Source of the DNA: Panacagrimonas perspica
Lineage (GTDB): Bacteria; Pseudomonadota; Gammaproteobacteria; Nevskiales; Nevskiaceae
DNA length: 64,000 nucleotides
Reading direction: 5' to 3'
Assembly: GCF_004364935.1 (NCBI RefSeq)
Contig: NZ_SOBT01000009.1
Span: 147,994-211,993 of the forward strand
Shown here: one piece after another, positions 1-64,000 of the stretch
How positions within the stretch are numbered: position 1 is the first letter of the stretch
How the letters are laid out: each line of letters opens with the position of its first letter
Position numbers and translations under genes: made by a program
The notes under the pieces: generated by a model
The model's input: only the letters and a program-made list of their open reading frames with translations
Database searches by the model: none
Told to the model about the DNA's origin: nothing

Positions 1-1196
<1,196 letters not shown>

Positions 1197-1271
1197 CGCT
1201 CTTAGCTCTCGGTAATTGGGTTGCTGTCACTGACGAAAAGACGTGGGCCGCTTTCGGCGTCCCACTTGAAT

Positions 1272-1297
1272 TGGTGCCCACTCCGCGATTCGAACGC
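1272..1297 (-). pseudogene. tRNA-Thr 3'-end fragment
   Basis: These 26 bases repeat the CCA tail, acceptor 3' strand and T-arm of the intact tRNA-Thr at 1379-1454, with one mismatch. No matching acceptor 5' strand, D-arm or anticodon arm follows upstream. Just upstream on the same strand is a perfect hairpin and then a stretch with another T-loop-like TTCGAA in near-palindromic context (about 1339-1368). I read the 1270-1375 interval as debris of a duplicated tRNA gene left between tRNA-Thr and tuf. It may still be processed as the 3' end of a transcript. Confidence 0.6.
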
Positions 1298-1298
1298 C

Positions 1299-1321
1299 TG
1301 CGGTCGCGTCAAGCGACCGCA
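1299..1321. other. Perfect 9-bp hairpin in the tRNA-Thr to tuf spacer
   Basis: The arms TGCGGTCGC and GCGACCGCA are perfectly complementary around a 5-base loop. There is no T-tract on either side, so it is not a standard intrinsic terminator. It lies in the transcript between tRNA-Thr and tuf, where it could be an RNase processing or pausing structure. This is inference from the symmetry only. Confidence 0.45.
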
Positions 1322-1378
1322 CGAACCGCTGATCCCGCAAGGTCGCGCGTTCGAATCGCCGCGCAACCTCTACTGATT

Positions 1379-1454
1379 TGGTGCCCACTACGCGATTCGA
1401 ACGCGTGACCTCACCCTTACCAAGGGTGCGCTCTACCACTAGAGCTAAGTGGGC
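1379..1454 (-). tRNA. tRNA-Thr(GGT)
   Basis: The gene reads GCCCACT...AGTGGGC for the acceptor stem, with a D-arm GCTC/GAGC, an anticodon loop TTGGTAA (anticodon GGT) closed by CACCC/GGGTG, and a T-arm with loop TTCGAAT. The CCA end is encoded (1379-1381). It is the last tRNA before tuf, matching thrT in the E. coli thrU-tyrU-glyT-thrT-tufB cluster. Confidence 0.96.
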
Positions 1455-1495
1455 GATGCTTCTACAGGGGGAAACGTGCCTCTGAAGCGAAAAAC

Positions 1496-1569
1496 TGGAG
1501 CGGGTGATGGGAATCGAACCCACGCTATCAGCTTGGAAGGCTGAAGTTCTACCATTGAACTACACCCGC
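1496..1569 (-). tRNA. tRNA-Gly(TCC)
   Basis: Acceptor arms GCGGGTG/CACCCGC are intact. The anticodon stem TCAGC/GCTGA encloses loop CTTCCAA (anticodon TCC), and the T-arm has loop TTCGATT. CCA is encoded at the 3' end. This is the working copy; a decayed copy of the same 74-nt length lies immediately upstream at 1596-1669. Confidence 0.96.
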
Positions 1570-1595
1570 CTCGACTACTCACCCGCATGACGCAA

Positions 1596-1669
1596 GCGGG
1601 TGATGGGGATCACCATCTCCACGCCATGCTGCTCGGAAGGCTGAAGTTCTACCGCTGAACTACACCCGC
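1596..1669 (-). pseudogene. Decayed tRNA-Gly(TCC) copy
   Basis: The 5' half is nearly identical to the adjacent tRNA-Gly (acceptor GCGGGTG, D-arm, TTCAGCCTTCC), and the acceptor 3' strand CACCCGC is intact, giving the same 74-nt length. The anticodon stem 3' strand is GCAGC instead of GCTGA and no longer pairs. The conserved T-loop TTCGA is gone, and TGC replaces the CCA tail. It is therefore a tandem duplicate that has lost function as a tRNA, although the transcript could still fold at its acceptor stem. Confidence 0.8.
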
Positions 1670-1700
1670 CCGACTGCCACCGATCCCGTGCTGCAAGCCA

Positions 1701-1786
<86 letters not shown>

Positions 1787-1810
1787 AAGCGACCCGCAAA
1801 ACGGGCGCGT

Positions 1811-1839
1811 ATTCTCGGGATGAGGTCAGGGGGCGTCAA
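1811..1839 (-). promoter_or_regulatory. Candidate sigma-70 promoter of the tRNA-tuf cluster
   Basis: On the minus strand TTGACG (1839-1834) is followed after exactly 17 bases by GAGAAT (1816-1811) and then a GC-rich discriminator (acgcgcccg), as is usual for stringently controlled stable-RNA promoters. The -35 box overlaps the topA stop codon. The mature tRNA-Tyr starts 25 bases after the -10 box. Confidence 0.5.
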
Positions 1840-4286
1840 GCCGACGGCTTCTTCTTTCCTGCTTTCTTCACCGCTTTCTTGGCCGGCGCTTTTTTCTTCG
1901 CTGGAGTTTTGGCGGCTTTGGTCGCTGGTTTGTCGTCCGCAGCCTTCGTCGCCGCCTTCGCACCCTTGCCCTTGCCCTTGGCGCCCGGCTTGGGTTTCTG
2001 CGCAGCTTCGTGCAGGAAGAACTCGCAATCCAGCGCCGACAGGGCTTCCGGGTCGCGGGCACGCGGGATGTTCGCGCGCCGCTCGCCGTCGGTGATGTAC
2101 GGCCCGAACCGCCCCTTGATGATGCGGATGCCGGTGCCGGGGAATTCCTTGATCGTGGCCGCCGCCAGCGCGGCAGCCTTCTGCTCGATCAGCTCGATGG
2201 CGCGCGGCAGCTCGATCGTGAACGGATCATCGTCCTTCTTCAGCGACACGAACGCCTTGCCGTAGCGCACGTACGGCCCGAAGCGGCCGATGTTGGTCTC
2301 GACTTCCTCGCCGGTGGGCAGCGCGCCGAGCTTGCGCGGCAGCTTGAACAGGTCCATCGCCGCCTCGAGGGTGATCGTGTCGATGCGCTGGTTGGCGCGC
2401 AGCGATGCAAAACGCGGCTTGTCGACGTCTTCCTTGCTGCCGACCTGCACGAACGGCCCGTAGCGCCCCAGTCGCGCGGTGACCGGCTTGCCGCTGACCG
2501 GATCCACGCCGATGACGCGGGCGTCCGCGACGGCCTCCTTGCGCGACAGTTCCTGCTTTTCGTCGACGCGCGCCTTGAACGGGACCCAGAACGACTCGAG
2601 AACCGGCACCCACTCACGCTCGCCGCGCGAAATCTCGTCGAGTTCTTCTTCGAGATTGGCGGTGAATTCGTAGTCGACGTACTGGCGGAAATGATCCGTC
2701 AGGAAGCGGTTGACGATCATGCCGACATCGGTCGGATTGAACGCCTTGCCTTCGAGGCGCACGTACTCGCGGCTCTGCAAGGTCGAGATGATCGAGGCGT
2801 AGGTCGACGGGCGGCCGATGTCGAATTCCTCGAGCGTCTTGACCAGCGAGGCTTCGGTGTAGCGCGGCGGCGGCTCGGTAAAATGCTGGTCCGCGATGAC
2901 TTCCAGCAGCTTGACGTGCTCGCCCTCGACCATCGCCGGCAGGCGCTTGTCGTCCTCGTCGTCCTCGTCCTTGTCGTTCGGATCGTCGGCCTTGATGTTG
3001 TAGGCGGCGAGGAATCCAGGTTCGATCAGGACCGATCCATTGGCGCGAAACGCGTGCGCCTCTCCGGCGCGCAGCTCGACGGTGACGGTATCGGACACGG
3101 CCGGCGTCATCTGGCAGGCGACCGCGCGGCGCCAGATCAGCTCGTACAGACGCGCCTGATCCGGACTCAGGTATTTCGCCACGTCCTTGGGAAGCCGCGC
3201 CGACGACGTCGGGCGGATGGCCTCATGCGCTTCCTGCGCGTTCTTGGACTTGGCCTTGAAATAGCGCGGCTCGTCGGGCAATCCCTTCGAACCGAACTGC
3301 TCGACGATGACGTGGCGGATCTCGTTGATGGCCTCGTTGGCGAGATTCACCGAGTCGGTACGCATGTACGAGATCAGGCCCACGGTCTCGCCGCCGATAT
3401 CGACACCTTCGTACAGCTGCTGCGCGGCGCGCATCGTGCGACTCGACGTGAAGCCGAGCTTGCGATTGCCTTCCTGCTGCAGCGTCGAGGTCGTGAACGG
3501 CGGGCTCGAGAAACGGCGCCGCTGCTTCTTCTCGATGCTCTTGACCAGCAGCTCGCCACGCGCGGCATCGAGCAGGCGCTGCTTGGCGGCTTCGGATCCA
3601 CCGACATCGGTCAACGTGAACTGTTCGACCTTCACGCCGTCGAGTTCGATCAGGCGTGCGGCGAAGGATTGCGTCTCCTTCTGCGCCCGCGCCTCGATCG
3701 TCCAGTATTCCTGCGCGACGAACTTCTTGATCTCTTCTTCGCGCTCGCAGATCAGGCGCAGCGCCGGACTCTGCACGCGACCCGCGGACAGGCCCGGGGC
3801 CACCTTGCGCCACAGTAGCGGCGAAAGATTGAAACCGACCAGGTAGTCCAGCGCGCGGCGCGCCTGCTGCGCATTGACCAGGTCGTAGGCGACGTCGCGC
3901 GGGTTGGCGATGGCCTCATTGACGGCGGCCTTGGTGATTTCGTGGAACACGACGCGCTTGACGGGCTTGCCCTTCAGCGCGCCTTTTTCCTTCAGCAGCT
4001 CGACCAGATGCCAGGAAATGGCTTCGCCCTCGCGATCAGGGTCGGTTGCCAGATAGAGCGTGTCGGCCAGCTTGAGCGCGGCGGAAATCGCGCGCACATG
4101 CTTCTCGTTCTTCTCGATGATCTGGTACTTCATCTCGAAGCCGTTCTTCGTATCGACCGCGCCATCCTTGGGCACGAGGTCGCGCACGTGACCGTACGAG
4201 GCAAGCACCTCGTAATCGGGCCCGAGATATTTCTTGATCGTCTTGGCCTTTGCAGGCGACTCGACGATGACCAGGTTTTTGCTCAT
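1836..4286 (-). CDS. topA: DNA topoisomerase I
   Basis: Type IA topoisomerase that relaxes negative supercoils by cutting one strand through a 5'-phosphotyrosine. The 816-residue product begins MSKNLVIVESPAKAKTI (Toprim domain, with TDPDREGEAI near 81-90) and has the active-site tyrosine Y307 in GLISYMRTDS. Toprim_CRpt-type GRFGPY/GRYGPF repeats and a Lys/Ala/Pro-rich tail follow, the tail being typical of xanthomonad-like TopA in place of zinc ribbons. An upstream in-frame start would add 41 residues not seen in the family, so the ATG at 4286 is preferred. It runs into the tRNA cluster downstream. Confidence 0.97.
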   Translation of the reverse strand: MSKNLVIVESPAKAKTIKKYLGPDYEVLASYGHVRDLVPKDGAVDTKNGFEMKYQIIEKNEKHVRAISAALKLADTLYLATDPDREGEAISWHLVELLKEKGALKGKPVKRVVFHEITKAAVNEAIANPRDVAYDLVNAQQARRALDYLVGFNLSPLLWRKVAPGLSAGRVQSPALRLICEREEEIKKFVAQEYWTIEARAQKETQSFAARLIELDGVKVEQFTLTDVGGSEAAKQRLLDAARGELLVKSIEKKQRRRFSSPPFTTSTLQQEGNRKLGFTSSRTMRAAQQLYEGVDIGGETVGLISYMRTDSVNLANEAINEIRHVIVEQFGSKGLPDEPRYFKAKSKNAQEAHEAIRPTSSARLPKDVAKYLSPDQARLYELIWRRAVACQMTPAVSDTVTVELRAGEAHAFRANGSVLIEPGFLAAYNIKADDPNDKDEDDEDDKRLPAMVEGEHVKLLEVIADQHFTEPPPRYTEASLVKTLEEFDIGRPSTYASIISTLQSREYVRLEGKAFNPTDVGMIVNRFLTDHFRQYVDYEFTANLEEELDEISRGEREWVPVLESFWVPFKARVDEKQELSRKEAVADARVIGVDPVSGKPVTARLGRYGPFVQVGSKEDVDKPRFASLRANQRIDTITLEAAMDLFKLPRKLGALPTGEEVETNIGRFGPYVRYGKAFVSLKKDDDPFTIELPRAIELIEQKAAALAAATIKEFPGTGIRIIKGRFGPYITDGERRANIPRARDPEALSALDCEFFLHEAAQKPKPGAKGKGKGAKAATKAADDKPATKAAKTPAKKKAPAKKAVKKAGKKKPSA

Positions 4287-4386
4287 CGGATCACGGCTGA
4301 CGCGAACCGGACGGCCCGCGGGGGCGAAGCTTATAAGCGCAGGGTGAACCCCTGTCCAGCCGACCACGGGTAGTCGAGCGGTCGAT

Positions 4387-5646
4387 TCAGCTCCCGTCGC
4401 CGACCGCAAAAGCGGTCACCGGACGTGGCACACCGCGCAGTTCCAAGGCCCCCATTTGACGGGCATCGGGGGGTGGCGTGAGCTGTGCAAACACGCGGTC
4501 GGACATCAGGATGAGGCCAGGAGGACACATCGCTTCGAGGCGCGCCGCAATGTTCACGCCCAGCCCCAGCACCGTGTAATCGGTGCGATGCCGGCCCCCG
4601 AAGCTGCCCACCGCGATGTCGTCCTGATGAATGCCGATCCTCAGCCGCAAGCTCTGGGTGCCGGGCAGGATGTCGCGCACTGCAATCTGCCAGGCGCGCG
4701 CGGTCGCGAGCGCACGTCGTGCCTGCTCCTCGGGTGACAGCGGCTCCGGCGCGCCAAGGATGGCCATCACCGCGTCGCCGATGAACTTGTCGATCGTCGC
4801 GCCGTTCTCGAAGGCAACCGACGCCGTGCGGTCGTAAAACTTGGCCATCGCCAGCCCCAGTTCGTCCGGCGACAGCGCATCCGACAACGACGTGAACGAG
4901 ACGATGTCCGCGAACAGGATCGTCAGGCACCGCCGCGCGGGAGGGGCGTCCAGCAGTTCCTCGCCCGCCAGCACGCTTTCGACGTAGCGTGGCGGCAGGT
5001 GCCGGCACAGCACTTCCTCCACCGCGAAACGGTGCACCTGTTCGATCCGCCGGCGCGCCACGAACTCCCGCTGGCGGAGCTGACGGTTGTGGGCGACCCA
5101 GCCGACGGTGATCACGCTCAACGCCGTCATATAAATGAGTGCCGTGGTCATGTCGTGCCAGGCCGGCGGCTGCGGCCCGCCGACCAGGATGACGCACAGC
5201 CAGGTGATCATCGACAGTACGACGATGGCGATGACCTCGACGGGCTCCATCGCCAGCAACGCGGTCATGAACGCCAGCAGGCAGGGCATCGCCATGACGT
5301 GCAGCGATGAAAATCCGCCTTCCAGCATCGCGGCGGATCCTGCGAATGCCGCGCCACAGGCCCCGGCAACGACGTTGATCGTGCGCAGCACGGCGCGCGG
5401 CGGATCCTTGCGCACGATCAGCCACACGCATAGCAGCGCGACTTCCATTCCCAGCGTGTAGAGCGGGCCCTTCGGGAAGGCCGGCGTGATCCAGGCAGCA
5501 AGCTCGGTGCAGGCGACGATGACCATCGCCAATGGCGCCACGCGCAGCCAGCGCTGCACCAGCAGCAGCCGGTCGAACTCCTCGAAGGCGCGCACGTCCG
5601 CGTCGCGGGTCGCGACCCCAGGGTCCGGAACATGGGGCGCCGTCAT
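4387..5646 (-). CDS. Membrane class III adenylate/guanylate cyclase
   Basis: About 419 residues: an N-terminal region of roughly six membrane segments (about residues 25-190), a short linker and a class III nucleotidyl cyclase domain. The catalytic motifs are present: FADIVSFTSL (first metal Asp), IDKFIGDAVMAI (purine-selecting Lys and second metal Asp), HRTDYTVLG (second specificity residue Asp) and VNIAARLE (transition-state Asn and Arg). The Lys/Asp pair favours ATP, so cAMP is the likely product. A Clp/Crp-type regulator at 51.6 kb could be its reader. The ATG at 5646 is chosen; a GTG 42 bases upstream is possible. Confidence 0.85.
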   Translation of the reverse strand: MTAPHVPDPGVATRDADVRAFEEFDRLLLVQRWLRVAPLAMVIVACTELAAWITPAFPKGPLYTLGMEVALLCVWLIVRKDPPRAVLRTINVVAGACGAAFAGSAAMLEGGFSSLHVMAMPCLLAFMTALLAMEPVEVIAIVVLSMITWLCVILVGGPQPPAWHDMTTALIYMTALSVITVGWVAHNRQLRQREFVARRRIEQVHRFAVEEVLCRHLPPRYVESVLAGEELLDAPPARRCLTILFADIVSFTSLSDALSPDELGLAMAKFYDRTASVAFENGATIDKFIGDAVMAILGAPEPLSPEEQARRALATARAWQIAVRDILPGTQSLRLRIGIHQDDIAVGSFGGRHRTDYTVLGLGVNIAARLEAMCPPGLILMSDRVFAQLTPPPDARQMGALELRGVPRPVTAFAVGDGS

Positions 5647-5710
5647 CGTCGAAGCAGCCGCGGCTTCAGCGGACCCTTCCGCCGGCACAACGCAGCGGAA
5701 GGGCCCTCAC

Positions 5711-6178
5711 TCAGTGCAGGTAATTGCCCTGGTAATAGATGAGATCTTCCAGGTGCCCGAAGGCTTCCTCGGAATCCGGATGATTGACCATCACCAGCAG
5801 GCAGACCCACTTCACGCGCTCCAGATCGATCTCCTCGGAGAATGCCATCAGGCGATCGATGACGACTTCGCGAGCGGTGCTGTCGAGGATGCCGAGCTGC
5901 TCCAGATACAGCAGGAAGCCGCGGCAGTCGACCGACAACTTCTCCTGTTCCTGCTTGGCGAAGATGCGCAGCGAGCCGCGCGGTCCGAAGATCAGCGGTT
6001 GCTGGCGTTGCTCGGTGAGGCCATCGAGCCAGGAAAACGCGTGATTGACTTCTTCTACGGGAAATCCGGCGGCGGTCAGTTCATCCCGCAGGTTTTCCTG
6101 GTTTCCCGTGTCGACGAACTCACCGTGCTGGTAGTTCTCGAAGAGATACATCAGCACGTCCAGCACGGTCTCTTTCAT
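5711..6178 (-). CDS. smg: Smg protein (DUF494)
   Basis: 155 residues starting MKETVLDVLMYLFENYQHGE and ending DLIYYQGNYLH, which spans the whole DUF494/Smg family. Its molecular role is not established. It is nearly always found beside dprA and topA in gammaproteobacteria, as here. The chosen ATG gives the standard family N-terminus. Confidence 0.93.
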   Translation of the reverse strand: MKETVLDVLMYLFENYQHGEFVDTGNQENLRDELTAAGFPVEEVNHAFSWLDGLTEQRQQPLIFGPRGSLRIFAKQEQEKLSVDCRGFLLYLEQLGILDSTAREVVIDRLMAFSEEIDLERVKWVCLLVMVNHPDSEEAFGHLEDLIYYQGNYLH

Positions 6179-6271
6179 GGTCGCCTCGTGTCGGCGCCCG
6201 CGCCACGACGACATGCGCGCGCACAACCTGACATTAAGCGAGCGGCCCGGATTCTGTCCACGACATTTCCG

Positions 6272-7411
6272 TTACCGCTTCGAGCCGCCGTCCGCGACCG
6301 GAGCCGCAGGTCCCTTCAGGCGCATGACCCGGCCACCCGCGGCCGGCGCGACGCGGCCCTCGAGTTCCAGCTCGATCAGCGCTGCGCTGAGTTGATCGAC
6401 ACCCAATCCCAGCGCTTCCACCAAGGCGTCGATGGCGCAGGGCTGATCGCCCAGGGCGTCGAGAATCCGTTGGTGCCGATGCCCTTCCGCCCGCTTCGAT
6501 TCTTCATCCGCGACGGGGATCGAGCGCAGCCAGGAGCCCACCTGCCCGCCGATCTCCTCGAGGATGTCGTCGACGGTTTCGACCAGCTTCGCGCCCTGCC
6601 GGATCAGGCGATGGCAGCCGCGCGCCATCACGTTGTGGATCGACCCCGGGATCGCGAACACCTCCCGCCCCTGCTCGGCCGCCAGACGGGCGGTGATCAG
6701 CGAACCCGACTCGCTGGCGGCCTCGACGACCAGGACGCCGAGCGCCAGGCCCGAGATCAGGCGGTTCCGGCGTGGAAAATTCTCGGGGCGCGGTGCAGTC
6801 CCCGGCGCGAACTCCGATATCAGCAGGCCGCGACGATCGATCTCACTCGCGAGCGTCTTATGCCGCGACGGATACACGCGATCCAGCCCCGTCGCGCACA
6901 CCGCGATCGTGTTGCCCTCGACGGAAAGCGCTCCCCGATGCGCGGCCCCATCCACGCCCAGCGCAAGACCACTGGTGATCGTCAGGCCGCGACGGGCGAG
7001 TTCCGCCGCGAAGCCCTCCGCCGTTTCCAGCCCCTGCGGGGTGGCGTTGCGCGATCCGACGACAGCGATCTGCGGCAGCAACAGCAGATCGGGGTCGCCA
7101 CGGTAGAACAGCGCCGGTGGACAGGATGCGATTTCGCGAAGACGCTGCGGATAGCGTGCGTCGTTCCACGGAATCAAGCCGCGACGAGGCTCCTCACACC
7201 ACGCGGCATCCGATTCGTGCTGATGGGTGTCCAGCGAATCGAGCGCATCCCGTACGGTGCGCGCAATACCTGCGGCGCTCCAGACGGAGCGGCTGGCCGA
7301 CGATGCCGCCGACGCAGATCCGCATTGCTTCACCAAGCCGATCAATTGCGCCGCGCCCAGTCCCGGGCACCGGATCAACTTCAGCCAGCCGCGCAGTTCC
7401 TCCGGCGGCAT
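6272..7411 (-). CDS. dprA: DNA processing protein A
   Basis: 379-residue DprA/Smf, which binds incoming single-stranded DNA and loads RecA during natural transformation. An N-terminal SAM-like helical region (WLKLIRCPGLGAAQL) precedes the Rossmann-type core with GSRNATPQGLETAEGFA and SGLALGVDGAAHRGAL. The C-terminal 70 residues look like the winged-helix DML1-type domain. It lies between the LysM lipoprotein gene and smg, all on one strand with short gaps. Confidence 0.95.
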   Translation of the reverse strand: MPPEELRGWLKLIRCPGLGAAQLIGLVKQCGSASAASSASRSVWSAAGIARTVRDALDSLDTHQHESDAAWCEEPRRGLIPWNDARYPQRLREIASCPPALFYRGDPDLLLLPQIAVVGSRNATPQGLETAEGFAAELARRGLTITSGLALGVDGAAHRGALSVEGNTIAVCATGLDRVYPSRHKTLASEIDRRGLLISEFAPGTAPRPENFPRRNRLISGLALGVLVVEAASESGSLITARLAAEQGREVFAIPGSIHNVMARGCHRLIRQGAKLVETVDDILEEIGGQVGSWLRSIPVADEESKRAEGHRHQRILDALGDQPCAIDALVEALGLGVDQLSAALIELELEGRVAPAAGGRVMRLKGPAAPVADGGSKR

Positions 7412-7429
7412 CCCAGGATCCCGACCGGC

Positions 7430-8608
7430 TTACCGCCGGCCAGCGACCGGCTTCTCGACCTTGTCCATCTTGTGCACCGGCTCGGTGATGGCCATCACCA
7501 GGCCGAAGCTGACGCGCGGCGTGACCTTGAAGACGATGAGCTGGCCCACGAACGAATCGGGTAGCTTCACGCGGCGAATGCTGTACGGGTCCTGCGCGAT
7601 GCGATTGGACTGCAGGATGTCCAGCACATGCCCCGGCTCGAGCCCGTGGTCGGTGCCACGATTGAGCGTCACGATCTGGTACTGGCCGATCTGCGACAGC
7701 GCGTCGGTGACCGCGATGATGCGACCATCGATGGCCCCGGCCGGTGCACGCGGATAGAAGTTCTCGCTGAACGCTTCGGGTTCCGCCGGCAGCAGCCGAT
7801 CGCCGACGAGCGCCTCGCGCAGGCTGCGCGACAGCAGCGCGGTGCTGGGCTTGCCGTACTCGAGCACTTCCGCGTCGCCCACCGGGATCGCCTCGTAACC
7901 CAGCGTGTCCCCATTGTCCGGATCGCGATACATCTCGCCGCGGCGGACGACCGAATAGGTATAGGCCTGTTCCGGCTCGAGGTTCTCGACGTAGATGTTC
8001 ACGCCCTGCCCGCCGACGAGGTGGTCGTCGTCGAACGCGAGCAGGTACGGAGAGGCGTTGAGTTCATCGCTGGTGACCAGCCGGGGTCCGCGAAGGAAAT
8101 TGCGGATCGCATCGATCGGGATGATCGGAATCGCGCCATCCAGCGGTTCTTCGCGAACCTGCGGGGAAAGACGCTCGACCCCCACGCCGGAGACGCGCGT
8201 GTCGGTGCCCAGGCGTGGACGGCCGTTGACATAGACCAGCTTCAGCCGGTCGCCGGGGTAGATCTTGTGCGGGTTGCGGACCTGGTCGTTGACATACCAG
8301 ACCTCGGGCCACTGCCAGGGGTCGAGCATGAAGCGATTTGCAATGCCCCAGAGCGTGTCACCCTTCTTCACGACGTATTCGAGCGGCGCGTCCTCGCGCA
8401 CGACCGGCGCGGATTCCAGGAGGGGCGTCGGGGCCGGCCGGACGGGCGCCACCGGTTCAGCGACGACGGCTTCGGGTGGCGGCACGGGAGCCGGTTCAGG
8501 CGCCTGCGTGGTCGTCGCGCAAGCGGCAAGGACAGCGGCCGTGCCGGCCCCCGCCACGACGCGCATCAGACGATCCAAGCCCCACCCAGACCGACTATAA
8601 TTTCCCAT
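7430..8608 (-). CDS. LysM-domain lipoprotein
   Basis: 392-residue exported protein. The N-terminus carries a hydrophobic signal ending in the lipobox VLAAC, then a Pro/Ala/Glu-rich linker and a LysM peptidoglycan-binding module (EYVVKKGDTLWGIANRF...NPHKIYPGDRLKL, about residues 77-130). A conserved C-terminal region shared by the gammaproteobacterial LysM protein next to def/dprA follows. The ATG at 8608 is preceded by AAGGGAAG at good spacing; an internal ATG 42 bases further in would leave a very short signal peptide. It is divergent from def. Confidence 0.88.
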   Translation of the reverse strand: MGNYSRSGWGLDRLMRVVAGAGTAAVLAACATTTQAPEPAPVPPPEAVVAEPVAPVRPAPTPLLESAPVVREDAPLEYVVKKGDTLWGIANRFMLDPWQWPEVWYVNDQVRNPHKIYPGDRLKLVYVNGRPRLGTDTRVSGVGVERLSPQVREEPLDGAIPIIPIDAIRNFLRGPRLVTSDELNASPYLLAFDDDHLVGGQGVNIYVENLEPEQAYTYSVVRRGEMYRDPDNGDTLGYEAIPVGDAEVLEYGKPSTALLSRSLREALVGDRLLPAEPEAFSENFYPRAPAGAIDGRIIAVTDALSQIGQYQIVTLNRGTDHGLEPGHVLDILQSNRIAQDPYSIRRVKLPDSFVGQLIVFKVTPRVSFGLVMAITEPVHKMDKVEKPVAGRR

Positions 8609-8706
8609 GACGGCGCTTCCCTTGGTTCCCCGCATGATTCTGGCACAAACCCGAATCGCGACACCGGCTTGGCGTCAACTCTAGCAGTAGCTTCGCAACT
8701 CTTTCC

Positions 8707-9213
8707 ATGGCGCTACTTCCCATCCTGGAGCATCCCGATCCGCGGCTTCGCCAGAAAGCCACGCCGGTCACCGCGTTCGACGCGGCCCTGCAGAAACTGA
8801 TCGAAGACATGTTCGAGACCATGTACGCCGCGCCCGGCGTGGGTCTGGCTGCCACCCAGGTCGGCGTGATGCTGCGGCTGGCCGTCATGGACTGCGCCCC
8901 CAAGGAAGGGCCTCCGGAACCGGTGGTGCTGATCAACCCGGAAATCGTGGAATCTTCCGATCGCATGGAGATGGAAGAAGGCTGCCTCTCCGTGCCCGAC
9001 ACCAATGAAAAGGTGCCGCGTTTCAACCGGCTGAAGATGCGCGCGCTCGACCGCCAGGGAAAATCCTTCGAGATCGACGCCGAGGGCCTGCTGGCCCAGG
9101 CCATCCAGCACGAGATCGACCATCTCGACGGCAAGCTGTACATCGACTATCTGTCCAGCCTGAAGCGCGAGCGCATCAACAAGAAGCTGCGCAAACAGCG
9201 GCAGGTCGCTTGA
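8707..9213 (+). CDS. def: Peptide deformylase
   Basis: Metalloenzyme that removes the formyl group from nascent protein N-termini. The 168 residues contain the three family motifs: GVGLAATQ (44-51), EGCLSVP (91-97, metal ligand C93) and QHEIDH (134-139, ligands H135 and H139, catalytic E136). It is the first gene of a def-fmt pair; fmt begins 24 bases after its stop. Confidence 0.97.
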
Positions 9214-9237
9214 GCCGCCTCGTTTGAGGTCGCCCGC

Positions 9238-10173
9238 TTGAGATTGATCTTCGCCGGCACGCCGGCGTTCTCCGTGATGGCCCTCGACGCACTGGTCGAA
9301 GCCGGCCACGAGATCGTGGCGGTGTACACGCAGCCCGATCGCCCGGCGGGCCGCGGTCAGAAGCTCAGCGCCTCGCCGGTCGCCCAGCGCGCCGCCACGC
9401 TCGGCCTGCCCACCTTCAAACCGGCCAAGCTGCGGGGCAACGACGCGGCGCTCGATGAAATGCGCGCCCTGGATGCGGAATGCATGGTCGTGGTCGCCTA
9501 CGGCCTGATCCTGCCGCAGGCCGTGCTCGACATTCCGCGTCGCGGCTGCCTGAACATCCATGCCTCGCTGCTGCCGCGTTGGCGCGGCGCGGCGCCCATC
9601 CAGCGTGCAGTGCTGGCGGGTGACCCGCAGACCGGCGTGACGATCATGCAGATGGACGCAGGCCTGGATACCGGGCCGATGCTGCTGCTCGAGGCGCTGC
9701 CGATTCCCGCCGATGCGACCTCCGGCGACATCCACGACGCGCTCGCGCGGCTGGGAGCCCGGCTGATCGTCCAGGCCCTGGACGGGATCGAGCGCAACGC
9801 GTTGCCGGCGCAGGTGCAGCCGGCCGAAGGCGCCACGTACGCGAGCAAGCTGACCAAGGAAGAGGCGCGCCTGGACTGGTCGCTGCCGGCGGCCGAACTG
9901 CTGCGCCGCGTTCACGGCTACAACCCGATGCCGGGCGCCTGGTGCGAATGGAACGGCGAGCGCATCAAGTTGCTGCGGGCCGCGCTCGAAACGGGGCGCG
10001 ATACCGGAAGCTCGGAACCGGGCTCGGTACTCGCCGCCGACGAGCGCGGCCTGAGTGTCGCCACGTCGCAGGGCGTCCTGCGCATCATCGAGATGCAGCG
10101 GCCGGGAGGCAGGCCTTCCAGCCCGATGGCCGCGTACGGCCAACGGCCCCCGCTGGATCAGCGGCTGACCTGA
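9238..10173 (+). CDS. fmt: Methionyl-tRNA formyltransferase
   Basis: Formylates initiator Met-tRNA using 10-formyl-THF. The 311-residue protein has catalytic N106, H108 and D144 in the expected places and the signature SLLPRWRGAAP. The C-terminal OB-like domain is complete. The start codon is TTG (9238), supported by a GAGG nine bases upstream and by the canonical N-terminus MRLIFAGTPAFS. In most relatives rsmB follows directly; here about 5.7 kb separates them. Confidence 0.96.
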   Translation: MRLIFAGTPAFSVMALDALVEAGHEIVAVYTQPDRPAGRGQKLSASPVAQRAATLGLPTFKPAKLRGNDAALDEMRALDAECMVVVAYGLILPQAVLDIPRRGCLNIHASLLPRWRGAAPIQRAVLAGDPQTGVTIMQMDAGLDTGPMLLLEALPIPADATSGDIHDALARLGARLIVQALDGIERNALPAQVQPAEGATYASKLTKEEARLDWSLPAAELLRRVHGYNPMPGAWCEWNGERIKLLRAALETGRDTGSSEPGSVLAADERGLSVATSQGVLRIIEMQRPGGRPSSPMAAYGQRPPLDQRLT

Positions 10174-10183
10174 AGAAAGCGAC

Positions 10184-10408
10184 TCAGCGTCGGGCAGCGG
10201 CGTCAGCGTAGACCATCGGGTAACGACGATCGTTGACCGCTTCGGCCGTGTCCGGCACGTACTGCTTCGAGGCCGCGGGCTCGGCCGCCGGCTCGTCGCG
10301 GGACGCGCGGACTGCAACGCTGGCGAGAACCGCGATGGTCAGGATCGCCAGCGCGGCGAAACGGAACAGGAATTCGACGAGCGTCCTGGAAGGGGGTCGG
10401 GCTTGCAT
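10184..10408 (-). CDS. Small single-span membrane protein, unknown
   Basis: 74 residues beginning MQARPPSRTLVEFLFRF, with one hydrophobic segment (FAALAILTIAVLASVAV, about residues 16-33) and an acidic/basic tail. The ATG at 10408 has AGGA eight bases upstream; another ATG nine bases earlier is also in frame. It ends 10 bases from the fmt stop (convergent). I recognise no family. Confidence 0.5.
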   Translation of the reverse strand: MQARPPSRTLVEFLFRFAALAILTIAVLASVAVRASRDEPAAEPAASKQYVPDTAEAVNDRRYPMVYADAAARR

Positions 10409-10529
10409 GCCAATCATCCTAGGCAGGCTCTCCGGGCTCGGGTCTCACCGCAGGCCCAGCGTTCCTGATGGACCGACGAGAGGCTTCGAACTCGACCCTG
10501 CGGCACGTCGGTACTACGCTCGTCGGCCG

Positions 10530-10730
10530 ATGACGACCGCCGGTCCCCACGTCTTGCCGGAACCCGAACTGCCACCCCGACCCGAGCGGCCGGACTGCTG
10601 TGCCGGCGGCTGCGCCACCTGCGTCCTCGACGGCTACTTCGAGGAAGTGCAGAAGTGGGAACAGCAGGTCGAGGAGATCCTCGCGCGGCATCTCGACGCG
10701 CAGAAGGAAGCAGCAGCGCGCAACCCGTAG
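10530..10730 (+). CDS. Oxidoreductase-like, Cys-rich small protein
   Basis: 66 residues with the compact cysteine motif of the oxidoreductase-like N-terminal family: PPRPERPDCCAGGCATCVLDGYFEEV (split here only by residues 15-40), with Cys at 23, 24, 28 and 31. An amphipathic helix follows. Bacterial members are small and of unknown function, and the eukaryotic homologues are mitochondrial. The stop codon TAG is the TAG of the GTAG head of a REP element. Confidence 0.7.
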   Translation: MTTAGPHVLPEPELPPRPERPDCCAGGCATCVLDGYFEEVQKWEQQVEEILARHLDAQKEAAARNP

Positions 10731-10781
10731 CCCGGACGAAGTCAGGGAGTTCTCATCGCCCCAACCTACGTCCGGGCCACC
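10727..10781. repeat. REP pair (REPIN) between convergent genes
   Basis: The left unit reads GTAGCCCGGACGAAGTCAGG, one base different from the other copies in this window. An inverted, more degenerate unit sits at 10766-10781 (GGCCCGGACGTAG on the minus strand). The left unit supplies the stop codon of the preceding gene, and the right unit encodes the last codons and the TAG of the flavoprotein gene. Confidence 0.75.
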
Positions 10782-11866
10782 ACCGACCCGACCGCCGATT
10801 CCCGCTGCGGCGGCGCACGATGAAACGCCGCGTGCCGCGCGAGAGCACCCGGCAGCGGCCCCCACATCGCGGCGTCGAGCAGCCGGTTGGTCGAGCACGA
10901 TTCGAACGCCCTGCGCATGAATTTCTTGCGGGCGAACGACGGGCGCAGCGCCACCATCTCGGCGATCGGGTCGTGCCGCGGATTTCGCAACGCGCCGCCC
11001 AGCGCGTCGGCCGCCTGCTCACCACTCTCGATCGCGGTGTGGATGCCGCCGGCGGTGAGCGGCGACACCAGCCCCGCCGCGTCGCCGATCAGGACCACAC
11101 CCGGCGCGTGCCAGCGCCGCAGCGGACCGCCGACCGGGATCAAGCCGCCGCGACGGGCCATGCGCGTGGCCAGCCGGAAGTCGAATCGCTTGCGCAGCTT
11201 CCCGATCAGGGCGTCGAGATCCGGCTGGTGCGGCAGACGCCCGGCGATACCGAGCTGCGCGACGCCGCCGACACCCGTGAACAGCCATCCGAAGTAACCC
11301 GGCGCGAGATCCGCATCGACGAAGCAGTGAAGCCGATCCACGTCCGGCGCCAGTCCGCAGCATTCCATCTCGACGCCGAGCAGGAATTCGGTGTTCGCAT
11401 CGAGCCCGAAACTGCTGGCCACGCGTGAGCGCGGACCGTCGGCGCCGATCAGCCAGCGCGCACGACAACCCTGCTCCGGCAGCACGATCCATCCGTCGGC
11501 GCGATGTGCGTGGCGGAACGGCGTGCCCCAGCGCAGTTCGGCGCCAGCATGGCTGGCCCGGTCCGCCATCCAGCGCATCAGGCCGGCCGTATCGGTCGCA
11601 TGAAATCCGTAACCGGGCGCCGTGAGGTCCACGTGGCGCAGATTCGGCGCGTACAGCCGCAGGGTCTCGATACGCCGCAGCAGCGAACGCGGCGGATCGA
11701 GCTTCTCGACGACCTCCTGCACCAGCAGGCCGGTGGTGTGCACCTGCTCGCCCGGCTCCGGTTTGCGATCGATCACCACCACGTCCAGCCCCTGCGCGGC
11801 CGCCCGCCGCGCAAAGCTCAGGCCCGCAAAACTTCCGCCCACGACGATCACATCGACGCTCTTCAT
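10766..11866 (-). CDS. FAD-dependent oxidoreductase, geranylgeranyl reductase family
   Basis: 366-residue flavoprotein. The N-terminal dinucleotide motif is VVGGSFAGLSFARRAA. The second FAD motif is VVLIGDAAGLVSPLTAGGIHTAIESGEQAA near residue 270-300, with a p-hydroxybenzoate-hydroxylase-type fold in between. The GG-reductase group reduces isoprenoid chains or acts as monooxygenase-like dehydrogenases; the substrate cannot be inferred here. The start has AAGGAG eight bases upstream. It is 35 bases downstream of creD on the same strand. No isoprenoid genes are nearby. Confidence 0.75.
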   Translation of the reverse strand: MKSVDVIVVGGSFAGLSFARRAAAQGLDVVVIDRKPEPGEQVHTTGLLVQEVVEKLDPPRSLLRRIETLRLYAPNLRHVDLTAPGYGFHATDTAGLMRWMADRASHAGAELRWGTPFRHAHRADGWIVLPEQGCRARWLIGADGPRSRVASSFGLDANTEFLLGVEMECCGLAPDVDRLHCFVDADLAPGYFGWLFTGVGGVAQLGIAGRLPHQPDLDALIGKLRKRFDFRLATRMARRGGLIPVGGPLRRWHAPGVVLIGDAAGLVSPLTAGGIHTAIESGEQAADALGGALRNPRHDPIAEMVALRPSFARKKFMRRAFESCSTNRLLDAAMWGPLPGALARHAAFHRAPPQRESAVGSVVART

Positions 11867-11901
11867 GTCTGGTCTCCTTCAGGATCGATTCGAATCCGCG
11901 T

Positions 11902-13260
11902 TCATTCGAGCGTCGCGTCGGCGACGTCCCAGTTGCCGCTCGAAGACCAGTTCACCTTTCGCGTGGCCCACATCACGGCCGTGAGGACCGCGAACAGCGC
12001 GAGTGCCCCGAGCAGGAAGGCCATGTCCTCGGCCTGCAGCACGACGTAGAGGTAGCCGAACCAGGCACTGAGCAAGGCTCCAAGTGCGAAGGCGCGGCGC
12101 GTACTGCGGGTGGCCACGCGTGCGTACCAGGACGCCTGCAGCACGACCGCTCCCGCGGCGAGCACGAACGCCACCGCAAAGCCCAGGTGTTCGGCCAGCG
12201 ACAGCTGCAGCAGTCCGAACAGGCACAGCGATCCGCCCAGCAGCAGGTACTGCACCGGATGCAGCGGCCGCCCGCCCAGCAGTTCCATGACCCAAATCGC
12301 GGCGAAGCTCAGCAGCAACACCAGCACGCCGTACTTGGCGATGCGCTCGGCCATGCGATACGGATCGACCGGCACGCACAGTTCCACGCCGAACGCGGCT
12401 GCGTCGATCTGCTCGCGCGTCACCTCGGTGTCGAGCCACACCGGCGGATAGCCGCGGCCCAGGTGCGACACCGACCACGCCGCCTTGAAACCCTCGCCGG
12501 AGATCTCGCTCTCCCGCGGCAGACCGTTGCCGCCGAAGCTCGGATGCGGCCAGTTGCTGGCGATCGACAAGGTCGTCTCGCGCGCCACCGGCGCGAGGTG
12601 GAACGCGCTCGAACCGTTGAGGTTCAGGTCCACTTCGAACGCGACACCCTGCGCGAGTTTTTCCGCAGCGACGCCCTGGCGCATCAGCACGTGCACGCCC
12701 TGCGTACCCAGCGACTGCGCGGACGGCTCGAGCACCAGCACCTGGCCGTCCACCTGCACGCGGCTGTCGGCCGACAGCGCGCCGGGCTCGGCGATGCCGA
12801 TCATGACTTCCGCACGACCGAAATCGATGTCGCCGAACACCACGCCAAGGTCAGAGGGCTCGGGCAGCTTGAACTGTCCGCGCAACTTGAGGTTCGCGCG
12901 ATAGACCGGCACTTCGAAGATGCCGCGCTTGCGCACCTCGGTGTCCAGCCGGGCCACCACATCGAGCTTCTGCGGAGGCAGCACCAGCCAGCCGGTGCGG
13001 TTGCGCTCCTCGTCCTTTTCACGCCAGCGGATCGTGTACGGCAGGCGCAGGATCGGCCCCGCCAGCGACTGCGCCCTGCCCCAGGAACGCGCGACGTCGG
13101 CGGCCGCTTCGTCGCGCCGCTGGCCGCGCTCGCTGACTTTCGATTCGATCATGCCGAGCGGGATCAGCAACAGCAGGATCAGCAGGCCGATCCCGGCGAG
13201 GCGCGGGCCCGGCTTGTTCATCAGCTGGCCCATGCGCGAGGGAATATCCGTGGTGGTCAT
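11902..13260 (-). CDS. creD: Cell envelope integrity protein CreD
   Basis: 452-residue inner-membrane protein with one N-terminal membrane helix (about 22-38), a large periplasmic part with the family's LPYTIRW and LVLPPQKLDV blocks, and five or six C-terminal helices (about 300-430). CreD is the main target of the CreBC two-component system and affects envelope integrity and, in some gammaproteobacteria, beta-lactam response. Here it is divergent from creBC instead of being last in a creABCD operon. A 29-codon ORF and a candidate CreB operator lie upstream. Confidence 0.93.
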   Translation of the reverse strand: MTTTDIPSRMGQLMNKPGPRLAGIGLLILLLLIPLGMIESKVSERGQRRDEAAADVARSWGRAQSLAGPILRLPYTIRWREKDEERNRTGWLVLPPQKLDVVARLDTEVRKRGIFEVPVYRANLKLRGQFKLPEPSDLGVVFGDIDFGRAEVMIGIAEPGALSADSRVQVDGQVLVLEPSAQSLGTQGVHVLMRQGVAAEKLAQGVAFEVDLNLNGSSAFHLAPVARETTLSIASNWPHPSFGGNGLPRESEISGEGFKAAWSVSHLGRGYPPVWLDTEVTREQIDAAAFGVELCVPVDPYRMAERIAKYGVLVLLLSFAAIWVMELLGGRPLHPVQYLLLGGSLCLFGLLQLSLAEHLGFAVAFVLAAGAVVLQASWYARVATRSTRRAFALGALLSAWFGYLYVVLQAEDMAFLLGALALFAVLTAVMWATRKVNWSSSGNWDVADATLE

Positions 13261-13270
13261 GGCGGGATCC

Positions 13271-13360
13271 TCAGAACCACGTCAGGGCGGTGCCGCCCTC
13301 GTCGAGGGCGGTCAGCAACAAGGCAAAGACGGCAGTGATGCAGAGGTCGGTGAAGTTCAT
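13271..13360 (-). CDS. Possible 29-residue membrane peptide upstream of creD
   Basis: MNFTDLCITAVFALLLTALD followed by EGGTALTWF: a single hydrophobic span with an acidic flank. It has GGAA six bases before its ATG and ends 10 bases before the creD start, so it would be the first gene of the creD transcript. There is no family to compare with and 29 codons is short, so chance is not excluded. Confidence 0.4.
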   Translation of the reverse strand: MNFTDLCITAVFALLLTALDEGGTALTWF

Positions 13361-13426
13361 GGCGCGTTCCGCTGGATGGGTGCGGCCAGTGTCGGGTGGC
13401 GCCCTGCGCGAACCCGCGACGACGCC

Positions 13427-13463
13427 GTGCAAGCGCCGCGAAACTTCGTGCAAACGCAGTGCA
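13427..13463 (-). promoter_or_regulatory. Candidate CreB operator (cre tag-like repeats)
   Basis: Read toward creD, the strand contains TGCACTGCGTTTGCAC, that is TGCAC-N6-TGCAC, with a third TGCAC 21 bases further on. The known CreB target is TTCAC-N6-TTCAC, so geometry and 11-bp phasing agree and each half differs by one base. All three copies face the same side of the helix. The site lies between creD/small ORF (minus) and creB (plus). Confidence 0.55.
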
Positions 13464-13505
13464 GGCCGGTTTTGCAGCGGCGGCCGTTGCTAAGCTCGCC
13501 GCATC

Positions 13506-14204
13506 ATGCAAACCATCCTGGTGGTCGACGACGATGCCGGCATCCGCGAAGTCGTCTGCTTCGCGCTGCGCAAGGCCGGCTACAACACGGTGGCGGCCGA
13601 AGACGGCGCGCAGGCGCTGGAGAAGTTCGCCGCCGAGCGTCCCGCGCTGATCGTGCTGGACATCCTGATGCCGGAACTCGAAGGCACCGAGGTCTGCCGC
13701 CGCATCCGCGCCAGCGAAACCGGCCGCAGCACGCCCATCGTCTTCCTCAGTTCCAAGGACGATGAGGTGGATCGTATCGTCGGCCTCGAACTGGGCGGCG
13801 ACGACTACCTCTCCAAGCCGTTCTCGCCGCGCGAACTCGTGGCGCGCGTGCGCGCGATCCTGCGCCGCAGTGGCCCCCCCGCTGGCGAACCCGCCACGGC
13901 ACCCGCGCGCCTGCGCCACGGTCGCCTGGCGCTCGACGGTGATCAGTACAAGGCGTTCTGGGACGACCAGGAACTGGTCCTGACGCTGACCGAGTTCGGC
14001 ATCCTCAAGACCTTGCTCGCGCGACCCGGCAAGGTGTGCCGGCGCGAGCACTTGATGGACCACGCCTACGAGCTGCACAAGGTCGTGTCGGATCGCACGA
14101 TCGACAGCCACGTGCGGCGCGTGCGCGCCAAGTTCGCCGCGCTGGGCGTGGATCCGATCGAGACGATGCACGGCATCGGCTACAAGCTCGGGCCCTGCAC
14201 CTGA
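13506..14204 (+). CDS. creB: Response regulator CreB
   Basis: 232-residue OmpR-family regulator. The receiver domain has acidic residues near 8-10, phospho-acceptor D52 (VLDILMP) and the switch lysine in YLSKPF. The C-terminal winged helix ends RTIDSHVRRVRAKF...MHGIGYKL. Partnership with the CreC-like kinase starting 10 bases downstream and a divergent creD make CreB the best assignment. The gene begins about 43 bases after the candidate cre-tag repeats, so autoregulation is plausible. Confidence 0.9.
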   Translation: MQTILVVDDDAGIREVVCFALRKAGYNTVAAEDGAQALEKFAAERPALIVLDILMPELEGTEVCRRIRASETGRSTPIVFLSSKDDEVDRIVGLELGGDDYLSKPFSPRELVARVRAILRRSGPPAGEPATAPARLRHGRLALDGDQYKAFWDDQELVLTLTEFGILKTLLARPGKVCRREHLMDHAYELHKVVSDRTIDSHVRRVRAKFAALGVDPIETMHGIGYKLGPCT

Positions 14205-14214
14205 GACACGCGCA

Positions 14215-15897
14215 GTGAAACCAGGCCCTTCGCCGGACATCGGCGCCGGCTCGCGCCGGTCGTGGCGTCCGCGCCTGAGCACGGTGCTGATCCTGATCAA
14301 CCTGGTGATCCTGGCGCTGCCGCTGGGCGGCATCGCGGTGCTGCGCGTGTACGAAAGCGCGCTGATCCGCCAGACCGAATCCGAACTGATCGCGCAGGGC
14401 GTCTTCGTCAGCGCCGCTTACCGCACGCTGTTCGATCGCACGATCCGCCCCGCGCGCGGCAAGGCGCCTGCGAATCCGCTCGCGCTGACCTCGCTGGACG
14501 ACTACGGCGTGACGCCGACCCACATCGAGCCCAGAGCCAATCCCTCCACGGGTCCCTGGCGGCCGCAGCTGGTGCGCCTGGATCTCGCGCAGGACCCGGT
14601 GCTGCCGGTCCCGCCGGGATCGGAGCCCACCGACCAGCCGGCCGATCCGATTGCCGCCGCCGTCGGGCGCGAACTCGAGCCGGTGCTGCGCGATGCGCAG
14701 GTCACGACGCTGGCCGGCATGCGCGTCGTCGACTATCGCGGCGTCATCGTGGCGACCACGGGCGGCGACGTCGGCCAGTCGCTGCTCAATCACGAGGAGG
14801 CGCAGCGCGCGCTGGCCGGCGAATACGTCAGCCTGATGCGACGGCGCAGCAGCCAGGCGCCGCCGCCCCCGCTGGATTCGATCTCGCGCGGCGCGCGCAT
14901 CCGCGTCGCCGTGGCCGTGCCGATCCTGCATCACGGCCGCGTGCTCGGCGCGGTGACCTTGCTGCGCACGCCGGCCAACATCCAGCAGGCCATCCGCGGC
15001 AAGCGCCGCCAGCTCATCTGGGGCGGCGCCGGCCTGCTGGCGATCGTGATGTCGCTGTCGCTGTTCACCGCGGTGACGATCGGCCGGCCGGTGCGCGCGC
15101 TGATCGAACAGGCGCGGCGCGCGGCGCGCGGCGAGCCCAATGCCGTCACCCCGCTGCGCCATGCCGGCACGCGCGAGATCGCGGAGCTGTCCGAGACGGT
15201 CGCCGCGATGGCGCGCACCTTGGAAGAGCGCGCGCGCTACATCCGCGATTTCGCGGCTCACGTCTCGCATGAGTTCAAGACGCCGCTGACCGCGATCCGC
15301 GGCACCGTCGAACTGATGCGAGATCACGGCGAGGACATGGAGACGGGCGAGCGCGAGCGTTTCCTGTCCCTGCTCGAATCCGATGCCGAGCGGCTCGAAC
15401 GCCTAGTCAAGCGCCTGCTCGAGCTGGCGCGCGCCGACATGGCCGGCGGCGACACGGCCGGCACGCGCACCGAACTGCGGCCGGTGCTCGAGGCGCTGGC
15501 GAACCGCTATCGCGAGCGCGGGCTGGATGTGGCGGTCGAAGCGCCGGCGACGCCGCTGTTCGTACGGCTCCACGCGGACACCGTCGACTCGATCCTGGCG
15601 AGCCTGCTCGACAACGTGCGCCAGCACGCAGGCGCCGCGGCGCACGCCGTGCTGCGCGCGCAGATGCGCGGCGACGAGGTCGACCTGCAGGTCGCCGACG
15701 ACGGCGCCGGCATCTCCGCCAACCACGCGGCGCGCATCTTCGAACCCTTCTTCACGACCGCGCGCGGCGCCGGCAATACCGGGCTGGGACTGTCGATCGT
15801 GCGCTCGCTGCTGCAGGCCCATGACGGGCGCATCGCGTTGATGCCGGTGCCTCGCGGGACTTGTTTCGAGATCACGCTGCCCGCCGCTGCGCGATAA
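14215..15897 (+). CDS. creC: Sensor histidine kinase CreC
   Basis: 560-residue membrane kinase: helix 1 near residues 21-42, a periplasmic sensor of about 210 residues, helix 2 near 270-290, HAMP, HisKA with HVSHEFKTPLTAIRG (phosphorylated H352) and an HATPase domain with the N, G1 (DDGAGI) and G2 (GLGLSIV) boxes. The start is GTG, 10 bases after the creB stop. CreC responds to carbon/redox state in E. coli; the signal here is unknown. rsmB begins six bases after its stop, so the two may be co-transcribed. Confidence 0.9.
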   Translation: MKPGPSPDIGAGSRRSWRPRLSTVLILINLVILALPLGGIAVLRVYESALIRQTESELIAQGVFVSAAYRTLFDRTIRPARGKAPANPLALTSLDDYGVTPTHIEPRANPSTGPWRPQLVRLDLAQDPVLPVPPGSEPTDQPADPIAAAVGRELEPVLRDAQVTTLAGMRVVDYRGVIVATTGGDVGQSLLNHEEAQRALAGEYVSLMRRRSSQAPPPPLDSISRGARIRVAVAVPILHHGRVLGAVTLLRTPANIQQAIRGKRRQLIWGGAGLLAIVMSLSLFTAVTIGRPVRALIEQARRAARGEPNAVTPLRHAGTREIAELSETVAAMARTLEERARYIRDFAAHVSHEFKTPLTAIRGTVELMRDHGEDMETGERERFLSLLESDAERLERLVKRLLELARADMAGGDTAGTRTELRPVLEALANRYRERGLDVAVEAPATPLFVRLHADTVDSILASLLDNVRQHAGAAAHAVLRAQMRGDEVDLQVADDGAGISANHAARIFEPFFTTARGAGNTGLGLSIVRSLLQAHDGRIALMPVPRGTCFEITLPAAAR

Positions 15898-15903
15898 TCG
15901 GGA

Positions 15904-17205
15904 ATGAATCCTTCTCCGCGCTCCGCGGCCGCTGTCGCGGTCGCCGCCGTCCTGTCCGGCCGCAGCCTCGACGATGTCCTTCCCCAGCACGACGTGGCGC
16001 TGTCGCCCGGCGATCGCAGCCTGCTGCGTGCACTGACCTACGGCGTGCTGCGCGAGCACGGCTTCCTGGCCGCGATCATGGCCAAGATGCTCAAGAGCCC
16101 GCTCACCGACGAACCGCTGATCGCGGCGCTGATCGAAGTCGGGCTCTACCAGCTGCGTTCGATGCGCGTGTCGCCGCACGCGGCGGTCAGCGAAACGGTC
16201 GATGCCTGCGAGATTCTCGGCGTACCCGGGCGCCGTGCGCTGGTGAATGCGCTGCTGCGCCGCTTCCAGCGCGAGCAGCGGGCGCTGGAGCTGGCGGCGG
16301 CAGACGACGCCGCGCGGCGCTGGTCGCATCCCACGTGGATGATCGACTCGATCCGCTGCGACTGGCCCGAAACCTGGGAGCGCGTGCTCACCGGCGGCAA
16401 CGAGCAGGGGCCGCTGACCCTGCGCGTGAACGGACGCCGCATTTCCCGCGACGACTACACGGCCAAGCTGCGCGCCGTTGGACTGAACGCGCGCGCGCTG
16501 GAATTCGCACCCGACGCGCTGGTCCTGGAGAGCGCGGTGCCGGTGGAACGGCTGCCCGGTTTCGCCGAGGGCGAGGTGTCCGTGCAGGACGCTTCGGCGC
16601 AGTTGGCCGCTGACCTGCTGCAGCTCGAAGACGGCCAGAGCATGCTCGACGCCTGCTGTGCACCCGGCGGCAAGACGGCGCATGCGCTGGAGCGCGCGAA
16701 CCTGAAGATGCTGGCACTGGATCGCGACGTCGAACGCCTGGGCCGCGTGCAGGAAAACCTGTCGCGCCTGCAGCTGTCGGCGCAGATGCTGGCGTGGGAC
16801 GCGGGCTTGCTGCGCGACCGCTGGGACGGCGGAACCTTCGACCGCATCCTGCTCGACGCGCCGTGCTCGGGTACCGGTGTGATCCGCCGCCATCCGGACA
16901 TCAAGTGGCTGCGCCGTCACGACGACATTCCGCGCATGGCGGCCGAACAGCTGCGCCTGCTGAGCGGGCTATGGCCGCTGCTCGCGCCCGGCGGGCGGCT
17001 GGTCTACGCGACCTGCTCGGTGCTCGCCGCCGAGGGCGAGGACGTGATCCGCAAATTCTTCCTGCTGCAGGCCGACGCCAAGCACGAGGCGATCGACGCG
17101 CCCTGGGGCGAGGCGCGCAAGTTCGGTCGCCGCATCGCGCCGGGCGCGGATTTCGACGGTTTCTATTACGCCTGCCTGCGCAAGACCGGGCGAGCGGCCG
17201 CGTAG
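15904..17205 (+). CDS. rsmB: 16S rRNA m5C967 methyltransferase
   Basis: 433 residues: an N-terminal NusB-like RNA-binding domain (about 1-140) and a SAM methyltransferase domain. Visible motifs are LDACCAPGGKTAH (SAM loop), the LDAPCSGTGVIRRHPD block and the YATCSV catalytic cysteine. The normal neighbours fmt (upstream) and trkA (downstream) are present but separated by creBC and by a toxin-antitoxin pair respectively. Confidence 0.95.
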   Translation: MNPSPRSAAAVAVAAVLSGRSLDDVLPQHDVALSPGDRSLLRALTYGVLREHGFLAAIMAKMLKSPLTDEPLIAALIEVGLYQLRSMRVSPHAAVSETVDACEILGVPGRRALVNALLRRFQREQRALELAAADDAARRWSHPTWMIDSIRCDWPETWERVLTGGNEQGPLTLRVNGRRISRDDYTAKLRAVGLNARALEFAPDALVLESAVPVERLPGFAEGEVSVQDASAQLAADLLQLEDGQSMLDACCAPGGKTAHALERANLKMLALDRDVERLGRVQENLSRLQLSAQMLAWDAGLLRDRWDGGTFDRILLDAPCSGTGVIRRHPDIKWLRRHDDIPRMAAEQLRLLSGLWPLLAPGGRLVYATCSVLAAEGEDVIRKFFLLQADAKHEAIDAPWGEARKFGRRIAPGADFDGFYYACLRKTGRAAA

Positions 17206-17242
17206 GGAAAGCATCGAGAAGGCGCGCCGAAACTGGAAAATG

Positions 17243-17263
17243 AACGTAGCAATCTGCTACGTT
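17243..17263. promoter_or_regulatory. Perfect palindrome upstream of the toxin-antitoxin pair
   Basis: The arms AACGTAGCA and TGCTACGTT are perfectly complementary with a 3-base centre (ATC). It ends 29 bases before the antitoxin ATG. Antitoxins of this type usually repress their own operon by binding such a site, so it is a candidate operator; no T-tract makes it a terminator. Confidence 0.6.
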
Positions 17264-17292
17264 TGATCCAGATGTCCTCGCAAGGAACGCCC

Positions 17293-17724
17293 ATGGGTAC
17301 CGCCCTCGCCCCCGTCCGCCTGGAAGCTGAAATCACCGATGCCGCGCGCGGCGAAGCCACGCGCATGAGCCGCAGCGTGGCCCAGCAGGTCAGCCACTGG
17401 GCGCGCATCGGCCGAGAGCTCGAGCGCTCGCCCGAAGTGTCGGCCGACCAGATCCGCCGGGTCCTCGACGGTGGCGGCGATTACGACACGCTCTCCACCA
17501 AGGAGCAGGCGGTCGTGCGCGCGGTCTGGAGCGGACGCATCGATTCCCTGCGCACCGGTCTGCGGCTGGACAAGACCTTTCGCGAAACCGGTCACCGTTA
17601 TGCCGAACTCGACCAGAACGGCGACGTAATCGTACGCGAGCCGGCGGCGCGCAAGGCTGCCGCGGAACCCAAGGCCGCCCCCACGAAGGTCACCGCGATC
17701 CGCAAGACGGCGCGCAAGCGCTAG
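17293..17724 (+). CDS. ParD-like antitoxin
   Basis: 143 residues resembling the ParD_like family: MGTALAPVRLEAEITDAA, then SRSVAQQVSHWARIGRELERSP, a ribbon-helix-helix-like N-terminal region that should bind DNA, then a basic Ala/Lys tail that may wrap the toxin. The ATG at 17293 has AAGGA six bases upstream; longer in-frame starts at 17263 (TTG) and 17272 lack a ribosome site. It precedes the zeta-like gene by 10 bases. Confidence 0.75.
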   Translation: MGTALAPVRLEAEITDAARGEATRMSRSVAQQVSHWARIGRELERSPEVSADQIRRVLDGGGDYDTLSTKEQAVVRAVWSGRIDSLRTGLRLDKTFRETGHRYAELDQNGDVIVREPAARKAAAEPKAAPTKVTAIRKTARKR

Positions 17725-17734
17725 GTCCTGGGCG

Positions 17735-18322
17735 ATGCCCGCCCTGCACCTGCTGGTCGGGTCCAATGGGGCCGGCAAGACGACGTTCTTCGAGCAGGTG
17801 CTGGGGCCGGCCACGCATCTGCCGTTCATCAACGCCGATCTCATCGCGCGCCGGCAATGGCCCGGCGACGAGGAAGCCCACGGTCACGATGCCGCGGCGC
17901 TGGCCGAAAAGGCGCGCAACGCCGCCATCGTCAAGAAGCGGTCGTTCATCGCCGAAACCGTGTTCTCGCACCCCTCCAAGATCGACCTGATCCGCCGGGC
18001 GCGCGATGCCGGCTACCTGGTGTTCCTGCACGTGATGCTGGTTCCGGAAGAGCTGACCGTGTTCCGTACGCGGCTGCGCGCCGAACAGGGTGGTCACTCG
18101 GTACCCGAGCAGAAGGTGCGCGAGCGCTATCGCCGCCTGTGGACCAATGTCGAGGAAGCGATCCAGCTCTGCGACGAGGCGACCGTCTACGACAACAGCG
18201 CCGCACGCCAGCCATACCGCATCGCCGCGCGCTACCAGAACGGCCAGTTGCTGGGGGAGCCTGCGTTCCCGGCCTGGTCACCGTTGACCGTCGTGCGGCG
18301 CAAGCCGCGGGCGCGACCCTGA
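17735..18322 (+). CDS. Zeta-toxin-like P-loop kinase
   Basis: 195-residue protein of the COG4185 / zeta-toxin-like group. The Walker A is GSNGAGKTT (9-17), followed by PFINADLIARRQWP, the conserved Asp of the substrate site, and SFIAETVFSHPSK. Zeta toxins phosphorylate UDP-N-acetyl sugars and block cell-wall synthesis; whether this divergent type does so is unknown. The pairing with a ParD-like gene 10 bases upstream makes a toxin-antitoxin module likely. It sits between rsmB and trkA, which normally adjoin. Confidence 0.75.
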   Translation: MPALHLLVGSNGAGKTTFFEQVLGPATHLPFINADLIARRQWPGDEEAHGHDAAALAEKARNAAIVKKRSFIAETVFSHPSKIDLIRRARDAGYLVFLHVMLVPEELTVFRTRLRAEQGGHSVPEQKVRERYRRLWTNVEEAIQLCDEATVYDNSAARQPYRIAARYQNGQLLGEPAFPAWSPLTVVRRKPRARP

Positions 18323-18395
18323 AACGCGCGTTCTTGCACCGCAACATGCCCGGGCGTAAGGTGCCGCTCGCCGCGGGGCACGCAGACACCACGAC

Positions 18396-19769
18396 GTGAA
18401 AATCATCATCCTCGGCGCAGGCCAGGTCGGCGCAACACTGGCCGAGAACCTCGCCAGCGAAAACAACGACGTCACCGTCGTCGACGCCGATGCCACCTTG
18501 CTCGGCGACCTCCAGGAACGTTTCGACATCGGCACCGTGCAGGGCTTCGCCTCGCACCCGGAAGTGCTGCGCCGCGCCGGCGCGGACGACGCCGACATGA
18601 TCATCGCGGTGACCGAGTCGGACGAGACCAACATGCTCGCCTGCAAGGTCGCCTACACGCTGTTCCAGACGCCGACGAAGATCGCGCGCGTGCGTTCCGC
18701 CGAATACCTCTCCGAGGAGAAGCTGTTCGGGCAGGACGCGCTGTCGGTGGACCTGCACATCTCGCCCGAGCAGCTGGTCACCGACTACATCCATCGCTTG
18801 ATCGAATACCCGGGTGCGCTGCAGGTGGTCGATTTCGCCGACGGCCGCGTGCGCCTGGTCGGCCTGAAGGCCTACTACGGCGGCCCGCTGGTCTCGCGCC
18901 AGCTCAAGGAACTGCCGCAGCACCTGCCCGGCATCGATGCGCGCGTGGCGGCGATCTATCGCCGTGGCCGCCCGATCCTGCCCGAGGGCGACACCATCAT
19001 CGAGGCCGAGGACGAGGTGTTCTTCATCGCCGCGGCCGAGCACGTGCCCAAGATGATGTCCGAGCTGCGCCGCATGGACCGCCCGGTCAAGCGCGTGATG
19101 CTGGCGGGCGGCGGCAACATCGGCCTGCGCCTGGCGCGCGCGCTCGAAGGCGAGGTGCAGGTCAAGGTCATCGAGCGCTCGCGCGAACGCGCGCGCTTCC
19201 TGTCCGAGCAGCTCACGCGCGCCACCGTGCTGTGGGGTGACGCCGCCAACGAGGAACTGCTGGTCGAGGAGAACATCGAGGACTGCGATGCCTTCTGCGC
19301 CGTCACCAACGACGACGAAGCCAATATCCTGTCCGCGATGCTGGCCAAGCGTCTGGGCGCGCGCAAGGCGCTGTCGCTGATCAATCGCCTGTCGTACGTG
19401 GACCTGGTCGAAGGCGGCGCCATCGACATCGCGATCTCGCCGCAGCAATCCACCGTGTCGGCGCTGCTCGCACATGTGCGTCGCGGCGACATGGTGCGCG
19501 TGCATTCGCTGCGGCGCGGTGCGGCCGAGGCGATCGAGGCCGTCGCGCACGGGGACAAGAAGAGCAGCAAGGTCGTCGGACGCCGCCTCGACGAGATCAA
19601 GCTGCCCAAGGGCACGACGATCGGCGCGATCGTGCGCGAGGACAAGGTGCTGATCGCGCACCACGACACCGTGGTCGAGGCCGAGGATCACGTGATCCTG
19701 TTCATCGTGGATCGCAAGCAGACCAAGGACGTGGAGAAACTCTTCCAGGTCGGCTTCAGCTTCATCTAG
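18396..19769 (+). CDS. trkA: Trk potassium uptake regulatory subunit
   Basis: 457-residue peripheral NAD(H)-binding protein that gates the TrkH channel. It has two RCK halves: [20 protein letters not shown] at the N-terminus and [19 protein letters not shown] near residue 233, each followed by a TrkA_C domain. The start is GTG. trkH begins 45 bases after its stop. Confidence 0.97.
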
Positions 19770-19814
19770 CCCTGCCGACTCTTGGCCTTCTGGACCCTCC
19801 ATCCGAGTTCGCGC

Positions 19815-21272
19815 ATGCACCGCTTCGTCGCGGTGCAGAGAATCACCGGCATGCTGCTGATGCTGTTCAGCTTCACGATGGTTCCTCCAATCATCGTGGA
19901 CCAGCTCACCGAGGCCACCACCACCGGTCCCTTCCTGATGGGCCTGTGGATCACGTTCCTCACCGGTGCCCTGGTCTGGTGGCCGGCGCGCAAGGAGCAC
20001 GCGGAACTCAAGACGCGTGACGGCTTCCTGATCACGGTCCTGTTCTGGGCCGTGCTCGGAGCCTTCGGCGCGATCCCGCTGTTCTTCGCCGACGAGGCCT
20101 GGCACAGCTACACCGACGCCGTGTTCGAAGCGGTGTCGGGCCTGACCACGACCGGCGCCACGAGCGTCGCCAGCGGACTCGACGAGTTGCCGCCTGCGCT
20201 CAACTATTACCGCGCGCAACTCCACTGGCTGGGCGGCATGGGCATCATCGTGCTGGCCGTCGCGGTGCTGCCGATGCTCGGCGTCGGCGGCATGCAGCTC
20301 TATCGCGCCGAGACGCCGGGGCCGCTGAAGAATTCGAAACTGACGCCCCGCATCACCGAAACGGCACGCGTGCTGTGGCTGGTCTATCTGAGCCTGACGA
20401 TCGCCTGCGGCCTGTCGTTCTGGGCGGTCGGCATGCCGCCGTTCGACGCGTTGTGTCACGCCTTCTCGACCTTGGCGACCGGTGGTTTCTCCACGCACGA
20501 CGCCAGCATCGGTTACTTCAAATCGATCAACGTCGAATACGTGGCCATGCTGTTCATGATGCTGGGCACGATCAATTTCGCCACGCATTTCGCTGTCTGG
20601 CGCGGCCGCAATCTGCGGTTCTACTGGCGCGACACCGAACTGCGGGTGTGCATCGCCATCATACTGCTCTACACCGTGATGATCTGGCTGCTGTTCGTCA
20701 TCCATCACACCTACTCGAGCCCGCTGCTGGCGCTGCACAAGGCGATCTTCCATGTCGTCTCGTACGGCAGCACGACAGGATTTGCCACCGACGATCCGAC
20801 GCACTGGCCCAGCCCTGCGCCGCTGCTGCTGATGCTCAGCATGTTCATGGTGGGCTGCGCGGGATCGACCGCCGGCGGCGTCAAGGTGGTCCGACTGATG
20901 CTGTTCGTGAAGCAGGCAATGCGCGAAATTCAGAAGCTGCTGCATCCGAGCGCGGAAATGGGCATCAAGCTCGGCGGCAAGACACTGCCCGACGAGGTCG
21001 TCTACGCCGTCGGCGCGTTCTTCTCGGTCTATATCGGCTGCACGATCGTGCTGAGCTTCCTGATGATGCTGACCGGCCTCGACCCGGTCATCGCGTTCTC
21101 GGCGATCGCTGCCACCATCAACAATTCGGGCCCGGGCCTGGGACCGGTGGCCGCGTCGATGGCCCACGTCAACGCCTTCGGCAAATGGCTCATGATCTTT
21201 GCGATGCTGCTCGGCCGGCTCGAGATCTTCACGTTGCTGATCGTCTTCACACCCGGCTTCTGGCGTCGCTGA
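19815..21272 (+). CDS. trkH: Trk potassium transporter membrane subunit
   Basis: 485-residue channel-forming subunit of the Trk system. The selectivity-filter repeats are visible as [27 protein letters not shown] and NNSGPGLG, with many membrane helices between them. The ATG at 19815 gives the usual N-terminus [15 protein letters not shown]. It partners TrkA encoded just upstream. Confidence 0.96.
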
Positions 21273-21358
21273 GACGCAGGTCCCGACGTCCGGCTTCGGC
21301 TTCCGGAAAGCTCGGGACGTAGTGGAAACTGGAACATCGAAACTGGAAACTGCTGCGC

Positions 21359-22297
21359 ATGAGCGTCTTCACGAAAGTCTCGCATCCCGAACTCCTGGAC
21401 TTCCTTCAGCAATACCCGGTTGGCGAAGTGATCGGCTTCCAGGGCATCGGGGAAGGTGTCGAGAACACCAATTACTTCGTCGACACCGATGACGGCCGCT
21501 GGGTGCTCACGCTGTTCGAGCGCCTGAACTACGACGACCTGCCGTTCTTCCTGGGCCTGATGGAGCACCTGGCCGCGCACGGATTTCCCAGTGCCGCGCC
21601 GCTGCACACGAATGACGGCAAGAACCTCGTCACGCTCAATGGCAAGCCTGCCGCGATGGTGCGACGCCTCGTCGGACAGAGCGTGCTCTTTCCGAATCTC
21701 GAGCAGGCGCGTGCCACCGGCGGCGTGCTGGGCCAGCTCCATCGCGTGGCCGCCACGTTCAAGGGTGGCGCCGACAACGCGCGCGGAACCGCCTGGCGCC
21801 TGCAGACCGCGCAGGAGCTGATGCCTCACCTTGCGGAAGATGCGCGCGCGCTGATCGCCTCGGAGCTGGACGCGCAGAAGGCGCTGGCGCTCGATGCATT
21901 GCCGCAGGGCATCGTCCACGCCGACCTGTTTCGCGACAACGTGCTGTTCGTCGACGACCGCCTGACCGGCGTCATCGATTTCTACTACGCCTGCCGCGAC
22001 AGCCTGCTCTACGACCTCGCGATCACCGTCAACGACTGGTGCTTCGACACGCATGGGCAGCTCAACCGTGCGCGCTCGGACGCGATGATCGCCGCCTACA
22101 TCGCGGAACGTCAGCCCACCGCGGCCGAGGCGCAGGCCTGGCGCCTGGTGCTGCGCGCCGCGGCGCTGCGCTTCTACCTTTCGCGCCTGCAGGACTGGGT
22201 GCATCCGCGCGCCGGTGGCCTGGTGCACGTGAAGGATCCGGACGCGTACCGTCGCATCCTCGAGTACCACCGCAGCGACGTGCTGCCGCTCGGCTGA
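21359..22297 (+). CDS. thrB: Homoserine kinase (aminoglycoside-phosphotransferase fold)
   Basis: 312 residues in the family of the Pseudomonas/Xanthomonas-type homoserine kinase, which makes O-phosphohomoserine for threonine synthesis. It begins MSVFTKVSHPELLDFLQQYP and has GEGVENTNYFV (nucleotide loop), the catalytic VHADLFRDNVLF and GVIDFYYACRD (metal Asp). No other threonine genes adjoin, so the substrate rests on family resemblance. A REPIN follows. Confidence 0.88.
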   Translation: MSVFTKVSHPELLDFLQQYPVGEVIGFQGIGEGVENTNYFVDTDDGRWVLTLFERLNYDDLPFFLGLMEHLAAHGFPSAAPLHTNDGKNLVTLNGKPAAMVRRLVGQSVLFPNLEQARATGGVLGQLHRVAATFKGGADNARGTAWRLQTAQELMPHLAEDARALIASELDAQKALALDALPQGIVHADLFRDNVLFVDDRLTGVIDFYYACRDSLLYDLAITVNDWCFDTHGQLNRARSDAMIAAYIAERQPTAAEAQAWRLVLRAAALRFYLSRLQDWVHPRAGGLVHVKDPDAYRRILEYHRSDVLPLG

Positions 22298-22313
22298 TCG
22301 CGTCCCACTCAGC

Positions 22314-22376
22314 GTAGCCCGGGCGCAGCCCGGGGTCCCGGCTCATCGAAGAGACCCCGGGTTTCACCCGGGCTAC
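22314..22376. repeat. REPIN between convergent genes
   Basis: Two inverted units, GTAGCCCGGGCGCAGCCCGGGG and its partner ending GGTTTCACCCGGGCTAC, separated by a short AT-richer loop. Each unit has the GTAG head and a GC-rich palindrome typical of REP elements moved by REP-associated tyrosine transposases. It lies between the thrB and DUF1329 3' ends and could also stabilise or terminate both messages. Confidence 0.85.
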
Positions 22377-22387
22377 GGATGCTGAAC

Positions 22388-23755
22388 TCAGCGCCCGGCG
22401 CGCGCGGCAGCCTCGGCCGAGAACATCTCCGGTGTCAGCGGCTGGTTGAGACGCCACCAGCCCTCGCCCGCCTCGTTGACCAGATACGTGGCCTCGTAGG
22501 CGTGCTGCTGAAGGTCGTGATAGACCGACACGCCGCGGTGAAACGTGCTGGATTCCTGCGAATAGAAATACGTGATGAAGCTGGTGCGCCAGAGGCTGCC
22601 GCGTGCGTCGTAGTTGTCCGCCCACAGCACCAGCCAGGAGTCTTCGTCGACGTAGAACTCGCGGCGCGAGTAGATGTGGCGCATGCCCGGCTTGAGGCGG
22701 CCCTCGATGACCCAGACACGATGCCGCTCGTAGCGCAGGTACTCGGGATTGAGCGTGGAGGGTTTGACGAGGTCCGCGTAGCGCACCGCGGGATCGTTGA
22801 CGCGGAAGTTGTGGTACGGCACCAGCATCTCGCGGCGGCCCACCAGCTTCCATTCGTAGCGCTCGGGCGAGCCGTTGTAGCCGTAGTCCTCGTCGACGGT
22901 GCGAAGACCTGCCGGCGGCACCGGATAGTCGAACCCGACCGGCGCGGACTGACGCACGCGACGGATCCACGGCTGGTAGAGCCAGGTGCTCTGCGTCGAC
23001 TGGCGCGAAAAATCGTTGGGCTGATAACCGACGGCGACCAGGCCGCGATCGCGAGCGGGCAACAGGTAGTGCGCCATGAAGTACGCACCCACCGTGTCCT
23101 GGTAGGACCCCCGCCGCGTCGGGTCCTTGCCCGGATCGAGCGTCTTGAAGCGCTGCTTGCCCCAGGCGATGGCGCCGTCGGCATAGACGTCCGCGATGTC
23201 GGTCACCACCGATTCGGTCCAGCCGCGGTGCGGGTTGATCGCGTTCCAGATCGCCTGCAGGCCGTCCTTCGGAAATGGAAACGGGATGGCGCCACTGACA
23301 CCCGCGATACCACGACCGTCGTTGATCACGCGGGCTTCCGTGGCGTTGTGCTTCACGGCCTCGCAGACCCAGTCCGCGAAGCGGAAGTCGCGATGGCTCG
23401 GATAGACCTTCATGCGGAATGCGGCCGGGTATTGCCGCAACAACGCTTTCTGCCCCGCCGTCAGCGCGTCCGCATGCTGGGCCTGGTTCCCGGCATTGAC
23501 CTCGAACAGCGGCGCCTCCGCCGCGTACGGTCCGGGTTCGTAGCCATAGGGGTGCGTCTGACCCGGCCAGGTTCCCAGGTACCGGCCGGTATAGGCGGCC
23601 ACGCCCGCGTCGCTGCCAGCGCGCTCGGCACCCATGCAGGTCGTCGCCGGGCTATCCAGTTCGGCCGCGGACAGGCGCAGTGGGACCAAGGCCAGCAGCG
23701 ACCCGAGCAGCAGCGCGAATCGCGCGCGCGTGGCCCCATCGTGCCTGCCGGTCAT
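22388..23755 (-). CDS. DUF1329 exported protein
   Basis: 455 residues with a signal peptide (ARFALLLGSLLALVPLRLSA, cleavage near residue 33) and a DUF1329 domain over the rest: AYTGRYLGTWPG, GYQPNDFSRQSTQSTWLYQPWIRRVR, and REFYVDEDSWLVLWADNYD. Members are periplasmic or outer-membrane linked and often sit near RND exporters and degradation genes, but the biochemical role is unknown. The ATG at 23755 is chosen because it starts the signal peptide. It is divergent from glnK. Confidence 0.85.
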   Translation of the reverse strand: MTGRHDGATRARFALLLGSLLALVPLRLSAAELDSPATTCMGAERAGSDAGVAAYTGRYLGTWPGQTHPYGYEPGPYAAEAPLFEVNAGNQAQHADALTAGQKALLRQYPAAFRMKVYPSHRDFRFADWVCEAVKHNATEARVINDGRGIAGVSGAIPFPFPKDGLQAIWNAINPHRGWTESVVTDIADVYADGAIAWGKQRFKTLDPGKDPTRRGSYQDTVGAYFMAHYLLPARDRGLVAVGYQPNDFSRQSTQSTWLYQPWIRRVRQSAPVGFDYPVPPAGLRTVDEDYGYNGSPERYEWKLVGRREMLVPYHNFRVNDPAVRYADLVKPSTLNPEYLRYERHRVWVIEGRLKPGMRHIYSRREFYVDEDSWLVLWADNYDARGSLWRTSFITYFYSQESSTFHRGVSVYHDLQQHAYEATYLVNEAGEGWWRLNQPLTPEMFSAEAAARAGR

Positions 23756-23882
23756 GGCTCTCGAGCCCCGAATCTTCACCGCGATGCTCCCTCTGGCCGT
23801 CGTCGGCCTTTTCGGTAAACACGAGATTCGCGGTCCGCGGCGGACATCCTTCTGGTGCGCCCATGTGAACTGGCGCACGCGC

Positions 23883-23898
23883 CGGACCAGTTTTTGCA
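23883..23898 (+). promoter_or_regulatory. Candidate sigma-54 promoter of glnK-amtB
   Basis: CGGACCAGTTTTTGCA has the invariant GG (23884-23885) and GC (23896-23897) exactly 10 bases apart and the full TTGCA -12 element. The -24 side is weaker than TGGCAC. It would start transcription near 23909, about 44 bases before glnK, the usual arrangement for NtrC-controlled glnK-amtB. A 7-bp inverted repeat (GTGCGCC/GGCGCAC) lies just upstream at 23855-23878. Confidence 0.6.
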
Positions 23899-23952
23899 CG
23901 GACCTGACTTGGTTAGACTGGCAATCCTGCGACCCCTGCTCCCGAGATCACC

Positions 23953-24291
23953 ATGAAAATGCTCATCGCCGTCATCAAGCCGTTCAAGCTCGACGCCGTC
24001 CGCGAAGCGCTCGCCGACATCGGTGTGCAGGGCATGACGGTGACGGAAGTGCGCGGTTTCGGGCGCCAGAAGGGCCACACCGAGCTGTACCGCGGCGCCG
24101 AGTACACGGTGGACCTGCTGCCCAAGATCAAGCTGGAAGTGGCGCTGGCGCCGGACATGGTCGACCGCGCCGTCGAGGCGATCCAGAAGAGCGCCAAGAC
24201 CGGCCAGATCGGCGACGGCAAGATCTTCGTCTACGACCTCGACCAGACCGTGCGCATCCGCACCGGCGAATCGGGCGTCGACGCCGTCTAG
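23953..24291 (+). CDS. glnK: Nitrogen regulatory PII protein
   Basis: 112-residue PII signal protein. The T-loop GRQKGHTELYRGAEYTVDLL carries the uridylylation site Y51, and GDGKIFV and the C-terminal QTVRIRTGESG match the family. It senses 2-oxoglutarate and ATP/ADP and blocks AmtB when nitrogen is plentiful. The linkage to amtB 134 bases downstream argues for GlnK over GlnB. Confidence 0.95.
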   Translation: MKMLIAVIKPFKLDAVREALADIGVQGMTVTEVRGFGRQKGHTELYRGAEYTVDLLPKIKLEVALAPDMVDRAVEAIQKSAKTGQIGDGKIFVYDLDQTVRIRTGESGVDAV

Positions 24292-24317
24292 GCGTCTCGC
24301 GAAAAATTTCTGAGGAC

Positions 24318-24365
24318 GCGGTCCCGAAGAGGACCGCGGCGGTAACCGCGGGCAAGGAAGCCCGC
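24318..24365 (+). other. Intercistronic stem-loops between glnK and amtB
   Basis: Two clear hairpins: GCGGTCC(cgaaga)GGACCGC at 24318-24337 and GCGGGC(aaggaa)GCCCGC at 24348-24365. Neither has a T-tract, so they more likely stabilise the glnK part of the message or cause partial termination, giving more GlnK than AmtB. Confidence 0.5.
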
Positions 24366-24425
24366 AACACAACAAGAATGTTCAAGAACTGGTCAACGCT
24401 GACCGGTCACAGGAGGAGTACCGGA

Positions 24426-25706
24426 ATGAAACGCTGGATCGGCGCGGCCGTGGCCGCACTTCCGTTCGCGGCCTCCGCGCAAGAGATCAACAGCGGCGAC
24501 AGCGCCTGGATCCTGACCTCGACCGCCCTGGTCCTGTTCATGACCCTCCCGGGCCTCGCACTCTTCTATGGCGGCCTGGTTCGCACCAAGAACGTGCTGT
24601 CTGTGCTGATGCAGTGCTTCGCGATCACCTGCATGGTCTCGGTGCTCTGGCTGATCTATCTCTACAGCCTCGCCTTCGATTCGGGCGGCCCGCTGGTGGG
24701 AGGCCTGGGCAAGGCCTTCTTCGCGGGCGTCGAGGAAGGCTCGGTCAACGGCGCGATTCCGGAGACCGCCTTTTCGATGTTCCAGCTCACGTTCGCCATC
24801 ATCACGCCCGCGCTGGTCGTCGGCGGTTTTGCCGAACGCATGAAGTTCTCCTCGATGCTGCTGTTCTCGGCGCTGTGGTCGACGCTGGTGTACGCGCCGG
24901 TGTGCCACTGGGTCTGGGCCTCGGACGGCTGGCTCTACAAGATGGGACTGCTCGACTTCGCCGGCGGCACGGTCGTCCACATCACCGCCGGTGTCGCGGC
25001 GCTGGTGGCGGCCATCGTGCTCGGCAAGCGCCAGGGCTTTCCGACCACCGCGATGCTGCCGCACAACATGACGATGACGGTCACCGGCGCCGCGATGCTC
25101 TGGGTGGGCTGGTTCGGTTTCAACGGCGGCTCGGCGCTGGCCGCCAACGGCAACGCCGCGATGGCGATCCTGGTCACGCACATGTCGGCCGCGGCCGGCG
25201 CGATCGCCTGGGCGGTGATGGAGTGGGTGCGCTACGGCAAGCCCTCGGCGCTGGGTACGGTCACCGGCATGGTCGCGGGCCTGGGCACGATCACGCCGGC
25301 ATCCGGCTACGTGGGGCCGGGTGGCGCGCTGCTGATCGGTCTGGTCGCCGGCTTCGTGTGCTTCAACGCGACCAACTTCCTGAAGCGCCGCCTGGGTGTC
25401 GACGATTCGCTCGACGTGTTCCCGGTGCACGGCGTCGGCGGCATTCTGGGCACGCTGCTGGCGGGTGTGTTCGCGTCGAGCGCACTGGGTGCGTTCAGCG
25501 GCCAGGGCTACGCGGAAGGCATGAACATGGGCAAGCAGATCGGTGTACAGGCGCTCGGCGTCGTCGCGGTGGGTACGTATACCGCCGTCGTCAGCTACGC
25601 ACTGCTCAAGCTCGTGGGCGCGATGCTGGGGCTGCGTGTCAGCGCGGAAGCCGAGTCCACCGGCCTGGATACCGCGGAGCACAACGAGCGCGGCTACGAC
25701 CTCTGA
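24426..25706 (+). CDS. amtB: Ammonium transporter AmtB
   Basis: 426 residues with a signal peptide (MKRWIGAAVAALPFAASA) and eleven predicted helices. The pore twin histidines are in FAGGTVVHITAGVAAL and DVFPVHGVGGILGT, and the family signature DFAGGTVVHI is intact. A strong AGGAGGA precedes the ATG. It is co-transcribed with glnK, whose product plugs the pore. Confidence 0.97.
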   Translation: MKRWIGAAVAALPFAASAQEINSGDSAWILTSTALVLFMTLPGLALFYGGLVRTKNVLSVLMQCFAITCMVSVLWLIYLYSLAFDSGGPLVGGLGKAFFAGVEEGSVNGAIPETAFSMFQLTFAIITPALVVGGFAERMKFSSMLLFSALWSTLVYAPVCHWVWASDGWLYKMGLLDFAGGTVVHITAGVAALVAAIVLGKRQGFPTTAMLPHNMTMTVTGAAMLWVGWFGFNGGSALAANGNAAMAILVTHMSAAAGAIAWAVMEWVRYGKPSALGTVTGMVAGLGTITPASGYVGPGGALLIGLVAGFVCFNATNFLKRRLGVDDSLDVFPVHGVGGILGTLLAGVFASSALGAFSGQGYAEGMNMGKQIGVQALGVVAVGTYTAVVSYALLKLVGAMLGLRVSAEAESTGLDTAEHNERGYDL

Positions 25707-25720
25707 TCCCTGACTCGATA

Positions 25721-25750
25721 CGCCTCGCCACGAAATGCCGTGGTGAGGCG
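25721..25750 (+). terminator. Stem-loop after amtB
   Basis: CGCCTCGCCAC and GTGGTGAGGCG pair over 11 bp with one G-T pair around an 8-base loop, 14 bases past the amtB stop. No T-run follows, so it may be a 3'-end stabiliser or a factor-assisted terminator. A second dyad, GGGACGTCCC, lies just beyond it. Confidence 0.4.
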
Positions 25751-25800
25751 CTCGGGATAGCGGAGCAGTCGGGACGTCGGCGGGACGTCCCTGACGCGCC

Positions 25801-26742
25801 TCAGGGATTCGCGGCGGGCGGCGCCAGAGGCGGGTCGTCGGGCGTTGTCGACAGCCCGAAGCCCAGCAGCGGCGGCCAGTCCGCCATCGGGTAGAGCCGG
25901 ATGTTGCGCAGGGCGATGTCGCCGGGCGGGTCGATCGCCGCGTGGAAATAGCCGGACTCGCGGATGACCTTGCGCGACGCTGCAGCCGTCTCGTCGCTCC
26001 ACTTCCAGCCTTCCTTCAGCGCGCGCGCGTTCAGCGCCGCGATCATTGCCGATTCCCAGGCCGCACGGCTCAGGCGCGCGCGCCCGGCCGAGACGTCCTT
26101 GTAGCGCGTCAGCAGGCCCTGGTCGGAGAACTCCAGCGCGAGCTTGCGCACCATGATCTGGTCCGGCGCGCGATCGAAGACCTCCGGCGAACCCTCAAGC
26201 TGCGTCGTCAGCAGGGCGCGACCGATCTGCGGGGCGCCGATATCGAACGACAGGGTCGCCAATCCCGCCGAGGCGACGTACTGGATGTCGAACTCGACGT
26301 CGCCGCGAAACTCGGTGTAGCCGAGATCGAACAGCGTCGGCGGCGGGATCCGCGCAGGATCCGGCGACTCCGACTTCGGGGCTCGACGTTCGGCTATCGG
26401 AATGCGAACGCCCAGCAGGGTGCCACGCACACGGGCGAGGTGACCCGCGTCGTCGAGACGCAGCTCGCGGATCCGCAGTTCGCGCGCCTCGATGAGCATT
26501 CCCATCGGCGTCTGCAGCGCCATCTGCAGGCCACCCTCCGGGCGGAACGACAATCCCCAGACGCGACCCGCGCCCCAGGGAAACGGCCAGAGCCGCTCGT
26601 AATGGAGGTCTCCGTGAGGGATCAGCCGCGCGATGAACCTCGCTGCTTCTTCCTGGGTGCGCTGCACCAGCCAGTACTGTCCCAGGCCAGCCAATACCAC
26701 CAGGATCAGGAAGCCGCGCCAGACAAGGGTGCCGAGTTTCAT
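25801..26742 (-). CDS. Membrane-anchored periplasmic protein, unknown
   Basis: 313 residues starting MKLGTLVWRGFLILVVLAGLG, a single N-terminal membrane anchor, then a soluble beta-rich region without recognisable motifs. The layout (LYPMADWPPLLGFGLST near the end, Pro-rich tail) suggests a periplasmic domain tethered to the inner membrane. I cannot assign a family. A longer in-frame start exists but would place 32 hydrophilic residues before the anchor. Confidence 0.6.
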   Translation of the reverse strand: MKLGTLVWRGFLILVVLAGLGQYWLVQRTQEEAARFIARLIPHGDLHYERLWPFPWGAGRVWGLSFRPEGGLQMALQTPMGMLIEARELRIRELRLDDAGHLARVRGTLLGVRIPIAERRAPKSESPDPARIPPPTLFDLGYTEFRGDVEFDIQYVASAGLATLSFDIGAPQIGRALLTTQLEGSPEVFDRAPDQIMVRKLALEFSDQGLLTRYKDVSAGRARLSRAAWESAMIAALNARALKEGWKWSDETAAASRKVIRESGYFHAAIDPPGDIALRNIRLYPMADWPPLLGFGLSTTPDDPPLAPPAANP

Positions 26743-26887
26743 GAGGGGATTGTAGGAGCAGGTCTCACGGCCGTGGCCCGCCCATACCGTCGCTTCGACC
26801 GGCTGTCCCCGTGATGGCCACGGGCCCGCGCTCGGCAAACGGGAACTGCTCTAGACTGCCGACGTCGCGTCGAACGGACGAATCACC

Positions 26888-27283
26888 ATGCGCGCTGTCC
26901 TCCTGACCTTGTGCTCTCTACTGATCGCGGACGGTGCATCCGCCGCGGGCGAGCGCATCTACCGGTGGACGACTCCCGACGGCAAGGTCCAGTTCGGCGA
27001 CCAGCCGCCGTCGGGCGCGCAGGACATCCGCAACTTCGATCGCAGGGTCGGCACCACGGCCGCTGCGGAACCGGCGCAGGACCGCCCGCCGCAGAAGACG
27101 GTCAGCGAGACGGACTGCATCAACAAGCGCGCGCAGCTCAACACCTACAAGAACGCCAGCCGGCTGGTCGAGCGCGACAGCCTGGGTCGTGAACGCGAGT
27201 ACACCGTGGCCGAGCGCGAGCAACTGGTGGCCAAGGTCCAGGCGGACCTGGAGTCGCAGTGCGGCGACGCGCCTGCGGAGTGA
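26888..27283 (+). CDS. DUF4124 exported protein (first of two)
   Basis: 131 residues: a signal peptide (MRAVLLTLCSLLIADGASAA), then the DUF4124 block ERIYRWTTPDGKVQFGDQPP and an acidic coiled tail. DUF4124 proteins are small periplasmic proteins of unknown function, common in this class. A second member starts nine bases downstream. Confidence 0.8.
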   Translation: MRAVLLTLCSLLIADGASAAGERIYRWTTPDGKVQFGDQPPSGAQDIRNFDRRVGTTAAAEPAQDRPPQKTVSETDCINKRAQLNTYKNASRLVERDSLGREREYTVAEREQLVAKVQADLESQCGDAPAE

Positions 27284-27291
27284 CCCCCGGC

Positions 27292-27780
27292 ATGAGTCCC
27301 GTTGCGCGCATGTTCGGCGTGCGCCTGCTCCTCGCGTGCGCCTTCGCGGCGTCGTCCTCCGGCGCCGGCGCGTCGAGCGTCTACCGCTGGGTCGACAAGA
27401 ACGGCCTCGTGCACTACGACGACACCTCGTCGGGCGGCAACAAGATGACGCGCGAGTACCTCGAGGATCGCAAGATTGCCGAAGAGCCCGAATGGGTCGG
27501 CGCGATTCCCGGAAATTTCAGCGCCGAGGTCGAGCAGCGCTGCACGAACGCCCGCGAGCGGCTGGCCAATTACCGCACCGCACCGCAGATCTACGGGCGC
27601 GATCCGAGCGGCAACGTCTACCCGCTGTCGCCCACGCAGCAGCGGCTGATGCTCGCGGAGATCAAGGCCGAGAGCGATCGCTACTGCCAGCCCGATGCCA
27701 CCCGGCGGATTTATGCCGAACGCCTGGCCGCCGACAAGGCCGAGCGGGCGCGCAAGCAGCAGGCGCCTCCACGCCGCTGA
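27292..27780 (+). CDS. DUF4124 exported protein (second of two)
   Basis: 162 residues with a signal peptide and the DUF4124 block SVYRWVDKNGLVHYDD. The C-terminal half is helical and charged (QRLMLAEIKAESDRYC). It resembles its upstream neighbour in layout, so the pair probably arose by tandem duplication. The ATG at 27292 is used; ATG 27310 would give a tighter signal peptide. Confidence 0.75.
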   Translation: MSPVARMFGVRLLLACAFAASSSGAGASSVYRWVDKNGLVHYDDTSSGGNKMTREYLEDRKIAEEPEWVGAIPGNFSAEVEQRCTNARERLANYRTAPQIYGRDPSGNVYPLSPTQQRLMLAEIKAESDRYCQPDATRRIYAERLAADKAERARKQQAPPRR

Positions 27781-27839
27781 TGCGGCCCTGACGTTCCACC
27801 GTTGTCGATGGTCACGACGCGCCAGCGCAAGAGTCCCCC

Positions 27840-29723
27840 ATGAGCGAGCACAGCCAGTTCCGCCTGCTGACCGAACGTCGCTTCGGACCGTTCTTCGCTA
27901 CGCAGACGCTCGGCGCCTTCAACGACAACGTCTTCAAGAACGCGCTGGTCATCCTGGTGACGTTCGGCATCGCGGGACTGTCGGCCGACCAGGTCAACGC
28001 CTACGTCAATCTCGCGGCCGGCCTGTTCATCCTGCCGTTCTTCCTGTTCTCCGCCACGGCCGGGCAGATCGCGGAGAAGTACGAGAAGTCGCAGTTGATC
28101 CGATGGATCAAGCTGGCCGAAATCCTGATCATGGCGCTCGCCGCCGTGGGTCTGTGCATCGGCAGCGTGAAGCTGCTGCTGGGCGTGCTGTTCCTGCTCG
28201 GAGCGCAGGCCGCCGTGTTCGGCCCTGTGAAGTATTCGATCCTGCCGCAGTCGCTGCGCGAGGACGAACTGGTCGGCGGCAACGCGCTGGTGGAAGCCGC
28301 GACGTTCCTCGCGATCCTGCTCGGCACGCTGCTCGGTGGCTGGCTGATCGCGCAACACGACGGCTCCACCGGCGTGAGCATCGCAGTGCTGGCCATCGCC
28401 CTGCTCGGGTATTTCGCGGCGCGCAGGATTCCGCAGGCGCCGGCCGCAGCGCCCGACCTGCAGATCAACTGGAATCCGTTCACCGAGACCTGGCGCAACT
28501 TCCAGTTCATGCGCACGAATCGCACGGTGTTCCTGTCCGTGCTCGGCATCTCCTGGTTCTGGCTGTACGGCGCCACGTTCCTGTCGCAGTTGCCCAACTA
28601 CACCAAGGTGTACCTGGGCGGGAACGAGCAGGTGGTCACCTTGCTGCTGACGGTGTTCTCGCTGGGCATCGGCATCGGCTCGCTGCTGTGCGAACGCCTG
28701 TCCGGCCACAAGGTGGAGATGGGCCTGGTTCCGCTGGGATCGATCGGCCTGACGCTGTTCGGCATCGACCTGTATTTCGCCGCGCCGGTCGCCGCGCAGG
28801 TCACGAACCTCGGCGCCATGGCCTTCCTGAAAGAGGCCGCCAACCATCGCGTGCTGTGGGACCTGGTGCTGATCGGCCTGTTCGGCGGCTTCTACATCGT
28901 GCCGCTGTACGCGGTGATCCAGACGCGATCGGCGCCGACGCACCGCTCGCGCATCATCGCGGGCAACAACATCCTCAACGCGCTGTTCATGGTGGTGTCG
29001 GCGATCGTCTCGGTGCTGCTGCTGCAGGCCGGCCTGACGATCCCGCAACTGCTGCTGACGGTGGCGATCATGAATGCGGCGGTGGCGATCTTCATCTACT
29101 CGCTGCTGCCCGAATTCCTGATGCGCTTCATGGTCTGGCTGCTGATCAGCCTGCTCTATCGCATCCGCACCAAGGGACTCGAGAACATTCCGGACGAGGG
29201 CGCCGCGATCATCGCGCCCAACCACGTGAGCTTCGTCGACGCGCTGATCATCGGCGGCACCGTGCGCCGTCCGATCCGCTTCGTGATGTATCACAAGATT
29301 TTCCGCATCCCGGTGCTCAACTTCATCTTCCGCACGGCGCGCACGATTCCGATCGCGCCGGCGCGCGAGGACGCAGCACTGCTGGAGAAGGCGTTCGCCG
29401 AGATCGAGAAGGCGCTGAACGACGGCGAGCTGATCGGCATCTTCCCGGAGGGCGGCCTGACCCCCGACGGAACGCTCCAGGCATTCAAGCCGGGCATCGA
29501 GAAGATGCTCGCGAACAAGCCGGTGCCGGTGATCCCGATGGCAGTGCGCGGACTGTGGCTGAGCATGTGGTCGCGCCGGGATACCACGATGGGCCGTTCG
29601 CGACTGCCGCGCCGCTTCCGTGCGCGCATCGAATTGATCGCCGGCCCGCCGATGGACGGCTCCACGCTCAAGGCGCCCGAGCTCGAAGCCCAGGTGAAGA
29701 TCCTTCGCGGCGACTCTCCGTAG
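27840..29723 (+). CDS. LplT-like MFS transporter fused to PlsC acyltransferase
   Basis: 627 residues. Residues 1 to about 420 form a 12-helix MFS domain of the lysophospholipid-transporter type (RFGPFFATQTLGAFNDNVFKNAL). The rest is a PlsC-type acyltransferase with the H-X4-D motif in NHVSFVD and FPEGGLTPDG. The fusion would flip lysophospholipids inward and reacylate them. E. coli splits this between LplT and Aas; the Aas acyl-ACP synthetase (AMP-binding) domain is absent here, so an acyl donor must come from elsewhere. Confidence 0.88.
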   Translation: MSEHSQFRLLTERRFGPFFATQTLGAFNDNVFKNALVILVTFGIAGLSADQVNAYVNLAAGLFILPFFLFSATAGQIAEKYEKSQLIRWIKLAEILIMALAAVGLCIGSVKLLLGVLFLLGAQAAVFGPVKYSILPQSLREDELVGGNALVEAATFLAILLGTLLGGWLIAQHDGSTGVSIAVLAIALLGYFAARRIPQAPAAAPDLQINWNPFTETWRNFQFMRTNRTVFLSVLGISWFWLYGATFLSQLPNYTKVYLGGNEQVVTLLLTVFSLGIGIGSLLCERLSGHKVEMGLVPLGSIGLTLFGIDLYFAAPVAAQVTNLGAMAFLKEAANHRVLWDLVLIGLFGGFYIVPLYAVIQTRSAPTHRSRIIAGNNILNALFMVVSAIVSVLLLQAGLTIPQLLLTVAIMNAAVAIFIYSLLPEFLMRFMVWLLISLLYRIRTKGLENIPDEGAAIIAPNHVSFVDALIIGGTVRRPIRFVMYHKIFRIPVLNFIFRTARTIPIAPAREDAALLEKAFAEIEKALNDGELIGIFPEGGLTPDGTLQAFKPGIEKMLANKPVPVIPMAVRGLWLSMWSRRDTTMGRSRLPRRFRARIELIAGPPMDGSTLKAPELEAQVKILRGDSP

Positions 29724-29821
29724 GCGCTCCGTCGATCGACCGCATGCCACCCACTGCATCGAGGGGTCGCGGCTTGCGTTAGGCTTTGCGCGATTTCGCC
29801 GGCAGGTCGGGGAGCCACGCC

Positions 29822-32335
29822 ATGCGTATTCGTCTGTGGGTCATCGGGTCGCTTGTTGCGGTCGTCGCCGGTTGCGGCGGAGGTGGCGGTGGCGATTCCG
29901 GGGGAGCAGGAAGTGGCAGCACGACCTATTCGATCGCCGGCACGATCACGGCCGGCGCGGACTCGGCCATCGATGGCGACACCGCGGACGCTTCGGTGCC
30001 GCGAACCTCGAACGGCTCGCTGGCGACCGCGCAGCGGCTGCGCAACCCGGTCAGCGTCGGCGGCTATGCGAACGAGGCGACCGATGAATTCGATGTCTAT
30101 CGCATCGATCTGGCCGGCGGACAGCAACTCAATCTGTTCGTCGCCGAAGACGGCGAAGCCAACGACCTCGATCTGCTGATCGGCGATCTGGGCGGCAACG
30201 TGCTGGCCTCGTCGCTGGGGACCGGCAAGCTCGAAACGATCGTCGTGCCGGGCAACGGCACCGCGAGCTACATCGTGCAGGTCAGCGCCTTCGCCGGCAG
30301 CTCCAACTACGTGCTGTCGATCACGCAGCAAGGGCAGACCGCGACGACGCAGCCCTTGAACGCGATGAGCACGCAGGCGGAGTTCCTGCCCGACCAGGCG
30401 CTCGTCGCGTATCGCGATGATGCTGGCGCCATCGAAGCCAAGGCGCTGGGCGCGCAGAGCCTGGGCCACATTCCGGGAAGCGTCGACCTGCTGGATCTTT
30501 CGAGCAGCACCAAGACGCTCGGGACGATGCGCAGCGGAGAATTCCATTACGCCGATCCCGCTCTCGAAGCGAAGGCGCGAACGCTGCTGGCCATCAAGGC
30601 GTTGCAGGCGCAGCCTGCCGTGAAGTTCGCCGAGCCCAATCTGCTGCGACACGCCTCGGCCTTGCCCAACGACGAGTTCGTCTCGCAGCAATGGCACTAC
30701 AACCTGATCAACCTGCCGCCGGCCTGGGACCTGACGCACGGCTCCGGCAGCGTCATCGTCGCGGTGGCCGACACCGGCGTGCGTCTGAGTCATCCGGACC
30801 TCGTCGGCAAGTTCGATCCGGCGGATCCGGACGGCTTCGACTTCGTCAACGATACGCGCCGCTCGCTCGACGGCAACGGTCGCGATGGCAACGCCGATGA
30901 TCCGGGCGACGGCGGCGTGGTCGGCGGCAGCAGCTTCCACGGCACCCACGTGGCGGGCACGATCGCGGCGGCGACGAACAACGGCATCGGCGTCGCCGGC
31001 GTCGGTTGGGATACCCGCATCATGCCGCTGCGCGTCCTCGGTGAAGGTGGCGCAGGCAGCGCGTTCGACATCACCAACGCCGTGCTCTACGCGGCGCGCC
31101 TGCCCAACGCCTCGGGCGTGCTGCCGCCGGTCAAGGCCAGCGTCATCAACCTGAGCCTGGGCAGCGAGAATTCCTCGGCGACCGAACAGCAGGCCTACGC
31201 GGATGCGATCGCCGCCGGCGTCATCGTCGTCGCGGCCGCCGGCAACAGCGGCGACAGTCGCGTGAGTTACCCCGCCTCGTATCCGGGCGTGGTGTCAGTG
31301 GCGGCCGTCGGGCGCCAGAAGCAGCGCGCGCCGTATTCCCAGTTCAACAGCGCGGTCGACGTGGCCGCTCCGGGTGGCGATCAATCGCGCGCAGGCGCCG
31401 ACGGCGTGCTGAGCACGCTGTCGAGCGACGGCAGCGGTCCGATCCAGGACGGACTCGGCTACCTGCAGGGCACCTCGATGGCCACGCCGCACGTGGCCGG
31501 CGTCGTCGCGCTGATGAAGGCGGTCAACCCGAACCTGACACCGGCGCAGTTCAATACGCTGCTCGCCAGCGGCGCCATCACCGAAGACCTGGGCGCCGCC
31601 GGGCGCGACAACTCCTTCGGCTACGGCCTGATCGATGCGAACAAGGCGGTGCGCGAAGCGATTCGACTGGCCAACGGCAACGCCCCGCCCGACAACCCGC
31701 GGCTGGGCGTGCAACCGGACTCGCTGAGCCTGGGCAACACGCTGACCACCGCGACGCTCGATGCGCGCAACGCGGGCACCGGTGCTCTCACGATCACGTC
31801 GGTCAGCGACGACGCGCCGTGGTTGACGGTGAGCGCGCAAGCCGTGAACGCCAGCGGCCAGGGCCGCTACCTGGTCACGGTCGACCGCAGTGGTCTTGCG
31901 AGCGGCACGTACTCGGCGACGGTCACGTTCGTGTCGGCCGTCAACACGGTCACCGTCCCGGTGCTGATGACGATCGGTGCCGTCGTCGGCACCGTCAACG
32001 CCGGCAAGCAGTACGTGCTGCTGGTGGACCCGGACAGCCTGGACGCCGTGGATACCGATGAAGTCGTCGTTGCGGACGGGCGGTATCGCTTCACCCTCGC
32101 CGCTCCCAATGGCGACTACCTGCTGATCTCCGGCACCGACAGCGACGACGACGGCTTCATCTGCGACGACGGCGAGGCCTGCGGCGGTTTCCCCACGCTC
32201 GACACGATCCTGCCGGTGACGATCGGCGGCGCAGCGCGCACGGGCCTGGACTTCCTCGTCAGCTTCGATCTGAGTGCGCCCGACACCCAGACCGTCACGT
32301 CACCGCTACGGCGCGGGTATCGCGTCCGGAATTGA
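29822..32335 (+). CDS. Subtilisin-like (S8) serine protease lipoprotein
   Basis: 837 residues. The signal peptide ends in the lipobox VVAGC, followed by a Gly-rich linker. A PPC pre-peptidase domain (about 60-170) precedes the S8 catalytic domain with the triad D317 (VADTGVR), H373 (HGTHVAGT) and S552 (GTSMATPHVAG). After it come a BACON-like beta domain (about 630-720) and a short beta-sandwich. It is probably surface-anchored or released. The ATG at 29822 is chosen for the signal peptide. Confidence 0.88.
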   Translation: MRIRLWVIGSLVAVVAGCGGGGGGDSGGAGSGSTTYSIAGTITAGADSAIDGDTADASVPRTSNGSLATAQRLRNPVSVGGYANEATDEFDVYRIDLAGGQQLNLFVAEDGEANDLDLLIGDLGGNVLASSLGTGKLETIVVPGNGTASYIVQVSAFAGSSNYVLSITQQGQTATTQPLNAMSTQAEFLPDQALVAYRDDAGAIEAKALGAQSLGHIPGSVDLLDLSSSTKTLGTMRSGEFHYADPALEAKARTLLAIKALQAQPAVKFAEPNLLRHASALPNDEFVSQQWHYNLINLPPAWDLTHGSGSVIVAVADTGVRLSHPDLVGKFDPADPDGFDFVNDTRRSLDGNGRDGNADDPGDGGVVGGSSFHGTHVAGTIAAATNNGIGVAGVGWDTRIMPLRVLGEGGAGSAFDITNAVLYAARLPNASGVLPPVKASVINLSLGSENSSATEQQAYADAIAAGVIVVAAAGNSGDSRVSYPASYPGVVSVAAVGRQKQRAPYSQFNSAVDVAAPGGDQSRAGADGVLSTLSSDGSGPIQDGLGYLQGTSMATPHVAGVVALMKAVNPNLTPAQFNTLLASGAITEDLGAAGRDNSFGYGLIDANKAVREAIRLANGNAPPDNPRLGVQPDSLSLGNTLTTATLDARNAGTGALTITSVSDDAPWLTVSAQAVNASGQGRYLVTVDRSGLASGTYSATVTFVSAVNTVTVPVLMTIGAVVGTVNAGKQYVLLVDPDSLDAVDTDEVVVADGRYRFTLAAPNGDYLLISGTDSDDDGFICDDGEACGGFPTLDTILPVTIGGAARTGLDFLVSFDLSAPDTQTVTSPLRRGYRVRN

Positions 32336-32344
32336 CGAGCGCGA

Positions 32345-33154
32345 TCAGCGCGCGGGCTTCACGAAGCGCAAGGTCATGCGATCGGACTCGCCGATCGCGA
32401 CGTACTTGGCGCGATCCTGATCGCCGAGCCGCAGCGTGGGCGGCAAGGTCCACACGCCTTCCGGATGATCGGTGCTGTCCTTCGCATTGGCGTTGATCTC
32501 GGAACGCGCTTCGAGCTTGAAGCCGGCGGACTCGGCCCGCTCGATCACCAATGCCTCGGTGACGTAGCCGGAGGAGATCATCTTCTCGAGCGAGGTACCG
32601 GGCCTGGCCCGGTGCTCGACCACGCCGAGCACACCACCCGGCTTGAGCGCCTTGTAGAACGCCTTGAACATCCGGCGCTCGAAGTCGCCTTTCAACCAGT
32701 TGTGGACGTTGCGGAACGTCAGCACGAGATCGGCGCTGCCCGGCTGCGCCGCAGTCCACGCTTCGGGCAGCCCGACCTCGGTGATCTCGGGATTGCCGAA
32801 CACGGCAGGTTCAGCCTCGAATCGCGCACGCAGGCCGGCGACGGAATCGATCCGCCATTGCGGGACATCCGATCCTTTGACGACGAACGCAGCGGCCGTG
32901 TACTGGCCCGACTCGCGTAGATAAGGGGCGAGGATTTCCGCATACCAGCCCGCACCGGGCCAGACCTCTACGACGTGCTGACCGGGCTTCAAGCCGAAGA
33001 ACGCGAGCGTCTCGGCCGGATGGCGGTAAACGTCGCGCGCACGGTTCTCGGCGGAGCGCTGCGGCCCGGCCAGGATCTCCGCAAGGTTCGGCGCGGCAGA
33101 CGCGGTCATGGTCATCCCCAGCAGGGCGGCTCCCAGCATCGATCGAACTCGCAT
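32345..33154 (-). CDS. Exported methyltransferase-like protein
   Basis: 269 residues with a clear signal peptide (MLGAALLGMTMTASAAP) ahead of a Rossmann SAM-methyltransferase fold: GQHVVEVWPGAGWYAEILAPYL (motif I) and LKPGGVLGVVEHRA. Proteins of this predicted methyltransferase group are exported, which is odd because SAM is cytoplasmic. The glycine loop is GAGW, close to consensus. The ATG at 33154 has AGGAG seven bases upstream. It is convergent with the protease gene. Confidence 0.75.
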   Translation of the reverse strand: MRVRSMLGAALLGMTMTASAAPNLAEILAGPQRSAENRARDVYRHPAETLAFFGLKPGQHVVEVWPGAGWYAEILAPYLRESGQYTAAAFVVKGSDVPQWRIDSVAGLRARFEAEPAVFGNPEITEVGLPEAWTAAQPGSADLVLTFRNVHNWLKGDFERRMFKAFYKALKPGGVLGVVEHRARPGTSLEKMISSGYVTEALVIERAESAGFKLEARSEINANAKDSTDHPEGVWTLPPTLRLGDQDRAKYVAIGESDRMTLRFVKPAR

Positions 33155-33225
33155 CTCGGCACTCCTGTTGGCCATCGGGTTAGGGATAACAGGTCGGCCG
33201 TACGGCACGCCGACAAACAAGGTAT

Positions 33226-34368
33226 TCACGGCCCCGCGGCGGGGGGAGTATCCAGCACGTCCTGCACCGGCGACGACTCGCTCGTCGATGTTGTCGCTGG
33301 CGGCGACAGGTCCGGTTCGGTCGTTGCGGGACGCTCGCCGGGTGGCCGATCAGGCGGCGCCGGCAGATCGCGCACGACACGAAATCCAAAGGCATCGCCG
33401 TACCCGGTCGCGGAATCCGCGTCGCGCTTGGCCACGCGCAGCGTGCGCGGATGGTTGCCCCATCCTCCGCCCCGATTCACGCGCTTCTCGCATTCTCCGC
33501 CCGAGATCCACGCCGAGCCATCCGTCGGCGCACCGGTGTAGTCGCTGTGCCAGCAGTCCTGCGTCCACTCCCAGACATTGCCCTGCATGTCGTAAAGGCC
33601 CCAGGGATTCGGCGGGAAGCTTCCGACCGGCGCGGTGTAGGCATAGCCGTCGACGCAGAACACGCTCCAGAACCAGTTCGGCCGTTCGTTGTGGCCGGAG
33701 ATGTCGAACGCGTTCGCGTAGTCGCAGGTCGCGGCCAGCGACTCGCCCCAGGGAAAGCTCGACGTGGTGCCGGCCCGCGCGGCGTATTCCCACTCGGCCT
33801 CGGTGGGGAGTCGATACGACTGTCCCGTCTTGCGGCTCAACCAGGCCACGTATTGCTGGGCGTCCACCCAGGTCACGTTGATGACCGGGTGGAATCCACG
33901 GCCCCATCCCTTGTCGTCCGGCCGCGTCATGCAGAAGCCGGCGGCGTGGCAGTCGTCCCATTCGATGAACGTGACTTCGTAGCGGCCCATCGCGAACGGC
34001 TTGATCTGCACCTCGCGAATCGGACGTTCGTACAACAAGCCCGTCTCTCCGAGTTCACCCATCAGGAATGAACCGCCGGGCATCGTGACCATCTCCGGCG
34101 TGTCGGCGCAGTCGCGCCAGACCGACATCGGCTCGAGACCCGGGCTGCCTTCGATCGGCGTGCAGACCACGGGCTTGCGCGTCGCCTCGGCCGGTTTCGC
34201 CGTGTCGGTCTTGGATCGCTTCTTCTTCGTCGGCTTCTCGGCCGCGGGGCGCTGATGCTTGAGTTCGCGCGATGCGTCGTCCGGCACCTGGGCGCTCGCC
34301 ACGCTGACGACCAGCAGCAGGGCGCTCGCCACGGCGATAACCGAGCGTGCGGCTGCTGCGCGGAACAT
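33226..34368 (-). CDS. Formylglycine-generating-enzyme-like protein (SUMF1 fold)
   Basis: 380 residues: a signal peptide (VIAVASALLLVVSVASAQ), a Lys-rich linker and a SUMF1/FGE-sulfatase domain with VTMPGGSFLMGE, RLPTEAEWEYAARAG, LYDMQGNVWEWTQD and RVNRGGGWGNHPRTLRVAKR. Bacterial members range from true sulfatase activators to ligand- or lectin-like proteins. No sulfatase gene is nearby and it is exported, so enzyme function is uncertain. It may share a transcript with the methyltransferase-like gene 71 bases downstream. Confidence 0.8.
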   Translation of the reverse strand: MFRAAAARSVIAVASALLLVVSVASAQVPDDASRELKHQRPAAEKPTKKKRSKTDTAKPAEATRKPVVCTPIEGSPGLEPMSVWRDCADTPEMVTMPGGSFLMGELGETGLLYERPIREVQIKPFAMGRYEVTFIEWDDCHAAGFCMTRPDDKGWGRGFHPVINVTWVDAQQYVAWLSRKTGQSYRLPTEAEWEYAARAGTTSSFPWGESLAATCDYANAFDISGHNERPNWFWSVFCVDGYAYTAPVGSFPPNPWGLYDMQGNVWEWTQDCWHSDYTGAPTDGSAWISGGECEKRVNRGGGWGNHPRTLRVAKRDADSATGYGDAFGFRVVRDLPAPPDRPPGERPATTEPDLSPPATTSTSESSPVQDVLDTPPAAGP

Positions 34369-34524
34369 CGAGTACGTCTTGCGCAAACGGAGGATCAAGA
34401 AAGGAAGAACAGAGCGGACAGCGACACGACACCGCGGGTTCCCGTCGGCAATCGCCGCGCCGGATTGCTGCGGTGCAGCGTGCGCTCCAGAGGAATGACC
34501 GTACAGGAAGAATCACTCCATCGC

Positions 34525-34570
34525 TTGACGCTCTCCGGGGCCTCCGATAGTTTTAATGAGCGTTGTTCAT
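34525..34570 (+). promoter_or_regulatory. pspA promoter with overlapping TetR-type operator
   Basis: TTGACG (34525-34530), a 17-base spacer and TAGTTT (34548-34553) form a sigma-70-like promoter. The imperfect palindrome ATGAGCGTTGTTCAT (34556-34570) covers the expected start site and overlaps a second dyad, GTTCATATTGAAC (34565-34577). Its reverse complement matches the site at 38898-38912 at 12 of 15 positions. Confidence 0.6.
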
Positions 34571-34594
34571 ATTGAACGCGAAACGGAGAAAACG

Positions 34595-35284
34595 ATGTCA
34601 CTGCTGGTCCGCATCCGGGAAATGGTGAGCGCCCACTCTCACCATGCCCTCGACGAAATCGAGAACCCCGAAGTCATGTCGCAGCAGATGCTGCGTGAAC
34701 TGGGCGACGATCTTGCGCGTGCCAATCACGCGCTGGTCACGGCGCTGGGCGCGGAGAAGCACTTGCTCCGTCAGCAGCAGCAGGCACGCGCTGAAGCCGC
34801 GGAATGGCAGTCGCGCGCCGAGCGCATGCTGGTCAGCAGTGGAGAAGCCCTGGCGCGGTCCGCGCTCGAGCGTGCGGTGGCGGCCGAGGCACGCGCTGCC
34901 GAGCAGGCAATACCGCTGGAAACGGCTCGAAAAGGTGTGCAACGCCTGCGTGATCAGACTGCCCGCCTGAAGGCGGAGTGGGAGCAGGCGCGCCTGCGCT
35001 GTGCCCAGATCGCCGCCAACCAGCAGGCCGCCGAAGCACTCGGCGCGGCCACGCGCTTCGGCGATCACTACAGCCGTGCGATGGATCGCGCACGACGTCT
35101 CGATCAGCTCACCCGCAAGTCGGCGACGTTCGATTGCCAGGCCGAGGCCGCGTCGGAACTGCTCGGCGAGCAGGAGAAGCTGGACTCGGAGATCGCGCGC
35201 GTCGACAAGGAAAACGCGGTGAACGACGCGATGGTCGCCCTCAAGGCGCGCATCGCGGCCCGCATCAATGGGTCAGCGGTTTGA
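34595..35284 (+). CDS. PspA/IM30 family protein (copy 1)
   Basis: 229 residues that are almost entirely heptad-rich helix, with the PspA N-terminus MSLLVRIREMVSAHSHHALDEIENP and the EQEKLDSEIARV tail. PspA proteins are peripheral inner-membrane proteins that form ESCRT-III-like polymers and repair or remodel membranes. No pspF, pspB or pspC adjoins, so control is not of the E. coli type. The ATG has a GGAG and lies 24 bases after the operator. The next genes are a small ORF and a YiaA-type gene. Confidence 0.85.
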   Translation: MSLLVRIREMVSAHSHHALDEIENPEVMSQQMLRELGDDLARANHALVTALGAEKHLLRQQQQARAEAAEWQSRAERMLVSSGEALARSALERAVAAEARAAEQAIPLETARKGVQRLRDQTARLKAEWEQARLRCAQIAANQQAAEALGAATRFGDHYSRAMDRARRLDQLTRKSATFDCQAEAASELLGEQEKLDSEIARVDKENAVNDAMVALKARIAARINGSAV

Positions 35285-35293
35285 TCTTTCCCA

Positions 35294-35312
35294 TAAAATG
35301 AACGATGACCAT
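35294..35312 (+). promoter_or_regulatory. Internal -10 box and operator downstream of pspA
   Basis: TAAAAT (35294-35299) overlaps ATGAACGATGACCAT (35298-35312), which matches the tetR-intergenic palindrome at 12 of 15 positions. No good -35 box is visible. A wider inverted repeat, ATGAACGAT ... ATCGTCCAT, spans 35298-35331. It suggests a second TetR-controlled start for the genes after pspA. Confidence 0.45.
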
Positions 35313-35451
35313 ATTCATGCAATCGTCCATGTCCGTTGCTCGCCTCGTCCGGCTCGCGCTGCTGACCGCTGCGTTCGCGGTCGCCTGCGGCATGCCTGAC
35401 AGCCTCGACACGGTGATCGGCGTCTTTCGCGTCCTCTTCCTCGAATCCTGA
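35305..35451 (+). CDS. Possible small lipoprotein-like ORF
   Basis: 48 codons from the first ATG (or 40 from the ATG at 35329), with a positively charged start, a hydrophobic run LLTAAFAVAC that looks like a lipobox and a short tail (GMPDSLDTVIGVFRVLFLES). It fits neatly between pspA and the YiaA-type gene on the same strand. There is no ribosome site at either start and no family, so it is tentative. Confidence 0.38.
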   Translation: MTIFMQSSMSVARLVRLALLTAAFAVACGMPDSLDTVIGVFRVLFLES

Positions 35452-35483
35452 ACTTTCTCTTCCCAAACCGGAGCACTCTTCTG

Positions 35484-35771
35484 ATGGACACCCAGTTCGA
35501 ATCCACCCGTCTCGACACCCCTTCGTGGATCTTCTTCGTCAAGGCAAGCTTCGCCTGCGCACTCGGCGGCATGATCTTCGGCGTCATCGTGATGCCGGTC
35601 GAGATCTGGATGCGCGGCTACATGATCCTCGGCACGCTGTTCCTCACGGGTTCTACGTTCACGCTCTCGAAGACACTGCGTGACCAGTTCGAAGGCAGCA
35701 AGCTGATCAACAAGCTGGCCCAGGCGCGCACCGAGAAGCTGCTGAAGGAATACAACGTGCACCCGGGCTGA
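35484..35771 (+). CDS. YiaA/YiaB-family inner-membrane protein
   Basis: 95 residues with two membrane helices (about 17-37 and 44-62), the start TPSWIFFVKASFACALGGMIFG and the tail FEGSKLINKLAQARTEKLLKEY. This matches the YiaA/YiaB family, which recurs beside pspA homologues. The function is unknown; the location supports a membrane-stress role. Confidence 0.75.
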   Translation: MDTQFESTRLDTPSWIFFVKASFACALGGMIFGVIVMPVEIWMRGYMILGTLFLTGSTFTLSKTLRDQFEGSKLINKLAQARTEKLLKEYNVHPG

Positions 35772-35782
35772 GAGAGCACGTC

Positions 35783-36511
35783 ATGAGCACACCGCTCCTG
35801 GTCGCCGCAGTCGCCCTCGCGATGATGCTCGTCGAATGGATCGCTCCGGGTCGCCGCTGGCCGGCGATCCGGAGCTGGTGGCCACGCGCGCTGGCAGCCA
35901 ACGCGGTCCAGGCCGGTGTCGTCCTCGTCGCCGGCCTGAGCTGGGATCGCTGGATGCAGGGCAGGGCCCTGTTCGAGGCAGGCGCGGGTGGGATCGCCGC
36001 CGGCGCCGCGATCGGCTACTTCACGATCACCTTCGTCTACTACTGGTGGCACCGGGCCCGGCACGAGATCCCGTGGCTGTGGCGGCACCTGCACCAGTTT
36101 CACCACAGCGCCAGCCGCATCGAGATCCTCACCAGTTTCTACAAGCATCCCGCCGAGATGCTCGCGAATTCGGTGCTGTCGAGCGCGATCCTCTTCCACC
36201 TGCTCGGCCTGGATCCCGCGACGGGCGCGTTGGTGACGCTGATCACAGGGCTCGCGGAGCTCTTCTACCACTGGAACATCCGCACACCGCGCTGGTTGGG
36301 CTTCTTCGTGCAGCGACCCGAAAGCCATTGCGTGCATCACCAGGAAGGCAGGCATCGCAACAATTTCTCCGACCTGCCGCTGTGGGACGCGCTGTTCGGC
36401 ACGCTCGAGAACCCGCATCGCTTCACGGAACCCTGCGGACTGGGCCAACTCAACGAACTTCGCGTCTCCGACCTGCTGCGTGGCGTCGACGTGACGAGGA
36501 CGCCGCGATGA
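35783..36511 (+). CDS. Fatty acid hydroxylase / sterol desaturase family
   Basis: 242-residue membrane di-iron enzyme. The histidine clusters are WWHRARH, HQFHH and HCVHH with additional His/Asn in EGRHRNNFSD. The family hydroxylates or desaturates fatty acyl or sterol-like substrates in the membrane, but the substrate is not deducible. It is 11 bases after the YiaA-type gene and overlaps the next start (ATGA). Confidence 0.85.
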   Translation: MSTPLLVAAVALAMMLVEWIAPGRRWPAIRSWWPRALAANAVQAGVVLVAGLSWDRWMQGRALFEAGAGGIAAGAAIGYFTITFVYYWWHRARHEIPWLWRHLHQFHHSASRIEILTSFYKHPAEMLANSVLSSAILFHLLGLDPATGALVTLITGLAELFYHWNIRTPRWLGFFVQRPESHCVHHQEGRHRNNFSDLPLWDALFGTLENPHRFTEPCGLGQLNELRVSDLLRGVDVTRTPR

Positions 36512-37014
36512 ACACGCGCATTCTGGTCGCGGCCCTGCTGATCCTCGTCGGCACCCTGCAGATGGCCGGCGACCTGTTCGGCAGCACGGCCCTTCGGGCG
36601 CTCGGTGCGGCGACCGCCGCGTCGCCCGCGCCCAAGGTCTTCACGCGCCAGGGCGACGTGGAGACGTTCTCGGCACGCTTCTTCGTGGAGTGGACCGATC
36701 GCAGCGGTCGCCGCGTCACGACCGCGTTGACGCCAGAGAACTACGGCCACCTGCGCGGACCGTACAACCGGCGCAACACCTTCGGCGCCGCCGTCGCCGG
36801 CGCGCCGATGCTGCGTGCGAATCCGATGACCCGCGCGCTGTACGAATCGGTATCCAGCTATGCGCTGTGCGGCGACGCACCGCTGCTGCGGGAGATGGGA
36901 CTGGACCCTGATCCGCGTGGACCCGCCCCGGTCTTGCGCATCGAGCCGCGCGTCCCTGTCGCGGGCGAGTCACGACCGCAGCCCCTCGTCTTCGAGATGT
37001 GCAGCCATGCGTAA
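36508..37014 (+). CDS. Exported or anchored protein, unknown
   Basis: 168 residues with an N-terminal hydrophobic segment (ILVAALLILVGTLQMAGDLFG) and a soluble domain with few motifs (TPENYGHLRGPYNRRNTFGAA). The start overlaps the hydroxylase stop as ATGA, and its end overlaps the next gene by eight bases, so it is translationally coupled within the operon. No family is recognised. Confidence 0.6.
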   Translation: MNTRILVAALLILVGTLQMAGDLFGSTALRALGAATAASPAPKVFTRQGDVETFSARFFVEWTDRSGRRVTTALTPENYGHLRGPYNRRNTFGAAVAGAPMLRANPMTRALYESVSSYALCGDAPLLREMGLDPDPRGPAPVLRIEPRVPVAGESRPQPLVFEMCSHA

Positions 37015-38245
37015 CGGATGGACCGGTGGCCAGTACAGCGTCTTTCGCGCGCTGTTCGGCTCATACCTCTTCGTGCACTTCACGATGCTGCTGCCGTGGG
37101 GCGCCGAAGTGTTCTCGTCCGCGGGCATGGTGGCGGACGCGCACGCGAGCCCACTGATCGGCGTGTTCCCCAATGTCCTGGGCGTCCTCGACACGCCCGC
37201 TTTCGTCTCGCTGTTCCTCGTATCCGCGGCGGTGGCGTCGCTGGCCTTCGCCGTCGGCTCTCACGACCGCCTCGCCGCGCTGTGGCTCTGGTACGTGCTG
37301 GCCTGCCTGTTCGGGCGCAATCCGATGATCCAGAACCCGAGCCTTCCCTACGTCGGATGGATGCTGCTCGCACACGTCTGCCTACCCTCTGCACCCTACG
37401 GCTCCTGGGCCGCGCGGGGCCGCCTCGATCCCGCCAGCGGGTGGCGCCTGCCCGCCGCGATCTTCTTCGCCGCGTGGGCGGTGCTCGCACTCTCCTACAG
37501 CTACAGCGGCTGGACCAAGACGTTCAGCGAGTCGTGGACCGATGGGCACATGCTGGGCTTCGTGCTGCAGAACCCGCTCGCGCGCGATGGCCTGCCGCGC
37601 ACCGCCTTCCTCGCGCTCCCAGCAGCACTACAGGCGGCCGTCACACACGCGATCCTGTGGATCGAGCTGCTGTTCGCGCTGCTGGTGCTGTGGAGGCCGC
37701 TTCGCATTGCGGCGTGGACGGCGATGCTGATCGTGCAGTTCGGCTTCGCGCTGCTGCTGGATTTCGCCGACCTCACCTGCGCGATGCTGCTGGTGCACCT
37801 GCTGACGTTCGATCCCGCCTGGATCCGCGGCAGCGCGCCCACCGCGGTCGAGACGATCTTCTACGACGGGCAGTGCGGCCTGTGCCACCGCGTCGTGCGA
37901 TTCGTGCTCGCGGAGGATGCCCACGCCGTCTTCCGTCTCGCGCCGCTCCAGGGAACGGCATTCGAACATGCGCTACCGGCCCCGGTGCGCGCGCGACTAC
38001 CAGACTCTTTCCTCGTGCTCACGGCTGATGGGCGCGTAGCGTCGCGTTCCGACGCCGCCATCCACGTGCTCGAGCGTCTGGGCGGCCTGTGGCGCATCGC
38101 AGGTGCAGCCTTGCGGCTCGTTCCGCGAACCTGGCGGGACCGCGCCTACGACGCGATCGGCCGGAACCGGCACGCCCTCTTCGCCCGGCCCATCGCCGCG
38201 TGCCCGCTCACTCCGCCGCACTTGCGCGGGCGGTTCCTCGCTTGA
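37007..38245 (+). CDS. HTTM-type membrane protein fused to DCC (DUF393) thioredoxin-like domain
   Basis: 412 residues. The first 270 form about eight membrane helices resembling vitamin-K-dependent-carboxylase-like HTTM proteins. The C-terminal part begins ETIFYDGQCGLCHRVVRFVLAED, the DxxCxxC motif of DUF393, which names the DCC family. Such fusions are predicted redox or lipid-handling membrane proteins without known activity. It is the last gene of the pspA operon and overlaps the 3' end of the convergent tetR gene by 38 bases. Confidence 0.8.
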   Translation: MRNGWTGGQYSVFRALFGSYLFVHFTMLLPWGAEVFSSAGMVADAHASPLIGVFPNVLGVLDTPAFVSLFLVSAAVASLAFAVGSHDRLAALWLWYVLACLFGRNPMIQNPSLPYVGWMLLAHVCLPSAPYGSWAARGRLDPASGWRLPAAIFFAAWAVLALSYSYSGWTKTFSESWTDGHMLGFVLQNPLARDGLPRTAFLALPAALQAAVTHAILWIELLFALLVLWRPLRIAAWTAMLIVQFGFALLLDFADLTCAMLLVHLLTFDPAWIRGSAPTAVETIFYDGQCGLCHRVVRFVLAEDAHAVFRLAPLQGTAFEHALPAPVRARLPDSFLVLTADGRVASRSDAAIHVLERLGGLWRIAGAALRLVPRTWRDRAYDAIGRNRHALFARPIAACPLTPPHLRGRFLA

Positions 38246-38858
38246 TGCCCGTGCCTCGCTCATTCCCCAGACCCAGCAGGAAGGTATCGACCAAGTGATC
38301 ACTCAGATCACGAAAATTGTCGGTGCCGCTCCAGCGCAGCTTGCCGGTGACCGCCAGTACGCAGATGCCGTGCACTCCGCTCCAGAGCGTCGTTGCCGTG
38401 AGGCGCAGCCGCTCTTCGGGCGCGCCCGGCATTTGCGGCCTCAGGCCGTTCTCGACCAGCTCGAACATGCGGCGGATCCGCAGCTCGATGGCGCGGGGCC
38501 GCGCGGCGCCGACCGGGAGACTGTGTTCGAACATCAGGCGCCAGCGCGAGGCGTGCCGAAGACCGAACTCGATATAAGCCGCGGACATCGCCTTGGTCTG
38601 GGCGCGCGGCTCGGCGATGCCTTCGACGCTGTCGCGCAACGCGACGTAGATGGCGTCGGCCGTGCGCTCGTTGACCGCGAGCAACAGCTGATCCTGATTC
38701 TGGAACAGCAGGTAGAGATTGCCGACGGTGTAGCCGATGGCGTCGGCGACCTTGCGCATGGTCAGACCTTGCATGCCTTCGCGCACGAGGATGAGTTCGG
38801 TGGCCGCAATCGCCATCTCGGTCTGCTGCTCGCGGGTGTGCAGGTTGCGCCGGCCCAT
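38208..38858 (-). CDS. TetR/AcrR-family repressor
   Basis: 216 residues. The N-terminal helix-turn-helix is AAIAATELILVREGMQGLTMRKVADA-like (residues 17-42) with IGYTVGNLYLLFQNQDQL as the recognition region. The C-terminal ligand domain is typical (RLTATTLWSGVHGICVL). It is divergent from an exported-protein gene. A palindrome in the shared intergenic region and related sites at the pspA operon make it the likely local repressor. The ligand is unknown; the targets suggest a membrane or lipid signal. Confidence 0.88.
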   Translation of the reverse strand: MGRRNLHTREQQTEMAIAATELILVREGMQGLTMRKVADAIGYTVGNLYLLFQNQDQLLLAVNERTADAIYVALRDSVEGIAEPRAQTKAMSAAYIEFGLRHASRWRLMFEHSLPVGAARPRAIELRIRRMFELVENGLRPQMPGAPEERLRLTATTLWSGVHGICVLAVTGKLRWSGTDNFRDLSDHLVDTFLLGLGNERGTGIKRGTARASAAE

Positions 38859-38886
38859 CGGCTCGCGTCATCGCTTCGCTGAAGTC

Positions 38887-38912
38887 TTGACTCAATTATG
38901 AACGACGTACAT
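38887..38912. promoter_or_regulatory. TetR-type operator with overlapping promoter elements
   Basis: ATGAACGACGTACAT (38898-38912) is a palindrome with six of seven pairs matching around a central A. TTGACT (38887-38892) lies to its left as a plus-strand -35, and CATAAT (38900-38895, minus strand) can serve tetR as a -10. The site therefore could control both divergent units. Confidence 0.6.
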
Positions 38913-38933
38913 TTGAAATCACAGGAGCATCAC

Positions 38934-39359
38934 ATGGTCCTCAACAAAGCAATCGCAGTCGCCGCGGGTCTCTCTCTGAGCCTGGTCATTCCGGTGAGCC
39001 AGGCCGAAGCAGGCGGCACGTTGTCGGAAGCCAGCGAGTTGTCCGCGGTGGGTTCCGCCAGCATCGTCGCCGGCAGCGTCACGGCCGTCGTCGGGACCAG
39101 CGAACTGGTCGTCGAGAGCATCCAGTGGGTCGCCGAGGGCGGACGCTGCGTGCTCAAGGGATCGGCCAAGGTCGGTCGTGTCGTCATCCTGCTTCCGGTG
39201 AAAGCCGCGGGCGGCGTCTCGCTGGCCGTCGGCCAGACCGTGCAGATCACGGCGCACGGCGCCGGCTGGTTGCTCACGAAAGCTGGCGAGGTCATCGCGT
39301 TCATTCCCAACGAAGTGGGCCGCGCGCTGCTGTTCTCCGAACCGGTGAGCAGTCGATGA
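38934..39359 (+). CDS. Exported protein, unknown
   Basis: 141 residues with a signal peptide (MVLNKAIAVAAGLSLSLVIP, cleavage after SQAEA) and a Gly/Ala/Val-rich region that looks beta- or hairpin-forming. The ATG at 38934 has AGGAG seven bases upstream; the earlier ATG at 38898 lies inside the operator. It overlaps the next start as ATGA. No family is recognised. Confidence 0.65.
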   Translation: MVLNKAIAVAAGLSLSLVIPVSQAEAGGTLSEASELSAVGSASIVAGSVTAVVGTSELVVESIQWVAEGGRCVLKGSAKVGRVVILLPVKAAGGVSLAVGQTVQITAHGAGWLLTKAGEVIAFIPNEVGRALLFSEPVSSR

Positions 39360-40180
39360 GCCGCGTGCTGCTGATTGCGATCTTCGCGCTGGGCTTGGCC
39401 GGCCCTGTCCTGGCCGGCCAACCCTGCACCGAGAGCCAGACCACCGCGCAAGGAATGCAGAGCGCGCTCGAACTGGGATCGGAGGTGCAAGCGGCTCTGG
39501 ATCGACATGACGTCCAGGCCGCGCTCGTGGCGCGCGCAGGATCGGACGTGTCGAAGTACGGCTTGCGCTACACCCACGCGGCGCTCGTGTTCCGCGATCC
39601 GGACAGCGGCACCTGGACGGTGCTGCACAAGCTCAACCATTGCGGCAAGGACACCGCGGACCTCTACTCGCAGGGGCTGGCGAACTTCTTCCTCGACGAT
39701 CCCTACGAGTACCGCGCGCTGCTCGTGATCCCGAAGCCCGGCGTCCAGGCGCAGTTGCTGACGCAGGTCGCTCGCGATCGGGGACTGTCGGTGCATCAGC
39801 CGAAGTACAGCGTGCTCGCCTACCCGTTCGCACTCGACTATCAGAACTCCAACGGATGGCTGCTCGAATTCCTCGCGGCTGCGGAATCCGACGGGCTCGC
39901 GCTCGGCCGTCGCGCGGCGCAGGAGCATCTGCGGTCGCGGGGCTATCGCCCGGACCGCATCGACGTCGGCCCGCTCGAGCGAGTCGGCGCGAGCCTGTTC
40001 AAGGCCAACGTCGCGTTCCTCGATCACCCGCTCGGCGAACGACTGTCCGGCCGCTACTCCGTGGTCACCGTCGAGTCGATGGTTCGCTTCCTCGGCGATC
40101 AGGGCCAGGTGGAGCGGCTCGACGAGATCTCGCTGCCGGCCGTCGCCACCGTTCGTCCTGTCGCGCACCTCGCGCCTTGA
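39356..40180 (+). CDS. DUF2145 exported protein
   Basis: 274 residues with a signal peptide (LLIAIFALGLAGPVLAG) and the DUF2145 pattern: KYGLRYTHAALVFRD, LHKLNHCGKDTADLYSQGLANFF, and KYSVLAYPFALDYQNSNGWLLEFLA. The conserved His, Cys and Asn-rich blocks resemble a papain-like or permuted NlpC fold, but this is conjecture. It is translationally coupled to the preceding gene, so both are probably under the TetR site. Confidence 0.75.
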   Translation: MSRVLLIAIFALGLAGPVLAGQPCTESQTTAQGMQSALELGSEVQAALDRHDVQAALVARAGSDVSKYGLRYTHAALVFRDPDSGTWTVLHKLNHCGKDTADLYSQGLANFFLDDPYEYRALLVIPKPGVQAQLLTQVARDRGLSVHQPKYSVLAYPFALDYQNSNGWLLEFLAAAESDGLALGRRAAQEHLRSRGYRPDRIDVGPLERVGASLFKANVAFLDHPLGERLSGRYSVVTVESMVRFLGDQGQVERLDEISLPAVATVRPVAHLAP

Positions 40181-40211
40181 CCCGGCGGATCGCGGAACTA
40201 GAATTCGTCGC

Positions 40212-40263
40212 GCACCGGGACGACCCGGCGCCGATTCCGCAGTGACTCCAGGGGACGACCCCG
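40212..40263 (+). ncRNA. Guanidine-II riboswitch (mini-ykkC)
   Basis: Two short hairpins both carry an ACGA tetraloop: CCGGG-ACGA-CCCGG (40215-40228) and GGGG-ACGA-CCCC (40251-40262), joined by a 22-base linker. This is the mini-ykkC architecture (tandem hairpins with ACGR loops) that binds guanidine and frees the ribosome site. The GAGG of the exporter gene follows 11 bases after the second hairpin. The downstream Gdx-type gene confirms the call. Confidence 0.92.
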
Positions 40264-40284
40264 CGCCAAACGCGAGGTGTCGTC

Positions 40285-40608
40285 ATGACGAGCTGGATCA
40301 TCCTGGGCCTGGCCGGCCTGCTGGAAGTCGTATTCGCCGTTGCGCTCAAACAGAGCCGCGGCCTCTCCCACTTGCCGATGGCCGTGCTCGCAGGAATCGC
40401 GATGCTGTGCAGCCTGACGCTGCTCGCGCTCGCGATGCGCTCGATTCCGGTCAGTGCGGCCTACGCGATCTGGACCGGTATTGGTGCCGTGGGCACCGTC
40501 GTGGCGGGCATCCTGCTGTTCGGGGAAGCCGCATCGGTCCTGCGGGTGACGAGCCTGAGCCTGATCCTGGCCGGGATGGTCGGTCTCAAGCTCGGCGCGG
40601 ATGCCTGA
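40285..40608 (+). CDS. gdx: Guanidinium exporter Gdx (SugE), SMR family
   Basis: 107-residue four-helix small multidrug resistance protein. It carries the essential Glu in helix 1 (LAGLLEVVFAVALK, E14) and the family block AYAIWTGIGAVGTVVAGILLFGE. Guanidine-II control places it in the guanidinium/proton antiporter subgroup and not the quaternary-ammonium EmrE subgroup. It works as an antiparallel homodimer in the inner membrane. Confidence 0.93.
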   Translation: MTSWIILGLAGLLEVVFAVALKQSRGLSHLPMAVLAGIAMLCSLTLLALAMRSIPVSAAYAIWTGIGAVGTVVAGILLFGEAASVLRVTSLSLILAGMVGLKLGADA

Positions 40609-40635
40609 GCATCCGCGCCAACTGCCGCGCGATTC

Positions 40636-41088
40636 CTACTTTCGCGCGGTCTCGGCGGCCACTTCACGCAACGCGTCGATGTTGCTGATGCGTGCGATGT
40701 TCTGCATGAGCTGGTCGGCGACGGACTCTTCCATCGACAGCGTCGCGGCCGCCGGCACGCCGAGCGCGTCGGCGAAACCGCGGATCTTCTCGCGCTCGTT
40801 CGTCGAATAACGTCCGTCTGCATAGGCCAGCAGCAGGCAGGAGCGCAGCAGGGCGGCCTTGCGGTCCGGGGTGCCGAGGATGCGCTTGGCCTCGTCGAGG
40901 TCGAACGGACCGCGACCCAGTTCCTCGAAGCTGGTCAGCGCGCCGGTGTCACGCTGGCAGGCGCCGTAGAACTCCCGAAGCATCACCGCCTCCGCGTCGT
41001 GCACGCCGTCCAGCTTCGCCACCTCGTGCATGGCGCGCACGATGACCTGGATGTGGTTGATGCCGAGTTCGGTCGCTTCGGTGCTCAT
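40636..41088 (-). CDS. TerB-like protein, last gene of the PspA/AAA operon
   Basis: 150 residues, all helical, resembling the TerB/DjlA-type metal-binding fold: MHEVAKLDGVHDAEAVMLREFY near the start and SCLLLAYADGRYSTNEREKIRGFADALGV in the second half, each with an acidic loop. TerB proteins are cytoplasmic and linked to envelope-stress complexes. It is 28 bases after the AAA+ gene. Confidence 0.75.
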   Translation of the reverse strand: MSTEATELGINHIQVIVRAMHEVAKLDGVHDAEAVMLREFYGACQRDTGALTSFEELGRGPFDLDEAKRILGTPDRKAALLRSCLLLAYADGRYSTNEREKIRGFADALGVPAAATLSMEESVADQLMQNIARISNIDALREVAAETARK

Positions 41089-41116
41089 GGTTTCTTCGTC
41101 CTGTATGCGTGACGCA

Positions 41117-42958
41117 TCAGCGGATGCGGAGTTCAGCCTTCAGCTCGCGCAGGCGCGCCTGGAGGTCTTGCAGCGAAAGGTTCTGGTACTTCACCGGCAG
41201 CATGCTGCGACGCGAGGCCTCGAACACGGCCTGCAGATCCATGTACTCGATCATCGCGAGATCGCGCGTCGGCATGTAGTCGCTCATGGCCTGTGCAAAG
41301 ACATCGGCATCGACCGCTCGGTTCTGCTCGCGCGAAAGATTCAGGGCCAACAGCGTGACGGCCTCGAGGTCGGCGTTCGAATATCCGACGAGCTTCGCGC
41401 TGGTCTTCTCGCGCGCCGTCGGCCAGTCGATCGTGCCCAGCTTGTGGCGCTTGAACAGCGACGCCAGGATCAACTCGACTTCGTCGGCGGTCTGCGCGTA
41501 GAAGAACGGAATCTTGCGATCCAGACGCCCGGCGCGCTTGATGTCGATGTCCAGCTTGTCCGGCCGGTTGGTCATCAGCACGAACAGCACGACACCGCGG
41601 TTGTCGGTGTCGCTCATGAACTCCTTGAGGCGCGCGATCACGCGCGACGAGGTGCCGTCGTCGCCGCCGTCCTCGCCCGCACTGCCGAAACTGCGGTCGC
41701 CCTCGTCGATGACCAGCACGATCGGCCCGAGTGCCTTGACCATGCCGAGCACCTTCTCGAGGTTGGATTCGGTGGAACCGACCCACTTCGAGCGGAAGTT
41801 CTTCAACGTCACGGCCGACAGGCCCGAGGTGTGCACGAAAGCCTTCGCGACGAACGTCTTGCCGGTGCCCATCGCACCGACGAACAGCATGCCCATCGGA
41901 CAGCGGGTGCGTTCGCCGGACTTCACCGCGTCGGCCACCTGCATCAGCTCGGCCTTGATCGCCTCGTTCCCGCCCACCGCGTCCAGCCCGTGGCTCGAAT
42001 CGAAGAATTCGATCAGGCCCGCGCATTCCTTCTCGATGATCTCGCGCTTGCGACGATGCACCAGCTCCAGCACCTCGGCGTAGGGATCCTGCGCAGCGGT
42101 CTCGGGCAGCGGCTGATCCGGATTGATCAGGTGCCGGATCTCGTCGACGTCCATGCCACGCGTGATACCGGCGAGCTTCGCCGCACGCGCGGACGAATCC
42201 GCCGTGTTTCCGAGCAGGCTGACGATCAGCGCGGTGCGCTCCGCATCGCCCAGGCCGCCGCTGTCCTTCGGCGTCAGGAACTGCGCGATCTGGACGGCGC
42301 GCAGGCCCGAGGTGTGCTCGGCCAGACGCGAGAGCTGCTTGTCGTCGATGTTCTTGTCGGCATGCCGGATGACCGCGGCACGCGCCTCGCGATCGGGCAG
42401 CGGGATTTCCACCGCACCGACCCGCGGATTCGACACGAGCTTGGGATGCACCTCGGCCAGCGATTCGGACAGCAGGAACACGACGCTGTCCTTCTCGGCC
42501 AGCGCATCCGACAGCGACCAACGATGCAGGCGCACCACGTTCACGCGATCGCCCTGCGAGAGGAAATGCTCGTCGCCGGGAGGCACGATGCTGCCGGCAT
42601 ACGACAGGATCACCGCGGTCGGCTCGCTTCCGTGAAGCTGACCTTCGAGATAGGCGAGCGGATCTTCGTTGCCGAGCGCGGCGAGCAGTTCTTCGGACTT
42701 CTCGCTGCCGCCCTTGACGAAGCGAACCTTGCTCGCCGGATCGTAGGTGAGGATGCGCGCCTTGTTGTCCCACAACAGCACGCGCGCCAGGAATTCCTCG
42801 AGCGCCCAGAACTTGCCGTCGTAGAGCACGCGGTCGAAGACGTTCCGGTGCAGCAGGAACATCGAGGCTTCGCCGCCGAGGTACTTGCGCCGCACGGCCT
42901 CGGCCCACTTGGGCAGCGCCGGCTTGTCCTTGGCGACCGACACCGTCTTGCCGTTCAC
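41117..42958 (-). CDS. AAA+ ATPase with degenerate and active AAA domains
   Basis: 613 residues from the GTG at 42958. The first 240 residues look like an AAA fold without a Walker A. The second domain is complete: Walker A GAMGTGKT (361-368), Walker [10 protein letters not shown] (D418, E419), sensor N464 ([10 protein letters not shown]) and arginine-finger region [10 protein letters not shown]. The layout recalls Ycf46-type proteins and, functionally, Vps4. It lies 16 bases after the PspA gene and is the probable motor acting on PspA polymers. A start further upstream would overlap the PspA gene. Confidence 0.85.
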
Positions 42959-42974
42959 GGGGCGTGCGCGCGCG

Positions 42975-43691
42975 TCACATCTGCTTGGTGCCACCAGCCT
43001 GCGCCGTAGCGGCCGCACGCTGTCGCTTCATTTCCTCGAGCTGCGCCTTGGCGGTGACCGAACCGCTCTGCGACTGCAGCTTCTTCAAGCGCACGTCCAG
43101 ATCCGATTCGTGCAGTTCCTTGCCCAGACTGGCCTGCGCGACCGTCGTCTTGATGTGCTCGCGCACCTTGTCGAGGGCCTGCACGTCGGCATCGACCGAC
43201 AGACCCTCGAGCTGGTTCTGGATCTGGATGCGCGCCTGGGCCGACTGCATCTTGGCGAGCATGCGGTCCTTCTCGGCCTTGAGCTTGCCGATCTCGCTCT
43301 TGACCGCCATCAGCGAACCCTTGGCATCGTCGGCATCGGCAGTGGCCTGCCCGGCCTCGCCCGTGAGATCGGCGAGTTCGGCGTCCAGCGCGTTCTTCTT
43401 CTGGATCAGCACCAGCGCCAGATCGTCCTGGCCGGTGGCCATCGCGGCATTCAGATCACTGGTGACCTGCGCGAGCGCCTTGGAGGCGATGTCGACGCGG
43501 CCGCTGATGTCGTCACGCCGGCGGATGATCGCGGCGGTGGCGTACTTGAGCTTCTCGTACTTGGCCGTCAGACCCATGATCGAGTTCTCGTACGCGATCT
43601 CGGGATGATTCTTCTCGACGTCCGAGATCCACAGCGAGATGAAACCCTTCCAGAGATTGCCCAGTCGGGAAAACAGGTTGATGTCGGCCAT
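42975..43691 (-). CDS. PspA/IM30 family protein (copy 2)
   Basis: 238 residues beginning MADINLFSRLGNLWKGFISLWI, an amphipathic helix suited to membrane binding, then long coiled-coil helices (about 30-215) and an Ala/Gln-rich tail ending GGTKQM. It is divergent in sequence from the pspA at 34.6 kb and has no psp regulators. By family it should polymerise on membranes like ESCRT-III. It sits directly upstream of the AAA+ gene. Confidence 0.82.
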   Translation of the reverse strand: MADINLFSRLGNLWKGFISLWISDVEKNHPEIAYENSIMGLTAKYEKLKYATAAIIRRRDDISGRVDIASKALAQVTSDLNAAMATGQDDLALVLIQKKNALDAELADLTGEAGQATADADDAKGSLMAVKSEIGKLKAEKDRMLAKMQSAQARIQIQNQLEGLSVDADVQALDKVREHIKTTVAQASLGKELHESDLDVRLKKLQSQSGSVTAKAQLEEMKRQRAAATAQAGGTKQM

Positions 43692-43747
43692 TTCGATGTC
43701 CCTCAGCGTCGTTCGTTGAAAGCGGTCAAATCATGCACGCGGCGATG

Positions 43748-44176
43748 TCAGGCGGCCGCGGTGCGGCGCCGCGCCCACATCTTTGCGTATCCGGCATACG
43801 ACAGATACAGAAGCAGCAGCGAGACCGCGCAGACCACGAGCAGTCCCAGCGCCCAGATCATCAGCGAAGTGGCGCGCAAGGCGTCGAGCATGAACGCGGT
43901 CTGCTCGGGTTCGCTGAAGACCCACAGGAACAGCGACACCATGACGGCCGATACGAGCAGGCTCGCGACGAGCGAGCCTGCGACCAGCACCGTCATCTCC
44001 TGCCGCGTCGGACGTCGCTGCCGGTCGCTGAGGAACCAGCCCATCGCGACGAAGGCGCCTCCGATCAGAGCCACGACCGACCCGAACGAACCTATCGGCA
44101 CGATGCGCGCGAGCAGGGCGCAAAGGCCGATCGTTGCGGCGTAGCCGATCGCGAACAGCACGAGGTACTTGCTCAC
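43748..44176 (-). CDS. Four-helix membrane protein, unknown
   Basis: 142 residues with four hydrophobic segments (about 4-24, 30-50, 65-90, 105-128). The pattern resembles small ABZJ_00895-type membrane proteins. The start is GTG (44176). It lies between the heme-oxygenase-like gene (25 bases) and the PspA gene (56 bases), so it is part of the operon and may be the membrane anchor for PspA. Confidence 0.6.
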   Translation of the reverse strand: MSKYLVLFAIGYAATIGLCALLARIVPIGSFGSVVALIGGAFVAMGWFLSDRQRRPTRQEMTVLVAGSLVASLLVSAVMVSLFLWVFSEPEQTAFMLDALRATSLMIWALGLLVVCAVSLLLLYLSYAGYAKMWARRRTAAA

Positions 44177-44201
44177 GGGGCGATCGTTCCGGTGGCTCGG
44201 C

Positions 44202-45077
44202 TCAGGTGGGCTGGTTCACGCGCGTGAAGAATTCCTCATGGTCCGCCGCGAATGCGCGGAAGCCCTTGTGGATCTCGCGACGCAGCTCGTCGTGCAGCTC
44301 GGGTACCACGTAGCGGAATGCGAGGCGCGCGCCGCGCGTGGCCCACTTGAAATGATCCGCCTCCGCGCCACCGCCGTGTCCCGAATGGATCGACACCCAC
44401 TGGTAGGCGACGTGATCCTGGCCGGCGATGTTGACCTTGTGCTGACGCAGGAACTCGGTCATCTCCGGCGCGCCTTCGCGCATCGTCTGGTCGATCAGCG
44501 AAAATTCCTGATCGGCCAGCAGCTCGGATCCCAGGTGGTAGCCCATGCTGCGGAACGCAGCCGGAAGATCATCCGGCGTACCCGCACCATATCCGTGCGC
44601 AACCTGCGCATTGAGCGTGCGCAGCCACATCGGCTCGCGCAGCAATTCGTTCAGCGCGTTCGTGTCCTTGAACGCATCGACGCCTCGGCCGGCGTACCAG
44701 TCGATCAGTCCCTTGAGCGTGGACTGCGCCAGGCAGCGATGCGTGTCCCGATGCACGGTGTCGCGATCGTCGAACTCGTCGCGCGCGGCGTCGAAGAAGA
44801 AGCTGGCGACATAGACGCTGCGATCCGCCAGTTGCTGGACCGGCTGCTGCGGGTCGAGGAACAGGCCGCGGCAGCGGCCCAGCTTGCCGGCCAGCGTCGC
44901 GACCGCGGAGCCGAAGAAGCCGTTCCAGCTCGTATAGCGGCCAAAAAAACGTACGAAACCTTCGGGGTCACGCAGCGACGAGGTCAGCGCCTCGCGCACG
45001 CGCGCTTCGGCGGCGTCGAAACTGGAAAGTCCCTTGAGTTCTTCGATGGTGATCGCGGTGGCGACGTTGACGGTCAT
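44202..45077 (-). CDS. Helical protein, possibly heme-oxygenase-like di-iron fold
   Basis: 291 residues, mostly helical. The stretch GSELLADQEFSLIDQTM and the His-rich HSGHGGGAEADHF separated by about 50 residues resemble the ligand spacing of heme-oxygenase-like diiron (HDO/CADD-like) proteins. This is weak evidence and the family is not assigned. No signal or membrane helix is seen. It is 15 bases after the preceding gene in the operon. Confidence 0.5.
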   Translation of the reverse strand: MTVNVATAITIEELKGLSSFDAAEARVREALTSSLRDPEGFVRFFGRYTSWNGFFGSAVATLAGKLGRCRGLFLDPQQPVQQLADRSVYVASFFFDAARDEFDDRDTVHRDTHRCLAQSTLKGLIDWYAGRGVDAFKDTNALNELLREPMWLRTLNAQVAHGYGAGTPDDLPAAFRSMGYHLGSELLADQEFSLIDQTMREGAPEMTEFLRQHKVNIAGQDHVAYQWVSIHSGHGGGAEADHFKWATRGARLAFRYVVPELHDELRREIHKGFRAFAADHEEFFTRVNQPT

Positions 45078-45092
45078 GGTGGCGCGGCCTCG

Positions 45093-45950
45093 TCAGTGCT
45101 TCGTGGCAGTTGCCGGCCGCGACGCGAGTCGCAGCGGAATGTCGCCCATTTCGGCATCGAGCTTGGAGTCCAGCTCCGCGTCGATGTGAAGGCGATCCAC
45201 CGCCTCTTGCAAACGCGAGGCCACATCGCCCGCCGTCGGCGACGTGATGGCCGCGGTGTAGATCTCTTCCACCGCGTCCGGCAACCCGATCATCGCGGCA
45301 TCGACCACGGTCTTGCGCCGCGCCAGGCGCTCGGCACGCTTGACCAGTTCGTCGAGGTCGGCCTTGGCCTTGCGCAAGGTCACGTCGTCCGGATTCTTCT
45401 TCAGACGTTCCTCGGTCTGGTAGTGCTGCTTGTTCAGACCCTTGCTGCCTAGCGAATCGAGGCGGTCGCTGATCGACAGTTGCGTGAGCCACAGCGAGAG
45501 ATAATCCATCGCCGCGTCTTCGAGACGCTCGAGGTCGCGCTCCGTGATCACGTCCTTGCGATGCTTGCGCAGATCCTGGATAGAGGCCACGCGATCGAGC
45601 ATCCGCTGGTAGACGCCCCAGTTGTCGTCGTCACGCATCGCCAGCCGTTCGATCTGCTTGCGCAGATGCTCGACGAAGGCAGCGCGCTTCTTCGCGCGGA
45701 TGCGACGGTCGATCAGATTGCGGAAGGTCTGCGACGAGGGCACGAACATCGATGCGATGGCTTCGCCCGCACCGAACAGCACCAGCGGAATCGCAGCGCC
45801 CGCCAGCCCCAGTGGAATCGCCGCGACGGCAGCCGTCGCGAGCGCCGCGAGGCCCGCCGTGACGTTGGTCTGCGTCTTGAGCATCTCGCCGACGTACGAG
45901 GGCTTGTCCTCGTCCAGACCGCGATGCCAGGTTTTGGGCTCGTCCGACAT
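45093..45950 (-). CDS. Membrane-hairpin and coiled-coil protein, unknown
   Basis: 285 residues with a hydrophobic hairpin near residues 30-70 (VTAGLAALATAAVAAIPLGL, then IPLVLFGAGEAIASMF) followed by charged helices to the end. It looks like an inner-membrane protein with a large cytoplasmic coiled domain. The ATG overlaps the ABC ATPase stop as TGATG, so translation is coupled. No known family. Confidence 0.6.
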   Translation of the reverse strand: MSDEPKTWHRGLDEDKPSYVGEMLKTQTNVTAGLAALATAAVAAIPLGLAGAAIPLVLFGAGEAIASMFVPSSQTFRNLIDRRIRAKKRAAFVEHLRKQIERLAMRDDDNWGVYQRMLDRVASIQDLRKHRKDVITERDLERLEDAAMDYLSLWLTQLSISDRLDSLGSKGLNKQHYQTEERLKKNPDDVTLRKAKADLDELVKRAERLARRKTVVDAAMIGLPDAVEEIYTAAITSPTAGDVASRLQEAVDRLHIDAELDSKLDAEMGDIPLRLASRPATATKH

Positions 45951-46774
45951 CACACCGTGACGGTCAGCTCGCCGCGACCCGGGTTTGCCGCGTGCAGGAT
46001 GTTGAGGATGCGCTCTTCCATCTTCACCGCCTCGGTCGAGCGGGCCCAGATGGCCGAACGCGGACGCGGCTCGGTGATGCGAAAGTCGTCCGCTACACGC
46101 GCAGGCTGCGTCGACAGCGTGATCACGCGGTCGCCCAGCGTCAGCGCCTCGGTCACGTCGTGCGTGACGAACACAATCAGGCAGGGCTGCATCTCGTAGA
46201 GCTTCACCAGCAGGGCCTGCATCTCCTGGCGGATCTGCGCATCGAGCGCGGAGAACGGCTCGTCCATCAGCAGGATCCGCGGACGCAGAACCAGCGCGCG
46301 CGCCAGCGCCACGCGCTGGTTCTGACCGCCCGAGAGCTGTGCCGGCAGCAGGTCATGCTTGTCCGCCAGTCCTACGGCCGCAAGGATGTCAGTGATGCGC
46401 TTTTCCGACTCGGCCTTGGGGACCTTCTTCTTCCACAGCTTCATGCGGAAGGGGAAGGCCACGTTCTCGCGTACCGTCAGGTCCGGCCGGTTCGAGTAGC
46501 GCTGGAACACCATCGCCGCATCGTCGTGCGCGCCGTCGCAGGGCTTGCCGTCGATCAGCACCGTGCCGGACGTGGGCGTCGGTACACCGATCGGGCGCAC
46601 GCCACCCATCATTCGAAGAATCGTGGATTTTCCGCAGCCCGACGGCCCGAGCAGCATGTTGATCCCGGGCTCGTCGAACGCCAGGCTGATCTTGTCGCAG
46701 ACGCGCGTGACGCCCTTGCCGTCCGGCTTCGGATATTCCTGGACGATGTCCTTGATCTCGACCGAGATGCTCAT
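45950..46774 (-). CDS. ABC transporter ATP-binding protein (nitrate/taurine type)
   Basis: 274 residues with Walker A LGPSGCGKST, Q-loop VFQRYSNRPDLTV, signature LSGGQNQRVALARAL, Walker B ILLMDEPFSALD and H-loop FVTHD. It belongs to the nitrate/sulfonate/taurine importer subfamily. It powers the permease encoded 37 bases upstream. The odd partner is an OmpA-fused binding protein. Confidence 0.9.
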   Translation of the reverse strand: MSISVEIKDIVQEYPKPDGKGVTRVCDKISLAFDEPGINMLLGPSGCGKSTILRMMGGVRPIGVPTPTSGTVLIDGKPCDGAHDDAAMVFQRYSNRPDLTVRENVAFPFRMKLWKKKVPKAESEKRITDILAAVGLADKHDLLPAQLSGGQNQRVALARALVLRPRILLMDEPFSALDAQIRQEMQALLVKLYEMQPCLIVFVTHDVTEALTLGDRVITLSTQPARVADDFRITEPRPRSAIWARSTEAVKMEERILNILHAANPGRGELTVTV

Positions 46775-46811
46775 GCGTGATCGCGTCCGGTGAAGAGGGT
46801 CGTACGCGCGA

Positions 46812-47624
46812 TCACTGCTGCGTCTCCCAGGGGAACAGCTTGCGCTTGATCATCTGCATCAGCTGATAGGTGATCAGCGCCAGCGCGATGATCACGATGA
46901 TGCCGGCGAACACCTGGTCCATCGCCGAGAAGCGCCGCGCGTTCTGGATGAGCTGGCCCAGGCCTTCGCGCGCATTCACGTATTCGGCCACGGTGATATA
47001 GGTCCACATCACGGAGGTCGCGACGATCACGCCGTCGGCGATGCGCGGCATCGCCATCGGCAGCACCGCGAGGCGCACCGATTCCCAGGGCGTGGCGCCG
47101 AGATCGCGCGCGGCGATCCAGTGCGATTGCGGCACCGCCTGCATCGCGTCGCGCACCATCGGAATCAGGTACACCACCGCGCCGATGAACAGGAACACGA
47201 CCTTCATCGACTCGCCGATGCCGAACCACATCACCATGATCGGCAGCAGCGCGACCACCGGCGCCGACCGGAACGGATCGATCAGCGGCGACAGCACGGC
47301 GTTGATGCGCGGACTGGCCCCCATGATCACGCCGATCGGAATGCCGATCAGCAGGGTCAGCACGAACGCCGACAGGATGCGGCCGACCGACCACATCGTC
47401 GCGGTCAGCAGCAGGCTGCGCTGATTCTCGGCATCCCAGGCCAAATAGACGAAAGCCTCGGCCACTTTCCACGGCGCCGGCAGCTTGTTGGGCCCGACCA
47501 GCGCGAGCGCGGCCGCCACGGCCCAGATGCCCAGGACCAGCAGCACGCTGCCGATTCCGAGCCCGCGGCGCAGGCCAGGGCTCAGCGGCGTGTACGGATT
47601 CCAGAGACTGCGATCGTCCGACAT
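46812..47624 (-). CDS. ABC transporter permease
   Basis: 270 residues with six predicted helices and the importer-type EAA loop (RDLGATPWESVRLAVLPMAMPRI). It belongs to the nitrate/taurine/bicarbonate permease family. It lies 13 bases downstream of the binding-protein gene and 37 bases upstream of the ATPase gene. The substrate is not deducible. Confidence 0.9.
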   Translation of the reverse strand: MSDDRSLWNPYTPLSPGLRRGLGIGSVLLVLGIWAVAAALALVGPNKLPAPWKVAEAFVYLAWDAENQRSLLLTATMWSVGRILSAFVLTLLIGIPIGVIMGASPRINAVLSPLIDPFRSAPVVALLPIMVMWFGIGESMKVVFLFIGAVVYLIPMVRDAMQAVPQSHWIAARDLGATPWESVRLAVLPMAMPRIADGVIVATSVMWTYITVAEYVNAREGLGQLIQNARRFSAMDQVFAGIIVIIALALITYQLMQMIKRKLFPWETQQ

Positions 47625-47637
47625 CGGAGCCAGGTCT

Positions 47638-49353
47638 TCAGCGCGTGAACACGGCGACGCGCGTCGTGCGGTTCGTCGCGCGGCAATCCTCGAGCGTCAG
47701 GTTCTCGCCACCCGGATTGCGCTCGTCGCAGATCGGGCGATCCGGCCCGTGGCCCACGACCTTGAAGCGCTCGGCCGGGAAGTCCCACTGCTTGACCAGG
47801 TAGTCGACGACGGCCTGCGCGCGCGCCTGCGACAGGCGCATGTTGTTGTCGTGTGCGCCGGTCGAATCGGTGTTGCCGGAGACCTCGAAATAAGCCGACC
47901 CGTTGTTCTCGATGAAGGGCACCATCTCTTCGTCGATGGTCTTCTCGGCGCGCTTGTTCAGCGACGCCGCACCGGTCGGGAAGCCGACGGTGACCGGCTT
48001 GGTCACCTGCGGCGCGGTCTGCGCGGCCGCTTCACGCTGGGTCTCGGTGAACGTGAACTCCGGCTTCTCGGCCGCCTTCTGCGCGGCCTGGTTCTGCGAG
48101 AGCAGGCTCTTGATGAAGCGGTAGTCGAACGAGTCCTGCGGGTTGATCACCGGCGAAGCGGGATTCGCCAGCGCGCCCGCGGCACGGTAGATGCCGTCGA
48201 AGCGGCGGTACACGCGCTCGTAGTGATTGGTGGCGCCAGCCAGGCCCAGGATGCGGGCGTTGTCGTCCAGGCCCGTCCACACCACGTTCGAGAACAGCGA
48301 TTTCACGAACGGCTTTCCTTCGTCCTTGGCCAGCAGCGAGAAGAACTCCTCGGTCTTGACCAGTGCATCGACCGCATCGTCCGGGTTGGCCCGCGAGGCT
48401 TCGACGCCCTTCATCCAGCCACCGACGAAAGCCTGGAATGCCGGCACGTTCTCGGTCTTGGACAGTGCGCGCTGGTCGCAGACCATCACGTCATAGATCA
48501 GGTTGGTGGCAGTCTTGGTCGAGTAGACGACGTGCGCACCCGGAATCTTCTTCAGCGCCAGCGCGAGATCCGGATCCCACAGCGCGGCCGCGTCGACGTT
48601 GCCGCTCTCCAGCGCAGCGCGTACGCCAGCCGTGCCTTCCTCGGCGTTGATGTAGACGTACTTGACCGTCGCCTTCTTGCGCGCGGTCAGCGAGGAATTG
48701 TCGACAGCGTCGATCGTCATGCCGTCGCTGGGCGTGTACTGCAGCAGCGCCACGCTCTTGCCGGCGAGATCCTCGACGCGCTGGATCGACGGATCGCGCG
48801 CGATGATCGCGTCGCCGCCCTGCGTGTTGTCGACGATCATCACGGCGCGGCCGTCATGGCCGGCGTTGCGCAGGTTCGGCTGTTCCTGCGCCCAGAAATC
48901 CGAGGTGCGCCACGCGCAGTGCGCGGTGCCGGATTCGAAGATCGTCGTCAGCGTGGGGATGTCGTCCTGGACGATCAGTTCGAGATTGAGCCCTTCCTTG
49001 TCGTAGATCGAACCCGACTGGGTCTTGAGCGATTTGCCGTTGGCGACGATCGCCGGCGCATAACCGTGGAAGCTGACGATGCTCACCTTCAGCGGATTGC
49101 CCTCGGAGCCCAGAGGCCCGGACACCTTGCCCGACTTGCGCTCCGGTGCCGCGGTCGCCGACTCGCTGGCCTTGTCCGAATCGGAGTTGCCGCCGCCGAA
49201 GGAGGGCCACTTCGATGCCTTTTCCTCGATGGGTGCCCCGCCCTGCTGGCCGGCCAGCATGTCCTTCAACCCGAGATGCCAGACCGCCGCGGCGGCCCCG
49301 CCCAGGATCGTGATCGTGATGAGCCCTTTAGCGAGGGGAGTCAGGCGTGCCAT
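47638..49353 (-). CDS. Membrane-anchored substrate-binding protein fused to OmpA domain
   Basis: 571 residues. An N-terminal anchor (GLITITILGGAAAAVWHLGL, about 10-29) precedes a linker, then an NMT1/SsuA-type periplasmic binding domain (about 85-400) and a C-terminal OmpA-like peptidoglycan-binding domain (about 450-571) with SGNTDSTG and NMRLSQARAQAV. Fusion of an ABC binding protein to an OmpA domain would tether the ABC complex to the cell wall. It could report on envelope state more than import a nutrient. Confidence 0.88.
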   Translation of the reverse strand: MARLTPLAKGLITITILGGAAAAVWHLGLKDMLAGQQGGAPIEEKASKWPSFGGGNSDSDKASESATAAPERKSGKVSGPLGSEGNPLKVSIVSFHGYAPAIVANGKSLKTQSGSIYDKEGLNLELIVQDDIPTLTTIFESGTAHCAWRTSDFWAQEQPNLRNAGHDGRAVMIVDNTQGGDAIIARDPSIQRVEDLAGKSVALLQYTPSDGMTIDAVDNSSLTARKKATVKYVYINAEEGTAGVRAALESGNVDAAALWDPDLALALKKIPGAHVVYSTKTATNLIYDVMVCDQRALSKTENVPAFQAFVGGWMKGVEASRANPDDAVDALVKTEEFFSLLAKDEGKPFVKSLFSNVVWTGLDDNARILGLAGATNHYERVYRRFDGIYRAAGALANPASPVINPQDSFDYRFIKSLLSQNQAAQKAAEKPEFTFTETQREAAAQTAPQVTKPVTVGFPTGAASLNKRAEKTIDEEMVPFIENNGSAYFEVSGNTDSTGAHDNNMRLSQARAQAVVDYLVKQWDFPAERFKVVGHGPDRPICDERNPGGENLTLEDCRATNRTTRVAVFTR

Positions 49354-49380
49354 GGTCGAATCCTCGGGGTACGGCGGGAT

Positions 49381-50085
49381 TTAAGAAGAACGGGGCGCGG
49401 CCGGAGCTGCGGCCGGCGCAACGAAGGTGTCGAGAACTTCCTGAAGACGCACGATCTCGGTGTCGAGGCGGGCGGACTCGCGCATCGAGGCCTCCTGCGC
49501 CGATTTCACCTCGGCGCCCAGCGCCGCCTTCTCGGCGGTCGCCTTCTCGACTTCGCGCTGCATCAGGGCCTCGAGATCGCCGATCTGCTGGCGGATCGCG
49601 GCCAGTGCGTCGGCCTGCCGCTGCTCGCGCGCCTTCAGACGCTCCTGCGCATGCGCCGCCTGGCTCGCCGCCTGCTGCACCAGCAGCGCCTTGGTGTCGT
49701 TCAGCGCCTTGATCTTGCGGCTGGCGTCCAGCGCCGCGTCGTCGATGGTCCAGTTGTCGTCGGCGGCGTCCATCGCCAGCACGGCCGCCTTGCGCACCGG
49801 CGGGTCCATCGCCCGCAGGCCGTCCAGCAGCTTGAGCAGCTTCTCGGCGGGGAACGGCGACGAAGGAACGCCACGCTCGGCGTAGAGGACCTCGAAGGAG
49901 CGGCTTTCCTCGATCCGGCTCTCGGACTCCGAGAGCACGGCCGTAGAGGGCACCGAAGGCTCGGGTGCCGATCCCTCCAAGGGCACTTCGGCCAGCACTT
50001 CGGATTCGAGGCTGGCGGGCACGTCGACAGCGGCATCGGCTTCGACCAGCCCCGCTTTTTGAAGCACACGAAGGAACTTGCTCAT
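49381..50085 (-). CDS. Coiled-coil protein, first gene of the PspA/AAA operon
   Basis: 234 residues. A Ser/Glu-rich acidic N-terminal half precedes a helical region SPFPAEKLLKLLDGLRAMDP and a long heptad-rich coiled coil (about 120-215, many QAAHAQERLKAREQRQAD-like runs). The tail is Ala/Pro rich. No signal or membrane helix, so cytoplasmic; it may be an adaptor for the AAA or PspA proteins. The ATG at 50085 has GGAGG four bases upstream. Confidence 0.7.
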   Translation of the reverse strand: MSKFLRVLQKAGLVEADAAVDVPASLESEVLAEVPLEGSAPEPSVPSTAVLSESESRIEESRSFEVLYAERGVPSSPFPAEKLLKLLDGLRAMDPPVRKAAVLAMDAADDNWTIDDAALDASRKIKALNDTKALLVQQAASQAAHAQERLKAREQRQADALAAIRQQIGDLEALMQREVEKATAEKAALGAEVKSAQEASMRESARLDTEIVRLQEVLDTFVAPAAAPAAPRSS

Positions 50086-50109
50086 CCATCCTCCCCGACG
50101 GCAAGCCCG

Positions 50110-50153
50110 ATCATAGGAAAACCCCTGCGTCTGCGCGACCGGCCATCGCGCAG
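50110..50153 (-). promoter_or_regulatory. Hairpin and possible -10 box before the PspA/AAA operon
   Basis: Reading the minus strand after speD, CTGCGCGA(tggccgg)TCGCGCAG (50153-50131) forms an 8-bp stem followed by GGGGTTTT, a weak terminator. TATGAT (50115-50110) then lies 25 bases before the first ATG as a candidate -10. No good -35 is seen. This may separate the speD message from the operon. Confidence 0.35.
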
Positions 50154-50174
50154 CAGGTCACACCGCCGCCGCCC

Positions 50175-50969
50175 TCAGCGCTGGATGTTCCGCCCGTAGA
50201 AGACTTCCATGATCTCGTGGTTGACGCGATCGCGGATGCGCTTGGCTTCGCGCGGAGGCAGTTCGGAGACGCCCTCACCGAACAGGTACGTGTCGAGGTC
50301 CAGTTCCTTGAGCCGCATCTTCGTATGGAAAATGCTCTCCTGGTAGACGTTCACGTCGACCATGTCGTAGCGGTCGCGGATGCCACGCGAGATGAAGTTC
50401 TGGATCGAGTCGATCTGGTGGTCGATGAAGTGCTTCATGCCGCGCACGTTGCGGGTGAAGCCGCGCACGCGGTAGTCCATCACCACGATGTCGCTCTCGA
50501 AGCTCTTGATCAGGTAGTTCAGCGCTTTCAACGGCGAAATCTTGCCGCAGGTGGACACGTCGATGTCTGCGCGGAAGGTGCTGATGCCCGAGTCCGGATG
50601 GGTTTCCGGATAGGTGTGGACCGTGATGTGGCTCTTGTCCAGGTGCGACACCACCGATTTCTTCTTCGCGCTCGGCGTCGGCAGGCCATCGAGATGGCCT
50701 TCCGAGATCAGCATCGTGACGCTCGCACCCTGCGGATCGTAGTCCTGGCGCGCGACGTTCAGGATGTTGGCGCCGATGATGTCGGCCACCTCCGTCAGGA
50801 TCGCGGTCAGTCGCTCGGCGTTGTACGCCTCGTCGATGTACTCGATGTACTCGCGGGTGTGCTCCGCGCTGCGGGCGTAGCAGATGTCGTAGATGTTGAA
50901 CGACAACGACTTCGTCAGGTTGTTGAACCCGAGCAGCTTGAGCTTGGGATTGCTGGTGGGTTTGGCCAA
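50175..50969 (-). CDS. speD: S-adenosylmethionine decarboxylase proenzyme
   Basis: 264 residues of the E. coli-type SpeD, which makes decarboxylated SAM for spermidine. Self-cleavage occurs at K112-S113 in [15 protein letters not shown], turning S113 into the pyruvoyl cofactor. The C-terminus [10 protein letters not shown] matches the family. The order speD, OsmC-like and Clp/Crp is shared with xanthomonads. Confidence 0.96.
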
Positions 50970-50999
50970 TCGGGTCTCCGGCGTCGACTAAAGCGCAGC

Positions 51000-51021
51000 A
51001 CGCCCCGTGCGTCCGGGGCGT
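51000..51021. other. Perfect hairpin in the speD leader
   Basis: ACGCCCCG and CGGGGCGT pair perfectly around a 6-base loop, 31 bases before the speD ATG. It lies between OsmC-like and speD on the same strand and lacks a T-run toward speD. It may be an attenuator or the 3' end of the OsmC-like message. A CATAAT -10-like box lies at 51038-51033. Confidence 0.35.
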
Positions 51022-51077
51022 TTCAACGCCGAATTATGGACGAGGTTCGTGACGTTCGTGCGCAATGCCCAGCGGGA

Positions 51078-51500
51078 TCACGCCACCGGACGGATCTCGA
51101 ACGAGTGCGTCACGTTCACACCGCCCCTTTTGAGCATGATCGAAGCCGAGCAGTACTTGTCCGCCGACAGGTCCACAGCCCGCTTGACCTGGTTCTCGCT
51201 CAGCCCGTCCCCGCTGATGACGAACTTGAGATGGATGTCGGTGAACACCTTGGGTTCCGTGTCGGCGCGCGTCCCTTCGACCTCGACGTAGCAGTCCTTC
51301 ACCGGCTGCCGGGCTTTCTTCAGGATGTGGATCACGTCCACCGCCGAGCAGGAGCCCACCGAGAGCAGCATCAGTTCCATGGGCCGCGCACCCAGGTTGC
51401 GGCCGCCGATTTCGGCTGGCCCGTCGATGACCACCGCGTGGCTGCTACCGGTTTCGCCGACGAACGCTGCGTTTTCGACCCACTTGATACGCGCCTGCAT
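51078..51500 (-). CDS. OsmC/Ohr-like peroxiredoxin-type protein
   Basis: 140 residues with the two redox cysteines of the family, C51 in VGSCSAVDV and C117 in DKYCSASIM. The MQARIKWVENAAFVGE start is typical of the YhfA subgroup of OsmC proteins. The role is probably reduction of organic hydroperoxides. It is divergent from the Clp/Crp gene, a conserved pairing. Confidence 0.85.
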   Translation of the reverse strand: MQARIKWVENAAFVGETGSSHAVVIDGPAEIGGRNLGARPMELMLLSVGSCSAVDVIHILKKARQPVKDCYVEVEGTRADTEPKVFTDIHLKFVISGDGLSENQVKRAVDLSADKYCSASIMLKRGGVNVTHSFEIRPVA

Positions 51501-51591
51501 GATTTTCGTTCCGAAGGGTTTTCTTGATCGCCGGACAATTGTGCTAGTTTCAGTGAAATCAAGGCACAAGCTGCAGGCTACGGGGGTGGGG

Positions 51592-52206
51592 ATGTTTCAC
51601 AAGCCGGCCGTAAAGGAGTTCGTCGATTTTTCGCGCAAGCGAAGCTTCGGCCCCAAGCACAATATTCTGAATGCTGGCGACGAACCGCGCTCGCTGTACC
51701 TGATCGTGGAAGGTTCGGTCAGCGTGCTGACCAAGGAAGGCGAACGTGAAATGGTATTGGCCTACCTGAATCCGGGCGAATTCTTCGGCGAGATGTGCTT
51801 GTTCCCCGAGCAGCGCACCCGCACCGCCATCGTGCGTTCGCGTACGCCGATCCTGGTTGCCGAGATGGAGCTGAGCACGTTCCGCGAGTTCGTCCGCAAG
51901 CAGCCGGACATCATGCTCGAGGTCGCCGGACAGCTCGCCGCGCGCCTGCGCGACACCAGCCGCCGCCTGCGTGACCTCGCCTTCCTCGACGTCGCCGGCC
52001 GGCTGGCGCACGAACTGCTCGAGCTGTGCCGCAAGCCCGACGCGACGCTGAACCCGAAAGGCACCGTGATCAAGACCAGCCGCCAGGAGCTGGCGCGCAT
52101 CGTGGGCTGCTCCCGCGAGATGGCCGGGCGCGTGCTCAAGAAGCTCGAAGAGGACGGAATGATCGCCAGCCAGGGCCGTTCCATCCTGGTGTACAACCCG
52201 AGCTGA
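51592..52206 (+). CDS. Clp/Crp-family transcription regulator
   Basis: 204 residues: an N-terminal cyclic-nucleotide domain with PGEFFGEMCLFPEQRTRTA (E67, R77, T78 in the cAMP-pocket positions) and a C-terminal winged helix with TSRQELARIVGCSREMAGRVLKKLE. The ligand residues match E. coli Crp, so cAMP binding is possible; xanthomonad Clp also responds to c-di-GMP. The ATG at 51592 is preceded by GGGGGTGGGG. Confidence 0.88.
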   Translation: MFHKPAVKEFVDFSRKRSFGPKHNILNAGDEPRSLYLIVEGSVSVLTKEGEREMVLAYLNPGEFFGEMCLFPEQRTRTAIVRSRTPILVAEMELSTFREFVRKQPDIMLEVAGQLAARLRDTSRRLRDLAFLDVAGRLAHELLELCRKPDATLNPKGTVIKTSRQELARIVGCSREMAGRVLKKLEEDGMIASQGRSILVYNPS

Positions 52207-52248
52207 TCGGGGCCTGGGCCGCGATCAACTCGCGGCTCACTCATCACC

Positions 52249-52319
52249 GTAGCCCGGACGAAGTCCGGGATCCCGCCTCGCAAAGCACCGAAAAAGCTCC
52301 CGGACTTCGTCCGGGCTAC
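52249..52319. repeat. REPIN between convergent genes
   Basis: Two inverted units, GTAGCCCGGACGAAGTCCGG and CCGGACTTCGTCCGGGCTAC, are separated by about 30 bases. They match the 10.7 and 63.6 kb copies. The right GTAG supplies the TAG stop codon of the DUF885 gene. It lies between the Clp/Crp and DUF885 3' ends. Confidence 0.88.
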
Positions 52320-54160
52320 GGCGCGGGCTGGCTCGCGATCCAGGCGTCCACGTTGCGCTCGAGCAGGTCCAGCGGCAGCGGCCCGCTGCCCAGCACCGTG
52401 TCGTGGAACCCCCGGATGTCGAAGCGCTTGCGGAGCTTGTCCTGCGCGCGCTTGCGCAGTTCCTGGATCTTGAGCTCGCCGATCTTGTAGGCCAAGGCCT
52501 GCGCCGGCATCGCGATATAGCGATCCACCTCGACCGCGATCTCCTCGTCCGACATCTGAGCGTTGGCCGCGAAGTACTCGCGCGCCTTCTTGCGGGTCCA
52601 ACCCTTCGCATGCAGGCCGGTGTCGACCACCAGGCGCACCGCACGGCGCATCTCGAAATTGAGCCGCCCGAATCGCGAGCCCGCGTCCTGGTAGAGCCCC
52701 AGTTCGCCGCCCAGCGATTCGGCGTACAGGCCCCAGCCTTCGACGAACGCGGTCAGCTCGAGCCCGTACTTCCGGTAATCCGGCACGTCGGCGAGTTCGT
52801 TGGCCAGCGCCATCTGCAGGTGGTGGCCGGGCACCGACTCGTGCGCGGTCAGCGCCTCCATCTCCCAGCCCGCCCGCGCTTCGGGCTTCCAGGTGTTGGC
52901 GTAGAAATAGCCGGCCCGCGACCCGTCGGCCGACGGTGGGTAGTAGTACGCGGCGGGAGCCGCGGCGGCCGACAGGTCGGGCACCGCGCGCACCCCATAG
53001 GGCGTGCGCGGCAGCTTGCCGAACAGCTTGGGCAGCTCCGGATCGATCCGCTTGGCCAGCGCGCGATAGGCATCCAGCAGCACCGCCCGATCGCGGTACT
53101 GGTAGCGCGGATTCCAGGACAGCTTCTCCTTGAATCGCGCCGCGCTGCCCGTGTGCCCGGCGGCGCGCATCACCGCCGTCATCTCCGCCTGGATGCGTGC
53201 GACCTCGGCCAGGCCCAAATCGTGGATCTGGTCCGGCGTCAGCGCGCTGCCGGTGTGGTGTCGCACCAGCCAGGCATAGAACTCGGCGCCCTGCGGCTGC
53301 GCCGAGAGGCCCATGTCCCGGTCCGGGCAGGCCGGAATGTATTCCTTGACCAGAAAGTCGTTGAGCCTGCGCAGCGCCGGCACGACCGTCTCGAGAACCG
53401 CCGACTGCGCGCCGAGGTCGAGCTGCGTGCGCACCTCCTGCGCCACCGAAGCCGGGTAGGTCTTGAACGGCGCGTAGAACGGACTGTCCTCGGCCTTGGT
53501 CACCAACTGCGGCGCGATCTGCGGCGGCACGCGCTCCATGACGATGCGCGGCCACATGCGCTTCTGCGTCATGCCCTCGCGCATCAGCGAGATCGTCTGG
53601 TCCACCAGCGTGTCGAAGCTCTGCAGCCGCGACAGCCAGTTCTCGTAATCCTTCATCGATTCGAACGGCGTGAATTCGATGATCTGCGCGATGAGCTGGA
53701 CGCCGTCGAGCTGGTTGATCGGCATCAGGTCGGACTTGAAGGCCTGGCCCTCGATCCGGTCCTCCAGATCGCGCTTGAACAGGTCGTAGTCGAGCTGCTC
53801 GGCCGCCGACAGCTGCGCGCGATCGATGGCGACAAGCCGCGTCAGCGCCGCCCGATCCTCCGCCTCGTCCGTCTCGATCGCCTTGGGGCTCAGATCGTCC
53901 CAGCGGTCGTTGTACCGCGCGTCCCCCAGGTAGGTCGCCAGGATCGGACTGCGCGCCAGCCGGCGCTGCCAGGTCTGGTCCATCAGCTCCCGCAACGGGC
54001 GGGCGGATGCGGGCTGCGCCGTCGCAGCGTGGGTCGCAGGGCTCGCCACCGGAGCGCCCGATTGCGTGGCGGGTTCCCCGCAGGCTGCGAGGACCACCAA
54101 CAGAACGGCCGCACAAATATGGCCGGCGCCACGCACCGATTTGAAGGCGTCAGGCGCCAT
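52316..54160 (-). CDS. DUF885 lipoprotein, predicted zinc peptidase
   Basis: 614 residues. The signal peptide ends in the lipobox VLAAC, then a Ser/Ala/Pro linker and the DUF885 domain. The zinc-site motif HESVPGHHLQ and the downstream FVEGWGLYAE are present, as in M3-like or collagenase-type peptidases. It begins two bases after the pilR stop. Its TAG stop lies inside a REP element. Confidence 0.85.
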   Translation of the reverse strand: MAPDAFKSVRGAGHICAAVLLVVLAACGEPATQSGAPVASPATHAATAQPASARPLRELMDQTWQRRLARSPILATYLGDARYNDRWDDLSPKAIETDEAEDRAALTRLVAIDRAQLSAAEQLDYDLFKRDLEDRIEGQAFKSDLMPINQLDGVQLIAQIIEFTPFESMKDYENWLSRLQSFDTLVDQTISLMREGMTQKRMWPRIVMERVPPQIAPQLVTKAEDSPFYAPFKTYPASVAQEVRTQLDLGAQSAVLETVVPALRRLNDFLVKEYIPACPDRDMGLSAQPQGAEFYAWLVRHHTGSALTPDQIHDLGLAEVARIQAEMTAVMRAAGHTGSAARFKEKLSWNPRYQYRDRAVLLDAYRALAKRIDPELPKLFGKLPRTPYGVRAVPDLSAAAAPAAYYYPPSADGSRAGYFYANTWKPEARAGWEMEALTAHESVPGHHLQMALANELADVPDYRKYGLELTAFVEGWGLYAESLGGELGLYQDAGSRFGRLNFEMRRAVRLVVDTGLHAKGWTRKKAREYFAANAQMSDEEIAVEVDRYIAMPAQALAYKIGELKIQELRKRAQDKLRKRFDIRGFHDTVLGSGPLPLDLLERNVDAWIASQPAP

Positions 54161-54162
54161 TC

Positions 54163-55566
54163 CTACTCCAGGTTGAGCTTCTTCACCTTGTACCGTAGCT
54201 GGCGGAACGTCAGCCCCAGCAGGGCCGCCGCCTTCGTCTTGTTGTAGCGCGTCTTTTCCAGCGCATCCCGGATCGCCTGCCGCTCCAGCTCCTCGACGCG
54301 ATCGTCCAGACCCGAAGCGGTGTTCACCGCCGCGGAGGGCGCCGGCGTGGCCGCGTGCGGATCTGAAACTGCAGCGTGCGCGTCAGAGACCGGCGCGATG
54401 TTTCGAAGTTGCAGATCGTCGGCCGAGATCACCTCGCCGTCGCACAACGTCAGCGCACGCTCGAGCATGTTCTCCAGCTCGCGCACGTTGCCCGGAAATT
54501 CGTAGCTCAGCAGCAGGCGCTGCGCGCCTTCATCGAGCTTGGGCACCTTGGCGACACCGGTGGCCTTGCACAGGCGCACCAGCATGTGGTCGGCGAGCAT
54601 CGGGATGTCCGCGCCGCGCGAGCGCAGCGGCGGCGTACGCACCTCGATGACATTGACCCGGTAATAGAGGTCCTGGCGGAACGCGCCCCTGGCGACCAGA
54701 TCGACGAGATTCTTGTGCGTGGCCGAAATCAATCGCACGTTGACGTGGATCTCGGCCTCGGCGCCCACCGGCCGGATCGCGCGCTCCTGGATCGCGCGCA
54801 GCAGCTTGACCTGCATGTGCAGCGGCAGATCCGCGATCTCGTCGAGGAACAGCGTTCCTCCTTCCGCGGCCTGGAACAAGCCGCCCTTGTCACGCATCGC
54901 GCCGGTGAACGAGCCTTTCAGATGCCCGAAGAACTCACTCTCCATCAGTTCGGACGGAATCGCTCCGCAATTGACCGGCACGAACGGGGCTGCTGCGCGC
55001 GGCGACTGGTCGTGGATCAGGCGCGCCACCAGTTCCTTGCCGGTTCCGGATTCGCCGTGGATGTGCACCGGCGCCTGGCTTCGCGCGAGGCGCTCGATCA
55101 GCTGGCGCAGCTTGACCACCGACTCGTGCGCACCCAGCAGCCCGCCGTCCTTGACCTCGGGTTCGCTCGCTGCCGCCTCGCCCATCTGCAGCGCCGTCTC
55201 CACGAGCTTGCGCAGCACGCGCAGGTCCACCGGCTTGGAGACGAAGTCGAACGCACCGGCCTTCAGGCTTTCCACTGCCGCCTGCGCGTTGCCGTGCGCC
55301 GTGATCACCGCGATCGGCAACCGGCTGTGCTCGGACTGCACCAGACGCACGAGGTCGATCCCATTGCCGTCCGGCAGGCGCATGTCGGTGATGCAGAAAT
55401 CGAAGGTGCGCTCCTTGAGCCACTGGCGCGCCTCCGCGAGGTCCGCCGCCGCGCAGCACTTGATGCCCATCCGCGAGAGCGTGATCTCGAGGAGCTCCCG
55501 GATATCCGACTCATCGTCCACGATCAGCGCGAGGGGCGCGGACGTGCCGGATGCGGACTTGCTCAT
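54163..55566 (-). CDS. pilR: NtrC-family response regulator PilR
   Basis: 467 residues: a receiver domain (Asp in ITDMRLPDG), a sigma-54 AAA+ domain with GESGTGKE, GSFTGAMRDKGG (the GAFTGA loop), LFLDEIADLP and a C-terminal Fis-type helix ending TRYNKTKAAALLGLTFRQLR. It activates type IV pilin transcription with sigma-54. The start overlaps the pilS stop (ATGA). Adjacency to sucCD is typical of xanthomonads. Confidence 0.92.
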   Translation of the reverse strand: MSKSASGTSAPLALIVDDESDIRELLEITLSRMGIKCCAAADLAEARQWLKERTFDFCITDMRLPDGNGIDLVRLVQSEHSRLPIAVITAHGNAQAAVESLKAGAFDFVSKPVDLRVLRKLVETALQMGEAAASEPEVKDGGLLGAHESVVKLRQLIERLARSQAPVHIHGESGTGKELVARLIHDQSPRAAAPFVPVNCGAIPSELMESEFFGHLKGSFTGAMRDKGGLFQAAEGGTLFLDEIADLPLHMQVKLLRAIQERAIRPVGAEAEIHVNVRLISATHKNLVDLVARGAFRQDLYYRVNVIEVRTPPLRSRGADIPMLADHMLVRLCKATGVAKVPKLDEGAQRLLLSYEFPGNVRELENMLERALTLCDGEVISADDLQLRNIAPVSDAHAAVSDPHAATPAPSAAVNTASGLDDRVEELERQAIRDALEKTRYNKTKAAALLGLTFRQLRYKVKKLNLE

Positions 55567-57197
55567 TCCATTCCCCCGTGGCCGACGGCGAAGCTGACAC
55601 GAAAGCAGGCGCCGACCGGACGGCGCTGATAGCTCATGCGTGCCTGATTGAATTCGCACAACTCGCGGGCGAGGTAAAGACCCAGCCCCGTGCCGCCGTG
55701 CGAGGTGGTGAAGAAGGGTTCGAAGATCTTGTCGAGCACTTCAGGCGCGATGCCCGGCCCATTGTCCGACACATCCAGCCAGGGACGCCCGCCGCGCTCG
55801 ACCCCGGCGCTGACCCGCACCGTGATCGCCGTGCCCTCGCGCGCCCCGTGACGAAAGGCGTTGTCCCAGAGATTGAACATCAATTGCTGCAGGTGCCGCG
55901 GGTCGAAGTGCACGCGAATCGACTTGGAGATCTCGGCCAGTTCGATCGGCCGCTGGGTCTTGCCGTGGCCCTCGCTGTACAGGGTCACCGTGTCCTCGAG
56001 CCACAGCGCCAGCGGGATGACCAGCGGCTGCGCGGCTTCGCGGCGCGACAGCGACATGATGTCCCCGACGATCTTGTCGATGCGGTCGCTGTGGCGATGG
56101 ATCATCGCCAGCAGCCGGCGGTTTTCCGGGCTGATGTCCGGCGCCTCGTACAGCAGCTGACCCGCATGGCTGATCGCGGAGAGCGGGTTGCGGATCTCGT
56201 GCGCGATGCTCGCCGACAGCCGCCCCAGCGCGGCGAGCTTGATCTGCTGGGCCTGCTCGCGCAGCCGCGAGGCGTCCTCGAGCAGCACCATGATCGGTGC
56301 CTGCGCGCTGGTCCCGAGTCGGGAGATGCGGGCGATGACCTCCGGCAGGTTCGTGCCCAGCGACATCGGCGCGTCGTCGGATTCCTTCGACACCAGCCAC
56401 CAGCGCAGGCGCTCGGCGAGGGCCGGGGATTCGAGTTCGAGCGTCCGGCCTTCCGCGCGGCTGGTCGTGCGGATCAGTTCGCGCGCCGCGGCATTGAGGT
56501 TGCCGATGCGCAGGTTGTCGTCGAGCACCAGCACGCCGGTATGCATCGACTCGAGGATGACCTCGTTGAGCCGGGACAGGTTGGCGAACTCGCTGCCCAT
56601 GCGCGAGGCCAGTGCCTCGCTCTTGCGCGCCCGCTGCGCCACCGTGTTGGCGGCGATCGAGGTACCGAACAGGATCAGGCCCAGCACCCCGGTCGAGGTG
56701 AACGCGGCGGCGTCGAGCGGATGGCTGTACTGGCGCACGATTTCCTCGCCGAACATGCCCAGGGTGCCGACCGCGGCCTGCAACACCGCCATGCGCGGCG
56801 TCAGCACCAGTGCGCAGACCACCGCGGGAATCAGAAGCAGGGTACCCAGGCCGTCGTCGACCCCGCCGCTGGCATAGACCAGCGTGGCGGTCGCCAGCAG
56901 GTCCACGAGGAAATTCAGGTGCGCCTGCACGCCGATACGCGGCGCCTGGCTCTGCACCAGCCAGGTCAGGAACAAGGCCGCAGCGGCATAGCCCTGGCAG
57001 GTCCAGCGGTACCACTCGGGCTTGATCGCGGACAGCACCTGCGGCGTGTAATCCGCCGCGAGCAGCGCGAGCAGGATGCCGACCAGGGCCAGGCGGTAGA
57101 ACGACAGCAGCCGCAGGACGCGCCAGTCGTCCGGGGTAGCCAGATCGAATACGACCTTCCGCCGGGACGGCGAGGCGGAAACGCTCAGTTGCTGCAC
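55563..57197 (-). CDS. pilS: Sensor histidine kinase PilS
   Basis: 544 residues from a GTG at 57197 that overlaps the preceding gene by 13 bases. About six membrane helices (25-200) are followed by a PAS-like region (GVLVLDDNLRIGNLNAAAREL), HisKA with ASIAHEIRNPLSAISHAG and an HATPase domain (DNGPGI, GTGLGLYLAREL). It partners PilR in control of type IV pili. No ATG is available near the start and no clear ribosome site is visible, so the N-terminus may differ by some residues. Confidence 0.88.
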   Translation of the reverse strand: MQQLSVSASPSRRKVVFDLATPDDWRVLRLLSFYRLALVGILLALLAADYTPQVLSAIKPEWYRWTCQGYAAAALFLTWLVQSQAPRIGVQAHLNFLVDLLATATLVYASGGVDDGLGTLLLIPAVVCALVLTPRMAVLQAAVGTLGMFGEEIVRQYSHPLDAAAFTSTGVLGLILFGTSIAANTVAQRARKSEALASRMGSEFANLSRLNEVILESMHTGVLVLDDNLRIGNLNAAARELIRTTSRAEGRTLELESPALAERLRWWLVSKESDDAPMSLGTNLPEVIARISRLGTSAQAPIMVLLEDASRLREQAQQIKLAALGRLSASIAHEIRNPLSAISHAGQLLYEAPDISPENRRLLAMIHRHSDRIDKIVGDIMSLSRREAAQPLVIPLALWLEDTVTLYSEGHGKTQRPIELAEISKSIRVHFDPRHLQQLMFNLWDNAFRHGAREGTAITVRVSAGVERGGRPWLDVSDNGPGIAPEVLDKIFEPFFTTSHGGTGLGLYLARELCEFNQARMSYQRRPVGACFRVSFAVGHGGME

Positions 57198-57394
57198 TTG
57201 CCGCACTGGCCGTTGGCGGACACGGCGGAGGCGGGCAGGTGAACGCCGCAGGTCGAGCACCGGACCATCCGCTCGAAGCGTTCCTGGCCGCGCGGCGAGT
57301 CGACCCGATCCTGGTTGAGCTTCCACTGCCGGTACAGCCGCAGCCCGAACCAGATGGCGGCACCGAGCAGGACGAACTGGATCAGCTTGGACAT
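57185..57394 (-). CDS. PP0621-like small zinc-ribbon membrane protein
   Basis: 69 residues: one N-terminal helix (LIQFVLLGAAIWFGLRLY) and a C-terminal Cys4 ribbon (CSTCGVHLPASAVSANGQCGKC). Such proteins recur just upstream of pilS. The role is unknown; the position and coupling suggest a link to PilS. Confidence 0.75.
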   Translation of the reverse strand: MSKLIQFVLLGAAIWFGLRLYRQWKLNQDRVDSPRGQERFERMVRCSTCGVHLPASAVSANGQCGKCSN

Positions 57395-57591
57395 GGGACT
57401 TTCCGGAGTTCAGCGGCCGATGATACCGGCCCCCTGCTCGTGGCAGGAATTTTCCGCGCCGGGAATTTGTGCACCCTGCGCGCACCGATCTGCATACGAC
57501 TCTTTTGCAGCGCCGCATGGACTAGGGGAGAATTCCCGCCCCGAACGCAACGCCGCGGGCTCGGGACCCATTACGTCGCCCAGGGGGCAGC

Positions 57592-58758
<1,167 letters not shown>

Positions 58759-58762
58759 TCAC

Positions 58763-59638
<876 letters not shown>

Positions 59639-59683
59639 TCGGGAAGCCGTTCGACGTAAAACGCGGTGCAGCCTGCCGCGAAG

Positions 59684-59716
59684 ACGCCGCGCCGAGTCAT
59701 CGGCGCGGCGTTTTTT
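59684..59716 (+). terminator. Intrinsic terminator of sucCD
   Basis: A 12-bp perfect stem ACGCCGCGCCGA / TCGGCGCGGCGT with the tetraloop GTCA is followed by a run of six T. It lies 45 bases past the sucD stop. Confidence 0.9.
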
Positions 59717-59756
59717 ATTGCCCGGCGCGACGGAACCGTGCTTTTGCGGAAAGGCC

Positions 59757-59857
59757 AACGCAAAGGCGCGGAGAAAAGCCAAGAAAGGACGCAAAGGATG
59801 TTCTTGCTTTGCGTTCTTGCTTTGCGTCCTTTCTTTATCCCTTTGCGCCTTTGCGTT
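59757..59857. repeat. 101-bp nested inverted repeat
   Basis: The outer arms AACGCAAAGGCGC (59757-59769) and GCGCCTTTGCGTT (59845-59857), and the inner arms AAGAAAGGACGCAAAG (59781-59796) and CTTTGCGTCCTTTCTT (59820-59835), are each perfect. The whole element can fold as one long hairpin. Its right edge overlaps the asmA-family stop codon. It resembles known dispersed GCAAAGGCGC-type repeats of bacterial chromosomes, but only this copy is in the window. Confidence 0.8.
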
Positions 59858-61886
59858 AGCCGTTGATTTTCGACGGCTGCGCTTCGGGCGTGCGCGGCAA
59901 TTTCTTCGCTTCTCTGCGCACTTCCTTCAGCAGCGCGTCGCAATCCATGTCCTTGCCGGTGCCCGGCTGGATCGTGGCGAGCAGCGCCGCCAGCGGCGTT
60001 CCGACAATGCCCAGCACCACGGCCGCGCCGCCGCGCAGGCCCAGGGACTTCGCGTCGGGCCGTACCTTCGGCTGCTTGAACGTTCCGGTGATGTTGATCG
60101 GCGCCGACACCGATCCGATGTTGAAGGTCTTGGGCTGCGTGACGACGCGATAGGCCAGTTCCTCGCTGCGCATGTTGATGGTGCCGGTGCCCACGACATT
60201 GGCCTCGGTGGTGTCGAGCAGCAGCGAGTCGGTCTGCACCAGGCCCTTCTTCATGTCGAGGTCCGCGATCATGCAGCGCAGTTCGGCGCGGCTGGGAATG
60301 CCCAGTGCCGAGAGCACGGCGTTGCCGAAATCCAGGCCCGCGAGATTGATCAGCAAGGCACTGACATCGCCGCCGGCCATCGACAAGCGCAGCTTGCCGT
60401 CGCCGGCGCCGAGCAGGTCGGCCACCGTATTGCCCCGCGAATCCAGGCTCACGCGCCCGTCCACCCGGCCCGTCCCGCGGTACTTGAGCGCGCCGAGCAT
60501 CTTGGCGAAGTCGACGTTCCGGAAATCCGCATCGGCCTGGACCCGGGCAAGCTCTTGCGTGCCGTCGAGCAGCACGTTGGCGGCGATTCCGCCGCCGCCC
60601 ACGCCGAAGCTGATCGGCCGCAGGCTCACGACGCCGTCGTCGATGCGCAGATGCGCCGAAAGATCGTCGAAGGGCGTGTCCTGGCTCTGGATGCGCTGCG
60701 CGGCGTAGCGCACGTCGAAATCGGCGCCACGCAGCTTGGGCAGGTTGATCGGCGTGTCCGGCAACACGCGCGGCCGGGCTTCCTGCTTCGCGCGCGCCTG
60801 CTTCTGCGCCTCGGTCTGACCTTTGGCATCGGCCGCCCCGGGCGCGGCTCCGACGAAGCCGCCGAGATCCGCAAACAGCACCTGCCTGGAGCGCAGATCG
60901 CCTTCGATCCTCAGGCGCGGTCCGCCGGTGCGCACGGCCAGATCGCCGGACAGGTCGGACTTGCCGACCACGCCTGCGAACTTCCGGAAGCGGAACTGCG
61001 GGCCGGCGGCATCGCGCAGGTAGTCGAACTGCCCTTCCAGCCGATACGGCGCGGTCGGCGGCAGCGGCACCCCGGTGAGCGGATACAGCGCCGATAGGTC
61101 CGCGCCCTCGAATCGCAGCGCCACGTTGGCGCCGCCCAGATGCACCGGGTCGAGCAGCGTTCCCTGCAGCCGCAGCCGGGTGGCGCCGTTGGCGACCGTC
61201 AGCAGGACCGGGTACGGATGTTCGGCCTCGCGCAGTGAAAGCAGCGCGCCGCCGGTGAAGCTGGCGAGCAGGGGCTGACCGGCGTACGTGCCGCTGGCCC
61301 GCAGGTGCAGCTCCGAGTTCGTGGCGTCCGCCCCGGACAGCGTCTCGATGATCACGCTGAAATCGGACTTGAACTGCGGATATTCGAACCGGACCTGCCC
61401 GCCCGCGATGCTGAGCGTTCCGAGCTGCAGTTCGAGGAACGGCTTCTTGCCCGGCTCGTCGGCCTGAGCTTGCGGCAACGTGAAAACCCAGTTCGCCGGC
61501 GCATCGGGCGGTGCATACAGCGCGAACTGCGGCTGTTGTACGTGAATCTGCGTCAGCGACAACTTGCGGTCCAGCAGCGCACGCGGATCGAAGCTGATCT
61601 CGAGCCGCTCCACTCTTCCGAAGCCGGCCTTGCGCGGGAAGTCGGTCGGATTGTCGATGCGGATTCCGTCGAGCACCACGGTGGGGAAGCGCCATCCGCG
61701 GACCCCCAGCCCCTCGATGCGGACGTCACGCCCGATCGCTGCACTGAGCTGTCGCTCGATCGTCGGGCGGAACCAGTTCCAGTCCCAGGCCCAGACCAGC
61801 GCGATCACCCCCGCGGCGAGCAGCAGCACGCCGCCCAGTTGGTTGGTCCACCAAGCTACTCGTCGAAGGAATGAGCCGTGCCGCAT
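59856..61886 (-). CDS. AsmA-family envelope protein
   Basis: 676 residues: one N-terminal helix (LGGVLLLAAGVIALVWAWDW) and a long beta-rich region of the AsmA family, including VRIEGLGVRGWRFPTVVLDGIRI and the C-terminal AsmA_2-type block with TGTINMRSEELAYRVVTQPKTFN. AsmA-like proteins bridge the envelope and help move phospholipids outward. It stands alone on this strand. Confidence 0.85.
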   Translation of the reverse strand: MRHGSFLRRVAWWTNQLGGVLLLAAGVIALVWAWDWNWFRPTIERQLSAAIGRDVRIEGLGVRGWRFPTVVLDGIRIDNPTDFPRKAGFGRVERLEISFDPRALLDRKLSLTQIHVQQPQFALYAPPDAPANWVFTLPQAQADEPGKKPFLELQLGTLSIAGGQVRFEYPQFKSDFSVIIETLSGADATNSELHLRASGTYAGQPLLASFTGGALLSLREAEHPYPVLLTVANGATRLRLQGTLLDPVHLGGANVALRFEGADLSALYPLTGVPLPPTAPYRLEGQFDYLRDAAGPQFRFRKFAGVVGKSDLSGDLAVRTGGPRLRIEGDLRSRQVLFADLGGFVGAAPGAADAKGQTEAQKQARAKQEARPRVLPDTPINLPKLRGADFDVRYAAQRIQSQDTPFDDLSAHLRIDDGVVSLRPISFGVGGGGIAANVLLDGTQELARVQADADFRNVDFAKMLGALKYRGTGRVDGRVSLDSRGNTVADLLGAGDGKLRLSMAGGDVSALLINLAGLDFGNAVLSALGIPSRAELRCMIADLDMKKGLVQTDSLLLDTTEANVVGTGTINMRSEELAYRVVTQPKTFNIGSVSAPINITGTFKQPKVRPDAKSLGLRGGAAVVLGIVGTPLAALLATIQPGTGKDMDCDALLKEVRREAKKLPRTPEAQPSKING

Positions 61887-61986
61887 GCTTCCATCCTGCC
61901 AGCCTGAGCCTGAATAAGGACCGCAGGTGCCGGGCCTCGCTCGCTGGCTCGACGGGGCCGCCGTGAATGTCCGACAATCGAAGCAT

Positions 61987-63600
61987 ATGGGGGATAACCT
62001 GCGCCTGGTCGCCGCTCAGCTCAATTTCTGGGTTGGCGACATCGAAGGCAACGCCGAGAAGATCATCGCCGCCGCTGCGCGCGCGCGCGATGATCTGCGC
62101 GCGGACCTGATCGCGTTTCCCGAGCTGGCGCTGCTGGGTTATCCGCCGGACGACCTGCTGCTGCGCTCGGGCATTCCGCCGGCGATCGAGGCCGGTCTCG
62201 AGCGCATCCGGCGCGAGGCCCAGGGCATCCACCTGGTGGTCGGGCATCCCGAATACGCCGAGGAAGGCATCTACAACGCCGCGTCGGTGTTCCGCGACGG
62301 CCAGCTCGTGCGCCGCTACCGCAAGCGCCTGCTGCCCAACTACGGCGTGTTCGACGAGAAGCGCCACTTCCTCGCCGGCCGCAGCGCCTGCGTGTTCGAC
62401 CTCAAGGGCGTGCCGGTCGGGCTGTGCATCTGCGAAGACATCTGGGGCACGCGACCGGCCGACGAGAGTCGCGACCAGGGCGCGCGTTTGATGGTGAACA
62501 TCAACGCTTCGCCGTTCGCGCTCGGCAAATCCAACCAGCGCGAACAGGTGCTGCGCGCGCGCGCTGCCGAAACCCGACTGCCGATCCTGTACGTGAACAT
62601 GGTCGGCGGTCAGGACGACCTGCTGTTCGACGGCGACTCGAGCGCGATCGGCCCCGACGGTACGGTCTCCTTCCGGGCGCCGACGTTCGAGGAAGACCTG
62701 TACGGCGTCGACTTCGCCGATGGCGAACTGCGCGGCGTGATGAGTCCGCCCGAAGCCGAGGAAGCGGTGGTCTATCGCGGCCTGGTGCAGTCGGTGCGCG
62801 ACTACGTGACGCGCAACGGTTTCCCCGGTGCGCTGATCGGCCTGTCCGGCGGCATCGACTCCGCGCTGGTGGCCGCCGTCGCCGCCGATGCGCTGGGCCC
62901 CGACCGCGTCTGGGGCGTGTCGCTGCCGTCGCGCTACACGCTCGACATGTCCAACGACGACGCCCGCATCGAAGCCGAGGCCCTGGGCATCCGCTATTCG
63001 ATCCTGCCGATCGAGCCCACCTTCGATGCACTGACGAGCACGCTGGCGCAGACCTTCGAAGGTCGCGCGATCGATATCACCGAAGAGAACATGCAGTCAC
63101 GCTCGCGCGGCGTGCTGCTGATGGCGCTGAGCAACAAGTTCGGCCACGTCGTGCTGACCACCGGCAACAAGTCCGAGATGGCCGTCGGCTACGCAACCTT
63201 GTACGGCGACATGTGCGGCGGCTTTGCGCCGATCAAGGACGTCTACAAGACGCTGGTGTTCCGGCTGGCGCGCTACCGCAACACGATCTCGCCGGTGATC
63301 CCGGAGCGCGTGCTGACGCGCCCGCCCTCAGCGGAACTGCGCCCCGACCAGAAGGATTCGGATTCGCTGCCGCCGTACGAAGTGCTGGACCCGATCCTCG
63401 AGGCCTACGTTGAGAGCAACGCGTCGATCCCGCAGATCATCGCGATGGGTTTCGAGGAAGCCACCGTCAAGCGCGTCGCCGGGCTGGTGCGCCGCTCGGA
63501 GTACAAGCGCCGGCAGGCGCCGCCGGGGCCCAAGGTCACGCGTTGCGCTTTCGGCCGCGAGCGGCGTTATCCGATCACCGCGGTATACGGCGACTTCTAG
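61987..63600 (+). CDS. nadE: Glutamine-dependent NAD+ synthetase
   Basis: 537 residues: an N-terminal nitrilase-type glutaminase domain (Glu in FPELALLGYPPDD, Lys in RKRLLPNYGVFDE, Cys in GLCICEDIWG) and a C-terminal PP-loop ATP pyrophosphatase domain (GLSGGIDSALVAAV). It makes NAD from deamido-NAD, ATP and glutamine. The ATG at 61987 gives the family N-terminus; the upstream in-frame ATG adds 20 unlike residues. A REP element follows the stop. Confidence 0.96.
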   Translation: MGDNLRLVAAQLNFWVGDIEGNAEKIIAAAARARDDLRADLIAFPELALLGYPPDDLLLRSGIPPAIEAGLERIRREAQGIHLVVGHPEYAEEGIYNAASVFRDGQLVRRYRKRLLPNYGVFDEKRHFLAGRSACVFDLKGVPVGLCICEDIWGTRPADESRDQGARLMVNINASPFALGKSNQREQVLRARAAETRLPILYVNMVGGQDDLLFDGDSSAIGPDGTVSFRAPTFEEDLYGVDFADGELRGVMSPPEAEEAVVYRGLVQSVRDYVTRNGFPGALIGLSGGIDSALVAAVAADALGPDRVWGVSLPSRYTLDMSNDDARIEAEALGIRYSILPIEPTFDALTSTLAQTFEGRAIDITEENMQSRSRGVLLMALSNKFGHVVLTTGNKSEMAVGYATLYGDMCGGFAPIKDVYKTLVFRLARYRNTISPVIPERVLTRPPSAELRPDQKDSDSLPPYEVLDPILEAYVESNASIPQIIAMGFEEATVKRVAGLVRRSEYKRRQAPPGPKVTRCAFGRERRYPITAVYGDF

Positions 63601-63610
63601 CGTGAAACAG

Positions 63611-63642
63611 TCCCGGACTTCGTCCGGGCTACGGGGCTACGG
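63611..63642. repeat. REP element with partial second GTAG
   Basis: TCCCGGACTTCGTCCGGGCTAC (63611-63632) matches the right-hand unit at 52.3 kb. A short repeat of the head (GGGGCTACGG) follows at once and provides the TAG stop codon (63637-63639, minus strand) of the metallo-beta-lactamase-fold gene. It lies between convergent gene ends. Confidence 0.8.
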
Positions 63643-64000
63643 CGTACTCGCCGCGGGCGCTGCTTCGGCGGTCGCGGGTTCGGCGTGGGCGGGTCTGACG
63701 AACCCGGCAGGGAATCTTGGGAGCGTGTCCCACACGCGCCGGTCGTGCGCCGGCACGATGACCAGCTCCGGCCACATCTGCTGCAGGCGATGCATGTGCA
63801 CGATCTCGCCGCGCACCGCGGCCGGATCCTTGTCGACCAGCCAGCGCGACACCCAGGGCCGCTCCGCCGGCAGCTCGATGCCTTCCTTCTGCCAGACCAG
63901 ATCGCCGACCAGCGCGTAGTGCTTGTTGTCTTCGGTGTGAACGAAGGTGATCGTCGAGCCGGGCGTATGGCCCGGAGCCGGCACCATCACGACGCTGCCG
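63637..64000 (-). CDS. Metallo-beta-lactamase-fold hydrolase (N-terminus outside window)
   Basis: The visible 120 residues contain PAPGHTPGSTITFVHTED and LVGDLVWQKEG, the central-to-late metal-binding motifs of the MBL fold, and the late VPAHDRRVW histidine. The tail is Ala/Pro rich. The N-terminal HxHxDH motif and any signal peptide lie beyond the right edge, so the subfamily cannot be named. Confidence 0.75.
   Translation of the reverse strand, partial: GSVVMVPAPGHTPGSTITFVHTEDNKHYALVGDLVWQKEGIELPAERPWVSRWLVDKDPAAVRGEIVHMHRLQQMWPELVIVPAHDRRVWDTLPRFPAGFVRPAHAEPATAEAAPAASTP

Follow-up and report, generated by a model that had tools for sequence, protein, structure and literature searches.

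On the minus strand of the window, i.e. the 64,000-nucleotide stretch of DNA from the soil bacterium Panacagrimonas perspica analyzed here, ten closely spaced genes encode, among others, a PspA/IM30 protein, an AAA ATPase, and an ABC complex with an OmpA-linked solute-binding protein (SBP). Do these genes form one envelope system and, if so, what would the ATPase do in it? PspA co-occurs with a double-AAA protein in which the N-terminal copy is inactive, longer PspA operons include an ABC ATPase, a permease, and a PBPB-OmpA protein, and ATP-dependent remodeling linked to solute transport has been suggested (Ravi et al. 2024, mSystems, PMC11237479). Both the association and the remodeling idea are therefore already published as a genomic prediction and are not new here. 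The block in the window corresponds to that published set, with PspA beside the AAA protein and the ABC ATPase, permease, and SBP-OmpA protein encoded in the same predicted operon. We found no experimental account of the PspA/double-AAA/ABC set in the open-access literature. From cryo-EM of PspA rods, and by analogy with Vps4, it has been suggested that the rods are disassembled "by chaperones or PspF" (PMC11746142).

Organization of the ten-gene block

ORF calling on the window found all ten ORFs on the minus strand between 40636 and 50085 (Table 1), confirming what an earlier note on this DNA had described, namely ten same-strand genes, no gap above 56 bases, and a single TGATG overlap. From g1 to g10, the intergenic gaps are 27, 13, 37, -4, 15, 25, 56, ~19, and 28 bases, the -4 being the TGATG overlap of g4 and g5 (g5 ATG at 45950). 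Because the GTG start of g9 is uncertain, its 5' boundary is given as ~42955. The domains named in the earlier note were likewise recovered by family scans, with matches above Pfam cut-offs for OmpA and NMT1/SsuA (both in g2), TauC-like permease, ABC ATPase, PspA_IM30 (g8, 68.8 bits for a cut-off of 33.9), AAA, and TerB (g10, 34.9 bits for a cut-off of 24.4). No curated family was matched by g1, g5, or g6 in Pfam and other family scans. The g2 protein starts with a short peptide predicted to be cytoplasmic, followed by one hydrophobic helix (residues 7-29), the SBP, and OmpA.

A promoter/terminator scan of the block region detected no sigma-70-like promoter, and terminators were no more numerous than in shuffled sequences. 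The adjacent SpeD gene was rejected as a member of the system because ORF maps of most other blocks have no SpeD-sized ORF at this place. The locus from the same genus likewise has a SpeD-sized ORF preceding g1. In the window, SpeD adjoins OsmC and a Crp-type ORF, which is an ordinary neighborhood.

Table 1. Genes of the block and sequence elements discussed in the text (positions in the window).
Feature	Position	Strand	Description and basis
g1	49381-50085	-	Soluble; conserved N-terminal peptide, YPAEKLLRLLDGLRAMD...ADDNW domain, C-terminal coiled coil; ORF and alignment
g2	47638-49353	-	SBP of NMT1/SsuA type (residues 117-327) and C-terminal OmpA (458-548), inner-membrane anchor
g2 N-terminal anchor	49246-49353	-	MARLTPLAKGL...AVWHLGLK; LTP[LF]xK motif and transmembrane helix
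OmpA domain of g2	47710-47982	-	Peptidoglycan-binding; Pfam PF00691, E 1.9e-13
g3	46812-47624	-	ABC permease, TauC/SsuC type; family scans
g4	45950-46774	-	ABC ATPase; Walker A, Walker B, and signature intact; family scans
g5	45093-45953	-	Two-helix membrane hairpin (~residues 28-70), then cytosolic helices; AlphaFold2 model
g6	44202-45077	-	Predicted heme-oxygenase-like fold; possibly a diiron enzyme; accessory
g7	43748-44176	-	Small membrane protein, family ABZJ_00895 (NF038216); accessory
g8	42975-43691	-	PspA/IM30, subfamily tied to the AAA gene; Pfam PF04012
PspA C-terminal tripeptide Lys-Gln-Met	42978-42986	-	Candidate tail for recognition by AAA; conservation
g9	41117 to ~42955	-	AAA ATPase, active C-terminal copy, N-terminal part read as a degenerate copy
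g9 pore-loop motif KWVG	41777-41788	-	(Near-)invariant across 83 members
g10	40636-41088	-	TerB family; Pfam PF05099

Conserved gene orders across lineages

An alignment of the AAA protein was scanned against ~85,000 species genomes, which identified 443 stretches with relatives. The best 80 of these 443, together with two distant loci, were analyzed with flanks of up to 10 kb per side, and each locus of this set (82 loci besides the window) was searched with profiles of the ten proteins. Since the loci were picked by AAA similarity, all locus counts are conditional on AAA; many loci are clipped at contig ends, related genomes among them (many Accumulibacter) are non-independent, and lineage labels are those named in the sequence records.

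The closest relative is a locus in a Panacagrimonas MAG (L015, 92 percent AAA identity). In Proteobacteria, the order is g1-SBP/OmpA-permease-ATPase-g5-PspA-AAA-TerB, with g6 optional after g5. It recurs without g6 in Betaproteobacteria (Accumulibacter, Propionivibrio, and Tepidiphilus) and Desulfuromonadales, and with g6 inserted in Rhodanobacteraceae/Lysobacterales-type loci. The order in Acidobacteriota is PspA-SBP/OmpA-permease-ATPase-g5-AAA, so that the ABC genes sit between PspA and AAA, and in Myxococcota/delta-type loci we found two cases of g8-g2-g3-g4-g5-g9-TerB and one of g9-TerB-g8-g2-g3-g4-g5. Sufficient flanking sequence (≥7.5 kb upstream and ≥2.5 kb downstream) was available for 49 loci, of which 47 have PspA, 45 the SBP/anchor gene, 40 g5, 38 the ATPase, 36 the permease, 30 g1, 30 TerB, 6 g6, and none g7. 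PspA or receptor genes went undetected nearby in a few loci (L046, L056). The block is thus more than a chance arrangement, recurring as it does in conserved orders in several lineages, and these relatives refute the possibility that its genes are not co-conserved beyond this strain. The idea of a single system survives the block search, with orders conserved across lineages; the fixed set of ten genes in the earlier note does not, because g6 and g7 were added locally and the profile search found neither TerB nor g1 in most Acidobacteriota loci. What is shared is one system, which has acquired two accessory genes (g6 and g7) in the window.

PspA and AAA also go together at the level of genomes. 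Among 150 genomes sampled from the order of the Rhodoferax locus L047 (genome G561), the PspA subfamily and the AAA gene are found in the identical four, where they are ~50 bases apart. A close PspA relative was found in two of the 398 genomes examined from the window's phylum, the very two that have a close full-length AAA orthologue; two further genomes carry distant AAA relatives only. Within the window's own order (61 genomes), AAA is present in only two, both of the window's genus, and this sparse distribution suggests horizontal transfer. Systems of this kind are present in cultured bacteria, e.g. Hydrogenophaga taeniospiralis and Tahibacter. Plasmid-borne AAA relatives in Bacillota were set aside as belonging to a different setting (25-31 percent identity, no annotated PspA neighbor). 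That the block is an anti-phage or tellurite defense island, as its TerB member and weak IetA and MotB/ZorB-like matches might suggest, is scarcely credible: the matches extend no further than generic AAA and OmpA domains, no close AAA or SBP-OmpA relative was found on a plasmid, and no defense genes were recognized adjoining the block within the window.

Divergence was then compared between proteins. Correlation with AAA is highest for g5 (0.97), TerB (0.95), g1 (0.93), and PspA (0.91), and lower for the receptor module, i.e. SBP (0.77), permease and ATPase (both 0.75). None of 500 permutations matched the observed correlations for any pair, in values that still include species relatedness. 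The pattern is that of a tight core and a looser receptor module. The lower SBP/ABC values are expected of an exchangeable module, but equally of looser coupling, and would also suit two independent neighbors, namely an ordinary sulfonate/taurine-type ABC importer next to a PspA stress operon. PspA-AAA pairs without receptor genes, at L017, L019, and L056, point the same way. We nevertheless regard two such neighbors as very improbable. Two separate adjacent operons are already contradicted by the Acidobacteriota, in which SBP, permease, and ATPase are interleaved between PspA and AAA. Moreover, the SBP bears an inner-membrane anchor and OmpA, unlike ordinary importers, and the anchor persists in loci that lack both SBP and ABC genes (see below). 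Conserved order, interleaving, genome-level co-occurrence, and correlated divergence together support the conclusion that the genes form one system.

The receptor is exchangeable and its anchor is retained

The LTP[LF]xK motif and the transmembrane helix of g2 are retained in Proteobacteria and in most Acidobacteriota loci, even in blocks with a different periplasmic part. Such an exchange is seen in ten Hydrogenophaga/Rhodoferax/Polaromonas-type (hereafter comamonad-type) loci, which have no permease or ATPase between the g2 position and g5. The gene at their g2 position keeps the anchor (MASLTPLSKGL...AVWHL.LK), followed by a weak Sel1-like repeat instead of SBP-OmpA, and the place of the ABC genes is taken by a protein with PG_binding_1 domain(s) and a PotF-like solute-binding domain. 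Two loci clipped at contig ends (L070, L094) carry the same PG_binding_1/PotF-like protein. In the clusters of the distant loci L010 and L011, PspA and AAA are accompanied by a hairpin protein and SBP-OmpA, and ABC genes are absent. The receptor is therefore exchangeable, the anchor surviving on a different periplasmic domain, and the ABC pair is dispensable, being absent from comamonad-type and L010/L011-type loci. This modifies the view that an ABC complex feeds PspA and its motor: the genes do belong to one system, of which the ABC pair is a dispensable part. What these versions have in common is a solute-binding protein bound to the wall, plus a membrane anchor, rather than an importer. 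We found no literature report of an exchangeable receptor with a retained anchor.

These variants also bear on whether the purpose of the system is import, with PspA and AAA protecting or energizing the membrane around an importer of a specific solute. The motifs of the ABC ATPase are intact, in-block permeases are well conserved where ABC genes are present (median 68 percent identity to g3 of the window), and the link between remodeling and solute transport made by Ravi et al. (PMC11237479) agrees with such a role. However, the ABC-less versions keep the core and use a wall-bound solute-binding protein from another family (PotF-like), and no orthologous permease is encoded elsewhere in their genomes, the best one reaching at most 36 percent identity. 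We therefore hold a real transporter to be improbable. Receptor exchange also suggests that import is not the only role of the periplasmic solute-binding parts, which would act in sensing or tethering.

Among solved structures, the AAA motor is closest to Cdc48

In an alignment of 83 members, the C-terminal AAA copy of g9 has intact Walker A, Walker B, and RxGR fingers. Its pore loop KWVG is near-invariant in these members, an invariance that is overstated because KW was part of the search pattern. The PF00004 match covers the C-terminal copy only, and the N-terminal half has no conserved Walker A pattern in the 83 members; following Ravi et al., we read this part as a degenerate AAA copy. The best-ranked solved structures for the active domain are VCP/Cdc48, NSF, Afg2, and Nvl/Rix7, with Cdc48/VCP D2 the nearest, and there is no Vps4 among the 60 solved structures listed. 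Nor was an MIT domain matched in Pfam. A Vps4-type identity was therefore rejected: the N-terminal part is read as a degenerate AAA copy, not MIT, and the active domain is nearest Cdc48/VCP D2. A Vps4-like way of working is possible.

The Cdc48 family extracts membrane proteins, and a Cdc48-like AAA protein might accordingly act as a chaperone in the assembly or quality control of the receptor/ABC complex. PspA would then only recruit it to the membrane, and the PspA tail would be an adaptor or docking tag rather than a substrate for threading. PspA-AAA(-TerB) persists, however, without ABC or SBP genes nearby (L017, L019), and the two core-only genomes concerned (G566, G210) have no TauC-like permease; we consider a chaperone role unlikely. 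Both the intact AAA site and the conservation of the PspA tail described below are consistent with a motor that acts on PspA itself, as the earlier note had envisaged.

Nearly all AAA-linked PspA proteins end in a conserved tripeptide

Inspection of the PspA C termini revealed that 70 of 72 AAA-linked proteins terminate exactly in [KR]-x-[MLIV], located after a variable Ala/Gln-rich stretch. The variants include KTM (27), KSM (16), KTL (8), and KQM (7), plus others. By lineage, the motif is present in 29/29 beta, 9/9 delta/myxo, 8/9 gamma, and 21/22 acidobacterial proteins; the ORF of the acidobacterial exception seems broken, and the gamma exception is the distant L011. In L010 and L011, PspA adjoins a related AAA and has no exact C-terminal motif, with an RSMG stretch inside the tail. 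Among control PF04012 matches sampled elsewhere in the class, the motif is found in one of 28, a doubtful 123-residue ORF, and the second PspA of the window ends in GSAV. Four PspA genes retrieved by the PspA query, not the AAA query, also bear the motif. We infer that the tail is no by-product of the start of the next gene, because in Acidobacteriota PspA is followed by SBP-OmpA, and Leu or Ile also occurs as the final residue. We found no literature report of a near-invariant tail on AAA-linked PspA.

The tails of ESCRT-III proteins are read by Vps4. By this analogy, and from its conservation, the PspA tail is likely a handle for the AAA protein; it could instead bind g5, g1, TerB, or lipid.

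Hairpin protein g5 and accessory proteins

Co-occurrence makes g5, present in ~66 of 83 loci, a core component. Its AlphaFold2 model (pLDDT 83) predicts a membrane hairpin with long cytosolic helices and gave no confident PDB fold match. As to whether g5 is a second ESCRT-III protein, i.e. a Snf7 homologue with a transmembrane segment, no support came from profile, hhalign, or fold comparisons: 61 members gave no Snf7/PspA Pfam match, and hhalign against PspA returned a probability of 1 percent. The "Snf7 homologs with a TM segment" of Ravi et al. may correspond to g5. Homologues of g1 were found in ~36 loci besides the window.

The heme-oxygenase-like assignment of g6 in the earlier note gained support from its AlphaFold2 model (pLDDT 84), whose best PDB matches by Foldseek are PolF, HamA, a TenA homologue, BesC, and CADD (probability 1.00, E 1e-3 to 5e-2). 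The predicted fold is that of heme-oxygenase-like diiron enzymes (PolF, BesC, CADD), at ~11-15 percent identity and in a context unrelated to known pathways. Known diiron members of this fold have the metal-ligand pattern H-x3-D-x2-H. It is absent from the g6 alignment, in which E101, H113, H181, E191, H222, H231, and E239 are invariant; going by the model, g6 is possibly a diiron enzyme. Confined to nine loci of the set, g6 is accessory for that reason. Among the genomes examined, g7 was found only in this one, and is missing even from the block of the same genus.

Discussion

We consider it fairly probable that these genes encode a single envelope system, in which a receptor tethered to the wall has control over a PspA polymer, and the AAA motor dismantles this polymer by the PspA tail. 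The cytoplasmic core would consist of PspA, as an ESCRT-III-like polymer, a dedicated Cdc48-like AAA protein, and the hairpin protein g5, to which g1 and TerB would be added in Proteobacteria. The receptor, in this case SBP-OmpA with ABC permease and ATPase, would have an inner-membrane anchor and a tether to peptidoglycan, and would signal a periplasmic solute or the state of the wall via the conserved anchor and g5. In answer to the receptor, PspA coats would be built and removed, the AAA motor holding the PspA C-terminal tail, threading it, and removing subunits from the polymer. We infer both that AAA extracts PspA subunits and that the receptor signals, in this direction, rather than merely imports. 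More tentatively, at somewhat less than even chances, we propose a tail-recognizing PspA disassembly machine defined by a Cdc48-like AAA, a K-x-M tag, and interchangeable peptidoglycan-tethered receptors connected via one conserved transmembrane anchor.

Like ESCRT-III/Vps4 (Cdv in archaea), the block encodes a putatively polymer-forming protein of the ESCRT-III superfamily together with a classical AAA ATPase, and the former protein has a conserved C-terminal element. Unlike in ESCRT-III/Vps4, the AAA protein has no MIT and is nearest to Cdc48 D2, and the PspA tail consists of three residues instead of a MIM helix. With classical psp systems (pspFABC, lia, clgR-pspAMN), the block shares PspA as membrane effector, whereas it has no PspB/PspC/PspF or LiaF-like partner, and a motor instead of a transcription-factor ATPase. 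The main text of Ravi et al. (PMC11237479) does not include TerB, and we found in it no description of g1, g6, the PspA tail motif, or the ABC-less PG_binding/PotF version with its retained anchor. New here are the PspA tail, an exchangeable receptor whose anchor is kept, gene orders in which ABC and PspA genes interleave, a strict pairing of PspA with AAA in the sets of genomes sampled, and the regular membership of TerB and g1 in proteobacterial blocks.

If the proposed tail-recognizing machine is real, it would be an analogue of the ESCRT-III/Vps4 pair that evolved separately and that has a substrate tag of its own and an input from the periplasm. For the turnover of PspA polymers, the block offers a dedicated candidate motor and a precise three-residue element, and it also names membrane proteins that may be able to feed this motor a signal.

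Relatives of the block in other genomes and of its AAA gene on plasmids

In ten loci (L044, L047, L067, L075, L077, L082, L084, L086, L090, and L093), the SBP-OmpA and ABC genes are replaced by a gene for a peptidoglycan-binding PotF-like protein, and the SBP-OmpA anchor (N-terminal peptide and transmembrane helix) is borne by a small Sel1-like protein. A compact, distant version of the system, found in L010 and L011, consists of genes for PspA, AAA, a hairpin protein, and SBP/OmpA, in that order, with no ABC genes in either cluster. The PspA tail in these two loci contains an internal RSMG, in place of a motif at the C-terminal end. Distant AAA relatives with 25-31% identity are encoded on Bacillota megaplasmids (L012, L013, and L014), where their neighbors are for the most part hypothetical genes and none is annotated as PspA. 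L092 has two AAA-family genes close together, and L036 has an additional SBP-OmpA-type gene upstream.

Genes flanking the block

The window encodes a second PspA/IM30 protein, which lacks the C-terminal K-x-M motif and is a closer scoring match to classical PspA.

Coordinates of the block's neighbors (in the window) and of the compact clusters
Feature	Position	Strand	Context
Second PspA/IM30 gene	34556-35284	+	Opposite strand to block, 5.4 kb away
Fatty-acid hydroxylase gene	35783-36511		Upstream of the DCC1-like-domain gene
Membrane protein, C-terminal DCC1-like thiol-disulfide domain	36860-38245	+	
Small multidrug resistance (SMR) transporter gene	40285-40608	+	Convergent with block's end
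SpeD and OsmC genes	50175-51524	-	Immediately upstream of block, same strand
Compact version	L010:7248-12324		
Compact version	L011:6795-11942		

SpeD is an AdoMet decarboxylase involved in polyamine synthesis, and comamonad versions of the system, which have no ABC genes, encode a PotF-like, polyamine-type binding protein. Together, these two genes hint, possibly but weakly, at a polyamine thread.
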